Positions 1 to 64,000 of a DNA stretch of 64,000 nucleotides are shown in pieces. The DNA lies in contig NZ_CP015423.1 in NCBI RefSeq assembly GCF_001719045.1, positions 248,001 through 312,000 of the forward strand, given 5' to 3'. The stretch is from Paenibacillus polymyxa (GTDB taxonomy: Bacteria; Bacillota; Bacilli; Paenibacillales; Paenibacillaceae). Both the position numbers and the translations under genes were made by a program. The notes under the pieces were generated by a model that saw nothing but the letters and a program-made list of their open reading frames with translations, was not told where the DNA came from and ran no database searches. Within the stretch, counting starts at the first letter, position 1; every line of letters starts with the position of its first letter.

Positions 1-1
1 T

Positions 2-106
2 CTCTATATAATTGACCCTCAGTGGTGGATCATTGTTGCTTTTGCATTGTATTTCTGTATACTTCCGATAATTTTGAAATGGCGTAGAAAATCACGTCGA
101 CCTTAG
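2..106 (+). CDS. C-terminal fragment of a small membrane protein
   Basis: An open frame enters from the left edge and stops at TAG 104-106. The visible residues form one hydrophobic segment (WWIIVAFALYFCILPIIL) followed by a basic tail (KWRRKSRRP), so this is the C-terminus of a membrane protein with a cytoplasmic positive end. The start lies outside the window and no family is recognisable. It converges on the prophage lysis operon and has its own terminator at 154-182. Whether it is phage or host DNA cannot be decided here. Confidence 0.45.
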   Translation, partial: LYIIDPQWWIIVAFALYFCILPIILKWRRKSRRP

Positions 107-153
107 TATATACCTACTATTTATTTATGAGTTGCCATACTCAGCGTCAAAAC

Positions 154-182
154 AAAGCCTTCCTTTAACGGAGGGCTTTTGT
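154..182 (+). terminator. Intrinsic terminator of the left-edge gene
   Basis: Stem AAAGCCTTCC (154-163) pairs with GGAGGGCTTT (170-179) with one G:U pair and a 6-nt loop, followed by T residues. It ends plus-strand transcription from the partial gene. Confidence 0.7.
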
Positions 183-195
183 AATACATATCAAC

Positions 196-235
196 ACAAA
201 AAATACCCTACCAGCTAAATGCCAGTAGGGTATTT
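196..235 (-). terminator. Terminator of the phage late/lysis operon
   Basis: A perfect 11-bp inverted repeat (201-211 with 225-235) is followed on the minus strand by a U-run. It lies just after the stop of the LLH holin and is back to back with the plus-strand terminator at 154-182. Confidence 0.85.
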
Positions 236-238
236 GCT

Positions 239-580
239 TTATACAGATTTAATTTTATTTGGGTTAAATTCTTCCCATGCTTTTTGGACAGCCGCTTCGA
301 CCTCTTCCGGCTTGATAGATACGCCGATCTGATCCATCTTGACAGTCAGGTACTTAACAGCTTCGTGAAATTTTTCTGCACCAGCTCCAGCATAATTACG
401 CTCTACCCATGAATAGGCGTCTTGGGCCAGTTGTCCAATTCTGTTGCGCTGCTCGATGCTGAAACGTGCTTCATAAATTGGCTTAACTTTGCGATACAAG
501 GAGGCCGCCAGTATAAGCATACCAAGCGTACCAAGTCCAATCAGTGACAGCGTAATATTTGTGATATATTGTTCGATCAT
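239..580 (-). CDS. Phage holin, LLH family
   Basis: This 113-residue protein has one N-terminal membrane segment (about residues 8-28) followed by a charged helical region with the YxxVERNYAGAGAEKFxxA pattern seen in LLH-family holins. Such proteins help release or regulate the endolysin at the membrane. A GGGGG ribosome site sits 10 nt before ATG 580. It is the last gene of the lysis cassette, directly after the endolysin, and is followed by the operon terminator. A second, unrelated holin lies upstream, so one of the two may act as antiholin or auxiliary; the sequence does not say which. Confidence 0.8.
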   Translation of the reverse strand: MIEQYITNITLSLIGLGTLGMLILAASLYRKVKPIYEARFSIEQRNRIGQLAQDAYSWVERNYAGAGAEKFHEAVKYLTVKMDQIGVSIKPEEVEAAVQKAWEEFNPNKIKSV

Positions 581-582
581 AG

Positions 583-1413
583 TTATTTATCCCCCTTGAG
601 AATGTTTTGGCGTAGACGACTTAGAGCAGCAGCCGCTTCTTCTCGTGTGATTGGAGCGCCGGGACGCGTTCCATCAAAGTAACCATTCTTGGTCATTTCC
701 TCCCATACATCTGCTGCCCACGGGCTAACCTTGTTAATGTCTCTCTGCTTTTCTGTCACTGTATTTTCCCCCTTCTTGTTGAACCGCGTCCGCAATTCGT
801 CCGCCGTACCGTCAAACTCATTCAGATCCACATTTCCAGCGATGCCCTTAATCTTACCGCTATCGCTGTACTGCCAAATATCCCAACGTTTCCACGTCGC
901 TGTGTCGCTCGGGACGCGAGTATCACTGTACCGGGCTATCCAAAGCTTGTACCCACCCAATGAGGCGTTAAAGTTAGCAGCAAAGGCATTACCTGTATAG
1001 ATAATAGGCTTTCGTCCAGTGAGGCGTTCCAGCTCTAAGAGAAAGGCCAACGCTACCGCGCTAATGAGCGTTTTGGATAGATTGCCGGGATTGTTTTCAT
1101 AATCCATCACTGCTGGAAGGTCCAGCGCTTTTGCGCCGCCAATCTGCTCCAGCACTTCAGCGAAATGCCTTGCTTCCGCTTTTGCAGCTTCAACGCTGGT
1201 TGCATCGACAAAATGGTATGCTCCCAGTAACACCCCGGCAGCCCTGGCCCCTTTTGCATTCGTAATAAATGTCGGATCGACATAACGTTGCCCCTGGCTG
1301 GCCTTAATGAAGGCAAATGAAATTCCGTCCGCTTTGACCACCTTCCAATCAATATTGCCCTGATAGCGAGAGACGTCTATCCCCTGCGCGTTACCTTTTT
1401 TCCTTGTCTGCAT
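583..1413 (-). CDS. GH25 lysozyme endolysin with C-terminal SLH-like repeat
   Basis: Muramidase that cleaves peptidoglycan at the end of the lytic cycle. The GH25 fold is shown by the N-terminal GIDVSRYQG motif (catalytic Asp about residue 13), FAFIKAS, GAYHF and the acidic DYE motif at about 104-106, with a trailing WQYSD...DLNEFDG block. After about residue 215 a linker leads to a single repeat with the SLH pattern (WAADVWEEMTKNGYF...ITREEAAAALSRL), probably the cell-wall binding part. ATG 1413 is preferred to GTG 1425 because GGAAGGTG lies 9 nt before it. The 5' end overlaps the upstream holin gene, giving translational coupling. Confidence 0.88.
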   Translation of the reverse strand: MQTRKKGNAQGIDVSRYQGNIDWKVVKADGISFAFIKASQGQRYVDPTFITNAKGARAAGVLLGAYHFVDATSVEAAKAEARHFAEVLEQIGGAKALDLPAVMDYENNPGNLSKTLISAVALAFLLELERLTGRKPIIYTGNAFAANFNASLGGYKLWIARYSDTRVPSDTATWKRWDIWQYSDSGKIKGIAGNVDLNEFDGTADELRTRFNKKGENTVTEKQRDINKVSPWAADVWEEMTKNGYFDGTRPGAPITREEAAAALSRLRQNILKGDK

Positions 1414-1846
1414 TTTCCCCGTCACCTTCCTTTTCTCCGCTTTTACTCTTTAAAACTTCCACAGCCTGCCGAATGATCGACGGGACTGGCGCACCAAGCC
1501 TGCCGCCATTTTCAACTATCGAAAGCAGCTCATTTGCCATATAAAAATAGGCAACCGCATCCCGGAATAGGTGCGAATCGCCTAAGACTCCATCAATTAG
1601 ATGGGATACAGCAACCATTGCAAAAATAAAAACCTTTCGGGCAATACCGATCAGGCCGATCTTACTTTTCAAGCCGGGTCCGGTTCCCTTCTTACCCTCG
1701 GCTCCCGCCGCGAACAGCCCTGTCACATAATCAATAATGACCAGTGCAAGCAACACCCCCAATACTCCCGACCACCCACCGTAAAAATACGTCACAGCGC
1801 TGCTCCCTAAAGCAGTGCTGAACTTAAAAACCTCCCACTTATCCAC
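1391..1846 (-). CDS. Phage holin, phi29/Cph1-type (holin family 4)
   Basis: Pore-forming lysis protein of about 151 residues with hydrophobic helices near residues 16-45 (SSAVTYFYGGWSGVLGVLLALVIIDYVTGL region) and around 65-85, then a charged hydrophilic tail. The YVTGL signature followed by a GxxGxxRK segment is typical of toxin-secretion/phage-lysis holins. The longer frame to 1894 would add MIAQEKFPE, which is only the translated palindrome at 1869-1886. GTG 1846 has GGGGGAAG 5 nt upstream and is the better start. The stop overlaps the endolysin start. Confidence 0.82.
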   Translation of the reverse strand: MDKWEVFKFSTALGSSAVTYFYGGWSGVLGVLLALVIIDYVTGLFAAGAEGKKGTGPGLKSKIGLIGIARKVFIFAMVAVSHLIDGVLGDSHLFRDAVAYFYMANELLSIVENGGRLGAPVPSIIRQAVEVLKSKSGEKEGDGENADKEKR

Positions 1847-1868
1847 CTTGCTTCCCCCGTCTCTTTGT

Positions 1869-1886
1869 TCAGGAAACTTTTCCTGA
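1869..1886. repeat. Palindromic repeat copy 1, ahead of holin
   Basis: The sequence TCAGGAAACTTTTCCTGA is a palindrome apart from the two central bases. It ends 23 bp before the holin GTG start. The same 16-18 bp motif occurs at 18331, 27107, 35635 and 44581, always upstream of minus-strand genes. Confidence 0.85.
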
Positions 1887-2090
1887 GCTATCATCGTCTG
1901 TTTTCTGATCCTTTTCCTCTTGGGCCTGTATCTCTGCTAATGCATTTCCTACTGCTATATCTAATCCCTCAAGTATTTCTTTACGTTTATGTGGTTGTGA
2001 AGCAATTACAGCAGAAATGACCTCAGTCAAATCCTCAACAGGTCTGGTTAGATCCAGTTGTATATCCAATGTAGATTTTATTTTTGCCAC
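1869..2090 (-). CDS. Small phage protein of unknown function upstream of holin
   Basis: About 73 residues, acidic and soluble, mostly helical (ISAVIASQPHKRKEILEGLDIAVGNALAEIQ) with a polar tail. Not recognised. GTG 2090 is chosen because GGAGGTG lies 9 nt upstream; the in-frame ATG at 2099 would touch the ribosome site. The last codons and the stop are built from the repeated palindrome at 1869-1886. Position suggests a structural or lysis-timing accessory, but nothing in the protein shows it. Confidence 0.6.
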   Translation of the reverse strand: MAKIKSTLDIQLDLTRPVEDLTEVISAVIASQPHKRKEILEGLDIAVGNALAEIQAQEEKDQKTDDDSSGKVS

Positions 2091-2112
2091 GGGTTTCATC
2101 ACCTCCCTCAGA

Positions 2113-2144
2113 CACAAAAAAAAGACACCTTTAGTTTGCAGATG
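2113..2144 (-). terminator. Terminator after the KilAC-type antirepressor
   Basis: On the minus strand GGCATC pairs with GGTGTC (two G:U pairs), followed by eight T. It overlaps the antirepressor stop codon, so the lysis genes downstream must be reached by readthrough or another promoter. Confidence 0.55.
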
Positions 2145-2844
2145 CCTTTGATTGCTCCTTATTATAAATTTTCAAAAGCCATTCACGACCTAACTGTGTA
2201 AATCTACGGTGATATATCACTTTTCCGTTATCAAGAACTTCTTGTTTGATTTCAACATAGCCGCAATCCGCAAATCTGCTATACAACAACCATGTGTCAT
2301 TCTGCCTGAATTGAATCTTTCGATTGCCTAAATCATGGTTAAGAGCAATTGCTGACTTAAATCCGAGTTCTTTGGCAATCTCTGTGGCAGTATAGGTTTT
2401 GTTAACATGCATTAGGATTGCATTTGTTCTTTCCGCCTGTACTCTGGCAGCACGTTCTTCCTTGAGCTTAGTCAACAGTTCAATTCCAAAGTCAGGATTA
2501 TTGAGGATATTGTCAATCACATTATCCGTAGCATATATTCCATGCTTCCTGATCGACGGCAATATTTCATCAGCTACCTTGGCCTGAAATGCTTCGGCTA
2601 CTTCGTTTCTTGCCTTCATTGCCAGTCGATAAAAGATGTTTTCAGGAATAAAAGTATCTTTCGACACTTCTGTCGAAAACTTCAAATCCGATATATACTG
2701 CCTCACTCTATCCCATTTGACATACTCTGCACTTTTGGATTTGTCTGTAAATCCTAATCCGCGAGCCACATCCTCCAAATTCAATTGCGGCGTGCCGTTT
2801 CCATCAATAAATCCTCTTACTCCGTGAATTGTAAGTATATCCAT
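2131..2844 (-). CDS. Phage antirepressor, Bro-N plus KilAC-like C-terminus
   Basis: Predicted DNA-binding antirepressor of about 237 residues. The N-terminal half has the Bro-N pattern (VRGFIDGNGTPQLNLEDVARGLGF; IPENIFYRLAMKARNEVAEAFQAKVADEILPSIRKHG). The C-terminal half contains YTATEIAKELGFKSAIALNHDL and a QLGREWLLKIY end, typical of the KilAC domain. ATG 2844 is preferred to 2871 because of AAGGTG 8 nt upstream. Antirepressors normally inactivate the CI-type repressor; this one lies far from the switch at 53.7 kb, in an accessory island beside the lysis genes. Confidence 0.82.
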   Translation of the reverse strand: MDILTIHGVRGFIDGNGTPQLNLEDVARGLGFTDKSKSAEYVKWDRVRQYISDLKFSTEVSKDTFIPENIFYRLAMKARNEVAEAFQAKVADEILPSIRKHGIYATDNVIDNILNNPDFGIELLTKLKEERAARVQAERTNAILMHVNKTYTATEIAKELGFKSAIALNHDLGNRKIQFRQNDTWLLYSRFADCGYVEIKQEVLDNGKVIYHRRFTQLGREWLLKIYNKEQSKASAN

Positions 2845-3127
2845 TACGATCTCACCTTTCTTTGTACGCAAAATAAGCCCCTGAGTTATCAGAGGCTTTC
2901 ATACTTGTATCTTAAATTGATTTTGTTACTATAACGCTGCGGATTTTAAAGAGAAATATTGTTCAGTGAATATAAAGTTGTAGACTGATATTGACGTCAT
3001 TAAGTTAACGGGCAGAAATGTTCAATCATTTACGTTTTACATGTACCCGGATAAATGAACAAGTTGTCAGACAGCAAGAACACAGGCGAAATGTACCCGA
3101 GTAGAACGCGGATACATACCTATTAAT

Positions 3128-3155
3128 TTGGAAGTGTTAAAGTTTTTTCTAACAT
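3128..3155 (+). promoter_or_regulatory. Possible promoter of the tyrosinase gene
   Basis: TTGGAA and TAACAT are spaced by 16 bp, about 75 bp before the tyrosinase start. The gap 2872-3228 also holds an imperfect hairpin at about 2876-2900 and two direct copies of ATGTACCCG exactly 50 bp apart (3041, 3091), which could be regulator sites. No gene is visible in this gap. Confidence 0.35.
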
Positions 3156-3228
3156 GCATAAATTATCCAACCATGTCGCATAACAATCTCATACATTATT
3201 TTATTACAAAGAAGGGGGTTAATCTTCA

Positions 3229-4383
3229 ATGCATACAAGAAAAGAGATAAGATCGCTATCACCGGAGGAACTCCTTGCGTTTCGAAGGGCTATGATTGAA
3301 TTGCAGCGGCGTGATGGAACGAATAGTTACATCGATCTTGCAGGATACCATTGGATACCACGAGAATTTTGTCCGCATGGGGAATCTATTTTCCTTCCGT
3401 GGCATAGGGTCTATATCCGCTTATTTGAACAAGCACTACAATCAATCGACCCTTCTGTTTCTTTGCCTTTTTGGGATTGGACCTCAAGCGAATCGTTAGC
3501 TCAAGGCTTGGCTCCTGCACATGGCGATGAAATGTTCGATGACGGCGGAGTACCCCGACTGAATCCTCTCTTCTCCGGTCCAATAGAGGATCGGAGTCGT
3601 CAGACTCGCCGAAATCCTCCGCAAGCTCTCAGACGTTTAAGGGAACACGCCAGCGCAGCAATTGATGCAATGAGTGATTCAAATGATTTTATGAGTTTTA
3701 CTGTTGCAATCGAGGGGCCACATGGGGACATACACGGTTGGGTTGGTGGGCCCGGTGGAGATATGTCAACAATTCTACGTTCTGCATACGACCCAATATT
3801 CTGGTCTCACCATGCTAACGTTGATCGACAGTGGGCTATTTGGCAAAAGTGTAACCCACAGGGAAATCCTCCACCTGAGATAATGTCATTATCATTGGAA
3901 TCCCGCGGTTTTCCGGGGTGGTCTGTGGCTGATACGCTTGATCTCTCGTCACCACGACTTGATTATACGTATGAAGGACTAGATACAGTTACTTGTCCTA
4001 TACGGACTTTACATGAATTATTTGGTAAACCTCGAATTAAAGTGGAAATTAAAAATATAGTTATTACCAGGGGTTCCTTTATTGTTGATATCTACCTCCG
4101 TAGGAAGAACTCTGCTCTGGAGGAGGGCGTTTTCAGTGGATCGTTTAGCATTTTCGGGCTCCCAAGCAACGAAGGGGGACATTTTCCCGGCCATCATCAT
4201 CACCATACGCCCGTAAACAGGCTTATTGATGTTACGGAAGCTTTTTACGGCATGGAACTTGGCGAGGATCAATTGCATTATGTTGATATACAACTTCAGG
4301 CAGTTAATATGGATGGTGAATCCGTAGATCCTGCTGCTCTCCCGATTGAAGGGGTAGAACTAACAATCCCCGATAGGTCATGA
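3229..4383 (+). CDS. Tyrosinase (polyphenol oxidase) cargo gene
   Basis: Type-3 copper enzyme that oxidises phenols to o-quinones. CuA ligands are visible as H41 (GYHW), H50 (CPHG) and H59 (LPWHR); CuB ligands as H165 and H169 (GPHGDIHGW) and H195 in FWSHHANVDRQW. No signal peptide is seen. The C-terminal third (about 270-384) has a GSF...HHHHH...LIDVTEAF arrangement resembling the plant polyphenol-oxidase KFDV domain. AGAAGGGGG lies 10 nt before ATG. It is encoded against the phage genes, between two antirepressors, and has the look of lysogenic-conversion cargo. Confidence 0.9.
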   Translation: MHTRKEIRSLSPEELLAFRRAMIELQRRDGTNSYIDLAGYHWIPREFCPHGESIFLPWHRVYIRLFEQALQSIDPSVSLPFWDWTSSESLAQGLAPAHGDEMFDDGGVPRLNPLFSGPIEDRSRQTRRNPPQALRRLREHASAAIDAMSDSNDFMSFTVAIEGPHGDIHGWVGGPGGDMSTILRSAYDPIFWSHHANVDRQWAIWQKCNPQGNPPPEIMSLSLESRGFPGWSVADTLDLSSPRLDYTYEGLDTVTCPIRTLHELFGKPRIKVEIKNIVITRGSFIVDIYLRRKNSALEEGVFSGSFSIFGLPSNEGGHFPGHHHHHTPVNRLIDVTEAFYGMELGEDQLHYVDIQLQAVNMDGESVDPAALPIEGVELTIPDRS

Positions 4384-4747
4384 TAAGGGTTTAAATCGTT
4401 GGTATTTGAATACTAGCGTGCCTTGAAAAGAGAACTTTGTATTAGTAAGTGTTATTGCTAAGATTTCTAGTGGGTAATCGACGATATAGTTCAATAGAAC
4501 CTCGGCAGTCTAGGATTTTATTTTCTCGGCCTTGGCTGCCGTTGTTTCTATTATTGAGTGCAGTCTAATACTATTTCACCTTGAAATTCACGATTTGCTA
4601 GAGTGCAACTTGACCGATACGGATTTTCCGTATTGCTAATAATCCACCATACGCAAATTGAGGATGGTTCAATATCTAACCGTCTTGATGTTCAAGATTA
4701 ACTCGGCTGAAAATTCAGCCCAGTTCAACTCAATTTTGAGGCGATTA
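4384..4747. other. AT-rich gene-free stretch with small hairpins
   Basis: No gene is supported. Hairpins seen are ATACGGA/TCCGTAT (4617-4633), GGCTGA/TCAGCC (4705-4720) and a loose CGGCAG/CTGCCG pair near 4503-4545. None has a clear U-run. Confidence 0.5.
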
Positions 4748-4780
4748 AAAGGACTCCTAAAATTTCAGGAGTCCTGATTT
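4748..4780 (+). terminator. Hairpin terminator after tyrosinase region
   Basis: AGGACTCCT (4750-4758) pairs perfectly with AGGAGTCCT (4767-4775) around loop AAAATTTC. Nearly the same hairpin recurs at 6909-6934, so the two bracket a 2.1-kb cassette. Confidence 0.6.
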
Positions 4781-4811
4781 ACTGACCCCAAAAATGGGGT
4801 GAGTGTGTTTA

Positions 4812-5010
4812 CCTTAATTCGATAAGACCGTCTAGTGTAGTAATAAATTCCTTGAAGGATACATCATTTAGTTCAGCAAGTTTAACTCAAGATATTGATC
4901 AGGTGAAGAATTTAATATAAAGTCCATTATCTCTTCTTCTATTATGTTTGCCTCCAGAAAAATGGGGCATACACCTCTAACAGAATCTAGGCAACAAGAT
5001 AAATAATTTT
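4812..5010 (-). pseudogene. Possible decayed ORF remnant
   Basis: The minus strand has two adjoining frames that read like protein. One carries ANIIEEEIMDFILNSSPDQYLELN; the other, shifted, carries AELNDVSFKEFITTLDGLIELR and stops at 4813. No start or ribosome site is found upstream. A small phage gene broken by one frameshift would explain this; chance is the alternative. Confidence 0.25.
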
Positions 5011-5036
5011 GACTATAAATTATACTATTGTATAAT
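5009..5036 (+). promoter_or_regulatory. Strong sigma-A promoter for a small RNA
   Basis: TTGACT (5009-5014) and TATAAT (5031-5036) are separated by 16 bp of A/T-rich DNA. The predicted start is near 5043. No ribosome site or ORF follows; a hairpin-rich stretch with a terminator does. Confidence 0.75.
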
Positions 5037-5042
5037 TGTCTA

Positions 5043-5147
5043 TGATTAGGTTAGAGGGTATAACCCTTGAATAAGGTCACCTTACTCCGGCCAAGAAGAC
5101 AGGTGACAACTTTGTTGGGAGTCGCTTTGTTAAGCGGCTCTTTTTAA
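5043..5147 (+). ncRNA. Predicted ~105-nt small RNA with three hairpins
   Basis: Downstream of a near-consensus promoter lie three successive stem-loops: AGGGT/ACCCT (5055-5067), GTCACCT/AGGTGAC (5076-5107) and a 9-bp terminator stem (5119-5127 with 5132-5140, one G:U) followed by five T. No reading frame is supported. The 3' end touches the stop codon of the convergent antirepressor gene, so it could act on that mRNA, as Sar RNA does for P22 ant; that link is inference. Family not recognised. Confidence 0.7.
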
Positions 5148-5788
5148 TTTGCATGTTTATTTCTCGGGTGATCACCTAGATACTTATCATAGATAGTTCT
5201 AGAGACTGCAATGTCTAACTTGAACTTGTCCGACATTGTCATCAGGTTAACAGCATCTTCTAAAACAGCTTGTCTTTCTACAAGCATCTCGGGTGTCATT
5301 TGGTCTTTCTTGATCATCTTGGGGTGACCATGCATAGAAGAAATTGCTTTGTTTGCAATGGTATTAGCTTTAATAAAGTCAACTCTTACTGGTTGTCTTA
5401 ATCCACTGCAAAGTTTACCCATGGCTTCTTTTTGATGATCTTTATCTAACATACGAAAGATTTGGAAACCTTCAAGTCCAGTAGACTGGCGAAGCTGCTT
5501 GATTATGTCGAAAACCCAATCTTGGAAAGCCTCAGCTTCTTTACGGCGTGATCTCATAATCATTCGGTAGACTGCTTTTTCAGAGATAATCGCAACTTCT
5601 TGCTTTCCCCCGAGGGTGTCGGTTAAAGCTACATCCTTTTGAGTATCAGGCAAGCGACCTACCGCATCACGATTGTTTCTTATGCCGAGTACCCTAGTGA
5701 CATCCACGGCTACTGCCCACCAATCACCTAGTGTCTTCTCTACAAAACGAATTTCGTGTCCCATCCAATTCTCAATACGAATATTCAT
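5144..5788 (-). CDS. Second phage antirepressor, Bro-N family
   Basis: The N-terminal ~100 residues carry the Bro-N signature (WWAVAVDVTRVLGIRNNRDAV; ISEKAVYRMIMRSRRKEAEAFQDWVFDIIKQLR). The C-terminal half is helical and differs from the KilAC end of the first antirepressor. Predicted DNA-binding regulator that counteracts a repressor. It is transcribed away from the HTH pair at 6.0-6.9 kb, whose products are its most likely partners by position, and it converges on the small RNA at 5043-5147. Confidence 0.78.
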   Translation of the reverse strand: MNIRIENWMGHEIRFVEKTLGDWWAVAVDVTRVLGIRNNRDAVGRLPDTQKDVALTDTLGGKQEVAIISEKAVYRMIMRSRRKEAEAFQDWVFDIIKQLRQSTGLEGFQIFRMLDKDHQKEAMGKLCSGLRQPVRVDFIKANTIANKAISSMHGHPKMIKKDQMTPEMLVERQAVLEDAVNLMTMSDKFKLDIAVSRTIYDKYLGDHPRNKHAN

Positions 5789-5986
5789 ATTATTCCTCCT
5801 TTTTGGTGATACTTAAAATAGTGTACTAGGCTATAGTTAAAGTTAGATTTTTTATTTTTACCGATAGGTTTAGATAACCTTTTATTATAATTATATCCGT
5901 TTATCTAAGATGCCTACATTGTTTTTCTTATTTCTTTCCTTCTTGTCTTTTAATCCCGATATGGATTAGTATTAGACTTATAAGGA

Positions 5987-6193
5987 TTAAACTGCTTCGG
6001 AAAATAGATCATCTAAAGAGTTCACTTTAAAGATAACTTTCAGCTTCTTTGCCATGCCAACATTAATGTTCTCTGGATTTCTCTCTAGACGCCCATAGTA
6101 CGCTTGAGATATCCCTAATTCCTTGGCAACATCTTCTTGAGACATGATGTTGGTTAATCTGTAGTATGCTAACTTGTTAATTGGCTTTCTCAT
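5987..6193 (-). CDS. Cro-like HTH (XRE) regulator
   Basis: A 68-residue single-domain XRE protein. The HTH reads MSQEDVAKELGISQAYYGRLERN. The recognition segment SQxYYGRxERN is shared with the divergent protein at 6292, so both probably bind related operators in the 98-bp gap. The promoter is TTGACA/TATATT with 17-bp spacing on the minus strand (6245-6273). This pair looks like a complete repressor/Cro switch distinct from the main one at 53.7 kb. Confidence 0.8.
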   Translation of the reverse strand: MRKPINKLAYYRLTNIMSQEDVAKELGISQAYYGRLERNPENINVGMAKKLKVIFKVNSLDDLFSEAV

Positions 6194-6234
6194 TTTCCCA
6201 CCCCTTTAGTACTTAATGGTCTAAATAAATTCCA

Positions 6235-6273
6235 TTGCAGTCTTAATATATGCTTGTTATAGTCTAATGTCAA
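6235..6273. promoter_or_regulatory. Overlapping face-to-face promoters of HTH pair
   Basis: Minus strand: TTGACA (6273-6268), 17-bp spacer, TATATT (6250-6245). Plus strand: TTGCAG (6235-6240), 17-bp spacer, TATAGT (6258-6263). Each -10 element lies inside the other promoter's spacer, so polymerase cannot occupy both at once. This is a mutually exclusive switch layout. Confidence 0.75.
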
Positions 6274-6291
6274 TACTTGGAGGTATTCATT

Positions 6292-6858
6292 TTGGAAGTT
6301 TTTTCTGCGCGCCTCAAATGGCTAAGAGAATCAAAGGGTTTTAGCCAGCAAGAAATGGCTGATATGCTAGATCTCTCGCAGTCCTATTACGGAAGATTCG
6401 AAAGAAATAAAGGCGAACCCAATCTAGAAACACTCGCAAAGATTTCTTCTATTCTTAAAGAAAGTGTAGATTTCTTACTAGGACTTGAAGAATTGACAAT
6501 AGAAGCTAAAGAGTTACTTGAGAGATCTTTAGAACTAGCAGAATCAATTAAATCCACTAATGACAGCGTGATAAGAATGTTTGAAAATAACATGTCGGCA
6601 GCCATTGAAAGTCTTGATCCAAGATTACAGAAAGCTCTTCTTAAGAATTACCAGAAGGACTTATCTCTTTACAAAGCAAAATATAAAAAGGCAGCAACTG
6701 AATTTGCATTAATGGTAGTTAAAATTCCTTTCTCTAAGTTTTATGGAGAAGGATTAATTGATGATGAAGGTAATATTCTTTATAATCCAGAAATAGATAA
6801 AGATAATATTCTTCATGAATCAGAAAAAATAGTAGATGAGTATCTAGAATTAGATTAA
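6292..6858 (+). CDS. XRE-family repressor-like protein
   Basis: 188 residues. The N-terminal HTH (LKWLRESKGFSQQEMADMLDLSQSYYGRFERN) is followed by a helical C-terminal part without a recognisable protease or dimerisation motif. TTG 6292 is chosen because GGAGGT lies 7 nt upstream (6279-6284); the TTG at 6277 precedes the ribosome site. It is divergent from the Cro-like gene at 5987 and closed by a long inverted repeat at 6893-6950. Likely the repressor of a secondary switch in the accessory island. Confidence 0.78.
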   Translation: MEVFSARLKWLRESKGFSQQEMADMLDLSQSYYGRFERNKGEPNLETLAKISSILKESVDFLLGLEELTIEAKELLERSLELAESIKSTNDSVIRMFENNMSAAIESLDPRLQKALLKNYQKDLSLYKAKYKKAATEFALMVVKIPFSKFYGEGLIDDEGNILYNPEIDKDNILHESEKIVDEYLELD

Positions 6859-6892
6859 CTAGTTTCTTGAACTACTTAATTAATTAGTTAGA

Positions 6893-6950
6893 TAGAATAA
6901 GAACAAAAAGGACTCCTAAAACTTAGGGAGTCCTTTTTGTTCTTATTCTA
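6893..6950. terminator. 24-bp perfect inverted repeat, bidirectional terminator
   Basis: Positions 6893-6916 pair perfectly with 6927-6950 around a 10-nt loop. The core AAAAGGACTCC/GGAGTCCTTTTT matches the hairpin at 4750-4775. It can terminate the repressor gene and, in the other direction, the 7075-7671 gene. The stem is much longer than a usual terminator. Confidence 0.75.
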
Positions 6951-7074
6951 TTTGAGCGATTTCTAAACAACTACTTTTCTAGTTCAGCTTTTTGCTTTTC
7001 ATTTCATTCCACGAACTCATGTGGAGTGCGACTTTTAATTTGAGCAATACTGTCTTATTCCTTTTTTTCATGAG

Positions 7075-7671
7075 TTATTTAAGTGAAGCTATAGCTTTAT
7101 CTATTTCTTCTAGTTCAGTCTTATATTTAGCTATATTTGTTTCAGCTTCTTGTAATACTTCTTCCGTGCCTTTTGTCTTGGAGTCCAGAGTGTCCATCGC
7201 CTTTTTATTTCCTGCGTATTCTTCTCTAAATTTGCTGTATTTTTCAAGAGTTTTTTGCAAGTTTTCTTTATCTTTTTCTGTATCTATTACAAATTTCTCA
7301 AGCTCCAACTTTCTATCTTCCAGTTTAGAAACAGGCCATCCTTGGTATTTATTCGAAACAGACTGTATCACATCAGCAGTTTGTTTTGAAGAAAAATTAT
7401 CTGGTGATTCAATTTGAATCGTTTTTCCATCCACTTTTAAATTCGCCCCCAAAGAGTCGGTGACAGCGCGAAGCGGAACATGCGCCTTTCCGTCAACAAC
7501 AATTGCGTTTTCTGATAATGAGTTGCCATTGACCTTGACTGTATATTCCCCTGCTACTGTCCGCCCAATCATGGACTTAATTTGATCCGCAAAAGCGCTA
7601 CCAGCTGTGGCAATAACCGTACCGATTAGCATCCCGCTAAGTAAAACCAACAAATAAGACCATTTTTTCAT
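7075..7671 (-). CDS. Secreted copper-amine-oxidase N-domain-like protein with coiled coil
   Basis: 198 residues. A signal peptide or anchor (KKWSYLLVLLSGMLIGTVIATAGSA) is followed by the stalk-type Cu-amine-oxidase N-terminal domain pattern (VKVNGNSL...VVDGKAHVPLRAVTDSLGANLKVDGKTIQI). A long charged coiled coil covers about residues 105-198. In Paenibacillus such domains are common on surface proteins and do not imply oxidase activity. It ends the tail transcription block in the minus direction. A role in the cell envelope of the lysogen is inference. Confidence 0.7.
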   Translation of the reverse strand: MKKWSYLLVLLSGMLIGTVIATAGSAFADQIKSMIGRTVAGEYTVKVNGNSLSENAIVVDGKAHVPLRAVTDSLGANLKVDGKTIQIESPDNFSSKQTADVIQSVSNKYQGWPVSKLEDRKLELEKFVIDTEKDKENLQKTLEKYSKFREEYAGNKKAMDTLDSKTKGTEEVLQEAETNIAKYKTELEEIDKAIASLK

Positions 7672-7735
7672 GTAACGTTCCTCCTACACAGTATATATGT
7701 CCTAATATTACCATCGGTAGGAGATGCAGTAAACA

Positions 7736-9886
7736 TTATGTTGTCGAACTGCTAGAGCTTCCACCAGCAGGAATATTAACTGTAGCCACGGTTTTGCCTT
7801 GGCTGAACAATTTTAGATTCCTGGAACCAGGGTCGAATGTTGCATTAACGATCAAACCATTAAACAAATCTCCATGTATTTTGTCAATATCGTTACGTAA
7901 ATCTCTAAGTTTATTTTCGAGACCATTAATGCTCCCTACCTCTAAAGCAAGTCCACTCACAAATGCTTCGGAAAAATCCACAGGACCTTTTAAATAAGTG
8001 GCATCGTCTACAGATCGAATAATAATAGGTCCCATGTTTCCCAAATGAAATCCTTCTCTATCTCCGTAGACGCTTCCTCTTGGCGAGCTATCATCCATAA
8101 ACAATAAGCCGCCACCATCATTATACTGACCTAATGAAACAGCTTCTCCACCACGAGAGTTATAAGCAGTAAGGCCAATAGAGTTTATCTCTATGCGCCT
8201 ACCCTCTTTGGCTGTTCGGAATAAGGCTCCTGTAATAATACCGCCCTCGATCTCATTACCGATTAACTTACTACCACGTATTGTACTTGCATTAACTGTA
8301 CTAGCCCTAATATCTGAAGCGTTCATTTCTGAATTGTCAATTTGGCCTGTGAGCTTGATTGATCTAGCTACTACATTACCCTGCATATCTACCCTGAACG
8401 GTGCAATAGTATAGTCGTCATTTCCAGCACTTATTCCGTTGGTATTGATTTTGGTTACGTTATCACCGCTACCAATAACCAAAGATACAAAGTTACCCAG
8501 TTGCCCGACAATCTGCTCAGCTACCACCCCGCGCGCTGTAATAGCCGTTCTTGCTGTTTTACCTCCATCTGTGGTTAAGACAACACCATTTGAGGTCATA
8601 ATGACCTGATTCTGTGCATTGGTCTTGTCCTGTAGGATTATACCGCGCTGATCGTACTTAATTTCCGTTTTTGAGTTGTCTATATCAATGACTGCCTGCT
8701 TTGCGAAGGATTCAAAAACTTCCGTCCGGATCTTACCATTAGAAAATAGATTATTGATAATATTTTTGTTCCGCTCCAGGTCAGAAATGATATCTGCATA
8801 ATCGCGTAAATTGACATTGGATATGGTAGGCTCTGAATGTTTGTCGCGACTATACGGATACTCTGTAAGTTCTGTGATTCGAGCTTTGAGTTTGTTCATA
8901 TCCATAGCCGGATCAATACACATTACCGTGTCACCTAAATGTGGTTCTGGCTCTGTATTGTCAATTTTAAATAGGTCTGCCGTTGATACCGTTACCTCCA
9001 GCGTTACATTCTCCTGTTCGGCAAGAGCCTTCCGCGTAGCCTTCAACAAATCCTCCGGTTCCTCAATATCCTGCTCTATAATCTCACCATCATAAAACGG
9101 CACGGAATCACTGGCCCAATATTGAGCGTATGGCGATATTAAGTAATTCACCGCCAGCTTTCCGTTTACAATAGTTCCCGATATACTGGAAAGCAAGCTC
9201 CGCTCCTCGTCGGTCAGTTTGGACGCATCCATGCCTATGAATGTCCGTCCATCCTTCATCTGAGCAAACATGCGCGTCACTAGAGACTCGCCTTTGTCTT
9301 TGAACGAACTGGATACGATATTCTTTTTAAGCCGGTACTGTAATCCGCTGTCGGTTCCGATCTTTTTTCTAAGGTTAATAGTGAAGTTGTCTGGTTCGAC
9401 CTCGCACTCATACATCTGAATGATCTTATTTAGTGCTTCAAGACAAGTGCCACGTCCGAAGTCTTTTACATCATGCAAATCGAACGTGTCATGAATAACA
9501 AACTTAAACCGTCCACCTGTAGCAACTGTAATCAGGTCTGTAAGCTGGTTAATATGGATACCATAGGCTTCTGCAATGTATGAAGCATATGGAAACTTGT
9601 AATCATTAAGTCTGAACATGATGTGGTTGCAGTAGATGTTTGCAGTCAGCTTTCGGCCTTCGCGTGACCGGCTTCGGGATTGGATAACATAAAATTGACC
9701 ACGCTCATCCCGAACGTGGCCCTTGATTGCTATCTTTTCACGATAATCCTCACTGGTCATTGGAACCATGAAGGTTAATTCATAATCACTATTGATCCTG
9801 CGCCGCCGCTGAATGTCATAAGAGTCCACTAGCGTTCCAACGCGACGCATGTTTTTATCAAACACTTGCATAGTTGGAGTAGGCAT
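7736..9886 (-). CDS. Tail-tip / prophage tail endopeptidase-like protein (Tal)
   Basis: 716 residues. The N-terminal ~370 residues follow the siphovirus Tal/gp27-like baseplate hub pattern (MQVFDKNMRRVGTLVDSYDIQRRRRINSDYEL start, GDTVMCIDPAMD...ITELTEYPYSRDK end). The rest is repetitive and glycine/asparagine rich (KLTGQIDNSEMNASDIRASTVNASTI), likely a beta-structured fibre stalk, ending in a Ser-rich tail. It follows Dit and fibre genes in the usual order tape measure - Dit - Tal. Expected role: host contact at the tail tip and local wall opening. Confidence 0.75.
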   Translation of the reverse strand: MPTPTMQVFDKNMRRVGTLVDSYDIQRRRRINSDYELTFMVPMTSEDYREKIAIKGHVRDERGQFYVIQSRSRSREGRKLTANIYCNHIMFRLNDYKFPYASYIAEAYGIHINQLTDLITVATGGRFKFVIHDTFDLHDVKDFGRGTCLEALNKIIQMYECEVEPDNFTINLRKKIGTDSGLQYRLKKNIVSSSFKDKGESLVTRMFAQMKDGRTFIGMDASKLTDEERSLLSSISGTIVNGKLAVNYLISPYAQYWASDSVPFYDGEIIEQDIEEPEDLLKATRKALAEQENVTLEVTVSTADLFKIDNTEPEPHLGDTVMCIDPAMDMNKLKARITELTEYPYSRDKHSEPTISNVNLRDYADIISDLERNKNIINNLFSNGKIRTEVFESFAKQAVIDIDNSKTEIKYDQRGIILQDKTNAQNQVIMTSNGVVLTTDGGKTARTAITARGVVAEQIVGQLGNFVSLVIGSGDNVTKINTNGISAGNDDYTIAPFRVDMQGNVVARSIKLTGQIDNSEMNASDIRASTVNASTIRGSKLIGNEIEGGIITGALFRTAKEGRRIEINSIGLTAYNSRGGEAVSLGQYNDGGGLLFMDDSSPRGSVYGDREGFHLGNMGPIIIRSVDDATYLKGPVDFSEAFVSGLALEVGSINGLENKLRDLRNDIDKIHGDLFNGLIVNATFDPGSRNLKLFSQGKTVATVNIPAGGSSSSSTT

Positions 9887-9894
9887 AAGTCACC

Positions 9895-10533
9895 TCAATA
9901 TAAGTATTTATCCCGGTGTGTAATGCGGAACAAAACCGTCCGGCCTGTCTCTGGGTCCGTCCAGGTCAGGTTATTATTGCCGAGATTCAAATCGAAGAAA
10001 TCACCATTGTAAAGATGCGAGACGTTCTGACCATTTCTCATAATTTTGAATTTTCCTGCATCTATAGTAATGACTTCACCAGGACGGAATACGTCCGTAA
10101 ACTCAATATAATCTGTATGGAATCGGCTGGCCTCGGCAGGCTGCAATCGTCCCTCTCCCGACATCGGTAAAGCTTGTAGAATAATTTCACGAGTATACTG
10201 TGCATCTGTTACGTGTCCATCGCCGGACATTGGCATAGCTTCTAAGTCATAAGACCGAACAAAATCAGATTGCGCCCGGCCTTCGCCTGAAAGTTCCACG
10301 CCTGCGGTCATATCCAAGTTAAAATCTAAAATGTATTCAATTGATACGCTGGAGTCTGGAGTATTGAAAGACATTAGATTGAATGCATTGTCAGTTTCGG
10401 CCCCGCTAATCTCTTTACGCTGGGAATACATTTGTGACTGACCGGATAAATGAGCGGACAGATCTATTACATTCCCATCCGTTGAACTGCCCGAATTAAG
10501 AGCAAGGCCATTAAATCCACCTGTATTAAACAT
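9895..10533 (-). CDS. Tail-associated protein with internal SGEG repeats
   Basis: 212 residues, family not recognised. Three imperfect ~30-residue repeats occupy the centre (ELSGEGRAQ, PMSGDGHVT and PMSGEGRLQ, each followed by a T/S-R-x2-L type strand). The C-terminal 60 residues (PGEVITIDAGKFKIMRNGQN...WTDPETGRTVLFRITHRDKYLY) resemble the last domain of siphovirus distal-tail proteins. It lies between the beta-helix fibre and the Tal gene with 8-16 bp gaps, so it is almost surely a virion component. Confidence 0.6.
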   Translation of the reverse strand: MFNTGGFNGLALNSGSSTDGNVIDLSAHLSGQSQMYSQRKEISGAETDNAFNLMSFNTPDSSVSIEYILDFNLDMTAGVELSGEGRAQSDFVRSYDLEAMPMSGDGHVTDAQYTREIILQALPMSGEGRLQPAEASRFHTDYIEFTDVFRPGEVITIDAGKFKIMRNGQNVSHLYNGDFFDLNLGNNNLTWTDPETGRTVLFRITHRDKYLY

Positions 10534-10549
10534 AGACCTCCCTCCTAAA

Positions 10550-11917
10550 TTAAGTCCTTCTTTGCCCGATACATGTAAGCCTCATCTGTGTGTTATAAAC
10601 ATTGTGTTCTGCCGAATCACTTTGAAAGACTTTGAATGATATTACGTCTCCTGCTGCTAGATATTGTTGATCATCCATCGTTAAAAATGTGACCAGTCCC
10701 GTACCTAGCCCAGCTCCTTGGCGAGTGGTTAAGTTGCTCCCATTTTTGTACACTGTTATATCAGCGATTTTATTATTTGGAAGGCTTTCTATCGTGACCA
10801 GTGAATTAATGTGATACCATCCACTTTTATTAATGACCACCGTGTTTCCATCGCGCATAGAATTGCTGTCTTCCATCACCGTTGTTATTGGTACATCAGC
10901 TGGTACAGAATTAGCTGGCAACGTATATCCTCCGCTACGAAGATACACAAAAGGCGTATTCCCAAATATTTGGCCTGATAATGGCGATTTTTCATCCGTT
11001 GCACCTTTTGGAACTGTGCCAGTCACGACGATAATAGAACCCAGCTGCGATTGTATACCTGTAACGTTCCCGGACCCTGTGCAATTTTCGATATAGAACC
11101 AAGAACGGGCATCAGCAGCTATGCCAATATTGCGATTAGAAATTTTACAGTTTACGATTCGTGCATTAGCGTCATAGCTACTAATACCATGCTGGCCTGT
11201 TGAAGCACCTTCAATTACAACGTTTTCAATCAAAGTTCGGTTACAGTAGACCAGAGATATACCAACCTTTTCAGTTGTTGTGATTGTCATATTGTAGATG
11301 CCTGCACGGTTTGTAAAATTGTCTAATGTGACAGATTTAACCTTGTATAAGCTAGCATCTTCTGTTTCTCCCTTTAGTTCCAGCGTCTGAGCACGCAGCT
11401 TGTGCTTCATCTCAACATCTTCATCATACGTTCCTGGTAACAGCACAATGGAGAACCGGGACAGGCTTATAGGCTTCATGACGCTCACAGCTTTGGCAAT
11501 GGTCTTGAATGCCTCGGCCTTAGTCAGACCATCATTAGAGTCTGAACCGTTAACAGCATCCACGTAATATATAAAGGCATCCGTTAGCTCCATGCCTTGT
11601 AATTTATCGTCAATGGCTCCAATGTTTTTTTGTACTGCTCGCAAGTCGGACGCGGTAAAATTACGTGCCACCACAGCCCCGGATGCCCAAGCACGCGCTA
11701 CACCTTCAAACCCGCGCATACAGCCTTTAAGCGTGTTATCTTCTATGCTTGTATATGTGATCGTTTCCGCTACATCCCCATTACCTACAACCGCTATACC
11801 CTCACCTTGAAGCAATACAGCAGCGTTGGTTACCTTGATTTCGGTCTGAGTCGCGTTAATGATTTCAGCCAGTTCAGTCCGTGGTGAATTTGCTACTGGA
11901 GCGTACATTTTTTCCAT
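10550..11917 (-). CDS. Tail spike/fibre with right-handed beta-helix
   Basis: 455 residues. An N-terminal segment for virion attachment (about 1-110) is followed by the motif FIYYVDAVNGSDSNDGLTKAEAFKTI, which opens many pectin-lyase-like phage spikes. Repeated short strands follow (ENVVIEGASTGQHGISS; RIVNCKISNRNIGIAA). The C-terminal ~110 residues look like a C1q/TNF-type jelly roll (SGWYHINSLVTIE...MRLTCIG). Likely receptor-binding or depolymerising fibre; catalytic residues cannot be assigned from sequence alone. Confidence 0.72.
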   Translation of the reverse strand: MEKMYAPVANSPRTELAEIINATQTEIKVTNAAVLLQGEGIAVVGNGDVAETITYTSIEDNTLKGCMRGFEGVARAWASGAVVARNFTASDLRAVQKNIGAIDDKLQGMELTDAFIYYVDAVNGSDSNDGLTKAEAFKTIAKAVSVMKPISLSRFSIVLLPGTYDEDVEMKHKLRAQTLELKGETEDASLYKVKSVTLDNFTNRAGIYNMTITTTEKVGISLVYCNRTLIENVVIEGASTGQHGISSYDANARIVNCKISNRNIGIAADARSWFYIENCTGSGNVTGIQSQLGSIIVVTGTVPKGATDEKSPLSGQIFGNTPFVYLRSGGYTLPANSVPADVPITTVMEDSNSMRDGNTVVINKSGWYHINSLVTIESLPNNKIADITVYKNGSNLTTRQGAGLGTGLVTFLTMDDQQYLAAGDVISFKVFQSDSAEHNVYNTQMRLTCIGQRRT

Positions 11918-11926
11918 AATTATTCC

Positions 11927-12337
11927 CTACCCCTCGTCAATCGAAATCTGACCAGACATAAAACGAAGTGTGTCATTAGTTTGGACTGTACGCGGCGTTT
12001 TCACGGCTCCGTGATACATTAGATTGCCCCCTGTTGCTGCCGTGCGAATACCAATATGGGTAACCAAGCCCCAATCAGCCGTTGCAATCGGGAAAGATAC
12101 ATCTGCCGAACTGGCTGCAACTGCCCTACGATCCGCAATGACTGGCGCACCAAACGTTACAGCACGCCGTACATAGCCGCCTCCCATCACTTCCTGTCCT
12201 GTATCTGCATCCGTTGGATTGCTTGTGTACAGAGCTATATATACAATCTGAGGGGCAGCAAAATTTGTACCCCGTAAAGCAGCGTTTATACAAGCCGTTT
12301 TCCACCAGTTTGATTTACTAAGTAATATATCTGCCAT
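11927..12337 (-). CDS. Small tail fibre-like protein
   Basis: 136 residues. The pattern is ALYTSNPTDADTGQEVMGGGYVRRAVTFGAP, then WGLVTHIGIRTAATGGNLMYHGAVKTPRTV. It matches a widespread family of small phage tail-fibre proteins known from siphoviruses. No enzyme motif. It is encoded between Dit and the beta-helix fibre with 9-11 bp gaps, consistent with a minor tail-tip component. Confidence 0.65.
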   Translation of the reverse strand: MADILLSKSNWWKTACINAALRGTNFAAPQIVYIALYTSNPTDADTGQEVMGGGYVRRAVTFGAPVIADRRAVAASSADVSFPIATADWGLVTHIGIRTAATGGNLMYHGAVKTPRTVQTNDTLRFMSGQISIDEG

Positions 12338-12348
12338 AAAAAGACCCC

Positions 12349-12903
12349 CTACTCAATTTGATATTCATTTGCAATTCGAAAATTGCGTATGTCGTTTTCA
12401 CCAATGTTGGTCAGGACGATAACAGGGCTGGCCCTTTCGTCTCCAACTGAAGTAACTGAAACAGTCTGCGGCGATTGTGTGATGGTGACCTCTTCAATGT
12501 TCTCGTCACTCTCGGGAAACGGATGTTCACCCATTTTGATTGGTATAGTTAACTCTCCGTCCCAAAGTATTTTTTCGATATCCAATGTTCCGGCATAGCG
12601 TCCAATATATCGCCTTCCTGGTAAGTCCGAAAACGTGAATACGATATCCCCTTTTTTGGCATTAAAAAGAGCCGCCACTTGGGCGACTCTCCTATGGTAA
12701 TCAAGGGTTGTATCATCTGCCATAACGACACATTCAAGGTTAATTGTCCTCGCTCCGTAAGTACTGCCAAAGTCTAATTCCCCATCCCTCTCGGCTATTT
12801 CAAGAGAATGGTCCTTTGTTGGCGGCAGCACAGGTATATTGTGAGTTTTAAGCCCTAATCCAATGGATTTAAAGGACTTTCCATCTGCCGTAGCGTCAAT
12901 CAT
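12349..12903 (-). CDS. Distal tail protein (Dit), sipho_tail family
   Basis: 184 residues with the N-terminal Dit features: a short first strand region, LEIAERDGELDFGSTYGARTI (the RDG element), and ECVVMADDTTLDYHRRVAQVAALFN. The C-terminal part is short, and the usual galectin-like domain may be supplied by the 9895-10533 product. Dit forms the hexameric hub joining the tail tube to the tip. Its ATG overlaps the tape-measure stop at 12903. Confidence 0.75.
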   Translation of the reverse strand: MIDATADGKSFKSIGLGLKTHNIPVLPPTKDHSLEIAERDGELDFGSTYGARTINLECVVMADDTTLDYHRRVAQVAALFNAKKGDIVFTFSDLPGRRYIGRYAGTLDIEKILWDGELTIPIKMGEHPFPESDENIEEVTITQSPQTVSVTSVGDERASPVIVLTNIGENDIRNFRIANEYQIE

Positions 12904-15900
12904 TAAGACTTACCTCCCCTTGTCTGCAACCTCCGTACAAAGTTGTCCCGTTCGCTCCAGAACACCTTTGCTGCGGATTCGTCTTCAATATAAGTATCGC
13001 CTGATTTTATTACGAACTGGTTGCTGATTTGCTGCGGATTTGAACCGCCCGAAGCCATTGGCATAGAAAAGTCTGGCATGGAGAAATTAAGTGCTGGCAT
13101 TTTGAAATTGATAATTTTGAACAAGTTGCTCTGCTGTTGATCATTCAGGTACATTTCTCCTGCGCGAGCAATGACCGGAACTTCCGCGCCCCTATCCCCC
13201 CGAACGACACCGCCTGAATGGAATTTTTGAAGCTTTCCTGTGTCCTTTTTGATACCATACTTATTCCGCAGAGTGGCATTTTCCTCGTGCAGTTTGGCCT
13301 TCTCAGCAGCGCCTGCCGAATACCATTTATCAATATTAGAATTGTATCGCGCCAAATCGCTGTCCTTTTCTGATATTGAGGAACCTGTATCCAAGGATGC
13401 AGACAATGAGGTGGCATTGATTTCAGCCATTTTCATTTGATAGTCTAAGATGAATTGATCCAACTGACGCAATATTTCTGCGTTTTTCTCAGATTCCTTT
13501 GAAATCTGAGTATTTTTCAAATCTTCAGCTTTAGATTCAACTCCATCTGAATACTCATCATATTTCTCGGATAGCTGATCATAATGTTGTTTGGCTGCTT
13601 CAATCTGGTCATTGTAGTCCTTTTCCCGTTCAGTCTTCTCGTCTTGGAGCTTCTTCTTCTGATCCTCCAATCCACGCTTAGCAAGCGTCCGGTTATGTTC
13701 CCGCTGCAAATCTTCAATATCTTTTTCAGTCTGTTTCCGTTCAGCAATACCTTCGGGACCGACAGCAGATTGTAGCAGGGCAAGGCGTGCTTGTTTTTCC
13801 GCCATTGCACGTTCATAATCCTCGTCTTCGTTAGCTGTCTGCATCTTAGCAAGCAAGTCGTCTATGGCCTTAATTTTAGCATCCTGAGCCTCAATAAAAG
13901 CATCCCGTTCCGCCTCAATACGCTTTACTTCCTCATCCCGAGTCTTTTCAAGCCCTTCCTTTTCCTTCTTGGCAGCTTCAGAAGCAGCCTTCTTCTGATC
14001 CTCCAAAAGTTGCTTCTTTAAGTCATGGACCTGTACATCAATTTCTATCCGTTGTTCTGATCCTTCTTTATAAAGAGCCTGCATTTTTGTCCATAAATTG
14101 AGTTGATCGGAAACAGATATGGCTTCCATACTCTTCTGGTAATTGATTCTTTTTTGGAAGTCTGACAAAAACTCATCTTCCAGAGCTTTACGTTTCTCGT
14201 AAATCTTCTGCTGCAACTCAAAACTCTGTTCGGCGGTACGTTCCTTTGCCTTACTCATACGCATATAAGCGTCATATTCCATTTTGAGGATAGCAATTTG
14301 GGTTTGCCCCGCCATTTCCATTTTGGAAGTTTCTTTATCAATCCATTTTTCCGAGTTTTGGTATCGAAGCTCGTTATACTTCACGGACAGATCATAAATT
14401 TGCTTTTGGATTTCACGCCTATTTGCTGGTAGCAAGTAAGATTTAGATTGTTCCTTCTTGTAAAAATCCAAGCTGGTTTTTACCATCTCAATTTCTTGTT
14501 TGTTGGCCTGCCGCATACGCTCGGTTCTTCGCTCAAGATTCTCCACGTCTTCCTGAAATCTTGAATCATTCAGTTTCTGAACATCGCGGCTCCATTGCTT
14601 CATTGCATCCTTATCTTCCAAAAGGTACTGCTTATGTCGTTGAGCCAGTTGTTTGTACCAAGCTATTTTCTGGTCTATAGACCATTCATTACGTTCTGCG
14701 ATGTATTTGAAGTTGTCCATATCATCGCTGTAGGAATCCTTACGAGCATCCGCAGCTTCTTTAGCAGCTTTTTCAGCCGATTTTTCTGCATCACTCTTTC
14801 CTTTTCTTCCTTTTTTCTCTTTGCTTGATGAATCGCTAACTCCAAATTTAGGGTCTTTGTATAGCTTCGATAAAGCGTTAATCCGAGTATCAAAGGATTT
14901 TGCTTGATTTTCATATTCAGTGTATATTTCATCAAGCTTTTTTTTGTTATCCAGTTTTTTCTTATCAACATCAAGTTGATTCTTAAAAGGAGCGTTTAAA
15001 ACTGATCTAATGCCAGTCATGCTATTAAGTTCAGTTTGTCTTTTCGCAACCTCCAACGAACTCTGAGCCATTACACCATTGAGAGCAGCTTTTAATTGAG
15101 CTAAATTTCTAATAGCTTCTGCTTCAATGCTATAAGCTTTTAAACGTTCATCAGTAGACACTTTTGTGTTGAATGCTGAAGCTTTCTCGGATTTCAAATC
15201 GTCGATTGCTTTCTGAATTTTTGCTTTTCGGAGAACTTCCACAGCGTCTTTTTCAAATTTCCATCCATCACTTGTCTTATATATTTCTGCTGCCAGTTGA
15301 GGATATTTTAGTATTAGGTCCGTGGCAGCAGCGGCGTTGAGAGACTGTCCTTTTGAAAGGTCGCTCAAGAGATTATTCATCTCAGATACAGCAGTGCCAT
15401 TTCCTTGAATTTGCTCCCTTAAATCTGCTAATGCTTCCGCTTGAGCTTTGGCACTTTCAGCTGCTGTACCCGACTTACCTGCGAATTGATCAACCGCATC
15501 AACTGCAACTTGGCCAAGCTGCACTGCGACTTCAGCGGCAGAGGCGGAAAGTTTATGGTTCTCCTTCTCTAAGCCATTTACTTCGTCTTGGAGAAGCTGA
15601 ACGGAGTTAGAAGCTTCGTCCAAACTCTTTCCGGTAAAAACGTTTTTAAAGAACTCTCCCATTTGTGAAGCTAAGCTGTCTTTAACTTTAAGGAGTTTCT
15701 CTTTTGTTTGCTCCAGCTCTTCGGTATTCTTTTTCAGCTGATTGTTAATCTCGCTTTGTTGATCAGTAAGCATATTCTTTCGTGCTTCATTTTGCTTTGC
15801 AATCAGTGTATTCAAAGCATCAACCTGTATTTGTACAGCCTTTTCACTAAAGTTTGCGGATTCAAGCTGTTTAGCCCCATCCTTACCTACTGTTATAATT

Positions 15901-18308
15901 AAGGCTTTTGTGACCTCTTCCAGTTGTTTCTTTATCTGAGTTTGTCTCTCAATTGAGGTACCGCTAATTTTTAGTGAATCAGAAAGCGATTTATGAGCAT
16001 TAACGAGTTTGGGAAGTAAGTCGATTTGTCGCTGATACTGACTTATCATTTGTTGAGCAGCCGAATCAGCATCTTTCAAGTTTTGTGCTCTTTCACGCGC
16101 TGCTTTTTCTTCTTTTCCACTTTCCCAAATGACAAGAGCAATTGCCCCAGCCAGCAAAGTCAAACCCGCTGTTGCAGCAGCCATCATTACTGTGGATAAC
16201 GCTTGCGCCCTAGTCATAGCTGTAGTTGCAATTGTTGCCTCTGCTGTTGCAGCAGTAGAGGCCTGAGTTGCTGCGCTACGTTGGACGGTAGACAATGTCG
16301 CTCCTTGAGAAGAGACAATATTCACTTCGTTGGCTGTAGTGTTTGCAGCAACAGCCACCGTTTCTGCAACCTTAGCTGTTGTAAGTACTTTCACAGCAGC
16401 TACTACATTCATAATTGGCCCGCTGAGGGCTTTATAAGCTAGAAGTAAACCTCCAATAGCTGCCGTACCCTCAAACACTCCCGACGGTACTTTGGTAAGG
16501 CCAATAAGCAGTTGGTCAATCGCGTCCAAGACGTTCTTAATCGTTCTTCTTAGCCCGTCGTCGCCTGCATTGTTAAATATTTCAAGCAAAGAGGCTTTGG
16601 TTTGAGCAGCTTTACGCTGAATGGTATCCATTTGAACCTTCAGGTATTCCATTGTCGATCCGGTTGAGCCTATAGAGGCCGCTGTACCAAGCAAAATATC
16701 CCCGGCATTAAGGGAAGCTGCCAATTTGGCATACTGATACACACCGCGTGAGATATCAGCATAAGACTTTGTAAGGTCATAGTTTTTGTCGATTACTTTG
16801 GTAGAAAGATCCAACAAAATATCTTCTGCTTTTCTCCATTGCTCTGAGCCATTAACAACTTCTTTGGTTGCAACGCCCAAACGTTCAATTTCTCCCACAG
16901 CCTTGTCGGTACGAATCGTACCCAAAACTGTCTTCCACATGTTGCCGAGATTTTCACCAGAGAGCGCTGTGTTACGTACACCGGCTGAAATAAGACCGTT
17001 CATGAAATCAAAACTTACGCCTGTTTCAGCAGCAATCTTACCTGTACGCTCGAAGGCTGCTCCCAAGTCTTTAGCTGGTGCCATCGTATCATGGGCAACT
17101 TTGGACCAAGAGTCCAGAACGCGCCCACCCAACACCATAGCGTCATTGCTGTTCTTGATTTGCACGCCATACTGAGCAAATGTAGACTCCATTGATTTTG
17201 TCGCATCTTCCAAGGATACAAGGTCAACGGTACTGAGCATTGTTGACTTACGTACCATCTCCTGAACAACACCTGCATCCTTATACATCCGGCCCCAAAG
17301 ACGTGCTGATTCGGTAACGTCCATAATTTCTGAGCCAAGGTCATGAGCCGTCCGGATAAATTTGGTCGTTTGGTCATGAAGCTTTTCGGTGTTCATAACC
17401 ATCTCTTTCGTGCCAGCGTTGTATTCCAAAAAATAATGCTCATTGGTCTGGATATAACCCGCCATGTTGGACTCAATGCCGACTAATCCCTCTTTGAGTG
17501 CTTCCTGTGTTTTATGCATGGCTGCATATGCCGTGTTGAATACAAGCGCATGAGTAGCCATATCACCTACTCTGCTAATCCAGTTAGGAGTTGTATTAAA
17601 AGTCTGCTTCATTTGCGCTTCGGTTTGGCTTAAAGAGCGCCGGATCTTCTGTTCTTCCTGAAGTACTTTCTCACGGACTTGTGCCTCTTTTTGCTCCCTG
17701 GCACGTAATGCATTCACCCAAAACTTTTCGTAGTCTTGTGCGTTCTTACGTGCCTGCTGTGCTTCTTTCTCTGCCAGTTGAGATATCTTCATCCGTATGG
17801 ACTGTTCTTCCATTAAGACACGTTCGCGCGTCCTGTCGTCAGTACCAGCCCCTGAGGCCTTTGCCGATCTCTGACCCGCCAATGAAGCTTTATTCTGCAA
17901 AGCTTCCATACGCTTCAGGTGTTCGCGTTCCTGTTGTTCTATTGCGTCTTCACGCTTTTTTACAATGGCCTGCTGTGCTCTAAGCTTCTCGTCGGTTATC
18001 TTATTGGCCTGCTCCAATTGATTCTTCCGAGCAGTATTTAATTCTGCTTGTGCAGTGCGTTGCTTAACAAGAGCTTCGGATTCAGCGAGGATCTTCTTCC
18101 GTCTGTCTTCTGCACTCAAAGCAAACTTATCTGCACTACTGGCTAAGGATTTAAAATTCTTCTCACTTAGCCCCAGTTCAGAATTTAAAACTTTAAAGGA
18201 TTCAGCATTCGCCCTTGCTCCGTTGTCTATTACTTTGAAAGCTGGTAGTATCTTGGTGGTATCCAAGCTTATACGCGCACCTACTACATCTTTACTTAAA
18301 TCCGCCAC
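12903..18308 (-). CDS. Tail tape measure protein
   Basis: About 1801 residues, setting tail length. Layout: an N-terminal coiled coil rich in E/K/Q; the phage-tape region (TKFIRTAHDLGSEIMDVTESARLWGRMY...VDLVSLEDATKSMEST) at about 320-600; Ala-rich hydrophobic helices (TAGLTLLAGAIALVIWESG) near 720; and a very long coiled coil to about 1700. GTG 18308 (GAGGTG 6 nt upstream) is preferred over 18371, because the extra N-terminus (FLYSGQEKFPE) is the translated palindrome at 18331. The roughly 5.4-kb gene implies a tail in the 250-nm range, using the common ~1.5 angstrom per residue rule. Confidence 0.9.
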   Translation of the reverse strand: MADLSKDVVGARISLDTTKILPAFKVIDNGARANAESFKVLNSELGLSEKNFKSLASSADKFALSAEDRRKKILAESEALVKQRTAQAELNTARKNQLEQANKITDEKLRAQQAIVKKREDAIEQQEREHLKRMEALQNKASLAGQRSAKASGAGTDDRTRERVLMEEQSIRMKISQLAEKEAQQARKNAQDYEKFWVNALRAREQKEAQVREKVLQEEQKIRRSLSQTEAQMKQTFNTTPNWISRVGDMATHALVFNTAYAAMHKTQEALKEGLVGIESNMAGYIQTNEHYFLEYNAGTKEMVMNTEKLHDQTTKFIRTAHDLGSEIMDVTESARLWGRMYKDAGVVQEMVRKSTMLSTVDLVSLEDATKSMESTFAQYGVQIKNSNDAMVLGGRVLDSWSKVAHDTMAPAKDLGAAFERTGKIAAETGVSFDFMNGLISAGVRNTALSGENLGNMWKTVLGTIRTDKAVGEIERLGVATKEVVNGSEQWRKAEDILLDLSTKVIDKNYDLTKSYADISRGVYQYAKLAASLNAGDILLGTAASIGSTGSTMEYLKVQMDTIQRKAAQTKASLLEIFNNAGDDGLRRTIKNVLDAIDQLLIGLTKVPSGVFEGTAAIGGLLLAYKALSGPIMNVVAAVKVLTTAKVAETVAVAANTTANEVNIVSSQGATLSTVQRSAATQASTAATAEATIATTAMTRAQALSTVMMAAATAGLTLLAGAIALVIWESGKEEKAARERAQNLKDADSAAQQMISQYQRQIDLLPKLVNAHKSLSDSLKISGTSIERQTQIKKQLEEVTKALIITVGKDGAKQLESANFSEKAVQIQVDALNTLIAKQNEARKNMLTDQQSEINNQLKKNTEELEQTKEKLLKVKDSLASQMGEFFKNVFTGKSLDEASNSVQLLQDEVNGLEKENHKLSASAAEVAVQLGQVAVDAVDQFAGKSGTAAESAKAQAEALADLREQIQGNGTAVSEMNNLLSDLSKGQSLNAAAATDLILKYPQLAAEIYKTSDGWKFEKDAVEVLRKAKIQKAIDDLKSEKASAFNTKVSTDERLKAYSIEAEAIRNLAQLKAALNGVMAQSSLEVAKRQTELNSMTGIRSVLNAPFKNQLDVDKKKLDNKKKLDEIYTEYENQAKSFDTRINALSKLYKDPKFGVSDSSSKEKKGRKGKSDAEKSAEKAAKEAADARKDSYSDDMDNFKYIAERNEWSIDQKIAWYKQLAQRHKQYLLEDKDAMKQWSRDVQKLNDSRFQEDVENLERRTERMRQANKQEIEMVKTSLDFYKKEQSKSYLLPANRREIQKQIYDLSVKYNELRYQNSEKWIDKETSKMEMAGQTQIAILKMEYDAYMRMSKAKERTAEQSFELQQKIYEKRKALEDEFLSDFQKRINYQKSMEAISVSDQLNLWTKMQALYKEGSEQRIEIDVQVHDLKKQLLEDQKKAASEAAKKEKEGLEKTRDEEVKRIEAERDAFIEAQDAKIKAIDDLLAKMQTANEDEDYERAMAEKQARLALLQSAVGPEGIAERKQTEKDIEDLQREHNRTLAKRGLEDQKKKLQDEKTEREKDYNDQIEAAKQHYDQLSEKYDEYSDGVESKAEDLKNTQISKESEKNAEILRQLDQFILDYQMKMAEINATSLSASLDTGSSISEKDSDLARYNSNIDKWYSAGAAEKAKLHEENATLRNKYGIKKDTGKLQKFHSGGVVRGDRGAEVPVIARAGEMYLNDQQQSNLFKIINFKMPALNFSMPDFSMPMASGGSNPQQISNQFVIKSGDTYIEDESAAKVFWSERDNFVRRLQTRGGKS

Positions 18309-18330
18309 TTTGCTCACCTCTTCATAGGGT

Positions 18331-18347
18331 TCAGGAAACTTTTCCTG
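18331..18347. repeat. Palindromic repeat copy 2, ahead of tape measure
   Basis: TCAGGAAACTTTTCCTG lies 23 bp before the GTG start of the tape measure gene. Spacing and orientation are identical to copy 1 before the holin. It follows the terminator hairpin at 18358-18395. Confidence 0.85.
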
Positions 18348-18357
18348 CCCTGAATAC

Positions 18358-18395
18358 AGAAAAAGAGGCATCCTGCATGATTGCGGATGCCTCTT
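18358..18395 (-). terminator. Hairpin between tail chaperone and tape measure
   Basis: AAGAGGCATCC (18363-18373) pairs perfectly with GGATGCCTCTT (18385-18395), followed on the minus strand by five T. An intrinsic terminator inside the structural operon implies partial readthrough or antitermination. Confidence 0.75.
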
Positions 18396-18398
18396 AAT

Positions 18399-19014
18399 TT
18401 ACTTGGTGAAGAAACCAAGATCAGATAATGTCTTAACCTTCTTCGGCTTTTTGTTTTCAACATTGCCACCGTGAAGAATGATTTCAAATTCCCGGTTTCT
18501 GTTCTTAGCCTTCATGAGCGCTCTAATTTTTGGAATAGTCATATTAGGCCACTCCGAATCAGAAATACCATTGCTCACACATAAAGCCCAAAGTTCTAAC
18601 CAGTCCGTTTCATGCTCATCCTCGACAGGGTTAGACTCCTCCTGTTCTGACTCTTCATCTGGAGGAAACGACTCAGAATAGAAATCGGTCTAACAAATCA
18701 TCCAGTACTGCAATACCGTCCTGGTCAATCAGTTCGTACTCTTTTTCCGTTATTTCCTCAACCAGCACGAGATTAAACACCTTTTTGTACATTTCCTCCA
18801 CTTTAGGCCAGTCAACTGCTTCCCGGTCTTCGGTAGCCTCCCATTTTTTCCGGCCTATCGAAAAGGAAAACTTGTGTACTACACCATCCATTTCTTCACG
18901 AACCTGACGGATCAATGCAATAGTCCCGATCTTCACATGCTTTTTGATGCCCTCTGCCAACCGAATTTCTGAACCTATATTAAGAGTTTTATCCAACTGT
19001 TTGTCTGTACTCAT
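18399..19014 (-). CDS. Tail assembly chaperone GT fusion via +1 frameshift
   Basis: The zero-frame chaperone stops at TGA 18675-18673. A second frame without its own ribosome site is open from just upstream of that stop to TAA 18401-18399 (about 93 residues, acidic: SESFPPDEESEQEE...TDWLELWAL...KVKTLSDLGFFTK). The frames can join only downstream of a TAG at about 18693. In that window UUU-CUA (18684-18679) allows tRNA-Phe to slip +1 from UUU to UUC. This matches the conserved G/GT organisation before tape measure genes. The slip site is inferred. Confidence 0.7.
18673..19014 (-). CDS. Tail assembly chaperone G (zero-frame product)
   Basis: 113 residues, located between the major tail protein and tape measure genes, where lambda gpG-type chaperones are found. 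It keeps the tape measure soluble and guides tube polymerisation. It begins MSTDKQLDKTLNIG and ends LDDLLDRFLF. The end contains the probable +1 slippery site that yields the longer GT product. No conserved enzymatic motif is present, as expected. Confidence 0.75.
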   Translation of the reverse strand: MSTDKQLDKTLNIGSEIRLAEGIKKHVKIGTIALIRQVREEMDGVVHKFSFSIGRKKWEATEDREAVDWPKVEEMYKKVFNLVLVEEITEKEYELIDQDGIAVLDDLLDRFLF

Positions 19015-19037
19015 TAAATTTCCTCCTCAATGTATGT

Positions 19038-19064
19038 AACCCCCTACCTGAACGATAGGGGGTT
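19038..19064. terminator. Hairpin downstream of the major tail protein
   Basis: AACCCCCTA (19038-19046) pairs perfectly with TAGGGGGTT (19056-19064). There is no strong U-run on the minus strand, so it may attenuate transcription or protect the upstream mRNA end. Confidence 0.55.
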
Positions 19065-19073
19065 TAGTATTGA

Positions 19074-19859
19074 TTAGATACCGAAAATGATTTCTACTGC
19101 ATATCCATTAGGATTCTCTGGCGTGATATCCGGCTCCATAATCTCCAGCGCCAATGTATTGGTGGTTGGCTTTTTGCGCTCTTGGGACACGTCCAAAGTC
19201 CCGCCCCCGAGAGCCTTCCAAATAGTGAGCTGGCAAGGGACTTCTTTACCGTTCCGATCATCGGTTAAGGAAAAGCGGTGTACCAGTTTAAATGGTTTCG
19301 GACGGCGTTTACCACTTAAGCTACTTCTTGTAGCATTCTCTTTTGACCATTTGAACGTAACGGTTATTAACTTCCCTTCGTTTGCAACATCAGATGTAAT
19401 TTTACCCTCGGTAATTACATACTGTTCTGCTGTTGGAGCAGATGCTACACGAGTCAGTTCAGTGAGTTCTCCTGAGGCAGTATCTTTTAAATACACACGG
19501 TCACTCTTAGCGACAAAAGTTCCGCTATACTTTGAAGGCGCTTTTAGCTGATAACCATCCGTAGCAGTCAAGAATCCTTGCTCCACTTCGTCAAATTGAA
19601 CCGTACCTTTTTCTGATTCGGCCCCTTGAGACAACTCAGCGAGGATGTCTGAATAACGAGGAACCTCCATAGAGGCTTTATCCCCTAAATCCTTAGCAGT
19701 ATAGTGGAATGCATATCCACTATCGCCGCCCATTACTTTGTCCCAATCAAACTGTAATTGTAAAGTTACTTTAGTGATTTTGTCGTCTAGAAACTTGAGC
19801 CTTCCGCCTTCTTCATAAACCTGCGCTGACCCCACGCCATCAAATACTAAAGGTTGCAT
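19074..19859 (-). CDS. Major tail tube protein
   Basis: 261 residues, beta-rich, with the start MQPLVFDGVGSAQVYEEGGRLKFLDDKITKVTLQLQFDWDKVMGGDSGYAF. It sits directly before the chaperone pair, the standard place of the tube protein. Polymerised rings of this protein form the tail tube. Hairpins on both sides (19038-19064 and 19889-19920) suggest its mRNA level is set separately from its neighbours. Assignment rests on position and size. Confidence 0.75.
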   Translation of the reverse strand: MQPLVFDGVGSAQVYEEGGRLKFLDDKITKVTLQLQFDWDKVMGGDSGYAFHYTAKDLGDKASMEVPRYSDILAELSQGAESEKGTVQFDEVEQGFLTATDGYQLKAPSKYSGTFVAKSDRVYLKDTASGELTELTRVASAPTAEQYVITEGKITSDVANEGKLITVTFKWSKENATRSSLSGKRRPKPFKLVHRFSLTDDRNGKEVPCQLTIWKALGGGTLDVSQERKKPTTNTLALEIMEPDITPENPNGYAVEIIFGI

Positions 19860-19888
19860 ATAGTTTCATCCTCCTTATGTGTGAATAC

Positions 19889-19920
19889 AAAAAGAACCGA
19901 TCAGATTATTTGACCAGTTC
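19889..19920 (-). terminator. Terminator-like hairpin before the major tail gene
   Basis: GAACCGATCA (19894-19903) pairs with TGACCAGTTC (19911-19920), with two wobble pairs on the minus strand, and is followed by TTTTTG. It overlaps the end of the 19906-20352 gene. No promoter fits in the 30 bp before the major tail gene. Confidence 0.55.
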
Positions 19921-20352
19921 CCATAAACGCTTATCAATCTCCGCAATTCGTCCGTACTCTTTAGTGAGCTTGTAGCCCTCTTTCGGATTCCAAACACCCA
20001 TAATACCCAATCCTTTAGCAAGCGTGATTTTTTCAGCAATCAGCGTATCCCACTCGGTAGGTTCTGGTTTAGGAGGATTAGGTTGAGTCCAATTCAATTC
20101 GGCTTCATAAGTTGTACCAGCAAGAGTGACAACATTAAATTTGTACTTCTTGGTTGCATTTGCTTCGCTAAACCATAGAGTTTCCTGATCATCCGGTTCA
20201 ATTTTAACCCCATCTTTTTCAATACTGGATATGTTGGTTTTAGCCAAAGAAACTCGCTTTTGTGTTGAATCCAGCAGCTCATATTCAACGTGGTTAATTC
20301 CATTATGATCACCGGATCTCCCGGTTGCTTTCCATACAGCTGCTTCTGCCAT
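19906..20352 (-). CDS. Phage structural-region protein, unknown
   Basis: 148 residues, not recognised. It starts MAEAAVWKATGRSGDHNGINHVEYELLD; the middle is Pro-rich (PNPPKPEPTEWDTL). ATG 20352 is preferred over GTG 20361 because of GAGGTG 6 nt upstream. Position between tail terminator and tube genes suggests a tail-tube accessory. Confidence 0.55.
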   Translation of the reverse strand: MAEAAVWKATGRSGDHNGINHVEYELLDSTQKRVSLAKTNISSIEKDGVKIEPDDQETLWFSEANATKKYKFNVVTLAGTTYEAELNWTQPNPPKPEPTEWDTLIAEKITLAKGLGIMGVWNPKEGYKLTKEYGRIAEIDKRLWELVK

Positions 20353-20362
20353 TCTGCTCACC

Positions 20363-20797
20363 TCAATTCATTCTCAAGTAATCAACATCGAAAATTGCTT
20401 TGTACCCCTTGGCCCCTTGGATGCCAGTAGCAAAATCTGAGTCATAGGATAGCACACAAAGATAGGACATAAACCCCTGTGCAAACAACCTTTTTTCGTG
20501 CAATGTTTTGAATGCTCTTTCAAATAGAAGCTTTGCTTCATATGCTGTCTTACCGTAAAAGTCGATACAGAACTTACCTTCGAACACCAGTGGATTAGTG
20601 GCATATCGTCCCGGCATGACATATTGGCAGATATGTGGAACTGTATCCTTAGTAACCGTTATCTCAGGCTCCATGCCTTTCGTAAATCGCTTTACGACAT
20701 CAGCAGAGGGTGATGAAGGAGTAAGCTTCAGCATGCTCATAAGTTCCGAATCTGCTTTCAAAGCATTCTGAACAGCATCAATAAGTTGTAGGCTCAC
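20363..20797 (-). CDS. Tail completion / terminator protein
   Basis: 144 residues: MSLQLIDAVQNALKADSEL start, then a beta-rich body ending KGYKAIFDVDYLRMN. Size and position (fourth connector gene after the capsid, before the tube gene) match the lambda gpU/tail-completion class that caps the tail tube. It overlaps the upstream gene by 4 bp (ATGA). Confidence 0.6.
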   Translation of the reverse strand: MSLQLIDAVQNALKADSELMSMLKLTPSSPSADVVKRFTKGMEPEITVTKDTVPHICQYVMPGRYATNPLVFEGKFCIDFYGKTAYEAKLLFERAFKTLHEKRLFAQGFMSYLCVLSYDSDFATGIQGAKGYKAIFDVDYLRMN

Positions 20798-21372
20798 TCC
20801 CTCACCTCCTTGAAGTATCTGTGATACGGAAACTCAGTTATTACACGGCTAATGCCATCCAGAATACGTTTCCGGTTAGACTGAATTGCAATACGCAAAA
20901 AGTAGGTTGGCGGTGTGGCCCTGAATGAAGGATCGATGTCACCGCGCTCCGCAAGTTCCTCCAAGTCCACCCCAGCATAGCCCCCACCTGATTCCTTCAT
21001 GGTTCCGTCAATCGCCCGGTACTTCCCTCTTGAGCGACCAACAATGATACGATCACCTTTGGATCTCAGTCGGTTCCATGCTTCGCTGTTCATGTAGGTT
21101 ATTAAGCCGGGATTTTGGCTACTGTCTGCCATCTTGGAGCCTTTACCGAATTGCTCAAGCCATACTTGCCAGTAATGCGCTGTAATGTCGCCTGAAATCA
21201 TCTGATTCGCTAGCACAAACATGTGCATTTCCAAGTGGTCCCGAACTGCCGGATAATACCGTATGCCGCTTTTAGCCGTAAGCATGACCAACTTTGTTAA
21301 TCCGGTAATCTCAACAGCCAATTTATTCTCCAGATCCTTTGCGGCCCGCGCTGCATCATAGCCCGTAATCAT
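20794..21372 (-). CDS. Head-tail connector / tail component (HK97 gp10-like position)
   Basis: 192 residues without a clear motif: MITGYDAARAAKDLENKLAVEI start, central GLITYMNSEAWNRLRSKGDRIIVGR. Its place between stopper and tail-completion genes, and 4-bp overlaps on both sides, argue for a neck protein. Family assignment is by gene order only. Confidence 0.55.
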   Translation of the reverse strand: MITGYDAARAAKDLENKLAVEITGLTKLVMLTAKSGIRYYPAVRDHLEMHMFVLANQMISGDITAHYWQVWLEQFGKGSKMADSSQNPGLITYMNSEAWNRLRSKGDRIIVGRSRGKYRAIDGTMKESGGGYAGVDLEELAERGDIDPSFRATPPTYFLRIAIQSNRKRILDGISRVITEFPYHRYFKEVRE

Positions 21373-21944
21373 CGACGGTCCTCCGAAAGCTGAACGTATA
21401 GCAGATTAGGGTACTTGATCTTATCTACCACATCTACCTGGTATGTCTTCCCGCCCATTACAATCCGGTCAGGCGCGGATAGACTTGAGTCTTGAGGGTC
21501 TCTTACATCGACTGTCGTCTGTAACTGCAAGATAAACACGGTACTCGGCAGCAAGCCCGGCTCCTGTTGCCGCAATTGTGCTGTGACATACTGTGCAAAG
21601 CACACAATATCAGCAGCAACAGATACAAAGTCAGGACCACCTATAGGGTTATCGTTGGCATCATAAGCTTGCTGGTATCTTTGCACCTCGATTAAAGCAT
21701 TCGTTTTAATCAGAGAGCAGTACTTGTCCTTCTCAGTTGTTGTACGTAGAGTCTGTACCAAATAAGACGATTCGTTCTGAACTATATCTCCCGGCTTTAC
21801 AGATGATTTCGAAGAAAACAAACCATTGTACATATACTCTTTTCCGATAACCGTTGTGGCTTTCGTTTCCCTAGACAATATAACGACATCGGGCTCACCA
21901 TTGACAGTACAAGGTGAATGCCTATGAGCGAAGTCTTTAAACAT
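21369..21944 (-). CDS. Head-tail stopper-like protein
   Basis: 191 residues, beta-rich (KTYQVDVVDKIKYPNLLYVQLSEDRR end; DRIVMGGKTYQV). Such a C-terminal motif is typical of head-closure/stopper proteins in siphoviruses. It follows the connector at 21944 with a one-base overlap. Role inferred from order and the short C-terminal pattern. Confidence 0.6.
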   Translation of the reverse strand: MFKDFAHRHSPCTVNGEPDVVILSRETKATTVIGKEYMYNGLFSSKSSVKPGDIVQNESSYLVQTLRTTTEKDKYCSLIKTNALIEVQRYQQAYDANDNPIGGPDFVSVAADIVCFAQYVTAQLRQQEPGLLPSTVFILQLQTTVDVRDPQDSSLSAPDRIVMGGKTYQVDVVDKIKYPNLLYVQLSEDRR

Positions 21945-22378
21945 TAGTGACGCCGCCTTTCTCTCGCCCGGGTCGGCCCAGCTACACCGAATACCGGAAC
22001 ATCTGTCCCATGCTGTACTGTTGATATGGACTCGATAAACTCATAGGCTTCATCAACAAGCTGAACAGCGTACTTTTTCCAATCAACAACCTGATTTTCA
22101 AAAGAGAAGTCAAAGTCCTTTTTAGACTTCTTGATTCTCGCTGTCATGGAAGGGGCCAGTATGGCAGCAACCATACAAACGGCTGCTGCATACACATAAG
22201 TTTGATCATCACCAGTTAACTCAGCATAATCAGGAACGGCTTTTACAATCCTCGATTCTCCAATGGGCAAAACAGAAAGAGCGTCTATGTCAGCATCGGA
22301 TATTACATCCTCACCAACGCCTAGACGCCCTCTAATTTCTTCATGATATGTTTCTGTAATGAGTATCTTATTTGCCAT
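21944..22378 (-). CDS. Head-tail adaptor / connector
   Basis: About 144 residues, helical: a DADIDALSVLPIGESRIVKAVPDYAEL segment, a central hydrophobic helix YVYAAAVCMVAAILAPSM, and a C-terminal helix WKKYAVQLVDEAYEFIESI. This is the layout of gp6-like DNA-packaging adaptors. ATG 22378 is preferred; it overlaps the upstream gene by 11 bp. Confidence 0.6.
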   Translation of the reverse strand: MANKILITETYHEEIRGRLGVGEDVISDADIDALSVLPIGESRIVKAVPDYAELTGDDQTYVYAAAVCMVAAILAPSMTARIKKSKKDFDFSFENQVVDWKKYAVQLVDEAYEFIESISTVQHGTDVPVFGVAGPTRARERRRH

Positions 22379-22757
22379 CTGCTGCACCGCCAGCAGCACT
22401 GATAGCCTGTTTCAATTCTTCAATACTCATTTTGGTGTATCCGGGTATTTTTAATTCCTTAGCTGAGGCTTTCAATTCTTTCAACTCACCATCAGACTGA
22501 AGAATATCAATTTGCTCAAGTAATTCCGCTTCTCGCGCTTTAGACTGTTCTAATTCGGCCTGAAGTTGCAACTCCCGTTCTGAAGGAGAACCATCAACAG
22601 CCCCGTTACCATCTACAATTTCCGCAAGCAATTGTCCGGTTGCCGCATTACGAATTTCTTTCTTTGCGATATCTACAAGACCGTCAGGGGCATCTGTTAC
22701 GATGTCCCCGGCATTGTATTGTCCAACAGCATCAACCAATACTTTTACAGTTGTCAT
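22368..22757 (-). CDS. Small capsid-region protein with SAP/Rho-N-like C-terminus
   Basis: 129 residues. ATG 22757 has GGGGG 10 nt upstream; the longer frame to 22853 runs into the capsid gene and is not used. The start MTTVKVLVDAVGQYNAGDIVTDAPDGLVDIAKKEI is followed by a coiled coil and ends ELKASAKELKIPGYTKMSIEELKQAISAA, the helix-extended-helix pattern of SAP or Rho-N domains, which bind nucleic acid. Such proteins follow the capsid gene in many phages. Confidence 0.65.
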   Translation of the reverse strand: MTTVKVLVDAVGQYNAGDIVTDAPDGLVDIAKKEIRNAATGQLLAEIVDGNGAVDGSPSERELQLQAELEQSKAREAELLEQIDILQSDGELKELKASAKELKIPGYTKMSIEELKQAISAAGGAADGK

Positions 22758-22774
22758 AAATTGAGTTCTCCCCC

Positions 22775-23788
22775 TTACGCCACTGTAGCGAAGATATGCC
22801 AGTTGACGTATTTCAGCCGCGGCAGCACAGTCGCACCATTGATGACTTGCCATTGATCAGGGTCACCTTGAATCAGTTTGGTGAGAGCAAATTTCCCAGT
22901 ATGGCCTGTAAAAATATCCTCATAGTTATTTGGACTTGTAACAAGATCCATAATGGAGCCTGTCATGCCTTGACCGATGATAATTACGGCATTGTCAGGA
23001 ATAAACGGGTAGAACGTCCCGGTATCATCAATGTAGCCACCATCGTAAACTTCATACTGAAGCCCGCTCAAATTTTGGCTGACAATTTCAGAAAGTGAGC
23101 CATCAGTTACAACATCCTTGCCATATGTGTATCTAATCAATTCGCGAATTTTCTCATTTTGCTTCATGTAGCTGTCTACCTTTTTATTGGCCAGAATCTT
23201 AACTCCTCTTGCACCACTTCCCCGGAATAGAAGGAGCCACTCATCCAAGTTTTTCAGCGGATCAGCGGTTGCCGTATTGCTCCAGAGCACATCTGCCGTT
23301 GGCTTGTTAGTGGCAGGGACGCCGTAATCAATCGTTCTGGCAGGTTTGTTTGCTGTTGCTGGAACGATAAGGTTGCCGGTCAGGGACTGCCAACGCATCC
23401 ACTCAAAACGTGTCTCAAGCCGCATATTCAAGTTGACCAGTTGATCTACCATATACTCCTCTGCCCACTGTTGCTGCAAGTTATTACCTGGCTTTCTCAA
23501 AGTGGCAATCTTTTCACGATCAATAATGGACTTTTCTCTCCATTCCTGGTTCGTGAAGTTCATATGTTTCACCACAGGAGACGTATGAATTGGTGAAGGA
23601 TCATTCAGCCCAGTAGCAGGTGTCATCCCCGTGTCGTCATAAGTAACGTCATATTCGATGGTGAGTCCAAGTTCAGGTTTGAAGTCAACGCCATTTGTCA
23701 GTAGTTGAGCCCCGCGAAAACTGTTAATATCCGTCCGAATGTTCTGGACGACTTCCGTAAGGAAATATGGATCAAGTACGTTTGCCAT
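22775..23788 (-). CDS. Major capsid protein (phage capsid E type)
   Basis: 337 residues with the lambda gpE-like pattern: MANVLDPYFLTEVVQNIRTDINSFRGAQL start, FTNQEWREKSIIDREKIATLRKPG, and the NLDEWLLLFRGSGARGVKILANKK middle. It follows the decoration protein by 15 bp. Forms the icosahedral shell. HK97-fold is expected from the family. Confidence 0.85.
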   Translation of the reverse strand: MANVLDPYFLTEVVQNIRTDINSFRGAQLLTNGVDFKPELGLTIEYDVTYDDTGMTPATGLNDPSPIHTSPVVKHMNFTNQEWREKSIIDREKIATLRKPGNNLQQQWAEEYMVDQLVNLNMRLETRFEWMRWQSLTGNLIVPATANKPARTIDYGVPATNKPTADVLWSNTATADPLKNLDEWLLLFRGSGARGVKILANKKVDSYMKQNEKIRELIRYTYGKDVVTDGSLSEIVSQNLSGLQYEVYDGGYIDDTGTFYPFIPDNAVIIIGQGMTGSIMDLVTSPNNYEDIFTGHTGKFALTKLIQGDPDQWQVINGATVLPRLKYVNWHIFATVA

Positions 23789-23803
23789 GTATGTTTATCC
23801 CCC

Positions 23804-24184
23804 TTATACAAAGTAGCAAAGCTTCAGCGCTGTTTTAGCTGCTGCATCTAAGCCAGTCAATTTGGATGAATCAAAAACACCTGCAATCCACGCAGATGCG
23901 CCGATATCAGAAAGTGTTGTGTCATGATCATTATCAAGGATGCACAAAGCCACTTCGGAGCCGTTGGTTGCTGCGGAACTATAAGCTACCGCTTTATCCT
24001 TATCCGCTCCTGCTGCTGTTATCTTGCCGATAACCGTACCTTTTTTCAGTATTCCTTGCCCTTGTTTTAGCAAAATCCCTCCTGGTAGTTTAGCTTGAAG
24101 GTCGGTAGATGCTAGAACCTCCGTAAACTCTTGAGTAATAACCTGACCGGGACCAGGAGCACCATTATACTGAGATTGCATCAT
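23804..24184 (-). CDS. Head decoration protein (lambda gpD-like)
   Basis: 126 residues with the HDPD-family pattern: TQEFTEVLASTDLQAKLPGGILLKQGQGILKKGTVIGKIT, then VALCILDNDHDTT and a C-terminal TALKLCYFV. Trimers stabilise the expanded capsid. GGAGGATAAATAATT precedes ATG. The order protease - decoration - capsid is the lambda-like one. Confidence 0.82.
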   Translation of the reverse strand: MMQSQYNGAPGPGQVITQEFTEVLASTDLQAKLPGGILLKQGQGILKKGTVIGKITAAGADKDKAVAYSSAATNGSEVALCILDNDHDTTLSDIGASAWIAGVFDSSKLTGLDAAAKTALKLCYFV

Positions 24185-24186
24185 AA

Positions 24187-25497
24187 TTATTTATCCTCCT
24201 TCAGCAGATTACCTCTGCCTGTATTCTTAAGTGCCGCCCGAGCTTCTTCACGAGCCAATGCTTTAAGTTGTTCTGGCGTTTTCTCGCCACCATCATTATT
24301 TTGTGAGTTAGTTGGTGGTGTTCCATTCAGCGCTCCCTCAGGAAGGTTTACATCGTCACCTTGTGTATGGCGACCACCACCGCCCAAAGCAGCTTGTGCC
24401 TGTGCTTCATACGTTGCTCCAATCTTTTCAATTTCAGATACCGGCAAATGAGAAAATGCCGTTTTCATAGCTTCTACATTAAAGGCTTCACCAAGAGCGC
24501 GGATACCAGCTCCACATGCTTGTTCAGTGACCTTCACCTTATATGTTGCTCCATCAGCGGCCTGGGCGCTCAACGATGTCAGTCTGCTCAAAATTTCAGT
24601 ATCATTCTCCACACTTAGCGCCGCCCGGATTTGTCCGAGTACATTATTAGCCGCTGCCAATGCAGTAGCTTGTGTTTGTTGTGCTGCCAAAGCAGCAGCT
24701 TTTTGTTCGTCTGTCACAGTGTCATCTCCTTGGGCCAGTGTCTCGGCCTGTTCTTTTGTTTGATGCTGCTTAGATACAAAAGCATTCATACCGCCTTTGT
24801 TGCTGAAAAAATAAAAGACGCGTTCATCGCCATCAAGCGATTTCGCATCTAAAGGTAATGGTTCGTATTCAGTTTGTCGCTGCTGCTCAGCTTCAGCATG
24901 TTGTTTCACCGACAGAGATTCACGTGTTATTCCAGCACCTTCATATCCTCCATCAAATACAATGGAGTTTTCCATGATATATCCATCATCCGCGAGAACA
25001 AGACATTCTTTGTCATCGTACGTTTGCCCACGAATGTGTGAACATGCTGAGGAACCATAATAATCACTGCCACAAATGCTACACGTATGCTTCGTAGTAA
25101 CAAACCCTGCCGAGGTATCAAAGATAGTTCCTGAATCAATACCGGTAGCCAGTTGATCCGTTGAGATCCCATTAGCTTCTAGCCCTTTTGCCATGTAATG
25201 ATCACCGTAAAGTTCCAGTTCCCCTCCCTCTTCGATAATTCGGCTGTCAAAAGTTCTGCCATACGGGAAAGATAAGGCTTCCCACTTCTGCCACGGATGG
25301 TCAACCAGCAAGGCTACTCCCTCTTTAACTTGATCAGCCATTTTACGTAGGAAGTTTGGGGTAATCTTCATTTTGTACTTATCAATACGCTTGGTTCCAA
25401 TGATTCTCGCTTGAAACACATGAGTTTGTTCATCGGTCAATGGGACTAATGCTTTTTGATTGATCTTTGCCAGTTGTTCCTGTGTAGGTTTTGCCAT
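24187..25497 (-). CDS. Prohead protease / scaffold fusion
   Basis: 436 residues. The N-terminal ~200 residues (TPNFLRKMADQVKEGVALLVDHPWQ; GISTDQLATGIDSGTIFDTSAGFVTT) carry an internal zinc-finger-like cluster CSICGSDYYGSSACSHIRG, seen in some phage capsid maturation proteases. The C-terminal half is Ala/Gln-rich and helical with a charged end (KTPEQLKALAREEARAALKNTGRG), typical of scaffolds. Position between portal and decoration genes supports protease plus scaffold in one chain. The catalytic residues are not certain. Confidence 0.68.
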   Translation of the reverse strand: MAKPTQEQLAKINQKALVPLTDEQTHVFQARIIGTKRIDKYKMKITPNFLRKMADQVKEGVALLVDHPWQKWEALSFPYGRTFDSRIIEEGGELELYGDHYMAKGLEANGISTDQLATGIDSGTIFDTSAGFVTTKHTCSICGSDYYGSSACSHIRGQTYDDKECLVLADDGYIMENSIVFDGGYEGAGITRESLSVKQHAEAEQQRQTEYEPLPLDAKSLDGDERVFYFFSNKGGMNAFVSKQHQTKEQAETLAQGDDTVTDEQKAAALAAQQTQATALAAANNVLGQIRAALSVENDTEILSRLTSLSAQAADGATYKVKVTEQACGAGIRALGEAFNVEAMKTAFSHLPVSEIEKIGATYEAQAQAALGGGGRHTQGDDVNLPEGALNGTPPTNSQNNDGGEKTPEQLKALAREEARAALKNTGRGNLLKEDK

Positions 25498-25503
25498 AAT
25501 GTT

Positions 25504-26964
25504 TTATTCACCTCCTTCTGGTGGAGTCTGTACTTTATTTGAATCAGATTCAAGCTTTTTCATAAGCAGCGGGAGTAACTCAGCCGGAACTTTGGCATTA
25601 ATACCAAGAGTCCAACGTATTTCCTCAGCAGCTTCCAACGGTGTGATGTAGAAATTCTTCTCCGCTGTGATGTAGTTATCGATCTTTGAACGTCGGTCAC
25701 GTTCAATCTCATTTTCAGAGCGTAGATCAATGGGGAGGTAGTCAGCTTCAACTTTTGTTTGAGTCCCTTTTACTCTTGCGGACAACGAAAAAGCCCGCTG
25801 CCAGAAACGTTTGGTTACGCTCCGCGCGGACTCTACATTTTTGATATATATTTGAGTGTCAATTGAACTGTATGTTTCGGTTGATCCTTGATGCCTGGAA
25901 AGGATGGTGAGCAGCGTCTTGAGTGAAGTCGCCATTTGGGTATCAATAATATCGATGAGCTTTTTAATATCAATCATCGGCCCTGAATTACCGCCTTTGA
26001 GATATTCGACTTTTACAGTATCCCAGTGGACAAGGGCATCGTCTGGATTGAGTGAGTTGAAATGGTTTATCATCTCTTCCATTCGCTCTTTGAGCCATTT
26101 CTGTTGACCATCGGGATTACTTTTCAAGTTGTTCGGCATATTCTTCAGCATGATTTCTTCCAACATGGAGATATCAAGCCGTGGATATCCTTGGTTGTGC
26201 ACTACTGCTTTTAGATCAGCCAGCACTTGGAGGTGGAAGAAAACTACTTGCAGCACTGGAAGCATGGGCGTTCGTCCATAAGGATCATCAGCCATCGGAT
26301 CAAACTCTTCATATATGAATGTTGGTGTATCGATCTTTTTGTAATTGCCAAACCACTCTTCATTCGCGTTCCTTCGTGGGTTCTTGACATATTGCCACGG
26401 CGTGAGCCGGTTGGTATCCGGTTGCCTTCGGAACCAAATTAGAGCCGGATCAACCGGGACGATATCAATTACATCGTTACATCGCTCATTCAGTACTACT
26501 TCCCCAGCACAAGCTCCGCGAACCATGATCATCATCCGCTGGATCGTGTCTAGTTTACCTAATGACCTTCCATGCTGGTATCCCGGCGAAGGTAGCGGTG
26601 TATTAAGCATAGCTTTGAGTTCATCCAGTACCCGTTGTCCGCCCTTATCTGCATTTCCGTTTGGCTTCTTAGCTGTAAATGTTAATTCGGTATCTCCCAT
26701 ACGTAAGTATGTGTATAGAGCATAGGATACGTCTGGATGAACAGATATTAGAAGTTCAAGTAACTCCTCTGCCGTGTAGCTCTGCAACTTAGTAAGGTCA
26801 ATATTATGAGCGTGCTGATGTTTTTTAGGCAGCCAGTTAAATATACCCCACGGGTTAGCGTTATTAGGTACTGATGCTCTGCCCACACCCATCATCTGAC
26901 GCTTTACCGCTGTTGGAAGAACAGCATTAGCAAATGAATATACAGCTCTATGATACCATTTCAA
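25504..26964 (-). CDS. Phage portal protein
   Basis: About 486 residues; dodecameric DNA gateway. Diagnostic stretches: ISVHPDVSYALYTYLRMG, IVPVDPALIWFRRQ, DDPYGRTPMLPVLQVVFFHLQVLADLKAVVHNQGYPR, and the helical QMATSLKTLLTILSR region. TTG 26964, with GGCGGTG 5 nt upstream, looks better than ATG 26982, which has only AGAAG. It is separated from the terminase by a 5.6-kb accessory island, whereas portal normally follows terL directly. Confidence 0.85.
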   Translation of the reverse strand: MKWYHRAVYSFANAVLPTAVKRQMMGVGRASVPNNANPWGIFNWLPKKHQHAHNIDLTKLQSYTAEELLELLISVHPDVSYALYTYLRMGDTELTFTAKKPNGNADKGGQRVLDELKAMLNTPLPSPGYQHGRSLGKLDTIQRMMIMVRGACAGEVVLNERCNDVIDIVPVDPALIWFRRQPDTNRLTPWQYVKNPRRNANEEWFGNYKKIDTPTFIYEEFDPMADDPYGRTPMLPVLQVVFFHLQVLADLKAVVHNQGYPRLDISMLEEIMLKNMPNNLKSNPDGQQKWLKERMEEMINHFNSLNPDDALVHWDTVKVEYLKGGNSGPMIDIKKLIDIIDTQMATSLKTLLTILSRHQGSTETYSSIDTQIYIKNVESARSVTKRFWQRAFSLSARVKGTQTKVEADYLPIDLRSENEIERDRRSKIDNYITAEKNFYITPLEAAEEIRWTLGINAKVPAELLPLLMKKLESDSNKVQTPPEGGE

Positions 26965-27100
26965 GATTTCACCGCCTTTCATTGCAAACTTCTATGAATA
27001 AAGGATAACATCCTTTTTATTCGGATTTACTACTGATTTTCGAGAGGATAGGCATTATGCTTACATATATCTTTTTTTAATGCGGAATATTGGAACAAAA

Positions 27101-27130
27101 AAGTGGTCAGGAAAAGTTTCCTGACCACTT
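27101..27130 (-). terminator. Palindromic repeat copy 3, doubling as terminator
   Basis: A 30-bp inverted repeat whose core TCAGGAAAAGTTTCCTGA (27107-27124) is the recurring prophage palindrome. Here it is extended by AAGTGG/CCACTT and followed on the minus strand by TTTTTTG, so it can terminate the SLH gene. The portal gene starts about 120-140 bp further on. Confidence 0.8.
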
Positions 27131-27173
27131 ATAATATCGTAATGCTTAGTCCACGTACCTACGGCATTACGTT

Positions 27174-29600
27174 TTATTCTACAATTTCCAGATCCAAGTA
27201 TTGTCCATCCCAAACATCAAGTTTATACTTTCCGGGCGGCAACTCGCCTGTAGAAATAATAACTGGTTTATTTACTTCATCATCCGTAACAATTATCTTT
27301 TTACCCCAGTTTTCTGCGACCAAATCGTCGTAGTTACCTTGGCCTCCCCAAACAAATGTATTTAGCAGATACACTTCTGAAACATCTGAAAGAGAGAATG
27401 TAATATCGCCTCCTTTTTTAACCTTTAATATATCCCCGATAGGTTGAATCATTGTAATTCTGACCGTTCTTCTATTTCCCCAGGTCTGAAATTCTTTATT
27501 GAATTCACCATTGGATGTAACCACAGCGTCTGTGACTAAACGGAAATTATAAACCAACCGATCCTCCAAATGTTTAGGCAATATAAAGACTTTATTGTCC
27601 TCAACTCTTACAGTCCCATTTTCCTTTGTGAAAGGCGTAAAAGGACTGTCACCAACAGACCACTGAACGATATCTTCTGTTGTCTTCCCGTCCGCAAGCT
27701 GTAATAAGCGATTATAATCAAAAGAGAATTGATCAAGTCTATCCTTTCTTTCAGGATATTGTACAAATATCGGTGACTGATCCAGAGGCTCGTTCTCATC
27801 CAAAACCGTTATTTCCTTGCTATGAAAGTTACTATTTTTGTCATAAACCGTCAGATCAAACTCATAGTTTTTGGGATAATTCCAATGATTAATATCATAT
27901 GTCGCGAAACTGACGGTTTTATTAGCCGGAACCTCCATTTTCAAAACCTCGCCGCTTTCGACACCCAACTCAAGGGATTGGAGATTACGGTAATCTATGA
28001 ATTCACTTGAAAAGTAAGCAGTGCCATCATAAGAGCTAGTAAAATAAACGGACTCTCCGACTGTTACTATTTTTTTAGGAACAGAAATGTTAGCGCCCCC
28101 ATTATGCTCTGGTGCTTGAGGTGTATCATCTTTCTTGTCGTCACTTTTTTTATGATCATCTTTTTTGGAATTATCGAATTCATTAGAGTTACTAGAAGAA
28201 CCCCCACCGCCACCTGATGTTGTTGGCCCCTGTAATCCCAAAGTTTTTGACGAATCGCCTATTGTGACTTTAACATCACTACTTACCTTGTCGCCATTTG
28301 TCAGAGATTTAGGTTTTGTTTGAAAAGAAACATTTTCAGCATTAACTACGGCTTTATCAACAGAACCTAATCCTATTACTTTGGCAGCAGCATTAAGAAC
28401 TAACGAGAGAATAGAAGACTCTTTTGCTGTATCTATGGTTGTACCCGTAGCGTTATCAGCTACGTTTAATGCATCAATCTGTCCATTTGGGATATTTACA
28501 TTAATAGCGAATGCTTCTACATTCACAGTGTGAAAATAACCTGTAAGGCTCACATTAGATTTTGCGGGGAGCTCATTTGTTAGAGTAACTCGATCAACAC
28601 TTGCTCCTTGTGAGACATCGAGGGCTGCGCCCGTCTTGATTTTTACTTCGCTAATGGACGTTGCTCCTTCTGCCACCAAACGAACAGTTCCATCCACTTT
28701 GTTTACAATGATGCTAACCAGCATAGAATTGTTCAGATGAACGCTATGCTCTCCACCGCCGTAAACGTAGGTTTGACCGTGAATTTTAACATTTTTCAAG
28801 AATACGTCGCCGTTCCCGACGGCTTTCCCGATAATTAAATCACCCGCGATTTCCGTATTTTGAAGCGTTACACCCGTTGTGTTGATGATAACATTGCCTG
28901 CCTGCTTGTCGAGTCCAGTCGAAGGCCCATATGTTCCTGATTCTCCATACCAAGCACCAAAATGATTAACAGCACGATCAAGAATCGTAACCGCCTCAGC
29001 ACGAGTCAACGATTTTTGTGGCTGAAATGTACCATTCTGGTAACCCTCAATAATACCGGCTGCAACTACAGCATTAACGGCCTTTTGGGACCAATTGTGC
29101 AGTGATGTGCTATCTTTAAAGGTTTTATTGGTATCAGAAGAAGAGATCTGAAGTAATTGGTTTACAGTAACAGCCGCTTCTTCTCTACTCAATACTTGCG
29201 TAGGACGAAAGCTACCATCTTCAAATCCTTTCATATATCCAGCATAAACTGCATCAGTAACGGTTGAAGCAAACCAATCATCTTTATTCACATCGGTAAA
29301 AGATGCTGCTTGTCCTGGCTGAATTTGAAATGCACGATTTAGTAAAGCAGCCCATTCACTTCTCGTAATCGGACGATTCGGTTCAAAACGAGCGTTTTCT
29401 ACACCTGAAACCACACCTCGGTGGCTCCATTTTGTAACGTTATCCGTTGCCCAATGGTTCACCATATCCCCATAAGGTTGAGATACAGTAGAACTTTCTT
29501 CCTTTGTTACTTGGTGTGAACTATCGGCTGCGAATATGGGGCTAGCCCATACAGAGGTCGCTAAAATTCCAGCCGTGAAAACATTAACCCACTTCTTCAT
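27174..29600 (-). CDS. Secreted SLH-domain surface protein
   Basis: 808 residues. A signal peptide (cleavage near SPIFA-AD, residue 24) is followed by three SLH domains at about 43-91, 100-150 and 160-211, each with TR(S/A)E or SREEA ends. These bind pyruvylated wall polymer. Residues about 230-440 are a repetitive beta-rich region; then come a Gly/Ser/Lys-rich linker (GGGGGSSSNS) and C-terminal beta domains. It has its own promoter and terminator and sits inside the structural gene block. It is bacterial surface cargo, not a virion gene by appearance; a receptor-masking role is inference. Confidence 0.85.
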   Translation of the reverse strand: MKKWVNVFTAGILATSVWASPIFAADSSHQVTKEESSTVSQPYGDMVNHWATDNVTKWSHRGVVSGVENARFEPNRPITRSEWAALLNRAFQIQPGQAASFTDVNKDDWFASTVTDAVYAGYMKGFEDGSFRPTQVLSREEAAVTVNQLLQISSSDTNKTFKDSTSLHNWSQKAVNAVVAAGIIEGYQNGTFQPQKSLTRAEAVTILDRAVNHFGAWYGESGTYGPSTGLDKQAGNVIINTTGVTLQNTEIAGDLIIGKAVGNGDVFLKNVKIHGQTYVYGGGEHSVHLNNSMLVSIIVNKVDGTVRLVAEGATSISEVKIKTGAALDVSQGASVDRVTLTNELPAKSNVSLTGYFHTVNVEAFAINVNIPNGQIDALNVADNATGTTIDTAKESSILSLVLNAAAKVIGLGSVDKAVVNAENVSFQTKPKSLTNGDKVSSDVKVTIGDSSKTLGLQGPTTSGGGGGSSSNSNEFDNSKKDDHKKSDDKKDDTPQAPEHNGGANISVPKKIVTVGESVYFTSSYDGTAYFSSEFIDYRNLQSLELGVESGEVLKMEVPANKTVSFATYDINHWNYPKNYEFDLTVYDKNSNFHSKEITVLDENEPLDQSPIFVQYPERKDRLDQFSFDYNRLLQLADGKTTEDIVQWSVGDSPFTPFTKENGTVRVEDNKVFILPKHLEDRLVYNFRLVTDAVVTSNGEFNKEFQTWGNRRTVRITMIQPIGDILKVKKGGDITFSLSDVSEVYLLNTFVWGGQGNYDDLVAENWGKKIIVTDDEVNKPVIISTGELPPGKYKLDVWDGQYLDLEIVE

Positions 29601-29644
29601 CTTTTTTGTCCTCTCATTTATGTAGTGTTAAACCAAGACTATGT

Positions 29645-29688
29645 ACCTAATATTTTAGGTATATAGAATCACTTACCTATTATTACAA
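29645..29688 (-). promoter_or_regulatory. Promoter and operator of the SLH gene
   Basis: Minus strand TTGTAA (29688-29683), 17-bp spacer, TATATA (29665-29660). The palindrome ACCTAATATTTTAGGT (29645-29660) overlaps the end of the -10 and the start site, and another AGGTA half lies in the spacer. This is a layout for repression by a palindrome-binding regulator. Confidence 0.6.
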
Positions 29689-29718
29689 GATTAATCGATG
29701 ATGTCACTACTTTTTAAT

Positions 29719-29835
29719 TCATAAGAGGATTTTTCTTGAATAAATATCAAAAGGAAGACGTATATTCGTATACCAGTCAACATGATCACGAAACGCGTAC
29801 ATGCCTTCCCTGAACTCCTTACACATTTCGTTCAT
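29719..29835 (-). pseudogene. Short ORF, probable gene remnant
   Basis: 38 codons: MNEMCKEFREGMYAF then RDHVDWYTNIRLPFDIY. The composition is protein-like, but no ribosome site precedes it, and it is isolated in a 305-bp gap upstream of the SLH promoter. It may be the C-terminal scrap of a lost gene. Confidence 0.3.
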
Positions 29836-29905
29836 AAACAGAAGTAAAGCTTAAGACATACATTCAATCCTACAAAATCAAAAAAAGAGCCCCCGAAGGT
29901 TGCTC

Positions 29906-30109
29906 CTAATTGAGAAACAGCTTAGCCCAATAATATAAAATAACCAGAACACCTACACTTGCTAGGATTCCAGTTAATCTTTTTCCAAGTATTTTTTTAA
30001 TGGGAATGCATACTACACACCAAAAGACTGAGGCTAAAATAAATATTAATAGCTTGTTTCCTCCTACAGCACCCCACATATCTACATTTGCACCTTCAAA
30101 AACATTCAA
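29906..30109 (-). CDS. Small two-helix membrane protein
   Basis: 67 residues with hydrophobic helices LLIFILASVFWCVVCIPI and ILASVGVLVILYYWAKLFL separated by a basic loop KKILGKRLTG. GGAGG lies 11 nt before ATG. It follows the membrane-anchored Mrr-type nuclease gene by 63 bp, so the two may work together; superinfection exclusion is one option. Family not recognised. Confidence 0.6.
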   Translation of the reverse strand: MNVFEGANVDMWGAVGGNKLLIFILASVFWCVVCIPIKKILGKRLTGILASVGVLVILYYWAKLFLN

Positions 30110-30171
30110 AAAGATTCCTCCCTAGTTTTTGTCTAATTCCAAAATTATATATCCACTCCCTTTCTCGCTTT

Positions 30172-30762
30172 TTATCCTGCTTTCCTGGTTACAGAATTCT
30201 TTTGTTTAACCTGCATAATCATTTCAATAAGCTGCTCTCGGTTAATCAAGCGAACGTTATTGGATCTTGCTAGTCTGTATGCTTGCTCAGTGTAATCGCT
30301 ATTTGTCACGACCCATGCTGAAGATGCACGGTAATGTGCTACCGCACCGTAAACCTCCTGAACCGCTTTAAGCCCAACATTTTTACTGTACCGTTTCGCC
30401 TGAACTACGATACGCTGACCGTTTTTTGTAAGAACCAGATCGGCACCGTAATCTCCAGAAGCTTGTGTAACCTCAGCTTTGTATCCTTGAGCTCTGAACA
30501 GATGTCCTAAATATTTTTCGAATTGATGACCATCCATTTTATCAATTTCAGCAATTCCAGAATTACGTAGCCTTGTTGCAGCAGCCATTTGACGATAAAA
30601 GATAAATGCTATGACCATTGCTACTGCTACAAAAGATGCAAAAACAGAGGCACCGATTGAACCCGTAACTGAGTAGATAAAGAAAAACGGGGCTATTAGC
30701 GCAATCCCTGCAATAGCCTCTTCAATAGAATTTTTCTGCTTTCTTCTCCGTCTTCTAGCCAT
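30172..30762 (-). CDS. Membrane-anchored Mrr-type restriction endonuclease-like protein
   Basis: 196 residues. A basic N-terminus (ARRRRRKQK) is followed by two membrane helices (about 15-33 and 36-57) and then a restriction-endonuclease fold of the Mrr_cat class. Visible catalytic elements are E82 (GHQFEKYLGHLFRAQGY), D108 in ASGDYGADLVL and QAK at 121-123 (IVVQAKRYSKNVG). It is expected to cut DNA near the membrane; a defence or exclusion role is inferred. GGGGG lies before ATG. It is preceded by the structured RNA element at 30829-30942. Confidence 0.75.
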   Translation of the reverse strand: MARRRRRKQKNSIEEAIAGIALIAPFFFIYSVTGSIGASVFASFVAVAMVIAFIFYRQMAAATRLRNSGIAEIDKMDGHQFEKYLGHLFRAQGYKAEVTQASGDYGADLVLTKNGQRIVVQAKRYSKNVGLKAVQEVYGAVAHYRASSAWVVTNSDYTEQAYRLARSNNVRLINREQLIEMIMQVKQKNSVTRKAG

Positions 30763-30828
30763 TAATAATTCCCCCTTATTCTGTATATATCGTCAATAAA
30801 GTGATTGGAATTAATAGGTAGAAGGAAA

Positions 30829-30942
30829 GCACGCTGCGGAATTGAACCGCGCAAGGGTTCTGACCAGGCTGTTTCATGTTTCCGCTGGTTAACTGGTTCC
30901 TTGCCGCCTGCGCGTGCCGTAAAGCCCCGGAATGATCCGGGG
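30829..30942 (-). ncRNA. tRNA-like three-way-junction RNA element
   Basis: On the minus strand a strong hairpin (CCCCGGA/TCCGGGG, 30925-30942) is followed by a 7-bp acceptor-like stem GGCACGC/GCGTGCT (30912-30918 with 30828-30834, one G:U). It encloses a T-arm-like hairpin GCGG-TTCAATT-CCGC (30850-30836) and a long arm (GCAAGG/CCTTGC plus TAACCAG/CTGGTCA). No D-arm or anticodon arm and no CCA are present, so it is not a canonical tRNA. It follows the small gene at 30965-31255. Confidence 0.6.
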
Positions 30943-30964
30943 AGCAATGTGGGGTCATGCTTAA

Positions 30965-31255
30965 TTACTTGAGCGCCAGAGCTGCTGCCTTAACGTGAGC
31001 TGGAATGGTGTATCCGTCCTTTTCCGTCAGGCTGCCATCAGCATGCACGGTTACTGCGAGCTGCTCGTACTCGTCGCCACTTGCTGGGATAACTGGATGA
31101 TCGTATGCGTGTTGGCCTTCAAATTTAATGGCGGTACTGTACTCGCTCTTAGACTCTGCTGCTTCCTGTGTACTTTCAATGTGCAAGATTCTAAACCGAT
31201 CCAAATATGCGTACCCACCGTTTCTTACTGCGCTTGCTTCTGTAGACATATTCAT
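30965..31255 (-). CDS. Small YAYLD-family protein, paralogue A
   Basis: 96 residues, not recognised. It contains GGYAYLDRFRILHIE and ends GYTIPAHVKAAALALK. The gene at 37980-38234 encodes a clear paralogue (SYAYLDKEKILHLH...IAIPSGLKALAGQLL), and the two share the same 5' leader (AAAAC-ATnTTAGGAGG). Both are followed immediately by a structured RNA element on the same strand. Mostly beta-strand and acidic; no catalytic motif. Confidence 0.65.
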   Translation of the reverse strand: MNMSTEASAVRNGGYAYLDRFRILHIESTQEAAESKSEYSTAIKFEGQHAYDHPVIPASGDEYEQLAVTVHADGSLTEKDGYTIPAHVKAAALALK

Positions 31256-31290
31256 TTCCTCCTAATATGGTTTTATAGAGAAATCAAAAA

Positions 31291-31312
31291 AGGCCGGCAC
31301 ATTGGCCGACCT
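31291..31312 (-). terminator. Intrinsic terminator upstream of paralogue A
   Basis: Minus strand GGTCGGC/GCCGGCC stem with loop CAATGT and six T. It isolates the small gene from upstream transcription, so a promoter must lie downstream of it or readthrough occurs. Confidence 0.65.
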
Positions 31313-31439
31313 GATCACCGAGGCTCAAAAGCTAAGGTGTGTTCCTTATTTGATTTTCCATGCTATAAATTTACCACATGAAAAGTCCAGTAGCAGTTCA
31401 TAAAACGGTCAATTTCCAATCAAATAGCAGTCAACAAAA

Positions 31440-31464
31440 AAGGAACCCATTATCAGGCTCCTTA
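31440..31464 (-). terminator. Terminator of the ATP-grasp gene
   Basis: Minus strand GGAGCC/GGTTCC stem (one G:U) with a short loop, followed by TTTTTTG, 9 bp after the ATP-grasp stop. Confidence 0.7.
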
Positions 31465-31472
31465 TCAAAACA

Positions 31473-32297
31473 TTAAACTTTTAAGGCTTTTCTTAATGAA
31501 TCTTTCATGTTACTAACAAAATTATCGCGTGTCTCAGGAGATAACTCCAAAAGAGAAAGATAAGGATTTAAATCCTCCAATTCAACTAATAATAGTTCTC
31601 CCGAAGGTGTACGACATGCATCAACACGTTGAATACCACAATCAAGGTTATTCCAATCAATGAATTTTTGAGCAAAGGACAAGTCTTGTTCAGTTGGTGC
31701 ATATTCTTTCAATTCCCAGCGTTTATCTTTATCAGGCGCATTCATTGCATATTGAAAGTTCTTGTCAATGAAGTAAAATGATACTTCGTATTCAAAAGGA
31801 ATAAACGGCTGGACCAGGATACTATGGTTCTCATTATCTATTTCATTAGTTACTTCCGCTTGAGAAATACGCTTCATGCCAATGGAATCGGCACCATCTT
31901 TTGGTTTAACAATGAAGTCTTCAACATTGGGTAGATGTTTAATATTTTCAATGGAATCTATTGTAGGTATGACAGGGAAATTCGCGTTTGTTAACTCAAG
32001 CAAATACTCTTTTCCATTCATATCTGCCTTGCCATTAAATGAATTGTAAGTATTTAATCCCTTGCCCACTATTCTTTTTCGAAAAGCTTCATACTTTTCT
32101 TTAAAGTTCGCAACAGGGCCTGCATTTCGAAAGACGATTAAATCGATAACATCCTCGAAGCTCTCTATATCCTCCGGATGGCAAATTACCAAATCAAACT
32201 CTTCTCTAAGTTGGGAAGTGAGGTAGAGGTCTTCTTCATAATAGTTCCTACCTTTAGCTGGATAGTAAAGGTCTGTTACAAATAACAACTTCTTCAC
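31473..32297 (-). CDS. ATP-grasp domain protein
   Basis: 274 residues, RimK/glutathione-synthetase-like layout: N-terminal Rossmann-like part (KLLFVTDLYYPAKG...DLIVFRNAG), FIVKPKDGADSIGMKR (nucleotide lid lysine), SILVQPFIPFEYEVSFYFID, and the metal-binding end LLVELEDLNPYLSL. ATP-grasp enzymes ligate a carboxylate to an amine or thiol; the substrate is unknown. GTG start with AGGTG 7 nt upstream. An isolated single gene with its own terminator in a phage island; a peptide- or wall-modifying role is inference. Confidence 0.75.
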   Translation of the reverse strand: MKKLLFVTDLYYPAKGRNYYEEDLYLTSQLREEFDLVICHPEDIESFEDVIDLIVFRNAGPVANFKEKYEAFRKRIVGKGLNTYNSFNGKADMNGKEYLLELTNANFPVIPTIDSIENIKHLPNVEDFIVKPKDGADSIGMKRISQAEVTNEIDNENHSILVQPFIPFEYEVSFYFIDKNFQYAMNAPDKDKRWELKEYAPTEQDLSFAQKFIDWNNLDCGIQRVDACRTPSGELLLVELEDLNPYLSLLELSPETRDNFVSNMKDSLRKALKV

Positions 32298-32536
32298 GTA
32301 GGAGCACCTAACTTTCGTATTAATTTTATTAACTCATTCTTAACATATTATACGATGCTAATCTCCTATTCAAAGAAAACAAAGAAAAGGCAAAAGAGGA
32401 ACGCCCGGTCATGTGCCGCCTTTTGCGGCCGTGCGCTTCATTCTCGCCCGATTTCCACAGTACAAATATATCACGTAAAAAGTCTAACGAACGGCAACAA
32501 AACGGCAAGATTCTGGCAAAAAACCGGAACCCCTTT

Positions 32537-32797
32537 TTACACGACTGAGCTGGCTGGAACTGAGTTTTCAACAAGGACGGTTAAGCGGAGCATTCCGGCA
32601 AGTGTGTCCAGTGCTGCCTGTTTAATCTCTCTTAACCTGCGATCACTCATGTGCAGTTCCCCCGCAATGATATAGTCAAACTCTCCCTCATTGTCCAGGT
32701 AACTCCGCTGGATAACCTCACGTTGAATGCTGGAAAGTTTACTCATCGCCAGTTCCAGTAGCTCATCCTTTGCTTGAAACTTTGCTTCCTTGTCCAC
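32537..32797 (-). CDS. Short sigma-region-4-like (ArpU-type) regulator
   Basis: 86 residues from GTG 32797. Helical with a sigma-70 region-4-like HTH: LSSIQREVIQRSYLDNEGEFDYIIAGELHMSDRRLREIKQAALDTLA. Such proteins act as late-gene regulators in many Gram-positive phages, and this one lies just downstream of terL. The reading frame stays open for about 30 codons upstream. A GGAGG sits 8 nt before an in-frame ATA, so the true start may be non-canonical. A paralogous regulator is at 39733-40371. Confidence 0.6.
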   Translation of the reverse strand: MDKEAKFQAKDELLELAMSKLSSIQREVIQRSYLDNEGEFDYIIAGELHMSDRRLREIKQAALDTLAGMLRLTVLVENSVPASSVV

Positions 32798-32913
32798 ATT
32801 GAATATGGCGATTTCCTCCGTCTGCTTGCTGATCGTATTGGTGGGTTGATGCTCTCTATATGAATACTCCTGTGCAACCGCTATCTTTTATCTTATAAAA
32901 CCGCTCTACCACA

Positions 32914-34374
32914 TTATCTTTTTACTGCCACACTACCTATTGAAGGAAGCATAATATGTGTATCTGGTTCCATTAAATATTCTCCGAATGTCAAAACAAA
33001 AGCGTCAGCTCTGTCTGGAGACTTAAGCCCACGCCTTTTCATATCTTTCTTACTTTCAAGCAGTATTTTCCCTTTACTGGTCATGTTCCATTTACGTGCT
33101 GTAAGTTGGGTTATAAGAACATCATCATCAGGCAATTGCAGAACGCTCACATCTCCATTTATAAAATTGCTCATATTCTGTTCTAATTGTTCCTTTATGG
33201 ATGCCCACATTTCAGTAACCAGGTTCCCATAGTGCTCATCTAAAGAAGAAGAGCCATTGTTAATTGGAATGATCTCATATGGTAGCCCTTCTTCAGCTAC
33301 GATTTCATTTAGTCGATCCGTTACTCCTCCACCTACACCGCTATCATCTACTCTTATTCTGATTCGATTTAAATATGGATGAGCTTTATGTAGCTCTTTA
33401 GCCAGGCTGATTACCCAACCAGCAGTAACCATTGTGTCTTTCTTGAAATGATGGTGTTCTCCTACAACTCTTGGCCCTATACCAGCAAACATTGAGGTTT
33501 CATCATCACCAAATCGTGCAACGTCAACGCCTATGGTTAGCGTATCTCCGCTGGGGTCCAGCTTCACTTCTTTAGCTGCAAATTCAGCCACTTCCAACGA
33601 AATAAATGTATCCGATTCTCCACGGGGGAATTCACCTTCAACCCGGACTCTCCATACATCACTGCCTTCACCATACTTACGCTTGAGCATAGCGATATTA
33701 TCCTTGCTTGTTCTTGGACTGTCCAAGCATGAAACCTTGCGTGTCTTATAATCCGCTCTGTCCTTATTGTGCGAATCATAAAAAACACCCGACGTTTTTG
33801 TCGGGTTGCCGCACATCAATATTTTATTGAACTCACCCGACAGAGTACCTAAAATGGCTTCCATGATTGGATCAGCAACACCCGATGCCTCATCCACAAT
33901 AAATAGCATGTAGTCCTCGTGAAAGCCTTGCATATTCTCAGGCTTGGTAGCTGTACGAGCTGTAGCGAACCAGCGTTCCTCGTAGTTCTTCATGTAGATT
34001 TTGGTTTTAGTCCATTTAAGGATTCTTTTCAGCACTGGGCTTTTGGACTGCCATTTATTTATCTCAGCCCATAACACGTCATGTAGCTGCTGTCTTGTAG
34101 GAGCTGTACAAATCACTTTTGGATAAGGGAAGCAGGACAGAAACCAAAGGGCTGTTGCAGCTTCCAGCCCAGTTTTTCCTACGCCTTGACCTGAACGTAC
34201 TGAAACGCGCGGATTATTAGCTAAATCCATTAGAGTGCTTGCCTGCCAATCATCAGGATAGAACTTAAGCATCTCTTGGCAGAACAATGTGGGATTCTTG
34301 CGATACTCAGGAATCCGTTTCTTGAATGCTTGAAGCCTCCGTTTCGTCTCCGGTGAATCCTTCTGTTTCATCAC
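32914..34374 (-). CDS. terL: Terminase large subunit
   Basis: 486 residues; packaging ATPase and nuclease. Walker A-like SGQGVGKT at 61-68, Walker B FIVDE at 158-162, coupling motif near GNPTKTSG (189-196), and the RNase-H-like nuclease acidic motif GVDVARFGDDE (282-292) with VDDSGVGGG and DRADAF further on. It overlaps the terS reading frame by 68 bp, giving translational coupling. Downstream the phage order is broken by the accessory island at 27.1-32.8 kb. Confidence 0.92.
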   Translation of the reverse strand: MMKQKDSPETKRRLQAFKKRIPEYRKNPTLFCQEMLKFYPDDWQASTLMDLANNPRVSVRSGQGVGKTGLEAATALWFLSCFPYPKVICTAPTRQQLHDVLWAEINKWQSKSPVLKRILKWTKTKIYMKNYEERWFATARTATKPENMQGFHEDYMLFIVDEASGVADPIMEAILGTLSGEFNKILMCGNPTKTSGVFYDSHNKDRADYKTRKVSCLDSPRTSKDNIAMLKRKYGEGSDVWRVRVEGEFPRGESDTFISLEVAEFAAKEVKLDPSGDTLTIGVDVARFGDDETSMFAGIGPRVVGEHHHFKKDTMVTAGWVISLAKELHKAHPYLNRIRIRVDDSGVGGGVTDRLNEIVAEEGLPYEIIPINNGSSSLDEHYGNLVTEMWASIKEQLEQNMSNFINGDVSVLQLPDDDVLITQLTARKWNMTSKGKILLESKKDMKRRGLKSPDRADAFVLTFGEYLMEPDTHIMLPSIGSVAVKR

Positions 34375-35596
34375 CTACCACCGCCTCTACCCAATCGTCA
34401 ATTAGATCATCCTCTGTATTGCCTTCTCCCGTAACCTTGGCCCTTTCGAGTTCAAGTTTCTCACGCTGAATCTTAAGTTTTTCGTCCTCAAGCATCCGTT
34501 TATGTTTGTCTGGGAGCAGATCCATGTATTTAGTCAGTACGTCCAAAGCCTTAGTTTTATCGTGTAGTTTAACACTTACACCATCCTTGCCCTGCTTCAC
34601 CTCTGAAACCAGAGTCCCATCAATTTCATCACTATTTTTGAAAGCTACAAAATTATATCTGTACTTCTTAGTGTCTCCAGTGTCTGGATCAAAGACTGGC
34701 TCACCTTCCAGTCCTAGAATATCTTCTTCCTTTTGACCAAACTCTACGTAATCAGTAATGTCTGCAAAAGCGATCTTCATATATTCCATCAGCACACGTT
34801 GTGCATTCAACCCCACCTCGTGGATCATGGATTCCTTATGCTGTCGAATAATGTTTTGAATTTCAACTTTCTTCAACAGAGCGAAACCAATTTGATAGGC
34901 GGTTTTCTTACTGTATCCCGCCGCAATCGCTGACCTGGTAGCATTGAAGTCTCGAAGGTATTCATAAGTGAATATCCTTTGCTTAGGCGTTAATCCGTCC
35001 TCATCGGGAATTTCCGGTTCAGGTTCTTCAACAGTCGCTGGAACGCTCTGTACTTTTTTGGAACGTTCCATATTACCGGAGCGTTCCGGTATTTTTTTCG
35101 GAACGTTCCGTATTTCTGGAGCAGCGTCTTTTAGCTCTTTAGAGAGCGCATCAACTGTTAGCAGGGTAGCATATACCTCTCTTGGCTTATCACCTTGATA
35201 TGTACCAACGAATTTACGCCGCTCCATTTCATCAATCAGTCGGGCCGCGCTGCTATAACCTATCCTCATTCTTCTCTGCAATAAAGAAACCGAGGCTTGT
35301 TTGGCCTCGGCTATAATTTGGACAGCTTTTAGAAAAAGCTCATCCGAATATGATGTTGGTTCTTCATCTTTATTTGGAGGTTCCTTTTTTTGATTAGTTT
35401 CATTTTCATTAGAACGTTCCGTATGTTTTCCTTCCCCAACAATCAAACTCTCCCACTTATCTTTAGCCTTCCATCCTCTTACCGTACCTTCAGATACACT
35501 AAGTTGAGAGGCTATTTCTGTGAGACGTATTTTGCCGGAACTGGCTTTGTATAAATCAAATGCTTCGTCCCGTTTCGGATCTCTCTTTCGTCCCAT
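34307..35596 (-). CDS. terS: Terminase small subunit with internal FtsK-gamma domain
   Basis: 429 residues in three parts. An N-terminal HTH (about 10-45, IRLTEIASQLSVSEGTVRGWKAK) is typical of Gram-positive TerS. Residues 84-146 are an FtsK-gamma winged helix (DELFLKAVQIIAEAK, SVSLLQRRMRIGYSSAARL). A Terminase_2 domain begins at about 201 (LTPKQRIFTYEYL, NATRSAIAAGYS). The linker at 160-190 is encoded by tandem DNA repeats (35040-35118). TerS selects viral DNA for packaging; the extra DNA-reading domain is unusual. Start ATG 35596 with GGGGTG upstream. Confidence 0.85.
   Translation of the reverse strand: MGRKRDPKRDEAFDLYKASSGKIRLTEIASQLSVSEGTVRGWKAKDKWESLIVGEGKHTERSNENETNQKKEPPNKDEEPTSYSDELFLKAVQIIAEAKQASVSLLQRRMRIGYSSAARLIDEMERRKFVGTYQGDKPREVYATLLTVDALSKELKDAAPEIRNVPKKIPERSGNMERSKKVQSVPATVEEPEPEIPDEDGLTPKQRIFTYEYLRDFNATRSAIAAGYSKKTAYQIGFALLKKVEIQNIIRQHKESMIHEVGLNAQRVLMEYMKIAFADITDYVEFGQKEEDILGLEGEPVFDPDTGDTKKYRYNFVAFKNSDEIDGTLVSEVKQGKDGVSVKLHDKTKALDVLTKYMDLLPDKHKRMLEDEKLKIQREKLELERAKVTGEGNTEDDLIDDWVEAVVGDETEGFTGDETEASSIQETDS
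35040..35118. repeat. Iterons GGAACGTTCC in terS, candidate pac/cos binding sites
   Basis: Four units begin at 35040, 35060, 35079 and 35100 (spacing 19-21 bp) with consensus GGAACGTTCCGTATTTTTT; the second to fourth contain the palindrome GGAACGTTCC or GGAGCGTTCC. A fifth copy, AGAACGTTCCGTATGTTTT, lies at 35411-35429. All are inside the terS coding sequence, a common place for TerS recognition sites. Confidence 0.7.
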
Positions 35597-35634
35597 ATCT
35601 TATTATTCACCCCTTTTGATAATGTATCTGAAGC

Positions 35635-35652
35635 TAAGGAAAAGTTTCCTGA
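35635..35652. repeat. Palindromic repeat copy 4, ahead of terS
   Basis: TAAGGAAAAGTTTCCTGA, one mismatch from the full palindrome, 39 bp before the terS start. A hairpin with six T on the minus strand (about 35660-35682) lies just before it, as at the tape measure gene. Confidence 0.8.
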
Positions 35653-35848
35653 ACGAAGAAAAAACGCCTTATTAGACGCTGTTGTAGATGAATTTACTAT
35701 ATGTATAATGTATCATCTTCTCGGTTCACGTTTACTACGTATTTAGTGTTTTTTAATTTATAAAAGTGATAGAATTTACTTGGGAATTATTTCAAAGTAG
35801 TGGTGAAAAACCCACAGAGATTCATCTAAATAAAAGGCGGTGGCTAAA

Positions 35849-37465
35849 TTGATAAACACATCTAATTACGTGAAAACCTATACCACTTTAAGTGACTTAA
35901 CAGGCGGGGAAAAAAATAGTAAGGAAGAAATTATTAAAAAAATTAGTAAAGTTCCACTTGGCGGCGTATTTATAATACTGTCACAAATGAATTCTTATGG
36001 GGGAGAAAACCTTGAAATAAGAAAGATATTTCTCGATTATCTTAAAAGCATAGGAAGCAAAGATCTATCTCAAGTTTTAGGTGATAGTTCATTATATTCA
36101 GAGCAAGGACTTTTAACATTATGGAAATGGTTTTTCGTTTATGGAAATTACAACTCAATCAACGAAAGCGTAGATCCAATTATTGGAGTAAACCAGATCA
36201 TTCATCTTTGTATTGCTGTTTCTGATTACCTGTGTGATGAGATATCGGAGGAGAAAGCAAATAATTATTTTTTCTCAAATTCTGTGTTTAACAATAAGTC
36301 AAATCTAGGTTCCGATTTAGCGAGGTCTTCTCTAATTTTTGGAGAAATAGCCCAAAATGAAAATAATTTTGTATCTAAGGACTTTATAGATATTAACAAG
36401 ATGTTTTCTGATAAATATGGTTACTCAATACAGGATTATCTAGCTATAATTTATGGTCTTATTGCTGGTTTTCTAAATAAAGGAACTAGCAATGCCGCTA
36501 TAAGATCTGATTGGAATAAATCTATTAATTATTTTGATAAAACTCATAATCCAGATTTAGGAAAGAAAATAATTGATGAAATTTCTACTTCATTTCTAGA
36601 CGCAAAAATATGGGCTCAAACATCCATAAACAATCCATGGGATTATACTTTGTTTCGTCAGAAACCATTACTAAAATTAGAAAACGGAAATTTTTATCCT
36701 ATAAATCTATCGCTGTTATTTGATAAAGTTTTAAGTGATTTATATTTTAAAATCAGAGAAACCTCCCCTAAAAACAGTACACAAATAATAAGTTTTTTCG
36801 GAAAATGTTTCGAAAAATACGTGGAGATAATAACCAAAGAAACACTTGGGAGCCGAAAGAACAATATTCCATATGAGTTTATTCCTGAATTTAGTTATGG
36901 AAATAAAAGATCTAATAAATCCCCTGATGCACTTATAAGAGTTAAAGACACTTTGTTAGCAGTAGAAGCAAAGGTTTATCGTTTAAAGATGGACTCACTT
37001 TTTGGAGTTAAACCTGCTATTGAGTCGGATACAAAGAGGTTTGCTATAGACCCTATAAATCAAATGCAAAACCGATTAAGCGAATTGAAGACACGATCTC
37101 ATCAAATTATGAATGGTATTTCCAAAATATATCTAATATCACTTACATTCGGGTACTATCCTACGCTTAAACCTTTTGAAGAGATGATTGATCAGATGAT
37201 TGATGCGTCTGATTTACCGATCAAGGGAATTATTCACATGGATATAGAAGAGTATGAATTCTTTTTAGAGTTAATTTCTAGAAAAGCCTCGTCACCTGCA
37301 TCTCATTATCTTGAGAACAAAAAACAACTTGCTCCTTATACTTCTTTTAAAAATTTCTTATTTTCTAGCTCTTTGTATCCTAAAAGACCTCAATACATTA
37401 AAGATAAGATACTGGAACACAGTAATAATATGAGGGAGACATTGTTTCAAACTGCACTGCGCTAA
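35849..37465 (+). CDS. PD-(D/E)xK nuclease-domain protein, defence candidate
   Basis: 538 residues. The start TTG 35849, with AGGCGG 8 nt upstream, is preferred over GTG 35840. The N-terminal ~300 residues are helical and unrecognised. A nuclease core is visible late: FGKCFEKYVEII (Glu about 322), SPDALIRVKDTLLAVEAKVYR (PD about 359, EAK about 374). The gene is A/T-rich, on the plus strand against the phage operons, and converges on the structured RNA. Single large nuclease genes in such islands are often anti-phage; here that is inference. Confidence 0.7.
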   Translation: MINTSNYVKTYTTLSDLTGGEKNSKEEIIKKISKVPLGGVFIILSQMNSYGGENLEIRKIFLDYLKSIGSKDLSQVLGDSSLYSEQGLLTLWKWFFVYGNYNSINESVDPIIGVNQIIHLCIAVSDYLCDEISEEKANNYFFSNSVFNNKSNLGSDLARSSLIFGEIAQNENNFVSKDFIDINKMFSDKYGYSIQDYLAIIYGLIAGFLNKGTSNAAIRSDWNKSINYFDKTHNPDLGKKIIDEISTSFLDAKIWAQTSINNPWDYTLFRQKPLLKLENGNFYPINLSLLFDKVLSDLYFKIRETSPKNSTQIISFFGKCFEKYVEIITKETLGSRKNNIPYEFIPEFSYGNKRSNKSPDALIRVKDTLLAVEAKVYRLKMDSLFGVKPAIESDTKRFAIDPINQMQNRLSELKTRSHQIMNGISKIYLISLTFGYYPTLKPFEEMIDQMIDASDLPIKGIIHMDIEEYEFFLELISRKASSPASHYLENKKQLAPYTSFKNFLFSSSLYPKRPQYIKDKILEHSNNMRETLFQTALR

Positions 37466-37478
37466 TATTACTTTGAAG

Positions 37479-37975
37479 GCAAATAACAAAAGCCGATGGT
37501 TCTCAGGTTCTAACACGCTCATCGAGTGTGTAACCGATCAATCCATCAGCTGCTTTTTGATGTGCTTATAACTTTGAGTACAGGCAGCATGTTATTAAGC
37601 GGTAATTTGTAACATGCTGCTACCGCTAATCCGCCATGCCTGCAATGGACCTTCAGTGGACATCCTTCTTGATCCAGGTTTATATTACCCTCTGAGTCCT
37701 GTCTCCGATTTAGTTTTAAATACGCCCTAACCCTCCGTCATGCGCTTGCCACTGCCGCCCCCATATACATGCGGTATGGTTCCCAACGGGAATTATTTCA
37801 CAGCGATTACCGTCAATCGCTATAGTCCGCATTACGTGCGGAACAATCTGCCGCCCTTATTGATGGGGTGTTATTACCCTCTTTACGGCTGTCTCCAATT
37901 AGTTGTAGTTAGTTTCGATGTGGGCGAGGCGTGTATCGGGCCTTGCGTCTATTCCGCCACCACATTTAAATCTTA
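37479..37975 (-). ncRNA. Large structured phage RNA (ROOL/GOLLD-like class)
   Basis: About 500 nt without a credible gene, packed with helices: an 11-bp perfect stem (37584-37594/37610-37620) whose loop (37598-37604) pairs 7 bp with 37621-37627 as a pseudoknot; AGCGATT/AATCGCT (37802-37821); TCCGCA/TGCGGA (37826-37842); TTCCC/GGGAA (37780-37792); CCATA/TATGG (37761-37779). Two 34-nt copies of a GGAGACAG...AGAGGGTAATA module are present (37867-37900, 37677-37710). An 8-bp closing helix with U-run at 37481-37550 fits only the minus strand. Class name is inference. Confidence 0.72.
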
Positions 37976-37979
37976 ACGA

Positions 37980-38234
37980 TTACAGAAGTTGACCGGCTAG
38001 TGCTTTAAGGCCACTTGGTATAGCAATTTGTTTGCCATTATCCTCATTTCCGTTTACATAAGCTGTGTCTTTGTCTGCATAATAGATTACACCTTCGCCG
38101 CCGATAACCGGAAAACCGCTTTCGTCGTAATCCAGATTTGTACCCACATACTTGCCATGCTTAACTGCTTCATCTACCAATGGATGGAGATGGAGAATTT
38201 TTTCCTTGTCCAAGTAAGCGTAACTATGTGCCAT
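37980..38234 (-). CDS. Small YAYLD-family protein, paralogue B
   Basis: 84 residues: MAHSYAYLDKEKILHLHPLVDEAVKHGKYVGTN, then VIYYADKDTAYVNG and IAIPSGLKALAGQLL. Paralogue of the 30965-31255 product, with the same TTAGGAGG leader. The stop codon is followed within a few bases by the large structured RNA on the same strand, repeating the gene-plus-RNA arrangement at 30.8-31.3 kb. Function unknown. Confidence 0.68.
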   Translation of the reverse strand: MAHSYAYLDKEKILHLHPLVDEAVKHGKYVGTNLDYDESGFPVIGGEGVIYYADKDTAYVNGNEDNGKQIAIPSGLKALAGQLL

Positions 38235-38369
38235 GTTTATTGCCTCCTAAAATAGTTTTAATTTGTTCCTGAATAAAGTGTAAATCCTTTCTACTCCGTA
38301 CCTACTACGGATTTGCTAGTTCCTACTATCAGCAGAAAATAAAGTGGTAGACTGAGCCTAGAAATTGAA

Positions 38370-38440
38370 AACAGCGACAACCAAGGACGAAAAAAAGTCC
38401 TAGACTGTCGCTGTTCCATTGAACTAACGTTTCCCGTTAG
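38370..38440 (-). terminator. Strong hairpins after the AAA ATPase gene
   Basis: AACAGCGACA/TGTCGCTGTT (38370-38379/38406-38415) encloses AGGAC/GTCCT; a second hairpin CTAACG/CGTTAG lies at 38424-38440. On the minus strand the long stem is followed by TTTTCAATTT, consistent with termination of the ATPase gene. The remaining 38235-38518 gap shows no gene. Confidence 0.65.
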
Positions 38441-38518
38441 CGTAATCAGCGATAAATAAATAAGCTCAAATTTTTTTAATATACGCGGCGGATATATTTT
38501 TGTTCAAATCTTGTTTCT

Positions 38519-39427
38519 CTACTTATTGTGTAGAAACAGCCCTTTATGCTTATTGAAAAAATCAAAGTACACTTTTGGGTTTTCTAATTCCCACCATTGC
38601 TTTATGTCGACTGGATTAGCTTCTAAATCATATATTTTTGTAAACTCCATCGCCAGTAAAAACGGTGAGTGCGTTGCAATGATAAATTGACATCCGCAAT
38701 AGTGAGCCATTTCCTCTATCATTTTGACAAGTTCAAGCTGCATTTTAGGAGATAGACTGTTCTCCGGTTCATCCAAACAATATAATGTGTCATTTTTAAA
38801 TTTGGAATTAAAATAACTCAGGGCTGTCTCCCCATTGCTGTTCAGTTTAATTTCGGTGCCGGCGACTCTGCGAATAAACTCCCTGCGTGAAATTGATTTT
38901 TTTCTTGAGAGCACCTGTAACCTCAATGCTTCATAATCATCCATGCTATTCATTTTCACTGTATTGCCGAATTTCAGATTTCCCCATTCCGATCTTATAT
39001 CTTCTGTGCTATCCACGATTTCATCGTTGTTTGTGCGGACTGTAAGCATATAATCAAAAATATCGTCACTTGTGATTATCCTGCTTCCATTTGGAATTCG
39101 ATGTTTAAATCCCTCGTCGTCAAGTCCAAGTTCAAATTTACAATGTTCAACATATGAACTGAACAATTCACTTGAATTGAATGGTGCAATACGATTTAGT
39201 TCCAATTTATTCGCTATGAGATTTAGAAGTGTGCTTTTCCCCGAGCCGTTTCCTCCATATAAAATTGTGATTTTTGAAAAGCTCAATTCGGAAAACCGAT
39301 TTTTTGAGAAAATGCCACATGGGTAAGTTTCGTCGACATATCCAAACCTACCGCCATTGTATGCCATTCTTTGTTCTATCAATGAGGATTCTTCATCTAT
39401 AGGCAATATGAATTTATCTAAATACAT
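38519..39427 (-). CDS. AAA-family ATPase (ABC-type, SMC/OLD-like)
   Basis: 302 residues. Walker A GGNGSGKST at about 58-66, ABC-like signature region SNGETALSYFN, Walker B LYCLDEPENSLSP (about 217-229) and the switch ATHSPF. The architecture is the stand-alone AAA_21-like ATPase common in defence islands. Start ATG 39427 has GGAGG 7 nt upstream; ATG 39433 would touch it. Monocistronic, in the same island as the PD-(D/E)xK protein but on the other strand. Partner nuclease not adjacent; function inferred only generally. Confidence 0.75.
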   Translation of the reverse strand: MYLDKFILPIDEESSLIEQRMAYNGGRFGYVDETYPCGIFSKNRFSELSFSKITILYGGNGSGKSTLLNLIANKLELNRIAPFNSSELFSSYVEHCKFELGLDDEGFKHRIPNGSRIITSDDIFDYMLTVRTNNDEIVDSTEDIRSEWGNLKFGNTVKMNSMDDYEALRLQVLSRKKSISRREFIRRVAGTEIKLNSNGETALSYFNSKFKNDTLYCLDEPENSLSPKMQLELVKMIEEMAHYCGCQFIIATHSPFLLAMEFTKIYDLEANPVDIKQWWELENPKVYFDFFNKHKGLFLHNK

Positions 39428-39448
39428 TTTCATTCCTCCGTAATTCAT

Positions 39449-39732
39449 CTAACCTGCTCTTATGTTTTCTCTTCCGTTTCAATTTGAAGTTTTCAACTAG
39501 TAAACCTCCCTCAATAATGTGGGAGCTTCCTCTTTTAAAAGCATTGATTGCTCAATCCCCTTCCATTCATAGTCGATGTAGGTATTATAGCAGACGAAAT
39601 CTACTTATCTTATCTTGGTTGTGCTAATCTGCCCGTTAGCTTAATGAAGCACCCTCAAGACTATTACTTTATTTTCAGTCTAGAACTTTAGACACCTAAA
39701 GTTAAGACCGCAAAGGCTTAAGCCCTTACGGT
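39449..39732. other. Gene-free spacer with terminator-like hairpin
   Basis: No gene is supported. A TTAAGACCG/CGGTCTAA stem with inner AAGGCTTAAGCCTT (39702-39736) closes the early operon on the minus strand; a small CTCCC/GGGAG hairpin lies near 39510-39530. Confidence 0.5.
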
Positions 39733-40371
39733 CTAATTTACTTCTGGCATCCTCAGTCCGATTTCACCTTCCCGGTTACGCCCTCTCCCGTAGTCTATAA
39801 CCACAAGATCCAAAGTGCGATTTATTTTCAGACTGTTTGCTATATTGGCAATGGCTCTGCGCCGCTTGTCCGCAAAAGTAGTTTCTGAAATACTTGGAAT
39901 ATCACTGCGATAACCGTTTTTCATGTACTGTTGTGCTTTGAGATATTTCATGCCATCTAGAAACAACAGTTTGGCTATCAATCCCTCGTGCTTGTCGCGC
40001 ATATTGTTTACTGCAAATTTAACGTTATTTGTGATGAATTTATAAAATTTATAGTTCACGTGACGCTGATCCTTGAGGATAACCGTATTAGCTGTCACAT
40101 CTGCCGTTAATTCTTGCCCAGTTACCCGTTTAGCAACCGATCCTTCAGCCGCGAGTATATCATAGGCCGACATTCCATTTTCAATCTGTTGGAGGGAATA
40201 TTCATAATTTTTTATCACATCGACTAGATCAGCGTATTTGCCCAGCAACCATTTCGTTTTTCGAATATCATCTTGTTCAAGATCATCGAAAAAATTTACC
40301 TGGATTATCTTCTGAGTATCGGCAGAATCATCTTCTTTGCTACGTATAATTACAGACTGTTCGTTATCCAT
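39733..40371 (-). CDS. ArpU/RinA-like late-gene transcription regulator
   Basis: 212 residues. The C-terminal half (LIAKLLFLDGMKYLKAQQYMKNGYRSDIPSISETTFADKRRRAIANIANSL) has the sigma-factor-region-4-like HTH pattern of phage ArpU/RinA regulators, which sit at the end of the early operon and switch on late genes. This one is the last early gene. The N-terminal part is acidic and helical. DNA target unknown; the repeated 18-bp palindrome is one candidate. Confidence 0.62.
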   Translation of the reverse strand: MDNEQSVIIRSKEDDSADTQKIIQVNFFDDLEQDDIRKTKWLLGKYADLVDVIKNYEYSLQQIENGMSAYDILAAEGSVAKRVTGQELTADVTANTVILKDQRHVNYKFYKFITNNVKFAVNNMRDKHEGLIAKLLFLDGMKYLKAQQYMKNGYRSDIPSISETTFADKRRRAIANIANSLKINRTLDLVVIDYGRGRNREGEIGLRMPEVN

Positions 40372-40499
40372 ATTTGTTCACTCCTTGCAAAACTAAATGT
40401 ATCCGGTATAATCTGCTCAATCAACATATACCTATCTATACTGACTACACCCACATATAACAGTAATGCGCATAATATAGAGGTATAGGCTCTTATCAT
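40350..40499 (-). CDS. 49-residue membrane peptide, coupled
   Basis: ATG 40499 overlaps the upstream stop (ATGA) and has AGGAGA 6 nt before it; the stop TAA is at 40352-40350, overlapping the start of the ArpU-like gene. The peptide has one hydrophobic helix (YTSILCALLLYVGVVSI) and a polar tail. Function unknown; the layout suggests a real coupled gene. Confidence 0.55.
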   Translation of the reverse strand: MIRAYTSILCALLLYVGVVSIDRYMLIEQIIPDTFSFARSEQIWITNSL

Positions 40500-40852
40500 G
40501 GGGTGTCTCCTGTAGGATGAAGGAGAGCTCTTATCCTGGCTATCTCTGCATTAGCTTCAGTTAACTCTTTTTCAAGCCGGACACATTCTTCTGCGAGAGC
40601 ATAGGTGTCTTTATCTGCTTTTTCTCGAATTTTACGAATTAATTCAAATCGTTTGGATTGCTTCAGCTCGGCTATCAGGGATTCAGATTCCTTTTGAGTA
40701 TCGACGAGTACCTTTATATTATTTTTCAATATTTTATTTTCGGTTTCCAAAAAATACAGTCGTTTTGCTGCACCATCTGCCCGATTCTTTTCTTTTTCGG
40801 CTTCCAGTATCCAGTAATCCATGCGTTTTTCCCAGTCTGGTTTATCTGTCAT
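40496..40852 (-). CDS. Coiled-coil early protein
   Basis: 118 residues, almost entirely heptad-rich helix (KRLYFLETENKILKNNIKVLVDTQKE; ECVRLEKELTEANAEIARIRALL). No domain recognised. Its ATG overlaps the upstream stop by 4 bp, so it belongs to the same translationally coupled early operon. Confidence 0.6.
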   Translation of the reverse strand: MTDKPDWEKRMDYWILEAEKEKNRADGAAKRLYFLETENKILKNNIKVLVDTQKESESLIAELKQSKRFELIRKIREKADKDTYALAEECVRLEKELTEANAEIARIRALLHPTGDTP

Positions 40853-41166
40853 TGTTGTTCCTCCCCAGGTTCATATTTACCGAAAGCAACATCAGCAAGA
40901 AATTTATTTGGCCTACGGTCGTGCTTTTCCTGAATCAATTTGTACAACTGCACACAAGAAGGGCAAAATTCAAATCCCGTGTAATTCGTAGCGCATTCCT
41001 TGCACATTCCGTTGTTACAAGTCTGATGCTGCCCTCCGATCATGCGACCTCTTTCATCTTTCATGCTGGTCCAACTGTACCCAATGACGAAATCGCATAG
41101 CTGGGTAGACTCTCTTTTTTTACAGAATGAACATGGATACTTTGGCATTTTAAATACTTCCGGCAT
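40849..41166 (-). CDS. Cys-rich zinc-binding early protein
   Basis: 105 residues from ATG 41166 (GGGAGG 9 nt upstream; ATG 41175 would abut it). It has YPCSFCKKRESTQLCDF, then HQTCNNGMCKECA and FEFCPSCVQ: four Cys pairs likely forming two zinc sites. Such small ribbons in phage early operons often bind nucleic acid or host proteins. Not further assignable. Confidence 0.6.
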   Translation of the reverse strand: MPEVFKMPKYPCSFCKKRESTQLCDFVIGYSWTSMKDERGRMIGGQHQTCNNGMCKECATNYTGFEFCPSCVQLYKLIQEKHDRRPNKFLADVAFGKYEPGEEQQ

Positions 41167-41232
41167 ACCATTCATCCTCCCTTAGTGGGTACCCAAACCA
41201 TAAGGCATGAGTACCCATGTATGATGTTTTGG

Positions 41233-41523
41233 TTACATTCCCGATGTGAATGCCAACAGCGGTTCCCCTAGCCAACGATTATTAACGATCTCTCGGACTG
41301 TTATCATCCCAACCTTGTCTTCATCCTCATAAACCTGAAGATTCATACTGACAATTTCTACTTCTTCATCTGGGTAAAGGTCGCTGTCCTCCAGCCCGGT
41401 TAAACTCTTGTACCACTCTTTGGCTTCCTCCAACGAATAGGCGGCTACAGCGTCGCATTCGCATATCTGGTACACACGAACATCCACAAGACCCTTTGTT
41501 TCCGCTATCTGCAATTCATTCAT
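41233..41523 (-). CDS. Hypothetical early protein
   Basis: 96 residues: MNELQIAETKGLVDVRVYQICECDAVAAYSLEEAKEWY, acidic middle, ending VREIVNNRWLGEPLLAFTSGM. Not recognised. ATG 41523 has GGGAGG 10 nt upstream. An 8-bp inverted repeat GGTGTAGG/CCTACACC (about 41546-41563) lies immediately before the ribosome site. Confidence 0.5.
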   Translation of the reverse strand: MNELQIAETKGLVDVRVYQICECDAVAAYSLEEAKEWYKSLTGLEDSDLYPDEEVEIVSMNLQVYEDEDKVGMITVREIVNNRWLGEPLLAFTSGM

Positions 41524-41640
41524 TCTCATTCATCCTCCCTTAGTGGGTGTAGGTCCTACACCCTGTATTGGTTTAATCATCATAAGTGTTGAGTTAAAAC
41601 TTCGGATCTCATATTGTCTACTACAACTTCATTTAACATA

Positions 41641-41896
41641 TTGTTCACCTCAATTAAATCTGGTAAAATTAAATTCAAAAAATTAGGAGAAAAATATGAA
41701 CCTTTTAACAGTACTTCTTATGTGTATTCCGCTTTATGCTGCATTCAGAGCTTTTATAATCACTCGTGATCCAGAAGCAAAAAAAAGAATTCCAAAAACG
41801 ACACTAAAAGCTCTAACTTTTTTTGCTTATTTTATATTTATCGTTTTGGGATTTTTTATAATTACAGAAGGTATAGAATACCTCTCTCAGTTATAA
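41641..41896 (+). CDS. Plus-strand small membrane protein with own promoter
   Basis: The coding part is 41696-41896 (66 residues), with two hydrophobic helices (LLTVLLMCIPLYAAFRAFII and LTFFAYFIFIVLGFFIIT) and AGGAGA 5 nt before ATG. A promoter-like TTGTTC (41641) and TAAAAT (41664) are 17 bp apart just upstream. It is the only plus-strand gene in this part of the early operon and has the look of an independently expressed lysogen gene, for example an exclusion protein. Function unknown. Confidence 0.55.
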
Positions 41897-41982
41897 TTGA
41901 ATTGGTAGTTGCAAGTAGTTTTATAAATCTGAAGGGATTTAGAGTACGGGGTAAAGGCTGTTATGCCTCAACCCTCTTTGAT

Positions 41983-42168
41983 TTATCTAATATCTATGTC
42001 AATCAGCTCTAATCCCCCTAATTCCTCTATTTCTTGTGGGCTTAGGCTCATTTTGGGCTTTTCAGACCGAATCTGCGCTCCAATCTCACGTATGCTATTC
42101 CCTTCGTATTCTCCTAGATATACCAACTGTCTCACCGCTACTGTTCCATACGCTTTGTATTTCCTCAT
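41983..42168 (-). CDS. Small early protein
   Basis: 61 residues: MRKYKAYGTVAVRQLVYLGEYEGNSIREIGAQIRSEKP, ending LGGLELIDIDIR. AAAGGAGAGAT lies before ATG. Not recognised; basic N-terminus, acidic end. Confidence 0.5.
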   Translation of the reverse strand: MRKYKAYGTVAVRQLVYLGEYEGNSIREIGAQIRSEKPKMSLSPQEIEELGGLELIDIDIR

Positions 42169-42197
42169 TGTTTATCTCTCCTTTATAGGTAGTAGGC

Positions 42198-42413
42198 TTA
42201 GGTCTCTTCCTCGTAATCATCTTCATAAGACTCAATATGCTGCACATCATCACCTTCTGAGGTTCCCATAAATTCGCCATTGATATAGTAGGTATAGGCT
42301 GTATATGGTTGCGTCTGAACGCAATCAGTGCAGTATACTTTGCCGTCAACGACGAAATGCTCTGTATCTGGCTGGATTTCATTAGGGCAGTTACTACAGA
42401 CCCGCTTACTCAC
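42198..42413 (-). CDS. Small zinc-ribbon protein
   Basis: 71 residues from a GTG start with AAAGGAG upstream. CSNCPNE...VYCTDC forms a four-Cys zinc ribbon; the rest is acidic (GDDVQHIESYEDDYEEET). Early operon member of unknown role. Confidence 0.55.
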   Translation of the reverse strand: MSKRVCSNCPNEIQPDTEHFVVDGKVYCTDCVQTQPYTAYTYYINGEFMGTSEGDDVQHIESYEDDYEEET

Positions 42414-42442
42414 GTTATCTCTCCTTTGATATAGGGGATGCC

Positions 42443-43183
42443 CTAAAATAGTGTTAATTGCATATTCTCAATGCGCTGTATACCAGCTTCAGCAAAATCT
42501 TTGTCTCGTTCGATAACAATGTATTTACGGTTGGTACGGATAGCTGCTGCAGCCGTGACGCAGCTCCCACCGCAATTGTCCAGCACCGTTTCACCTTCAT
42601 TCGTGTAGGTGCGTATAAGGTATTCACACAGCTCCACGGGCTTCTGATTGGGGTGTATTCGCTCCGGGTCGTCATTGTTAACGACTGGGAAATACAGCAC
42701 GCTCCGGGGCAATCTGTCAGTCTGACCAGCTTCATTTGTCCAAGGTGTTCCGGAACCATACACAGTTGATTTATGGTTATTTGTCGCCTTGTTCATCGGC
42801 TTGTGGCCTTGTGTCATTTGCGGGTTATAAGTAGGAGGCCGCTTATAAAACACCAAGATATTTTCATGAGCCTGCAGCGGCATGCTTGCCGAGTTCAAAT
42901 GCCCGGTCGCCTTATTTTTCTCCCAGATCCACTCATATCTGAATAGCTTGAGATTGCTGGCTGCCAACGTCTTATCAAATGGTGCCTTGGCGAACAGGAC
43001 AATCGCTCCGTTATCCTTTATGATCCGTTCGTAATGCCGCCATAGAGGGGCAAACGGCAGGACTGCATCCCACGGGCTTTTTGTTGTGCCGAACGGTAGA
43101 TCACACAGGATCATGTTCACGCTACCTGAAGGTATGCTTGGGAATACATCGAAGCAGTTGGCGTTTATTATTTGATTTAACAT
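42443..43183 (-). CDS. DNA methyltransferase (beta-class N4/N6 adenine type)
   Basis: About 246 residues. Motif IV reads CDLPFGTTKSPWD, a DPPY variant, near the N-terminus; WIWEKNKATGHLNS follows; and the cofactor motif NCGGSCVTAAAA lies near the C-terminus, the permuted order of beta-class enzymes. It methylates an unknown DNA site, probably to shield phage DNA from restriction. ATG 43183 or 43195 fits the upstream GAGG; the frame to 43288 overlaps the 43188-43358 gene and is not used. No cognate nuclease is adjacent, so it is an orphan enzyme. Confidence 0.82.
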   Translation of the reverse strand: MLNQIINANCFDVFPSIPSGSVNMILCDLPFGTTKSPWDAVLPFAPLWRHYERIIKDNGAIVLFAKAPFDKTLAASNLKLFRYEWIWEKNKATGHLNSASMPLQAHENILVFYKRPPTYNPQMTQGHKPMNKATNNHKSTVYGSGTPWTNEAGQTDRLPRSVLYFPVVNNDDPERIHPNQKPVELCEYLIRTYTNEGETVLDNCGGSCVTAAAAIRTNRKYIVIERDKDFAEAGIQRIENMQLTLF

Positions 43184-43187
43184 TGGT

Positions 43188-43358
43188 TCAGACATCCTCG
43201 GCTTCCCAATGTTCAACATAATCAAACGATTCCTCCGTTTCATACCGCCCTTGGTAATCCCACGTGAAGGTTCCCTTATTAAAATCAATTGATGTTACCT
43301 GTACTGGCTCCGACTGGTTGATAAGTTTTGCCTTTAGCGATTCGATATTTATTTTCAT
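43188..43358 (-). CDS. 56-residue early protein
   Basis: ATG 43358, with GGAGG 10 nt upstream, to TGA 43190-43188. It reads MKINIESLKAKLINQSEPVQ, then VTSIDFNKGTFTWDYQGRYE and an acidic end. It overlaps the longer methyltransferase frame and fills an otherwise empty gap. No family recognised. Confidence 0.55.
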   Translation of the reverse strand: MKINIESLKAKLINQSEPVQVTSIDFNKGTFTWDYQGRYETEESFDYVEHWEAEDV

Positions 43359-43400
43359 TGTGCTGTTCCCTCCTTCTTATCCCCTATGGGGCTATACTGT

Positions 43401-44072
43401 TTAATCCTCGAAACGTTCTCCATAACCATAAGATGGAGCCGGCTTACTAAAATTGTTCAAGGCATCAGATATCATATTTGTAAAAACAAGCATTTCTTTA
43501 TCATCCATCGCTTCCAACAAACGCACTTCCCTAGCTTTCAAAGTTCGTCCTGCCGCTGAAGTAATCAGTTCAATGACTGGCTTTATGCTCTCCAAGCGTT
43601 CATTTTTATCGAATTCCACACGCTGCCGCGCCGCCAGTTTACGGTTGTGCTCTTCCCAATCCTGTTCATCGAACCAAAAGTAATCGCCGTATTTATCACG
43701 GAATGCCGATATCCAAAATTGAAGGAGTTCTTCATTTATTTGTATCCGATCATGGCAAGGCCAGCAGAGTCGTAGTCCGTTCGTCTTTACGCCACGTCCT
43801 TTCCTGCCGCGTGGGTAAACGTGATGAGTAGTTGTAGCTTCGGCAGCTTTACAGCATTCGCAGATTCCGTTTGAATCAGCAATCAGTTCCGCTATTACAT
43901 CCTTCGGGAATTCTCCACGCTCCTTGGTATTAGGCCGTGACTGGTGGTGAGAGAGAATATCTTTCTTCCATTCAGGAACAGGTTTTTTATCCTTTTTCCG
44001 TTGTCCAAGGCTGCTGTAAGCCTTCTTTTGCTTGGGCTTTTTCTCCGGCTTCCAAAATGTTTGATGGGACAT
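43401..44072 (-). CDS. HNH endonuclease
   Basis: About 223 residues. The HNH/zinc layout is clear: CECCKAAEATTTHHVYPRGRKGRG, GLRLCWPCHDRI, in the central region, with a basic N-terminus (KPEKKPKQKKAYSSLGQRKKDKKP). ATG 44072 has AAAGGTG 9 nt upstream. HNH enzymes in this position may aid packaging or act as free-standing homing enzymes; here it is far from terminase, so replication or homing is as likely. Confidence 0.78.
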   Translation of the reverse strand: MSHQTFWKPEKKPKQKKAYSSLGQRKKDKKPVPEWKKDILSHHQSRPNTKERGEFPKDVIAELIADSNGICECCKAAEATTTHHVYPRGRKGRGVKTNGLRLCWPCHDRIQINEELLQFWISAFRDKYGDYFWFDEQDWEEHNRKLAARQRVEFDKNERLESIKPVIELITSAAGRTLKAREVRLLEAMDDKEMLVFTNMISDALNNFSKPAPSYGYGERFED

Positions 44073-44144
44073 TCCCCTCGCCACCTTTCCGACAATTTAA
44101 ATTCGTTTTTCCTTTGCTTATGCTTATATTTTGAGCCTAAACCA

Positions 44145-44327
44145 CTACGGCTCCACTACGGATTTTAGAGGTTTGAGCAACCCCACTTCCTCTAAAACGG
44201 AATAATGTTTATACCTTTCTTCCGTTGTTACACGCACTTTATTTATCGTATGTGATGCGTAGAAAGCTACAGCCTGCTGGACCTCAACAGGCTCATCTTC
44301 GAGCTTGTTTAAATCGAGCTTTTTCAC
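44145..44327 (-). CDS. Small early protein
   Basis: 60 residues from GTG 44327 (GGAGGG 6 nt upstream). It reads KKLDLNKLEDEPVEVQQAV with a YKHYSVLEEVGLLKPLKS end. It overlaps the preceding gene by 4 bp. Not recognised. Confidence 0.5.
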   Translation of the reverse strand: MKKLDLNKLEDEPVEVQQAVAFYASHTINKVRVTTEERYKHYSVLEEVGLLKPLKSVVEP

Positions 44328-44512
44328 AAGCATCCCTCCCTTATGCGCCGATTATATTTTTCTTGAAAATCACCCTTTATTTTAGGCGGTAAGGTATCAA
44401 TTACCTCATTCCATATGTTTAATAATTCGCTGTTAAGCGAAGCGAACTTTTGTATATTCACGTAACGTTCCACCAATGCTGTAGTGAACTCATCCATTTC
44501 TTGTTCTGTCAT
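44324..44512 (-). CDS. Small helical early protein, first gene after switch 3
   Basis: 62 residues, MTEQEMDEFTTALVERYVNIQKF...RRIREGCL. ATG 44512 has GGAGG 8 nt upstream; the frame to 44605 reads through the palindrome and is rejected. It is the first gene of the minus-strand unit driven by the promoter at 44698-44726. Confidence 0.55.
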   Translation of the reverse strand: MTEQEMDEFTTALVERYVNIQKFASLNSELLNIWNEVIDTLPPKIKGDFQEKYNRRIREGCL

Positions 44513-44580
44513 ACACCATGCCTCCATTACGTTTTTTGGTTCCAGTACAATGTTGCTCGTTCGGATACAATGTAGAGCGT

Positions 44581-44596
44581 AGGAAAAGTTTCCTGA
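44581..44596. repeat. Palindromic repeat copy 5, in the leader of the 44.5-kb operon
   Basis: AGGAAAAGTTTCCTGA, lying between the minus-strand promoter at 44698-44726 and the first start codon at 44512. It is inside the predicted 5' leader. Confidence 0.8.
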
Positions 44597-44660
44597 GTTG
44601 ATCATTTGGCTTGTATCAATCTCGCCTGAGAATCTCGCAATGCTGTGGACTTGATACGTT

Positions 44661-44761
44661 ATTCTGTATCGTATATCGAATTGTAGTTCTTGACCTAATA
44701 ATATACGATATCGAATATAGAGTCAATGCATGTTGCTAATAAATATTCGGTATCGTATAAT
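44661..44761. promoter_or_regulatory. Divergent promoters with three operators (switch 3)
   Basis: Minus promoter TTGACT (44726-44721), 17 bp, TATTAT (44703-44698). Plus promoter TTGCTA (44733-44738), 17 bp, TATAAT (44756-44761). Three 15-bp operators with consensus ATTCNRTATCGTATA: 44661-44675, 44702-44716 (inverted, in the minus spacer) and 44745-44759 (across the plus spacer and -10). Confidence 0.8.
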
Positions 44762-44782
44762 TCGACTGAGAGGTGAATTGCA

Positions 44783-44992
44783 TTGCTTAAAGTGAAACCG
44801 AATTTGACGCCTTTGTTAAAAAAGAAAGGTATCATTCAAATGGAATTGTCTGAAATGACTGGAATTCCACAAGGTTCAATTAGTAGATTTGATAAAAATA
44901 GTCGCCATGAAGCCTGGCATTTATTTGCTATCGCTAAAGCGCTAGATGTTACCATTGAAGATTTGTTTATTACTGAGGAGCAAGAGGATTAA
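44783..44992 (+). CDS. YozG-like Cro/C1 HTH regulator
   Basis: 69 residues, a single HTH: LLKKKGIIQMELSEMTGIPQGSISRFDKNSRHEAWHLFAIAKALDVTIEDLF. TTG start with AGAGGTG 7 nt upstream. Divergent from the minus operon; its product is the natural candidate for the three operators at 44661-44759, repressing both directions. Plus-strand, within the minus-strand early region. Confidence 0.78.
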   Translation: MLKVKPNLTPLLKKKGIIQMELSEMTGIPQGSISRFDKNSRHEAWHLFAIAKALDVTIEDLFITEEQED

Positions 44993-45074
44993 TTAAGAAC
45001 CCTCTATGCTCCTTTTGTTTTGCCTAAATCGGATTAAGAAGTCTTTCAAGCCGTATAACCTCTTTCTGAAGGTA

Positions 45075-45251
45075 CTAAATTAAATCAGCTGCCTCCTCCA
45101 GCGCCATGAGCTTCCAGTCATAGGACATATCTGGTACCTGGTCTATGGTGGTTCCATACTTCTTGAGGCCTTTCTCATTTTGTTTGTCCAGCAATTCTAT
45201 GATCCGTCGTGTTACTTCTGGACGTTCAATTTCATTTTGAGAGTGCTTCAT
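45075..45251 (-). CDS. 58-residue MazG-like fragment or small early protein
   Basis: ATG 45251 overlaps the upstream stop (ATGA); TAG at 45077-45075. It reads MKHSQNEIERPEVTRRIIEL and ends YDWKLMALEEAADLI. The KYG...W...MALEEAADLI pattern resembles the first half of phage dNTP pyrophosphohydrolase-like (MazG-fold) proteins, but the second half is absent. Either a short family member or a truncated one. Confidence 0.5.
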   Translation of the reverse strand: MKHSQNEIERPEVTRRIIELLDKQNEKGLKKYGTTIDQVPDMSYDWKLMALEEAADLI

Positions 45252-45562
45252 TTAATCGCCTCCTCCGTCTCCGGTAGAATAAGCATATCTCCGTCATACT
45301 TCAACTCCGCCTGATTAGGGTCAATCACTGGTCCCCAATGGTTATTAGCCTGCATGATGTGGACTATATCAGCCGCATATGTTTCGTCGATGTTAACTAC
45401 CAGATAGGTATTTAAAGCTGGCTTTCCATTCAGATGTCGCAACTCTTGGATCTTCCAAAGAATGCGGGACAACTCACTTTTATCCCGATCATCAAGGTAT
45501 TTCTCAGCATCCTCATTTTTGATTACGGTGAATCTGACTTTTATTCCGGCCAGTTCTGACAT
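45248..45562 (-). CDS. Hypothetical early protein
   Basis: 104 residues: MSELAGIKVRFTVIKNEDAEKYLDDRDKSELSRIL, IDETYAADIVHIMQANNHWG. Not recognised. Its start lies inside the end of the DUF1064-like gene (50-bp overlap) and its stop overlaps the next start, so it is tightly coupled. Confidence 0.5.
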   Translation of the reverse strand: MSELAGIKVRFTVIKNEDAEKYLDDRDKSELSRILWKIQELRHLNGKPALNTYLVVNIDETYAADIVHIMQANNHWGPVIDPNQAELKYDGDMLILPETEEAIK

Positions 45563-46031
45563 TTTTAATCTCTCCTTCGGCTCGTTTTACTAATTTATTG
45601 ATTGCTCGCTTTCGATCTGCCCGTTCTTTCTTGGCCTGCTGTGTAGGGATAAATTCGCCACGCCGCTTTACAAGTATTTCAATTGGTAAAGTCGGGTATT
45701 TTAGTAGGAAAAGCTTCAGCTTCACTCTAAAGGTAGCCGTTTCAACTCCCTTTATGTCAATTACTCGCTGGCTTCCGTCAAGATCAGTAACAAGGAAATC
45801 TGCAATGTAGGTCACCTTCGGGCTTTCCTGTAAGACGTATTTGGGCTGACAGACAAAATCCTTTATTTCCCCCAGCTGCTTCTGCAAGAGCAATTCCTGA
45901 TAGTACTCACCTTCCATTTTGCTGTCGAAGCGAATACCAGTTACATCAAGGTTATATTTCTTTACCAACCATTCCTCGAATAGTGTTCCATCGGCTGTAA
46001 CAATCACTTTTTTGGCATTGTATTTACTCAT
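45513..46031 (-). CDS. DUF1064-like nuclease (resolvase-type)
   Basis: 172 residues. SKYNAKK start, FDSKMEGEYYQELLLQKQLGEI, CQPKYVLQ, YIADFLVTDLDGSQRVIDIKG: the E...D-x(n)-D-x-K pattern of the DUF1064 / PD-(D/E)xK class, thought to act as phage Holliday-junction or branched-DNA nucleases. It follows the sliding clamp gene directly, consistent with a recombination/replication role. Basic C-terminus. Confidence 0.7.
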   Translation of the reverse strand: MSKYNAKKVIVTADGTLFEEWLVKKYNLDVTGIRFDSKMEGEYYQELLLQKQLGEIKDFVCQPKYVLQESPKVTYIADFLVTDLDGSQRVIDIKGVETATFRVKLKLFLLKYPTLPIEILVKRRGEFIPTQQAKKERADRKRAINKLVKRAEGEIKNVRTGRNKSQIHRNQK

Positions 46032-47150
46032 CTATCCAGCCACCCTATAAGGGAGTACAATGTAGAAACTAGACTCGTCACTCCGAAGAGTGAGAGGTTT
46101 TAAAGAACCAGTGTACCCGAGTGTAATTACATCGTTTTCTAAGACCTTCAATGCATCCAACACATATTTTGCATTCAACGTCAGGTTGAAATTTTCTCCG
46201 TTGAAACTGATTGGTGTTATGCTTTCTGTTGCCTTGCCCGTTTCCTTCCCCTTACCTCGAATGTTAATTTCTTTTTCTGAAACAGAGAATGTGACAGCGT
46301 TATTTTTTTCCTCTTTCGCCAGAGTGAAAATAAGCTCCAATGATTCGATCAGTTCTTTTCGGTTAACAGTTATTTCGGTAACTAATTTAATAGCCATAGC
46401 ATGGGTTGTATCAGGATAAATACCTTCTAGGACACGAGAATAAAATATAAATCTTTCTGTTCGTGCGAACGCATATATCACTTCTCCGCTAGTAGACTTG
46501 GAAAAACCGAATTCTACCTCATCGTTGTCATTTACGATCTTCTGTAACTCAATTATTCCTCTAGCTTCAATAACAGCCGTGCCGATATTTCCAATATCAA
46601 ATTCTCTCTCAGCATGGGCCAGTCGGTGTCGGTTCGTTGCCACCATCTGAATTTTCCCGGTCTGAAGAATAACGTTTACCCCTGTAATGATAGGCAATGA
46701 TTTTCCGTCTATATCTGCCGCGAAAACTGTCTTTTTGATTAGATTTTTTAAGTCTTTTCCCTTAATCTCAACAAACTCATTTTCATTTATCTCTGGAGGA
46801 GCAGGATATTCTTCTGGAGGCATTCCAGTAATCTCAATCTCCTTATTCCGTGACTTTATGGTGACTTGATCCCCATTTTTAACTTGCAGTTCTATTTTCC
46901 CATTGATCTTCTGGAGAATATCCAATAGAACTTTGGGCAGTGCCGCGGAACCAGTCTCTTTGATGTCTATGTTTTCCTCGACAAATGATTGGATAGTTGC
47001 TCGGTCATCGGTACCAGTAACGGTTACCCTGTCCTCCGTTGCTTCGATCAAAAAGCAACTCAATATGGGGATTATTACTTTTGTTGAAATTGCCTTGCTG
47101 GCATCTTCTAAAGCCTCAGCTAATAGAGAACTGTCCACTACTATATTCAT
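46032..47150 (-). CDS. Phage-encoded DNA polymerase III beta clamp
   Basis: 372 residues, full length for DnaN. MNIVVDSSLLAEALEDASKAISTKVIIPILSCFLIEA opens domain 1; SLPIITGVNVIL and ATNRHRLAHAE in domain 2; a C-terminal YIVLPYRVAG takes the place of the usual LPVR. ATG 47150 has GGAG 10 nt upstream. A private clamp in a prophage without its own polymerase suggests it redirects host Pol III or protects phage replication. Forms a ring dimer. Confidence 0.85.
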   Translation of the reverse strand: MNIVVDSSLLAEALEDASKAISTKVIIPILSCFLIEATEDRVTVTGTDDRATIQSFVEENIDIKETGSAALPKVLLDILQKINGKIELQVKNGDQVTIKSRNKEIEITGMPPEEYPAPPEINENEFVEIKGKDLKNLIKKTVFAADIDGKSLPIITGVNVILQTGKIQMVATNRHRLAHAEREFDIGNIGTAVIEARGIIELQKIVNDNDEVEFGFSKSTSGEVIYAFARTERFIFYSRVLEGIYPDTTHAMAIKLVTEITVNRKELIESLELIFTLAKEEKNNAVTFSVSEKEINIRGKGKETGKATESITPISFNGENFNLTLNAKYVLDALKVLENDVITLGYTGSLKPLTLRSDESSFYIVLPYRVAG

Positions 47151-47262
47151 AAGGTTTGATCTCCTTTTTCGCATTAGGATTGCACTCTGGGCAAGGTCCC
47201 AGCATTACGATGGAGCCTTTGAACTGATAAGCCACCTTACTGCCGCTGCAAGTGCTACACAT
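47116..47262 (-). CDS. 48-residue zinc-ribbon peptide
   Basis: ATG 47262, with GGAGG 10 nt upstream, to TGA 47118-47116. It reads MCSTCSGSKVAYQFKGSIVM then PCPECNPNAKKEIKPY: two CxxC pairs. It overlaps the clamp gene start by 35 bp in another frame, which argues for coupled translation. Function unknown. Confidence 0.55.
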   Translation of the reverse strand: MCSTCSGSKVAYQFKGSIVMLGPCPECNPNAKKEIKPYEYSSGQFSIS

Positions 47263-47266
47263 ACCC

Positions 47267-48223
47267 TTAATCCCTCCGTCTATTTCTACCACCCACCGGC
47301 AGTATCTTTACAAATGGTTCTATTCGCTCAAAGATCCGGGCCGCTTTTTTGTCATTCTGTTTCTGTTCGCTCGGCTTGCTGTCTTTCACATTCGCCAAGT
47401 GCTGTTTTAACTCAATCATAGTTAGGTTTGACGTATAGATCGTCGGTAACCTCTCCATGCGCCGCTGGAGTATAGGCCCCAACACTTCATCCCTCGTCCA
47501 TGTGGTAAGCGTTTCAGCTCCAATGTCGTCAAGTATGAGTACAGGCGCCGTTCTGAGAGCATCCAGTTTGCTCTCCACCGTTTCCGTCTTGGAACCGATA
47601 GCGTCCTTGACCTCTAGCAAAAAGTCGGGCACATAGACCATGAGTACATCTACATCACATTTTGCAAGCTCTTGAACAATTGCTCCGGCAATCCTGCTCT
47701 TGCCCACACCCATTTGCCCATAAAGATATAATCCTTCAACCGTTTCACCTGGAACGAACGTGCTACAGAATATTACTGCTGCCGTGATCGCAGCCAGCCT
47801 CTGCGGATCTGGCTCTATGTCATCAAAGGTAGCCTCCAGTATGTGTGATGGTATATAGTGGCTCTTGATCCTCTGTCCGATTCCCTGCTGCTTCTCATAC
47901 TGCTTCAGCAAATCGCATTTCCGAAACCGGAATACCAGCTCGTCCGATTGGGTTGGACTCGGTTCCTCAACGCTCATGTGCCCCTTCTGTTCGTTTTGAC
48001 ATGCTTTTAAGCCGGGGCAAGCGTCGCATGCATCGCAGTATGAAAGATGCTGTGATACATCCCTGTAGTGCCTTGGACTTGTTAAATCTGCTGTCCGATC
48101 AGGGTATTTCTGTTTTAGTCGTTGGATCTCAGGGTGGTTCTCTATGTGCTGAATGGCAGCAGCTTGGCGTTCGTGAAATCGTGAAGGTACTAAAGCCTTT
48201 AATTCTTCTTGGAAGCTTCCCAC
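47267..48223 (-). CDS. Helicase loader, DnaC/DnaI-like AAA+ ATPase
   Basis: 318 residues. Cys cluster C63, C66, C69, C75 (zinc, as in DnaI N-domains), Walker A GQMGVGKS at 169-176, Walker B VLILDDIG at 228-235, arginine-rich C-terminus. Loads the host replicative helicase at the phage origin with the initiator encoded just upstream. GTG start with GGGAGG 8 nt before it. Confidence 0.85.
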   Translation of the reverse strand: MGSFQEELKALVPSRFHERQAAAIQHIENHPEIQRLKQKYPDRTADLTSPRHYRDVSQHLSYCDACDACPGLKACQNEQKGHMSVEEPSPTQSDELVFRFRKCDLLKQYEKQQGIGQRIKSHYIPSHILEATFDDIEPDPQRLAAITAAVIFCSTFVPGETVEGLYLYGQMGVGKSRIAGAIVQELAKCDVDVLMVYVPDFLLEVKDAIGSKTETVESKLDALRTAPVLILDDIGAETLTTWTRDEVLGPILQRRMERLPTIYTSNLTMIELKQHLANVKDSKPSEQKQNDKKAARIFERIEPFVKILPVGGRNRRRD

Positions 48224-48227
48224 ATTA

Positions 48228-49283
48228 TCAGCCTCCCTGCTTTGCTCTTAACTTAGCCAGCATTTTTTGTAAATCATCCGTGTTGTATTGCTCGTCCGAT
48301 TGAAGCACAGAATCACTTTCCTGTTCACACTCAACTGTGACAGCGCTTTGATCAGCAGTTTGATGAAATGCATGCAGTGAATAAATGACCGTAGCACAGT
48401 AGCTTACACTTCTAATCTCGTCGCGCTTATGCTTGGGTTTGAAATTGTCAAATGCCTGGTCAATGCCATCTAAAACAGTTTGAAGTGGTACACCTTCTTT
48501 GATTAGCTCGTCGATCGTTTGATCATCAGCAATCGTTATTTCTAGGCCCTTCCCACGACGACGAAGATATTTATCAGCTACAGCCTGCCGATAATCAATA
48601 TCCGAAGATGATATTTCATTCTGTTCAGAGTCAGTATCTGTTTCAGAAGTGGCAGGAACGGTACCTTGCCGGGAAGACGGTATCCCCTCATCTTTGGAAT
48701 TGATTTCATTATCAGACGTTAAACAACAACTACTGTCTTTAATATTGTCTTTAAACATGTCTTTAGGAGTGCCTTCGTCCTTACTCCCACAAGGGTTTTC
48801 ATCCTCTTTGACTTCCACTTTTCGTAAGTCGCCACTTACACTTTTCGTAACTCCTGACTTACACTTTTCGTAACTTTTCACTTCATCACCCGCCTGTTTA
48901 CTTACACTTTTCGTAACTTTATATACAGCAAGATTTATTGAAATAAGTTCTTTGAATTTTTCCTCGTTCCATTCTTTAACGAGACTTACACGCCATTCAT
49001 CATAATTTTTATTTAAAGAATAAATTTGCTTGCCATCCCACTCTATTACTTTGCACTGCTTCAGATAGGTAATTTCCTTCTTAGCATCCTGTATACGTAC
49101 ACCACACAGCTCAAAATTAGTTAGTAGAGGGATTGTTGCACTTTTCTTCTGGCATCCGTAGGAAAGCCGCAAAATGAGTTTTAATATCTTTTGCTGCCTC
49201 TCAGTAAACTTCCGGCTTATGATCTCATCCCAAATGCTGTTGGCTATTCCTATGAACCCGTCTTTTAATTGGGGACTTACCAC
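48228..49283 (-). CDS. Phage replication initiator (O-like replisome organiser)
   Basis: 351 residues. The N-terminal winged-helix domain (DGFIGIANSIWDEIISRKFTERQQKILKLILRLSYGC...IPLLTNFELCGV) is the classic replisome-organiser/O-protein domain. The middle is hydrophilic and encodes the origin iterons (48816-48916). The C-terminal part (DYRQAVADKYLRRRGKG...VLDGIDQAFDNF) resembles a DnaB/DnaC-interacting region. It is followed 4 bp later by the helicase loader. Confidence 0.82.
   Translation of the reverse strand: MVSPQLKDGFIGIANSIWDEIISRKFTERQQKILKLILRLSYGCQKKSATIPLLTNFELCGVRIQDAKKEITYLKQCKVIEWDGKQIYSLNKNYDEWRVSLVKEWNEEKFKELISINLAVYKVTKSVSKQAGDEVKSYEKCKSGVTKSVSGDLRKVEVKEDENPCGSKDEGTPKDMFKDNIKDSSCCLTSDNEINSKDEGIPSSRQGTVPATSETDTDSEQNEISSSDIDYRQAVADKYLRRRGKGLEITIADDQTIDELIKEGVPLQTVLDGIDQAFDNFKPKHKRDEIRSVSYCATVIYSLHAFHQTADQSAVTVECEQESDSVLQSDEQYNTDDLQKMLAKLRAKQGG
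48816..48916. repeat. Replication origin iterons inside the O-like gene
   Basis: Four exact copies of CACTTTTCGTAA start at 48816, 48839, 48862 and 48905 (steps 23, 23, 43); three share a longer CTTACACTTTTCGTAACT. An A/T-rich stretch follows (48915-48970). Lambda-like phages keep their origin inside gene O, so this is the predicted origin. Confidence 0.8.
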
Positions 49284-49310
49284 TCACCTCACCCCGGTAC
49301 TTTCTGATTA

Positions 49311-49718
49311 CTATCTAGTTCCGCTGGCGTTGTTTCCAAACTCCGCTAGCAGAACCTTGAGGCTATATTTTAAAGAGTTTATTACCTGGTCATTACTTTC
49401 TACAGCATTACTCCAGCGGACCTTATCAGCTTCAGCATCTGCTTCTTGGTTGCGAAGTTTGATTACCGCCAACTCCGCTCGCTGCTCCCTAAGATTCTCT
49501 GCCGCAATATACGCTTCTGCATAAACACGCTTTCTCTCAGCATAGATCCGCTTATACTCTCTTACGGCATCAGCAGCCTTACGCCCCAAGATAACCTGGA
49601 CTTCTGTCAACAATTCAATCTTACGAGCCAGGGTAGCAGGGTAATCATGGCTGCATTGATCCGCAAGACTATAAAGCTCTCCGAGCGTATATTGTTTTTG
49701 TAGAGACAATGCAGCCAC
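49311..49718 (-). CDS. Coiled-coil early protein
   Basis: 135 residues, helical: QKQYTLGELYSLADQCSHDYPATLARKIELLTEVQ, then a long charged helix (REYKRIYAERKRVYAEAYIAAENLREQRAELAVIK). No family recognised; it lies just upstream of the replication initiator. Confidence 0.55.
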   Translation of the reverse strand: MAALSLQKQYTLGELYSLADQCSHDYPATLARKIELLTEVQVILGRKAADAVREYKRIYAERKRVYAEAYIAAENLREQRAELAVIKLRNQEADAEADKVRWSNAVESNDQVINSLKYSLKVLLAEFGNNASGTR

Positions 49719-49732
49719 TCCTTAACCCTCTA

Positions 49733-50431
49733 TTAATATTCTTCGCCGTAATAAGTATCAACTTCGTCTTCATCCACGATAACCTTGGCTCCAGTCGCAA
49801 AAATTTGGAACATCAATTTTTCAAAATGGTAGAACGATGTCATAATATCTTTGTTATTGGAAAGGTTTTGACCATCAATTTTAGAGTCATAGACGTGTCC
49901 TTCTTTGTCCAAGTGGAGTTGATATTTGTATCTGTACTTTGATTTTTCAGAACCCCACGAATCTCTACTTTCGCTTTCTGGATCAAAATAGATGTGACGA
50001 TACCCATCCTCCTCGCCTTCCAAAATGAAAGATATTTTTTCACCATCTCGTTCGTGGTCATCATTCTCATCTTTCTTCATTGCTTCAATCAATTCAGACA
50101 ACTTGTATTCAGGTTTAATACCGACAAGCATTTGTTCCATGTTTTCTTTAATTTTTTGCACACCTTGAATATGGAGAGCCGCATTCAGCTGAGATTTAAC
50201 TTCATTCAAAACCATGAGGTTATATCCGCTTATACCCAGTTTTCTCATATCGATTTGCAATTGCTCTTTTACATGATTTTCTAACTCTTTACGGAAATCT
50301 CCGTAACTGCCAAAGTAATCTTCTATCACTTTTTTGATAGTAGTCTCAAGTTGCTTTTTAATGACCTCCTCAACAAAACCGTCTTTTTGAATTGTTTGCA
50401 TCGCATCATTTACTAAATTATTTAAGTTCAT
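49733..50431 (-). CDS. Hypothetical early protein
   Basis: 232 residues, acidic. The N-terminal helical half (NLNNLVNDAMQTIQKDGFVEEVIKKQLETTIKKVIEDYFGSYG) is followed by a beta-rich, Tyr-rich end (KYRYKYQLHLDKEGHVYDSK...DTYYGEEY). This composition is common for phage proteins of unknown role in Bacillales. Located between replication and recombination-type genes. Confidence 0.5.
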   Translation of the reverse strand: MNLNNLVNDAMQTIQKDGFVEEVIKKQLETTIKKVIEDYFGSYGDFRKELENHVKEQLQIDMRKLGISGYNLMVLNEVKSQLNAALHIQGVQKIKENMEQMLVGIKPEYKLSELIEAMKKDENDDHERDGEKISFILEGEEDGYRHIYFDPESESRDSWGSEKSKYRYKYQLHLDKEGHVYDSKIDGQNLSNNKDIMTSFYHFEKLMFQIFATGAKVIVDEDEVDTYYGEEY

Positions 50432-50491
50432 ATTATTACGCTCCTATTTTCAATTTTTAAATTACGTGATATACTGCCGTTGAAATGTTTA

Positions 50492-50890
50492 TTAAATGAT
50501 CGTGTTGGTAGCACGATTGTTTGTCTGGGCTTCTCTGTCTTTTCTTTTGCGGTATAACTTACGGCAATAGTAATTACAGAAAAGTCCTTCTTCATTTGGA
50601 ATGGGGTGTTTCTGACCTTCGAATATCTCTTTACCACAATGATCGCAGCAACCTATTCCTTTACCGGATATCTTGTATCCTGATTTCTTAGGAGCCTCTA
50701 GCCCTTCATATTCTTCATTTTTAAATTCCTCAAGTTCACTTAATTCAGCAGTAAGCAAATCTATTTGAGCATGAATTTCGTCAGTCGATAATCCGAATTT
50801 GATAGCGTCAATGCTGTCTTCATATAACTCACGTAATTGCGCTGTAAGCACTCTAGATCGTTTATGATCGTCCAACTCTCTCAGCTCCAT
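50492..50890 (-). CDS. Zinc-finger early protein
   Basis: 132 residues. N-terminal helical hairpin, then GIGCCDHCGKEIFEGQKHPIPNEEGLFCNYYCRKLYRK, a treble-clef-like CxxC...CxxxC site. It overlaps the upstream gene by 10 bp. Role unknown. Confidence 0.58.
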   Translation of the reverse strand: MELRELDDHKRSRVLTAQLRELYEDSIDAIKFGLSTDEIHAQIDLLTAELSELEEFKNEEYEGLEAPKKSGYKISGKGIGCCDHCGKEIFEGQKHPIPNEEGLFCNYYCRKLYRKRKDREAQTNNRATNTII

Positions 50891-51240
50891 ATCTCCGCCT
50901 CAAGTTCGGATATTTTAGCCTTCAATTGCCTTTCTTGTTCCTTCAAAGGTTTCATCTTCTGAATACATACGTGATTAGGCCATGGACTATCTGTAATAGC
51001 ATATTGAGTTTTATAAATGGCCTGAAGCTTTTGTTCAGTAAGTTCTTTTTCCTTTTGAAGAGAAAGCTTTTCCTTATCCTGCTCTGTTAGCTCTAGCATC
51101 TCAATATCTACTGAATGTTGACAATTCAACCAGCGATTCATGAGTAATACAGCGGCTATAAGTGAGTCTGCTGGTTGATCTAATGTAAACTTGATGCCTT
51201 CATCATCCACGATTGGAATAGAGTAAATCTTGCTGCTCAT
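50881..51240 (-). CDS. Coiled-coil early protein
   Basis: 119 residues: KIYSIPIVDDEGIKFTLDQPADSLIAAVLLMNRW, then a coiled coil (KLSLQKEKELTEQKLQ; LKEQERQLKAKISELEAEIW). Its ATG overlaps the stop of the 31-codon gene upstream (ATGA). Not recognised. Confidence 0.55.
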   Translation of the reverse strand: MSSKIYSIPIVDDEGIKFTLDQPADSLIAAVLLMNRWLNCQHSVDIEMLELTEQDKEKLSLQKEKELTEQKLQAIYKTQYAITDSPWPNHVCIQKMKPLKEQERQLKAKISELEAEIWS

Positions 51241-51332
51241 TTTGACTTGTCCTTACGCCGGATGTTACGAACGATAATGGCATGCTGTAATTCATTTTCG
51301 AACCAGATACGAGCCAGTTCCGGTAGAGTCAT
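51237..51332 (-). CDS. 31-residue coupled peptide
   Basis: ATG 51332 with GAGGTG 7 nt upstream; stop TGA 51239-51237 overlaps the next ATG. It reads MTLPELARIWFENELQHAII, then VRNIRRKDKSK. Too short to classify; the ribosome site and overlap support translation. Confidence 0.45.
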   Translation of the reverse strand: MTLPELARIWFENELQHAIIVRNIRRKDKSK

Positions 51333-51345
51333 AATCCTTCACCTC

Positions 51346-51777
51346 TTAGATATAGTCTTCTGGACGAAAGTCTTTAACGAAGTAAATGGAATCATCAAAA
51401 TCAATACGCCGGATGTGACTGTACTTCGCAACTGAGAACAAAACTTTCAACTTACTCCAAATCATGCGGCGATATTTTCCGACCGTTTCGTTAAATTTTT
51501 CATCTGTCTCCTTGTAACGATCTTTTGTGAGAGTAATGGACCTGATTCTTACTGCATCCTGTAACTGATAGCATTCAGCATCTGTAAGCGTCACGCTATC
51601 CCGAACCTCTTGAACCATCATCTGAACTTCTTCCACTTTTTCAGTAACATCCAAATGCATTTGCTTAATACCGTCCACAAGACCACGAATCGCCATGCCT
51701 TGAGCCTCAGTTAGTTGCATTTGCTTTTCAACTACAGACAAGAAATCTGGCTGTTGATTAGGATTAATTAGCGTCAT
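51346..51777 (-). CDS. ORF6C-domain protein
   Basis: 143 residues. Helical N-terminus (QMQLTEAQGMAIRGLVDGIKQM) and a C-terminal ORF6C-like domain (SITLTKDRYKETDEKFNETVGKYRRMIWSKLKVLF...YSHIRRIDFDDSIYFVKDF), otherwise found at the end of phage antirepressors. Here it lacks the N-terminal ORF6N/Bro part. It overlaps the parB-like stop by 4 bp. Possibly regulatory. Confidence 0.65.
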   Translation of the reverse strand: MTLINPNQQPDFLSVVEKQMQLTEAQGMAIRGLVDGIKQMHLDVTEKVEEVQMMVQEVRDSVTLTDAECYQLQDAVRIRSITLTKDRYKETDEKFNETVGKYRRMIWSKLKVLFSVAKYSHIRRIDFDDSIYFVKDFRPEDYI

Positions 51778-52895
51778 TTTTCTACCACCTTTCTGCTGTT
51801 TACAGCTGGACGAATCTGTTCGATAAAGGCTTCCAACATGTCCAAACTTTCAGACAACCGTTTCTTTTCAGAGCTACTTGCACTGCCTATTGCACCCAAC
51901 ATGAATGAAGTAATTCCAACCTTTTGCAGAAACTGTTTCACATGGATACTCACTTGGATCGTATTACTGTCCGCTTCAAAGCGAAGCTTCTTCATTTGAG
52001 CAGCAGCCTCCTGTTCGTTGAAGTCGTCTGGCTGCTGGAGTTTGATAGTCTCAAGTTCTTCTTTAGCTCTTTGGTAGCCACTCTTCAATTGTTCAACCTT
52101 TAAACGTTCTTTTTCCAAATCATCATTGAGCTTGTTTTTCCAATATTCATCGCGTTGCTTGAGCTGCGCCTCTGCCTCTTTTTCTTTTTGACGAATGAAA
52201 ATGCCTGTTTCTTCCTCATGACGCTCTACAGCCGCAGATACGGCATCCTCAAGTTGATCCGCAGGAATGGCATCCTTGTACTGTCTTTGCAGCTCAAGCT
52301 TGTCAAGTTCTGCTTGCTCCGCTCTCTCTTCGGCTTCACGGACAGCGGCCTCCAATCGGTTTTTTGTCTCCACGAACGCTTTATGAGTGCTAATCAATCC
52401 TTCATCAAGCTGCTGGATAATCTCCGGTGTGGCATTCTCAGCGATGAACTTCGCCTTATCGTACTGTCTACCAGAGCCGAACCCTGCTTGATCCGCTACA
52501 ATGTCTCGTACTTGCCCGGTAGGTTGGTCAGGAAAATTTTCCGTACCTCCAGCCATGCGCTCTTTGGCTTTCAAACGTTCGGCCTCTTCAAGTCGCCGCG
52601 CCCATTCTACTCGTTCAGAAAAAGTGAACTCTTTACGATGTTCATTTTCAGAAATCTCAAGCTGAAGCTGATGTTCAAAGTCTTTGATTTCCATAATTCT
52701 TACTGTCACTTCTGAGCGTCCAAGGAACTGATGCGCTCTCAAACGCCGCTCTCCGGCAATAAGCTGATAATCCGGTGTTACTACAATAGGGTTAATGAGT
52801 CCGTTTTGTTCTATATCTCGGGCCAGTTCTTCAATTCCACCAAAATCTTTGCGGATACGATCACTGACCTTGATTTTGTTAATGTCAACTTGCAA
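51774..52895 (-). CDS. ParB/Spo0J-like protein
   Basis: 373 residues. A ParB N-domain (INKIKVSDRIRKDFGGIEELARDIEQNGLINPIVV, LIAGERRLRAHQFLG, the CTP-binding box) and ENEHRKEFTFSERV lead into an HTH region (VRDIVADQAGFGSGRQYDKAKFI), then a long coiled coil and a C-terminal helical domain. No ParA is encoded nearby. It begins at TTG with AGGAG 7 nt upstream and heads the early operon. Possible jobs: DNA segregation or packaging organiser, or regulator acting on dispersed palindromes. Confidence 0.82.
   Translation of the reverse strand: MQVDINKIKVSDRIRKDFGGIEELARDIEQNGLINPIVVTPDYQLIAGERRLRAHQFLGRSEVTVRIMEIKDFEHQLQLEISENEHRKEFTFSERVEWARRLEEAERLKAKERMAGGTENFPDQPTGQVRDIVADQAGFGSGRQYDKAKFIAENATPEIIQQLDEGLISTHKAFVETKNRLEAAVREAEERAEQAELDKLELQRQYKDAIPADQLEDAVSAAVERHEEETGIFIRQKEKEAEAQLKQRDEYWKNKLNDDLEKERLKVEQLKSGYQRAKEELETIKLQQPDDFNEQEAAAQMKKLRFEADSNTIQVSIHVKQFLQKVGITSFMLGAIGSASSSEKKRLSESLDMLEAFIEQIRPAVNSRKVVEK
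52528..52543. repeat. Degenerate palindrome copy within parB-like gene
   Basis: TCAGGAAAATTTTCCG resembles the five palindromes elsewhere. In coding DNA it encodes ENFPD, so it could be chance, but it lies inside the only ParB-like gene. Confidence 0.4.
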
Positions 52896-53146
52896 GTTGA
52901 TTCTCCTTTCTTTACATCCCCTCTGTGATAAAATGTAAGTTGTTGTAGCTTATCAAATCATCAAAGGAAAGAGGTGCTATTTTGTATAGATATTCTCGCT
53001 AGTTGTTGATGGAGTAGAACGTGCTTACATTCTTTATATCATTCAGTCGGTTATCCAGTTGTCATATATTGGGTATAGTCATACTATTTCTTCTTTCTTG
53101 AGTGTTTTGATTCAACTAAGTAATCGAGAGTCGGCAGCGGTAGTCG
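52896..53146. other. A/T-rich gap upstream of the early operon
   Basis: 251 bp without a supportable gene. It should contain the early promoter; a loose minus-strand TTGATA...TTTTAT pair near 52935-52965 is the only candidate I see. Confidence 0.4.
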
Positions 53147-53419
53147 TCATTTAGGCTGATCTAGCAGCCATTGCTCCAAAAACTTCCGAGTCTCCCTCGC
53201 AGGGAAGTACCATTTGCTGCTCACTTTTCGCTTTGGAAAATCGGGATGAAAAAAAAATTGCTCTTGTATGAAATTCCAACTCATACATGTGCGACGCTTT
53301 AATTCAGCCGCATCCCAAAATACGTACTCTACATCAGCTTCTTTTAAGACCTCCGCTATCTTCGATTTGACCAGTTGAAAGGCTTCTTTTTCGTCAATGC
53401 TGACTGACAACATGTTCAT
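53147..53419 (-). CDS. DUF771-like phage protein
   Basis: 90 residues. The pattern is EYVFWDAAELKRRTCMSWNFIQEQFFFHPDFPK...SKWYFPARETRKFLEQWL, which matches the DUF771/excisionase-like small HTH proteins found beside Cro in Firmicute phages. It lies 7 bp after the Cro-like gene. Likely early regulator or Xis-type protein. Confidence 0.65.
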   Translation of the reverse strand: MNMLSVSIDEKEAFQLVKSKIAEVLKEADVEYVFWDAAELKRRTCMSWNFIQEQFFFHPDFPKRKVSSKWYFPARETRKFLEQWLLDQPK

Positions 53420-53425
53420 CCCTCC

Positions 53426-53638
53426 TTAACTGTTGCTTTCTGTTAATTTTTTGGGAACCAGCTTGATCTCCAGCCCCAAAGCATCGCAAGCTTTTCTAAG
53501 CGTGGTTTCGTTCCACCGACGACTTCCATTTAGCAAATTGTGCATGTACTGCGGGGAACATCCAACTAAATGAGCTAAATCAGAAGGATTTAATCCTTTT
53601 TCATTTATAAGTGGCCTCATTTGTTCAGAAACCTTCAT
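53426..53638 (-). CDS. Cro-like HTH regulator of the main switch
   Basis: 70 residues: MRPLINEKGLNPSDLAHLVGCSPQYMHNLLNGSRRWNETTLRKACDALGLEI, a single XRE HTH. GGAGGTG just before ATG. Divergent from the CI-like gene across five repeated operators. Expected to favour lytic development by blocking the repressor promoter. Confidence 0.78.
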   Translation of the reverse strand: MKVSEQMRPLINEKGLNPSDLAHLVGCSPQYMHNLLNGSRRWNETTLRKACDALGLEIKLVPKKLTESNS

Positions 53639-53664
53639 TTCATCACCTCCGTTGAATCAATATT

Positions 53665-53822
53665 AATCTATTTGATTAATTAAATCAAACGAAAAATTAA
53701 TCAAATAGATTCAAATTGAAGCATTTTAGATTATTAATCATATAGATTAATATAAATGCTCTTTTTTTCGCCTATTTGCTTCTTTTTAATCTATTTGCTG
53801 TTTGTATTTTAATCTATTTGTT
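53665..53822. promoter_or_regulatory. Operator array of the CI/Cro switch
   Basis: Five copies of an AATCTATTTGATT-type site: 53665-53677, 53699-53711 (inverted), 53736-53748 (inverted, AATCATATAGATT), 53788-53799 and 53811-53822. They fill the gap between the divergent Cro- and CI-like genes. Confidence 0.8.
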
Positions 53823-53868
53823 GATATCATTAATTCATCAATTAGTTTAAAAGGAGCGGTCACAGGAC

Positions 53869-54252
53869 ATGTCTAGTTATCCTAACCGGATAAGAGAGAT
53901 TAGAAAATCAAAAAAGAAATCAGGAGTACAAGTAGCGGAATTTTTAGGAATTACCCCTCAATTTCTATACAACATTGAAAAAGGAAGCCGAACCTTAAAT
54001 ACTGAGGTGGCTTCAAAATTAGCCGAGTATTTTGATGTAACTGTAGATTACCTCCTTGGCCGTACAGAAGCCGATGATCTCCAGTACCCAGAGTGGGCCA
54101 CATCAAAGGACATTCGAGATTTTAAAACAATACTTGAAGAAGATGTGCCGGTAATGTTCGACGGCGTACTAATCTCAGAAGATGACAAAGAAAAAATTAA
54201 ACGGGTCATGGAAGCTATGTTCTGGGATGCTAAAAAGAACAAAAAAGATTAG
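53869..54252 (+). CDS. CI-like XRE repressor of the main switch
   Basis: 127 residues: an N-terminal HTH (IREIRKSKKKSGVQVAEFLGITPQFLYNIEKGSRTLNTEVASKLAEYFDVTVDYLLGR) and a short C-terminal part (SEDDKEKIKRVMEAMFWDAKKNKK). No S24 peptidase domain, so it cannot self-cleave after RecA activation; induction would need an antirepressor, and two Bro-N proteins are encoded at 2.1 and 5.1 kb. AAGGAG upstream of ATG. The integrase follows 110 bp downstream. Confidence 0.8.
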   Translation: MSSYPNRIREIRKSKKKSGVQVAEFLGITPQFLYNIEKGSRTLNTEVASKLAEYFDVTVDYLLGRTEADDLQYPEWATSKDIRDFKTILEEDVPVMFDGVLISEDDKEKIKRVMEAMFWDAKKNKKD

Positions 54253-54362
54253 TTGTATTTGAATAAAATAGCTTCTTTAAATATTCACTTTGCGCTTTCA
54301 CCGCTGCGAGGCGGTTTAACATACACAAAAAACGGAACGCATGTTCCATTGGAGGAATAAAT

Positions 54363-55550
54363 ATGGCAAACTTTAAAAGATTAAAGAGTGGATGGCGGTA
54401 TCGGTTAAAGTACACCGATCCGTTTACACAGCAGCAAAAGGAGAAATCAGAACGGGGGTTCCGTACAAAACCGGAAGCAGAGTTAGCTGCAGCAGAATTT
54501 TTAAAGAAAATAAAACAAGGCTACGAACAGATTGATATGCCTCTCGTTGATTATATAGAAAGTTGGATCATTAACTATAAAAAAGGAGATGTTAGAAAAA
54601 ACACACTTAAACAACATATGAATAATCTAAAAACACACATCAAGCCTTATTTTAAACAATTAATGATAAAAGATTTAAAACCAGATATGTACCAAAAATT
54701 TTTAGATGCTTGTTTAGAAAAAAACTTAAGCCGAAGAACAGTCGAAATAATTAACTCAACAGTTTACAGTGCTTTAGAACTCGCAGTAATTCAAGGAAAG
54801 TTAGAACGTAATCCATGCATAGGATCAATTATTAAGGGAGAGAGGAAACAAAAAACTATTGATTTCATTGATTCTGAGGATATTCCTCGTTTTCTTTATA
54901 CAGCAAGAGGATATGGTTATATCTACTGGATATTTTTCAAGTTACTGTTGGAGACTGGCATGCGTAAGGGTGAAGCCGCTGCTTTAAAGTGGTCTGATAT
55001 TAATTTTAAGGAGAAAAAAATTCACATTAATGAAACTTTGGATTTTCAACCTGATAACGAGGACGAGCTATTCGGGGAAACAAAAACCTTTAGATCAAAA
55101 CGAACAATCAGTGTAAGTACATCTCTAATCAACGATTTGAAATATCATGCTAGTTGGCAGAATCAGAATAAAATTAATCTTGGAGAAACAATGTACCGAC
55201 ATGATTTAAATCTCGTTCTATGCCGGAATGACGGGCGTCCTATGCCGAAGTCAACACTATTTAACGCATTTAAGCGTATCTTGAAACGTGCTAGTCTCGA
55301 TGAGGTTTTACGTATCCATTCTCTTCGTCACACCTACGCAGTGCTCATGCTTGAAGCTGGAGCCGATATAAAGTTTGTCCAGGAACAGCTTGGTCATGGT
55401 AGTGTGCAGATTACATCTGATGTATACGCACACATTTCTAAAAAGTTAGAGAAACGTAACATAGATAGATATGAGGAATATACAAGCAAAATTCTCGGCT
55501 CAAACAATTTGAAGTTGGGGGACGTTTGGGGGACACCCCAGAAGAATTGA
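54363..55550 (+). CDS. Tyrosine-recombinase integrase
   Basis: 395 residues. The N-terminal arm-binding domain (ANFKRLKSGWRYRLKYTDP...GFRTKPEAELAAAEFL) and core-binding SAM-like domain (about 60-150) precede the catalytic domain with R201 (TGMRKGEAA), a Lys at about 241, H319-x2-R322 (HSLRH), H345 (LGHGSVQ) and nucleophile Y355 (DVYAHIS). GGAGGAATAAAT lies before ATG. It marks the right end of the prophage, 67 bp from the glnA stop. Confidence 0.92.
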   Translation: MANFKRLKSGWRYRLKYTDPFTQQQKEKSERGFRTKPEAELAAAEFLKKIKQGYEQIDMPLVDYIESWIINYKKGDVRKNTLKQHMNNLKTHIKPYFKQLMIKDLKPDMYQKFLDACLEKNLSRRTVEIINSTVYSALELAVIQGKLERNPCIGSIIKGERKQKTIDFIDSEDIPRFLYTARGYGYIYWIFFKLLLETGMRKGEAAALKWSDINFKEKKIHINETLDFQPDNEDELFGETKTFRSKRTISVSTSLINDLKYHASWQNQNKINLGETMYRHDLNLVLCRNDGRPMPKSTLFNAFKRILKRASLDEVLRIHSLRHTYAVLMLEAGADIKFVQEQLGHGSVQITSDVYAHISKKLEKRNIDRYEEYTSKILGSNNLKLGDVWGTPQKN

Positions 55551-55573
55551 TAACCTCCTCTGAAATGTCCCCC
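55517..55573. repeat. GGGGGAC arm repeats, possible att region or terminator
   Basis: GGGGGAC occurs directly at 55517-55523 and 55528-55534, and inverted at 55567-55573 (an 8-bp GGGGGACA/TGTCCCCC stem spanning the integrase stop). It lies between integrase and glnA, where attR is expected. The left partner is outside the window, so the core cannot be fixed. Confidence 0.4.
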
Positions 55574-55617
55574 ATTACAATTCCCCAAAAAACCGCATAC
55601 TTACAGGATTCTATCTA

Positions 55618-56946
55618 TTAATACAGCGTCAGATATTGATCGCGTTCCCATTGATGTACTTGGGTTCTGTACATATCCCATTCAATTTCCTTAAGCTCAT
55701 AGAAGTAGGCCAGAGCATGGTCGCCCAGTGCGTCAGAGATAACTTCGCTCCGAATAAGCTCAGACAAAGCTTCTTTCAAGTCTGCTGGCAAACTTGGAAT
55801 GCCTTCTTCAATCCGCTCTTCCTCAGACATTACGTAAATGTTACGATCAATCGGAGCTGGCAGAGCCAACTGACGTTTGATACCATCCAAACCTGCTCTC
55901 AGCATCACTGCCAAGGCCAAATAAGGATTCGCTGCCGGGTCAGGGTTACGAACTTCGACGCGAGTGCTCAGACCACGGGACGCGGGAATCCGAATCATTG
56001 GACTGCGATTGCTTGCAGACCAAGCCACATAACAAGGCGCTTCATAACCTGGTACGAGACGTTTGTAGGAATTTACCGTTGGATTCGTGATCGCTGCCAT
56101 TGCACGTGCATGTTTAAGAATACCAGCCATATAGTGGCGGGCCGTCTGGCTTAATCCGAGTTCGTCCGTTTCATCATAAAATACGTTTTCATTGTCCTTA
56201 AACAACGATTGATTGCAGTGCATACCGGAGCCATTTACACCAAACAAAGGTTTTGGCATAAAGGTAGCATGCAACCCATGCTGACGAGCAATCGTCTTAA
56301 CAACGAGCTTGAACGTTTGAATCTGGTCGGCAGCTTTAATCGCATCTGCATATTTAAAGTCAATTTCATGCTGACCAGGTGCAACTTCATGATGAGATGC
56401 TTCAATTTCGAAGCCCATCTCTTCAAGCTTAAGTACAATTTCACGACGGCAGTTTTCACCCAGATCCATCGGAGCCAGGTCAAAATACCCGCCTTGGTCA
56501 TTCAGTTCTGTAGTTGGCTCGCCTTTTTCATCCGTTTTGAACAAGAAGAATTCAGGCTCTGGTCCGACATTCATCGAAGTGTATCCCAACTCTTCTGCTT
56601 CCTTAAGTACACGTTTCAAGATGCCCCGCGGGTCACCTGCAAACGGAACTCCATCCGGCTTGTAAATATCGCAGATCAAACGAGCTACACGATCCGAGGT
56701 TACCCAAGGGAATACCACCCAAGTGTCCAAATCCGGATATAAATACATATCAGATTCTTCAATACGCACATAACCTTCTATGGAAGAACCGTCAAACATC
56801 ATTTTATTATCCAATGCCTTTTCCAGTTGACTAACCGGAATTTCAACGTTCTTAATAGTGCCCAGCAAATCTGTAAATTGCAAACGAATAAAACGAACAT
56901 TTTCCTCTTTCGCAATCCGAAGGATATCTTCTCTGCTATAACTCAC
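55618..56946 (-). CDS. glnA: Glutamine synthetase type I
   Basis: 442 residues, typical of the short GSI-alpha form of Firmicutes. It makes glutamine from glutamate, ammonia and ATP. Hallmarks: [31 protein letters not shown] (metal ligands), [52 protein letters not shown] start with GGGAGAGG upstream. Forms the glnRA operon with the upstream regulator; the prophage is inserted just after its 3' end. Confidence 0.96.
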
Positions 56947-57063
56947 TCTAACCTCTCCCTTTCTGTAACGACTATATACGAATCTGTTGTTCTATAAATT
57001 ACTTAAATGATGAGACCTGGTTTTAAAGTAAGGCGACCTTATACCAAGAGGTAAGTCAAAGCA

Positions 57064-57477
57064 TTATCTCTTATTGAAGAACCGTGATAATTCGCCTTGG
57101 ATTAGGGACACCTGTCCTGGTCTTTTGCCTGCAACAAGTTGTTGTTTCAGTAAGCGGTGAAGCTGAGTATCGGACATTTCACGGCGTTTGACTTCCGTAT
57201 CTGCAGTAATAACCGTAGCTTCCTCCGATTCCTTGGTAACCGGATTCATGACTTGTTTAATTCCCGCAATGTTAACACCCTTCTCGATCAACGCCTTAAT
57301 TTCAAGCAGACGCTCTACGTCATTAAAAGAAAAAAGACGTTGGTTTCCCGATGTACGGGCAGGAACTATCAAGTTATGCTGTTCATAATAACGAATCTGA
57401 CGTGCTGACAAGTCCGTTAGCTTCATGACAATACCTATTGGAAATAAGGCCATATTTCTGCGAATTTCGTCGCCCAT
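57064..57477 (-). CDS. glnR: GlnR, MerR-family nitrogen regulator
   Basis: 137 residues. MerR-type winged helix at the N-terminus (PIGIVMKLTDLSARQIRYYEQHNLIVPARTSGNQRLFSFNDVERLLEI). The C-terminal tail, which in this family senses feedback-inhibited glutamine synthetase, ends LSRFFNKR. Located 117 bp before glnA, with its own promoter and GlnR box upstream (57514-57565), so autoregulation is expected. Confidence 0.95.
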   Translation of the reverse strand: MGDEIRRNMALFPIGIVMKLTDLSARQIRYYEQHNLIVPARTSGNQRLFSFNDVERLLEIKALIEKGVNIAGIKQVMNPVTKESEEATVITADTEVKRREMSDTQLHRLLKQQLVAGKRPGQVSLIQGELSRFFNKR

Positions 57478-57513
57478 TTGTCATCAACCTTCCAGTGATC
57501 TATTATTCACCTT

Positions 57514-57565
57514 ATTGTACATTTAGCTGATGCAAAGTGTCAATGACATGTTAGAAAAACTCACA
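57514..57565 (-). promoter_or_regulatory. glnR promoter with GlnR/TnrA box
   Basis: Minus strand TTGACA (57543-57538), 18-bp spacer, TACAAT (57519-57514). The box TGTTAGAAAAACTCACA (57549-57565) fits the TGTNA-N7-TNACA consensus exactly. It sits just upstream of the -35, overlapping the end of the preceding gene. Confidence 0.85.
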
Positions 57566-58814
57566 ATAATTTACGTTCTTTCATCGTTTGCAGAGCCATA
57601 AGCACTCCAAATTTAACATGAGAGTAGGTTAAGCCCCCTTGCATGTAACCAATATAAGGCTCACGAATCGGAGCATCTGCGGATAGTTCCAAACTTCCCC
57701 CTTGTATGAACGTACCTGCTGCCATGATAACTGGATGCTCATAACCAGGCATATCCCACGGCTCCGGCACCACATGGCTATCCACGGCAGCCGCACGCTG
57801 AATTCCCTGTACAAAAGCAATTAGATGTTCTGGTCCGCTAAAAGAAATAGCCTGAATCAAATCCGTACGCTCTTCATGCCAGGCAGGTTTGGTCTCAAAT
57901 CCCATCTCCTCAAAGACCGCAGCTGCGAATACACTCCCTTTAACCGCTTGCCCAACCAGTGTTGGGGCAAGGAATAGTCCCTGAAATATGCCTCGTGTAG
58001 TACCTAACATGGCACCTACTTCTCCACCGATTCCAGGTGCAGTTAATCGGTAGGATGCCAGCTCTACATACTTTTGTTTGCCGCAGATATATCCACCCGT
58101 TTCAGCAATGCCACCACCGGGATTTTTAATCAACGAACCTGCCATCAAATCGACACCGACCTGAGTAGGTTCCAGCTTCTCGGTAAATTCACCGTAGCAA
58201 TTGTCAACAAAGACAATGACGTCAGGTTTTATTTCCTTCACACGTGCTGTCATTTCTTCAATATCTGCTACACTAAACGAAGCTCTCCAATCATAACCGC
58301 GTGAACGCTGAATAGCGATCACTTTGGTATTGGCATGGATAGCAGCCTCCACCGCTTCCCAGTCCACTTTACCTTCCGCTGTCAGTGCGGTTTCTCCATA
58401 AGTAACGCCAAAATCTTGCAATGATCCTGTTCCGTCGCCGGGCTTACCAATCACTTTGTGCAGGGTATCATAAGGCCTCCCGGTAATGTATAACAGTTCA
58501 TCCCCTGGACGCAGCACACCAAATAAAGCAGTGGCAATTGTATGAGTACCCGAAGCAAAATGCGGACGCACCAACGCTGCCTCCGCACCGAACACATCCG
58601 CATAGACTTCTTCCAGCACCTCACGTCCCCGGTCATTGTAAGCATATCCCGTAGAACCCGCAAAATGAAAATCGCTCACTTGCTTCCGCTGGAATGCCTG
58701 AATTACCTTCCACTGATTTGAATCTACAATATGATCTATGTGCTGTATACGTTCTTGTATTTTATGTTCTGCCGTTTCCTGAATTTGCTGAATTTCTGGA
58801 CTAAAAACTACCAT
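57561..58814 (-). CDS. PLP-dependent methionine gamma-lyase-like protein (YnbB family)
   Basis: 417 residues, fold-type I PLP enzyme. GYAYNDRGREVLEEVYADVFGAEAALVRPHFASGTHTIATALFG is the N-terminal signature; the cofactor lysine lies in MAGSLIKNPGGGIAETGGYICG; the C-terminus contains GYMQGGLTYSHVKFGVLMAL. Often annotated as aluminium-resistance protein; the true substrate is not settled. It sits between hflX and glnR as in Bacillus. Confidence 0.88.
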   Translation of the reverse strand: MVVFSPEIQQIQETAEHKIQERIQHIDHIVDSNQWKVIQAFQRKQVSDFHFAGSTGYAYNDRGREVLEEVYADVFGAEAALVRPHFASGTHTIATALFGVLRPGDELLYITGRPYDTLHKVIGKPGDGTGSLQDFGVTYGETALTAEGKVDWEAVEAAIHANTKVIAIQRSRGYDWRASFSVADIEEMTARVKEIKPDVIVFVDNCYGEFTEKLEPTQVGVDLMAGSLIKNPGGGIAETGGYICGKQKYVELASYRLTAPGIGGEVGAMLGTTRGIFQGLFLAPTLVGQAVKGSVFAAAVFEEMGFETKPAWHEERTDLIQAISFSGPEHLIAFVQGIQRAAAVDSHVVPEPWDMPGYEHPVIMAAGTFIQGGSLELSADAPIREPYIGYMQGGLTYSHVKFGVLMALQTMKERKLL

Positions 58815-58925
58815 TTACCTTCTTGACCCTCTCTCTTACGCAGCCTTAGGCTATTCATGTTATATTATTGTTCACTTTGAACGATGAGCATTATCATTTT
58901 ATTGACCCAAAAACATCATTACATG

Positions 58926-60212
58926 TTAACCTTCTGTGAACTCGCTGAGTGCATGACCATACTTTTCGTACTCGCCTCTTTGAATTTCAACCTCATAAAT
59001 GACATCATTTCCATCATACTCTGTCAGCAGTACATCTCCTATTCGATAAAGCACCGAGGTTAAATCCCCACGTTCCGCAGGAATGCGGAATCTCAGCGTA
59101 TCACCGCTCAAATGCTCTTGAATCAGTTCACGAATGCGCAGCAAATCGCCTTCATCAAAAGCGCTAATTTTCAAATAGCCCTCCCCAGAAGGAAGCATTT
59201 CCAGTTGCTCAGGGGTACAGGCATCTTTTTTGTTAAATAATACGATCTGAGGCTTGTCCGCAGCCCCTAGCTGCTGCAAGATCGTCTCTACAACTTTCAT
59301 CTGTTCGTCTCGCATATCCGAGGAAGCATCCACGACATGCAAAATGAGATGAGCCTCATTCGCCTCCTCCAAAGTAGCCCGGAAGGAAGCAACCAAATCA
59401 TGAGGAAGATTTTGGATAAAACCCACCGTATCCGTAAGAATAACTTCTTTTCCACTCGGTAGCTCCATTGTTCTGGAGGTAGGATCCAGCGTCGCAAACA
59501 GTTGATTCTCAATATATACATCGGCTGCTGTCAGTTGCTTCAACAGCGTCGATTTGCCCGCATTGGTATAGCCAACAAGTGCCACCTGTACAATGCCGCT
59601 CTTTTGCCTGCGCTCCCTGTGCAAATACCGGTGGCGGGTCACTTCCTCCAGTTGGCGTTTCAGATCACTGATTCGATCACGAATATGACGGCGGTCTGTC
59701 TCCAGCTTGCTTTCACCAGGACCACGTGTTCCGATTCCACCACCGAGACGCGAGAGATTTTTGCCATGTCCAGACAAACGTGGAAGTAAATATGACAACT
59801 GCGCCAGTTCAACCTGAATAATACCTTCCCGTGTTTTTGCACGTTGTGCAAAAATGTCCAGAATCAATTGTGTCCGGTCAATAATTTTGAGATCCAGACT
59901 TTCTTCCAGATTCCGTACTTGGGCCCCCGAGAGCTCCTGATCAAAAATAGCTGTATTCGCTCCCAATTCTTCAGCAACTGCGCGCAATTCCTCTACTTTT
60001 CCTTTGCCAATAAACCATTTTGAATCCTTAGCTTCCTTATTCTGTGTCAGGACGCTCAATACTTCAACTCCCGCTGTCTCAGCCAGTTTCACCAGCTCAT
60101 CCAACGAGTATTCCGTATTGATGCCAGATCGTTTGACTTCATCCGTAATTAGACTGACCAGTACCGCCTTGTCCTGCATTTCGGTTTGTGTATCATGAGT
60201 GGAGTTCGCCAT
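58926..60212 (-). CDS. hflX: Ribosome-associated GTPase HflX
   Basis: 428 residues. The N-terminal HflX domain (ELVKLAETAGVEVLSVLTQNKEAKDSKWFIGKGKVEEL) includes GGIGTRGPGESKLETDRRHI. G domain: GYTNAGKST (G1), DTVGFIQNLPHDLV (G3), NKKD (G4). Splits or rescues stalled ribosomes. Between spoVK and the PLP enzyme, as in Bacillus. Confidence 0.95.
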   Translation of the reverse strand: MANSTHDTQTEMQDKAVLVSLITDEVKRSGINTEYSLDELVKLAETAGVEVLSVLTQNKEAKDSKWFIGKGKVEELRAVAEELGANTAIFDQELSGAQVRNLEESLDLKIIDRTQLILDIFAQRAKTREGIIQVELAQLSYLLPRLSGHGKNLSRLGGGIGTRGPGESKLETDRRHIRDRISDLKRQLEEVTRHRYLHRERRQKSGIVQVALVGYTNAGKSTLLKQLTAADVYIENQLFATLDPTSRTMELPSGKEVILTDTVGFIQNLPHDLVASFRATLEEANEAHLILHVVDASSDMRDEQMKVVETILQQLGAADKPQIVLFNKKDACTPEQLEMLPSGEGYLKISAFDEGDLLRIRELIQEHLSGDTLRFRIPAERGDLTSVLYRIGDVLLTEYDGNDVIYEVEIQRGEYEKYGHALSEFTEG

Positions 60213-60325
60213 ATTGTTTGCTCCTTTATATTCATGTCAACTCTCGAACAGAGACCGACCTGATGTTCAGGCCGGCCCCCGCTCGATGTCATACCATTCG
60301 ATGTGATTCAGATTCCTATTATCGC

Positions 60326-61309
60326 CTATCTTTTGTCCATTTTCAAATCCTCTGGACGCAGCGTCATCAATTCCTGTTTGCCAGGTTGCCCGCTCCGGTA
60401 CTGATTGAGCAACCTGACAGCTTGGTGCCGAATCGCTTTTTCAATCACGTTACGAACATATCGTGCATTACTAAATGCATGAAGACTGTCATTACGCTCG
60501 TTTAGCAAATGCTCCTTCATTTTAATTATGGACTGAGGCATGAGAATATAATCCCGCTCCTTGGCCATCATCTCGGAAATTTGGATAAGCTGATCCACAG
60601 TATAATCAGGAAAATCCAACTGGATTGGAAAGCGAGAAGGAAGACCAGGATTTGTTCGTAGAAAAAAGTCCATTTCCCCCGAGTATCCAGCGAGAATCAA
60701 AATAAATTGATTTTTTTGGTCTTCCATGGACTTTACCAAGGTATCAATCGCTTCTTTTCCAAAATCCTTTTCCCCTCCGCGTGCCAAACTGTAAGCCTCA
60801 TCAATGAACAACACGCCGCCAAGAGATTTCTTTACCAGATCTCGCGTTTTTTGTGCCGTATGGCCAATATACTCACCGACCAGATCAGCCCTCTCTACCT
60901 CAATCAGATGACCTTTGCTCAGTACACCCATTTTTTGCAGCATTTTAGCGATAATGCGGGCTACTGTCGTTTTGCCTGTACCTGGATTTCCTTTGAAAAT
61001 CATGTGATATACGTGTGCATTGCTCAATAATCCCGCATCCGTGCGCATATGGGCGATTTGCAAAAAGGCATATACCTCAAATACCAGGTCTTTGATGTTA
61101 TCCAAGCCGACGAGATGATCGAGTTCTTTCTGAATTTCCTGATAAAGACTGAGATACTGCGGTAGCGCCTGTGACTTGGTTGAAGCCACTGCTTCCGTCT
61201 CGTCCACAGTCACCGAAGCTATCGGCTCCGGGCTACGCAGCACGACATTAATTTGTCTGGAAGGTCTCTCCTCCGACCGCTTGCCCGCGGCGATTCCCCG
61301 TCCGTTCAT
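60326..61309 (-). CDS. spoVK: Stage V sporulation protein K, AAA+ ATPase
   Basis: 327 residues of the CbxX/CfxQ type. Walker A GNPGTGKTT, Walker B GVLFIDEAYSLAR, a pore-type GEYIGHTAQKTRDLV segment and a C-terminal helical lid (ARYVRNVIEKAIRHQAVRL). The N-terminal ~60 residues are poorly conserved. Supports spore maturation; it marks the host as a spore-former. Confidence 0.92.
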   Translation of the reverse strand: MNGRGIAAGKRSEERPSRQINVVLRSPEPIASVTVDETEAVASTKSQALPQYLSLYQEIQKELDHLVGLDNIKDLVFEVYAFLQIAHMRTDAGLLSNAHVYHMIFKGNPGTGKTTVARIIAKMLQKMGVLSKGHLIEVERADLVGEYIGHTAQKTRDLVKKSLGGVLFIDEAYSLARGGEKDFGKEAIDTLVKSMEDQKNQFILILAGYSGEMDFFLRTNPGLPSRFPIQLDFPDYTVDQLIQISEMMAKERDYILMPQSIIKMKEHLLNERNDSLHAFSNARYVRNVIEKAIRHQAVRLLNQYRSGQPGKQELMTLRPEDLKMDKR

Positions 61310-61424
61310 GCATCCATCACCTCAACATTTCTTCAGGCACAGCTTACCCTACTAATGTATTCGGTCTGGCATGTCCTTATTAGCATAAAAGCAACGGGAA
61401 CGTGCACAAAGCCTTTTCTTTAAT

Positions 61425-62120
61425 TCAGGCAACCCAAGTTTGAGCGCTGATCCACCACCGTTGCAGCGTCCATTTAGCGTATGCCAATACTTCTCTTGAT
61501 TGATGAATTGGCATATTCAGCACTTTGGATTCCGTCAGAGCCATCTGAGGATGATCAAATTTCAAGAATTGAGCAATCTCCATCGCCCGAGGGCCATGAT
61601 AGCTATGTGTGATGATCACGGTGGAGGTCCATCCATATTCATTCATGATGCGCTGGCTATAGAGCAGATTTTCGTAAGTACTGGTCGCATGGTTTTCCAA
61701 CACAATATGCTGTACAGGGACCCCCCTATCTACCAAATAGCGTTGCATGCCCTCAGCCTCCGTATACGGAAAATCTGGTTTATCCAGTCCCCCACTTACA
61801 ATTAGACGCTGTACCGTCCCGTTGCGGTATAAGCGCAAGGCTTCTTCCAGCCTTTCCTTCAATCCAGGACTGGGCACAGCCCCCCACATAGAAGCACCTA
61901 GTACGATTCCAATTTGCACTTGCTTGAGCGGAGTGGTAGAGGCGGCTGTATTCATGTCCCACACTCGGATACCTGCCCATACCAATCCGACCAAAATGAA
62001 AATCATCAAACAAAGTACAAGACGCTTGGATACCATAGATATCTTCTTAAGGCGACTCTGCCCGCTTTTCAACTCAGGGCGTTTGGGCCTAGTGTCTTTA
62101 ATCCACTGCAAAACTTTCAC
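61425..62120 (-). CDS. DUF218 (SanA/YdcF-like) membrane protein
   Basis: 231 residues. One N-terminal membrane helix (RLVLCLMIFILVGLVWAGIRV), then the DUF218 fold: IGIVLGASMWGAVPSPGLKERLEEALRLYRNG, IVSGGLDKPDFPYTEAEGMQRYLVDRGV, HATSTYENL and IITHSYHGPRAMEIA. Thought to act on envelope precursors or small molecules outside the membrane. Overlaps the DUF402 gene by 4 bp. Confidence 0.82.
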   Translation of the reverse strand: MKVLQWIKDTRPKRPELKSGQSRLKKISMVSKRLVLCLMIFILVGLVWAGIRVWDMNTAASTTPLKQVQIGIVLGASMWGAVPSPGLKERLEEALRLYRNGTVQRLIVSGGLDKPDFPYTEAEGMQRYLVDRGVPVQHIVLENHATSTYENLLYSQRIMNEYGWTSTVIITHSYHGPRAMEIAQFLKFDHPQMALTESKVLNMPIHQSREVLAYAKWTLQRWWISAQTWVA

Positions 62121-62674
62121 CGTTCTCTCTTGAAATCACCGTTGTGAAACCATTCTGCCCGGTGTTTCAGCGACATTTTAAAATAGGGGAACACGTGGGC
62201 ATCTATCTGATGTAACACATCAGCCGCTGTACGGTTAGCCAATTCTGCCTCTTGCGTTGAGATATGCCCCCGTTGTAACGCCTCCTCCAATTCATCCTCA
62301 TCCACTAGGAAGATTTCACCGTTTTTAAGCACCACAACATCCAAATACAAATCGTCAAACCATGGGACTCCTTGATCGGTCACACCCTGATTTCGGCAGG
62401 TATCAATGTACCATTCAACGATTTGCTCTCGGTTGTCAAACATAGCAGTCACCACATAGTACTCACCTTTTGGATAATATTGTAGCCAGGAATATCCTTT
62501 ATCGGCTATGCAAAACGTATGACCACCGTAACTTTTCCATAACGGCTCCTTGAGACTCAAAATTGTATACAGGGTCACATATCCTGTAAACGCGTCACTT
62601 TCTACATACCGGCAAGCAAACTTGCGATTGGTGATTCTGCGCCAGTTGGCCCGGTCTCCGAATTTGCGCTTCAT
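62117..62674 (-). CDS. DUF402 nucleoside tri-/diphosphatase-like protein
   Basis: 185 residues from ATG 62674 (GAGAGG 10 nt upstream; the longer frame to 62731 lacks one). MKRKFGDRANWRRITNR, then KGYSWLQYYPKGEYYVVTAMFDNREQIVEWYIDTC and the acidic core VPWFDDLYLDVVVLKNGEIFLVDEDELEEAL, typical of the YgaC/Ntdp family, which hydrolyses nucleoside tri- and diphosphates with metal ions. Housekeeping gene outside the prophage. Confidence 0.85.
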   Translation of the reverse strand: MKRKFGDRANWRRITNRKFACRYVESDAFTGYVTLYTILSLKEPLWKSYGGHTFCIADKGYSWLQYYPKGEYYVVTAMFDNREQIVEWYIDTCRNQGVTDQGVPWFDDLYLDVVVLKNGEIFLVDEDELEEALQRGHISTQEAELANRTAADVLHQIDAHVFPYFKMSLKHRAEWFHNGDFKRER

Positions 62675-62756
62675 AAATGATGTTCCTCTCCAACATTGGT
62701 AAAACCAGCTTACCATATTTAAACTGTACACTCAAAAAGAACCCCTTTACTAAAGC

Positions 62757-62805
62757 AAAAAAAGGTATTCTCAGACCGTGAAACGGTCCGAAAATACCTT
62801 TGATT
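62757..62805 (-). terminator. Terminator of the PBP gene
   Basis: AAAGGTATT...AATACCTTT outer stem with GACCG/CGGTC inner stem, followed on the minus strand by seven T, 35 bp after the PBP stop. Confidence 0.85.
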
Positions 62806-62839
62806 TGAAGCAAATTCAACTTACATAAAGCAATACTTG

Positions 62840-64000
62840 CTAATCCCGATTGTGACGTCCACGATTGGAGTTCGAATGACCGTTAGAATTGCCTTCTTGA
62901 GTTCCATCCGTTGTGACTTCAGTCGTAGATGCATCCGTATTTTCTGGATTTACCATAGTATCTTCATCAGAAATACCTGCATCCGGTGTAGTAGTCTGAC
63001 CATTTCCCTGATTTGTATCGTTTCCATTGCCGGAATTGCTATTATTGTTACCTGTGCCTCCAGCACCATTCCCACTAGTATCTCCAGGAGATGCCGGAAC
63101 CTGACCTGAGCCATTATTGTTGTCGATACCGCCAGGAGCTGTATTTCCCTGATCTGTACCGTTTTGTCCGTCTGTAGCCCCGCCATTATCCGGTAAGGTT
63201 CCATTCTCGTTTGGATCAGTCCCTTGTTGTGGATCAACCGGAGTAGTCTCTGCCGGAATTTCCACACGGATCGTATTAGAAGCCTCGGATTCTTTACCAT
63301 CCGCTCCATAAGCCACTACATAATATTCATACGTGTTTCCAGCTATAGGAGACGTATCTTCACCACTCGTGCCCTTCATGGCCTCCATGATTGTTGCAAA
63401 GCCTGCATCAGAAGTCCCTTTGCGATACACACGGTATTGTACATTATCCCCCGTCGCCGCAGTCCAGGACAACGATACAATTTGGGTGTCCTGACTATAA
63501 GACCCGCTCAGCCCGCTTGGAGCGGTAGCCTGAACCGGCTCTTCTGGCTTCTGCTCAACTGGTGGTTCATATCCCTTCGGCTCGCTGAATTGCGTAACCG
63601 GATGCCCCTTGAGAGCTTCACCCATGACCCTTCCGAAAAAGGCTGCCGACTGCCCACTGTAGTTTCTGAGCATATGTTTGCTGTCCGGCTTATCATAACC
63701 CATCCATACTGCTCCGGTATATTCTGGCGTATAGCCGACAAACCAGATGTCCCGGTTACCACTGTTACCGCTAATTCCACTTTGGGTCGTACCCGTTTTA
63801 CCAGCTACAGGCCAGTCAATACGTGCTTTGCGACCTGTGCCGCTATTGACTACATTTTGCATCATTTGTGTCATTTCATAAGCCGTTTTTTCACTCATTA
63901 CAGATTTAGATTCCTCTTCATGAGTATAAACTACCTGATCATCACTATTATTAATTTGTTTAATGGAATAAGCCTTTTGGAATTGTCCTTTATTGGCAAA
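62840..64000 (-). CDS. Class A penicillin-binding protein, C-terminal part (PBP1A-like)
   Basis: The frame is open to the right edge, so the start is outside the window. About 386 residues are visible: transpeptidase end with the KTGT box (WPVAGKTGTTQSGISGNSGNRDIWFVGYTPEYTGAVWMGYD), then an FN3-like domain (LSGSYSQDTQIVSLSWTAATGDNVQYRVYRKG...YEYYVVAYGADGKESEASN) and a long Gly/Asn/Thr-rich extracellular tail ending RGRHNRD. Cross-links peptidoglycan. FN3 plus low-complexity tail is common in Paenibacillus PBPs. Confidence 0.9.
   Translation of the reverse strand, partial: FANKGQFQKAYSIKQINNSDDQVVYTHEEESKSVMSEKTAYEMTQMMQNVVNSGTGRKARIDWPVAGKTGTTQSGISGNSGNRDIWFVGYTPEYTGAVWMGYDKPDSKHMLRNYSGQSAAFFGRVMGEALKGHPVTQFSEPKGYEPPVEQKPEEPVQATAPSGLSGSYSQDTQIVSLSWTAATGDNVQYRVYRKGTSDAGFATIMEAMKGTSGEDTSPIAGNTYEYYVVAYGADGKESEASNTIRVEIPAETTPVDPQQGTDPNENGTLPDNGGATDGQNGTDQGNTAPGGIDNNNGSGQVPASPGDTSGNGAGGTGNNNSNSGNGNDTNQGNGQTTTPDAGISDEDTMVNPENTDASTTEVTTDGTQEGNSNGHSNSNRGRHNRD

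Follow-up and report, generated by a model that had tools for sequence, protein, structure and literature searches.

The RNA Region and Its Neighboring Genes

The window analyzed here, a stretch of 64,000 nucleotides of Paenibacillus polymyxa DNA, contains a region of about 500 nt located between an 84-aa gene (Y84) and a convergent gene on the other strand (Table 1). This region almost certainly harbors a structured noncoding RNA, encoded on the minus strand of a Paenibacillus prophage (37487-37965), and the basis of this reading is evolutionary, namely the covariation apparent in aligned sequences, and not folding energy. Open reading frames of at least 50 aa that overlap the RNA stretch encode 78 aa on the plus strand (37740-37976) and 54 aa on the minus strand (37358-37522, at the terminator end), and the claim of the preliminary description that the stretch holds no credible gene agrees with this ORF list taken by itself.

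Terminase genes lie downstream of the RNA, and a putative late transcription regulator lies upstream. The latter had no Pfam or NCBIfam match, and its assignment as a regulator, suggested by two phrog matches, is weak. Of 20 loci with a regulator, 9 contain at least one string of a late-promoter-like motif, chosen by eye, in the first 330 nt past it; elsewhere, for instance in the window, inserted genes come first. Among 44 loci, a late-regulator homologue is present within 3 kb upstream in 23, a terminase within 5 kb downstream in 23, and both in 18, counts that are not to be read as frequencies since many loci are close relatives and several contigs are short. Other surroundings also occur. 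For example, module A of L029 stands between a phage sigma factor of another kind (phrog_1190) and a terminase that is diverged (phrog_509, phrog_3717), L032 and L035 have an integrase upstream and a tRNA at the RNA end, and L131 and L124 have transposase-like neighbors, as judged by eye from translations.

In 20 of the 27 loci that come from the own genus or from viral contigs, no more than 100 nt separate Y84 from the RNA, the gene being found on one side or the other; Y84 has nine homologues, and all those with a named host are from Paenibacillus. Y84 and a second small minus-strand gene are paralogues of 30% identity that flank the terminase region. The convergent gene, which encodes 541 aa, weakly resembles the antiphage protein GapS1 (47 bits against a cut-off of 320), and a 47-aa remnant of such a gene adjoins the same RNA modules in L028; the convergent gene is likely to be defense cargo. 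The 309-aa AAA ATPase gene, which had no match in 18 compared contexts, is possibly a defense or takeover gene.

Table 1. Positions of the RNA modules and neighboring genes in the window.
Feature	Position	Strand	Basis or remark
Small paralogue of Y84	30965-31255	-	
Terminase large subunit, downstream	32914-34374	-	phrog_2, E=5.3e-51
Terminase small subunit, downstream	34307-35596	-	phrog_2606, E=1e-85
GapS1-like gene, convergent	35840-37465	+	E=1.3e-12
Module D, terminal hairpin domain with short U-run, candidate intrinsic terminator	37487-37551	-	arranged by eye
H-type pseudoknot, 11 bp + 7 bp	37584-37627	-	
Module C, second core, stems P1, P2, P3 and pseudoknot stems S1/S2	37591-37710	-	covariation
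Module B, 66 nt, hairpin and candidate pseudoknot, 3' half nearly invariant	37720-37785	-	alignment A5, 15 sequences
Module A2, first pseudoknot-type core	37778-37900	-	model R3, E=1.4e-5 (3.6e-4 whole-genome)
Module A1, tRNA-like 5' domain, reduced form without T-arm	37918-37965	-	closing stem ATGTGG (37960-37965) with CCACAT (37918-37923); tRNA-Leu-like D-arm TGGCGGAATAGACGC
Y84, 84-aa gene, function unassigned	37980-38234	-	
Candidate late promoter with repeats (TCCGTAGTAGGTACGGAGTAG), upstream of Y84	38268-38331	-	motif picked by eye
AAA ATPase gene	38519-39448	-	Pfam AAA_21, E=2.4e-16
Putative late transcription regulator, upstream	39733-40371	-	phrog_36, E=4.5e-4; phrog_21810, E=1e-7

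Modules and Fold of the Core

The RNA of the window is a mosaic. It joins a tRNA-like stem domain to a pair of paralogous cores, a module of 66 nt and a terminator domain, and across the loci such modules are lost and recombined. The paralogy of the two cores is seen from model R3, which was built without A-type rows and still detects the first core at the E-value of Table 1; the 34-nt duplication reported earlier (37677-37710 and 37867-37900) falls in these paralogous stretches and is 20/34 identical without gaps. Module D resembles long hairpins found 3' of the core in L070 and L071, and the fold drawn for module B is put forward weakly, as a proposal only.

The H-type pseudoknot of the preliminary description proved to be exactly placed. 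It consists of an 11-bp stem (37610-37620 with 37584-37594) and a 7-bp stem (37621-37627 with 37598-37604), and a combination of this size within 60 nt was obtained in 1 of 2000 dinucleotide shuffles. The 7-bp stem corresponds to the family-wide S2 (helix 5 of the covariation test), and the 11-bp stem appears elsewhere only in L028.

Covariation, on which the earlier reading as an RNA had been made to depend, is present in the core. In alignment A8, which comprises 22 sequences and omits L080, the partial row L078 and the A-type rows, 93.8% of 498 cells are paired, a value favored by the fitting of this alignment to the nested stems; structures slid along it pair in only 31-42%. Two-sided changes were found in 12 of 23 pairs (48 cells), which none of 500 shuffles reached. 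S2, which was part of no searched model, is paired in 91.5% in A8, and alignment A6, with all 32 matches, gives the same covariation picture. Six loci from two other families, all outside R3, again covary: in an alignment fitted with R3, 97.9% of 96 cells are paired, and two-sided changes occur in 8 of the 16 pairs. When the same six loci were aligned by hand together with S2, with stems chosen by eye, pairing was kept in 132 of 137 pairs, whereas swapping partners between loci left 483 of 650 (74.3%). Within the genus, covariation is weak, with two-sided changes in 3 of 23 pairs for the C-type (68 of 500 shuffles as high), in 1 of 24 for the A-type, whose alignment varies little (43 of 500), and in 1 of 12 for module B (71 of 500). 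The core fold thus rests on the cross-genus data.

Strand and 3' Ends

The minus strand, favored earlier, is also indicated by terminators and wobble pairs. Of 46 loci, 21 have an intrinsic terminator called within 200 nt 3' of the last module on the RNA strand and 6 have one on the opposite strand, the expectation from simple shuffles being 0.2 and many of the 46 loci being close relatives; most of these terminators lie 22-41 nt past the last module. Read for the minus strand, G.U cells exceed A.C cells by 31 to 13 in A8, with 14 to 10 in C-type sequences, 1 to 2 in A-type sequences and 3 to 1 in module B.

In the window itself, no terminator was called by the scan, and the terminal hairpin there is branched, with a 9-bp outer stem and a run of four U. 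The closing helix and U-run assigned to this end earlier do exist on the minus strand, but the helix has 9 bp (37543-37551 with 37491-37499) instead of 8, and the U-run is at 37487-37490. The helix at 37513-37531, which had been noted to pair better on the plus strand, indeed contains one A.C mismatch on the minus strand, and its counterpart is perfectly paired there in the relatives L070 and L071. Minimum-energy z-scores were -0.75 for the minus strand and -4.06 for the plus strand, so that the RNA strand is not unusually stable, and over 11 loci no consistent strand bias was seen. Thermodynamic stability was dropped as evidence since these scores conflict between strands and loci.

A role in packaging was also considered, either as a cos/pac-type DNA site or as a packaging RNA that works with terminase. 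In 23 of 44 loci, terminase genes follow the RNA, even the diverged pair being included (phrog_2606 in the window; phrog_509 and phrog_3717 in L029), and such a position would suit a packaging element. However, the RNA also occurs without a terminase nearby, terminators follow it, and compensatory changes and G.U pairs point to selection on an RNA and not on a DNA site, and we consider a packaging element very unlikely.

Relatives and Shuffling of Modules

By blastn, pieces of the RNA were found in 14 of 75 genomes of the genus, the own genome included. These pieces stop at recurring internal points, and the same modules reappear in other combinations: A-B-C in the window, L047 and L054, A-B with a truncated C in L021, A-B in L023, B-C in L028 and L030, A alone in L029, L031, L032 and L035, B alone in L027, L037 and L038, and C alone in L024, L025, L033, L034 and L036. 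Such sharp boundaries and mosaic combinations could also be left by an intergenic recombination scar or a small mobile element whose repeats merely look like RNA. We give this idea almost no credence, as the covariation extends to loci outside model training and the terminators are on one strand.

Covariance models trace the core of about 120 nt into other genera and two further families of the same order. Model R1, derived from 13 C sequences, matched in 19 of 394 genomes of the family, with the doubtful L080 counted; this weakest R1 match (E=0.0044) is regarded as false. Model R3, derived from 22 sequences, matched in 17 of 296 order genomes, which are spread over three families and 8 of 48 genera, and among 398 genomes of the class it found the own genome and one congener only. 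These scans were run in Infernal with stricter filters. Matches of model R2 outside the genus (E of 2.8e-4 or weaker) are regarded as unproven. Module B has a weak relative in another family (L127 5926-6002, E=0.0016). A pattern scan of named genomes gave eight stretches, all from Paenibacillus, and a pattern of the distant type gave five more viral contigs, all five of them matched by R3; in one of these, the metagenomic L161, regulator, core and terminase stand in a row. Two further viral pattern scans found nothing. Against the window region, the phage record collection gave a 22-nt chance match only, and plasmid records gave one match of 69 nt, which is module B on a Paenibacillus urinalis plasmid. 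Three distant members had no match in the phage records, and among the papers covered by a literature search none on this RNA was listed.

Further structured elements were seen at some of these loci. A second candidate phage RNA of about 130 nt lies upstream of the core at L015 1294 (+) and L075 2001 (-). It contains CCCGACAC close to the start and CCGCAAGGGTA farther in, and it ends with a terminator-like hairpin; similar stretches were seen by eye in L035, L115 and L162. In L109-L112, which belong to two families, an extra domain of about 200 nt closed by GGTATTA..TGATACC follows 3' of the core (by eye). L076 2164-2235 (-) gave a below-threshold match to the Enterococcus sRNA Ref64 (34.5 bits against 44.3, E=0.0026).

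The tRNA-like Domain and Neighboring tRNAs

The 5' strand of module A1, GTGGTGGCGGAA..ACGC, is similar to tRNA-Leu in its first part and D-arm, as compared with the tRNA-Leu of L028. An exact 6-bp closing strand is present in 13 of 15 distinct A1 sequences, the window included, against a shuffle expectation of 0.75, and is missing in L013 and L053. It occurs in four versions, ATGTGG (9), TCGTGG (2), GCGTGG (1) and ACGTGG (1). A T-arm-like hairpin precedes the closing strand in 9 of these 13 by eye (full forms, e.g., L115, L090, L108 and L055) and is lacking in four short forms, among them that of the window. In 15 of 45 loci, the pattern detected A1 ahead of the core, and it gave nothing in the other 30; the closing-stem pattern itself missed the version of L029. 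No tRNA was reported by ARAGORN and/or the Rfam tRNA model for A1 of the window, L031, L032, L115 or L090. The term tRNA-like is a structural reading of acceptor, D-arm and T-arm-like parts that are visible in the sequence.

Genuine tRNAs also adjoin the RNA. In 4 of 45 loci, L032, L035, L055 and L075 (= L123), a tRNA begins no more than 2 nt from where the core match stops; ARAGORN and Rfam scans found no tRNA at the core end in the remaining 41. After the RNA of L034, there is a tRNA-like element (6192-6258) with an acceptor, a T-arm and a shortened anticodon arm (Rfam tRNA, 40.8 bits). In L090 and L029, tRNA-like elements whose anticodon arm is shortened or missing were seen by eye downstream of the modules.

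A tRNA-like domain and pseudoknots are united in one RNA in tmRNA, and this combination recurs here. Unlike in tmRNA, the tRNA-like domain of the present RNA is closed within its 5' part, and neither the window nor any scanned locus gave a tmRNA with ARAGORN, the only means by which a tag frame was sought.

Presence and Absence Beside the Regulator

Among 75 genomes of the genus, 17 contain a total of 24 regulator matches, and the RNA accompanies the regulator in 9 of the 16 loci in which the latter is near full length. In the other seven (L143-L149), whose regulators are 69-71% identical, no R3 or R2 match was found within 1.5 kb of the regulator, and by eye the sequence downstream of it is unlike the RNA; the RNA can sit farther away than this searched distance, as at 3.7 kb in L052. 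Among regulator loci without the RNA, R3 gave weak matches only (L144, E=0.17; L155, E=0.79). With no copy seen close to the regulator of these seven related phages, the RNA looks like accessory cargo.

This distribution is relevant to the possibility that the RNA is a cis-acting leader of the late operon, controlling termination or antitermination before terminase. The put RNAs of phage HK022 are such structured RNAs on a phage operon transcript. A leader would fit the usual site after the putative late promoter and before terminase, with both flanks seen in 18 of 44 loci. Moreover, the RNA comes first behind the regulator in loci of two families and in one viral contig (L118, L119, L129, L130, L161), and where a terminator and a terminase both exist downstream, the terminator stands between RNA and terminase (e.g., L021, L024, L030 and L036). 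On the other hand, 21 of 44 loci have no terminase within 5 kb downstream, partly because of contig ends, some loci are beside an integrase or a tRNA, the seven phages above show no copy in the searched range, and in the window the convergent gene stands between RNA and terminase. The resemblance to put RNAs, in structure and in the phage operon setting, is also limited in that the present RNA is larger, often ends at a terminator or tRNA, and is present outside operon leaders. A leader is therefore judged improbable, and trans-acting cargo is preferred over an obligatory leader, because no copy was found within 1.5 kb of the regulator at L143-L149, although the RNA can lie farther away, and the GapS1-like gene shares its site in the window.

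Comparison with Known RNAs

When all 4227 families of Rfam 15 were searched by cmscan, no match at E≤10 was obtained in the region, except for a chance 5.8S match (E=5.1). The preliminary description had likened the RNA to the ROOL and GOLLD classes and suggested a search with their Rfam covariance models, which was run and gave no match; ten distant members had no ROOL or GOLLD match at E≤1, and the ROOL model had none in the whole own genome, a search whose sensitivity was without a positive control. Self-cleaving ribozymes and other Rfam families were likewise without a match in the region and the distant members. Hammerhead-like letters in L077 (CTGATGA) were dropped, as they are absent from the other cores in view and have no Rfam match. 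The RNA belongs to no known family tested.

As outlined in PMC12286853, ROOL is a large RNA of phages that contains multiple pseudoknots and is often located close to tRNA islands, and GOLLD is a phage or prophage RNA, often beside tRNAs, with a conserved 3' region, a less conserved 5' region and an unknown function. By this account, ROOL (RF03087) shares with the present RNA the phage origin and pseudoknots, and GOLLD resembles it in having a conserved core, here kept across three families, behind differing 5' domains. With a tRNA at the core end in 4 of 45 loci, the resemblance in tRNA neighbors extends to some phages only. In contrast, many GOLLD members exceed 800 nt against a core of about 120 nt here, and duplicated and shuffled modules and a frequent site between regulator and terminase distinguish the present RNA from GOLLD; the Rfam model of ROOL has 574 positions. 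A general likeness of kind to both classes stands, but membership is not supported, with the limit that neither model had a positive control.

A diverged ROOL or GOLLD beyond the reach of the Rfam models would account for the phage location, some tRNA neighbors and the conserved 3' and variable 5' parts, as far as the account in PMC12286853 goes. However, the cmscan results down to the lenient thresholds above, and a short core with its own covarying stems, make this extremely unlikely; the own genome also gave no ROOL match, in a search in which no control genome matched either.

Proposed Role

As the sequences show, the RNA has a covarying core of stems P1, P2, P3 and S1/S2, which is sometimes preceded by the tRNA-like domain or by further core and B modules. 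In many loci, an intrinsic terminator comes after it, or a tRNA adjoins it immediately. That it is a stable RNA acting in trans is somewhat probable. The fuller proposal, in which temperate phages of a single bacterial order make a free-standing noncoding RNA late in the lytic cycle and this RNA acts in trans, has in our view an even chance of being right. Transcription would start from a regulator-dependent late promoter, and the 3' end would be set by the terminator or, where a tRNA comes next, by RNase P cleavage at that tRNA. The domain resembling a tRNA would provide RNase P with a 5' processing site and dock the RNA to tRNA-handling machinery (RNase P, ribosome), and the activity would reside in the pseudoknot core. 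That tRNA machinery is the target is a tentative idea, which we think may well be wrong.

As accessory cargo at a hotspot between regulator and terminase, where recombination would exchange modules, the RNA would have a helpful and not an essential role; tuning of host translation, tRNA maintenance or counter-defense during lysis may be considered. The most ambitious version, a new ornate class of phage RNA unrelated to ROOL and GOLLD, built of interchangeable modules (tRNA-like domain, pseudoknot cores, module B) that phages would shuffle as they do protein domains, and acting in trans as a tRNA mimic on the tRNA or translation machinery of the host in lysis, perhaps in counter-defense, is speculative and rather unlikely in its entirety.

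To our knowledge, a fold with good support is available for few other large phage RNAs, and shuffling of RNA domains between phages has been little described. ROOL and GOLLD are still poorly understood according to PMC12286853. The present family adds a large phage RNA with a supported fold that occurs in many phages at a defined place between regulator and terminase. It includes short natural versions, a single core of about 120 nt with a terminator (e.g., L024 and L036), alongside long mosaics, and the host genus Paenibacillus is culturable. Pairs of related prophages with and without the RNA make the function of a large phage RNA testable by deletion and complementation.
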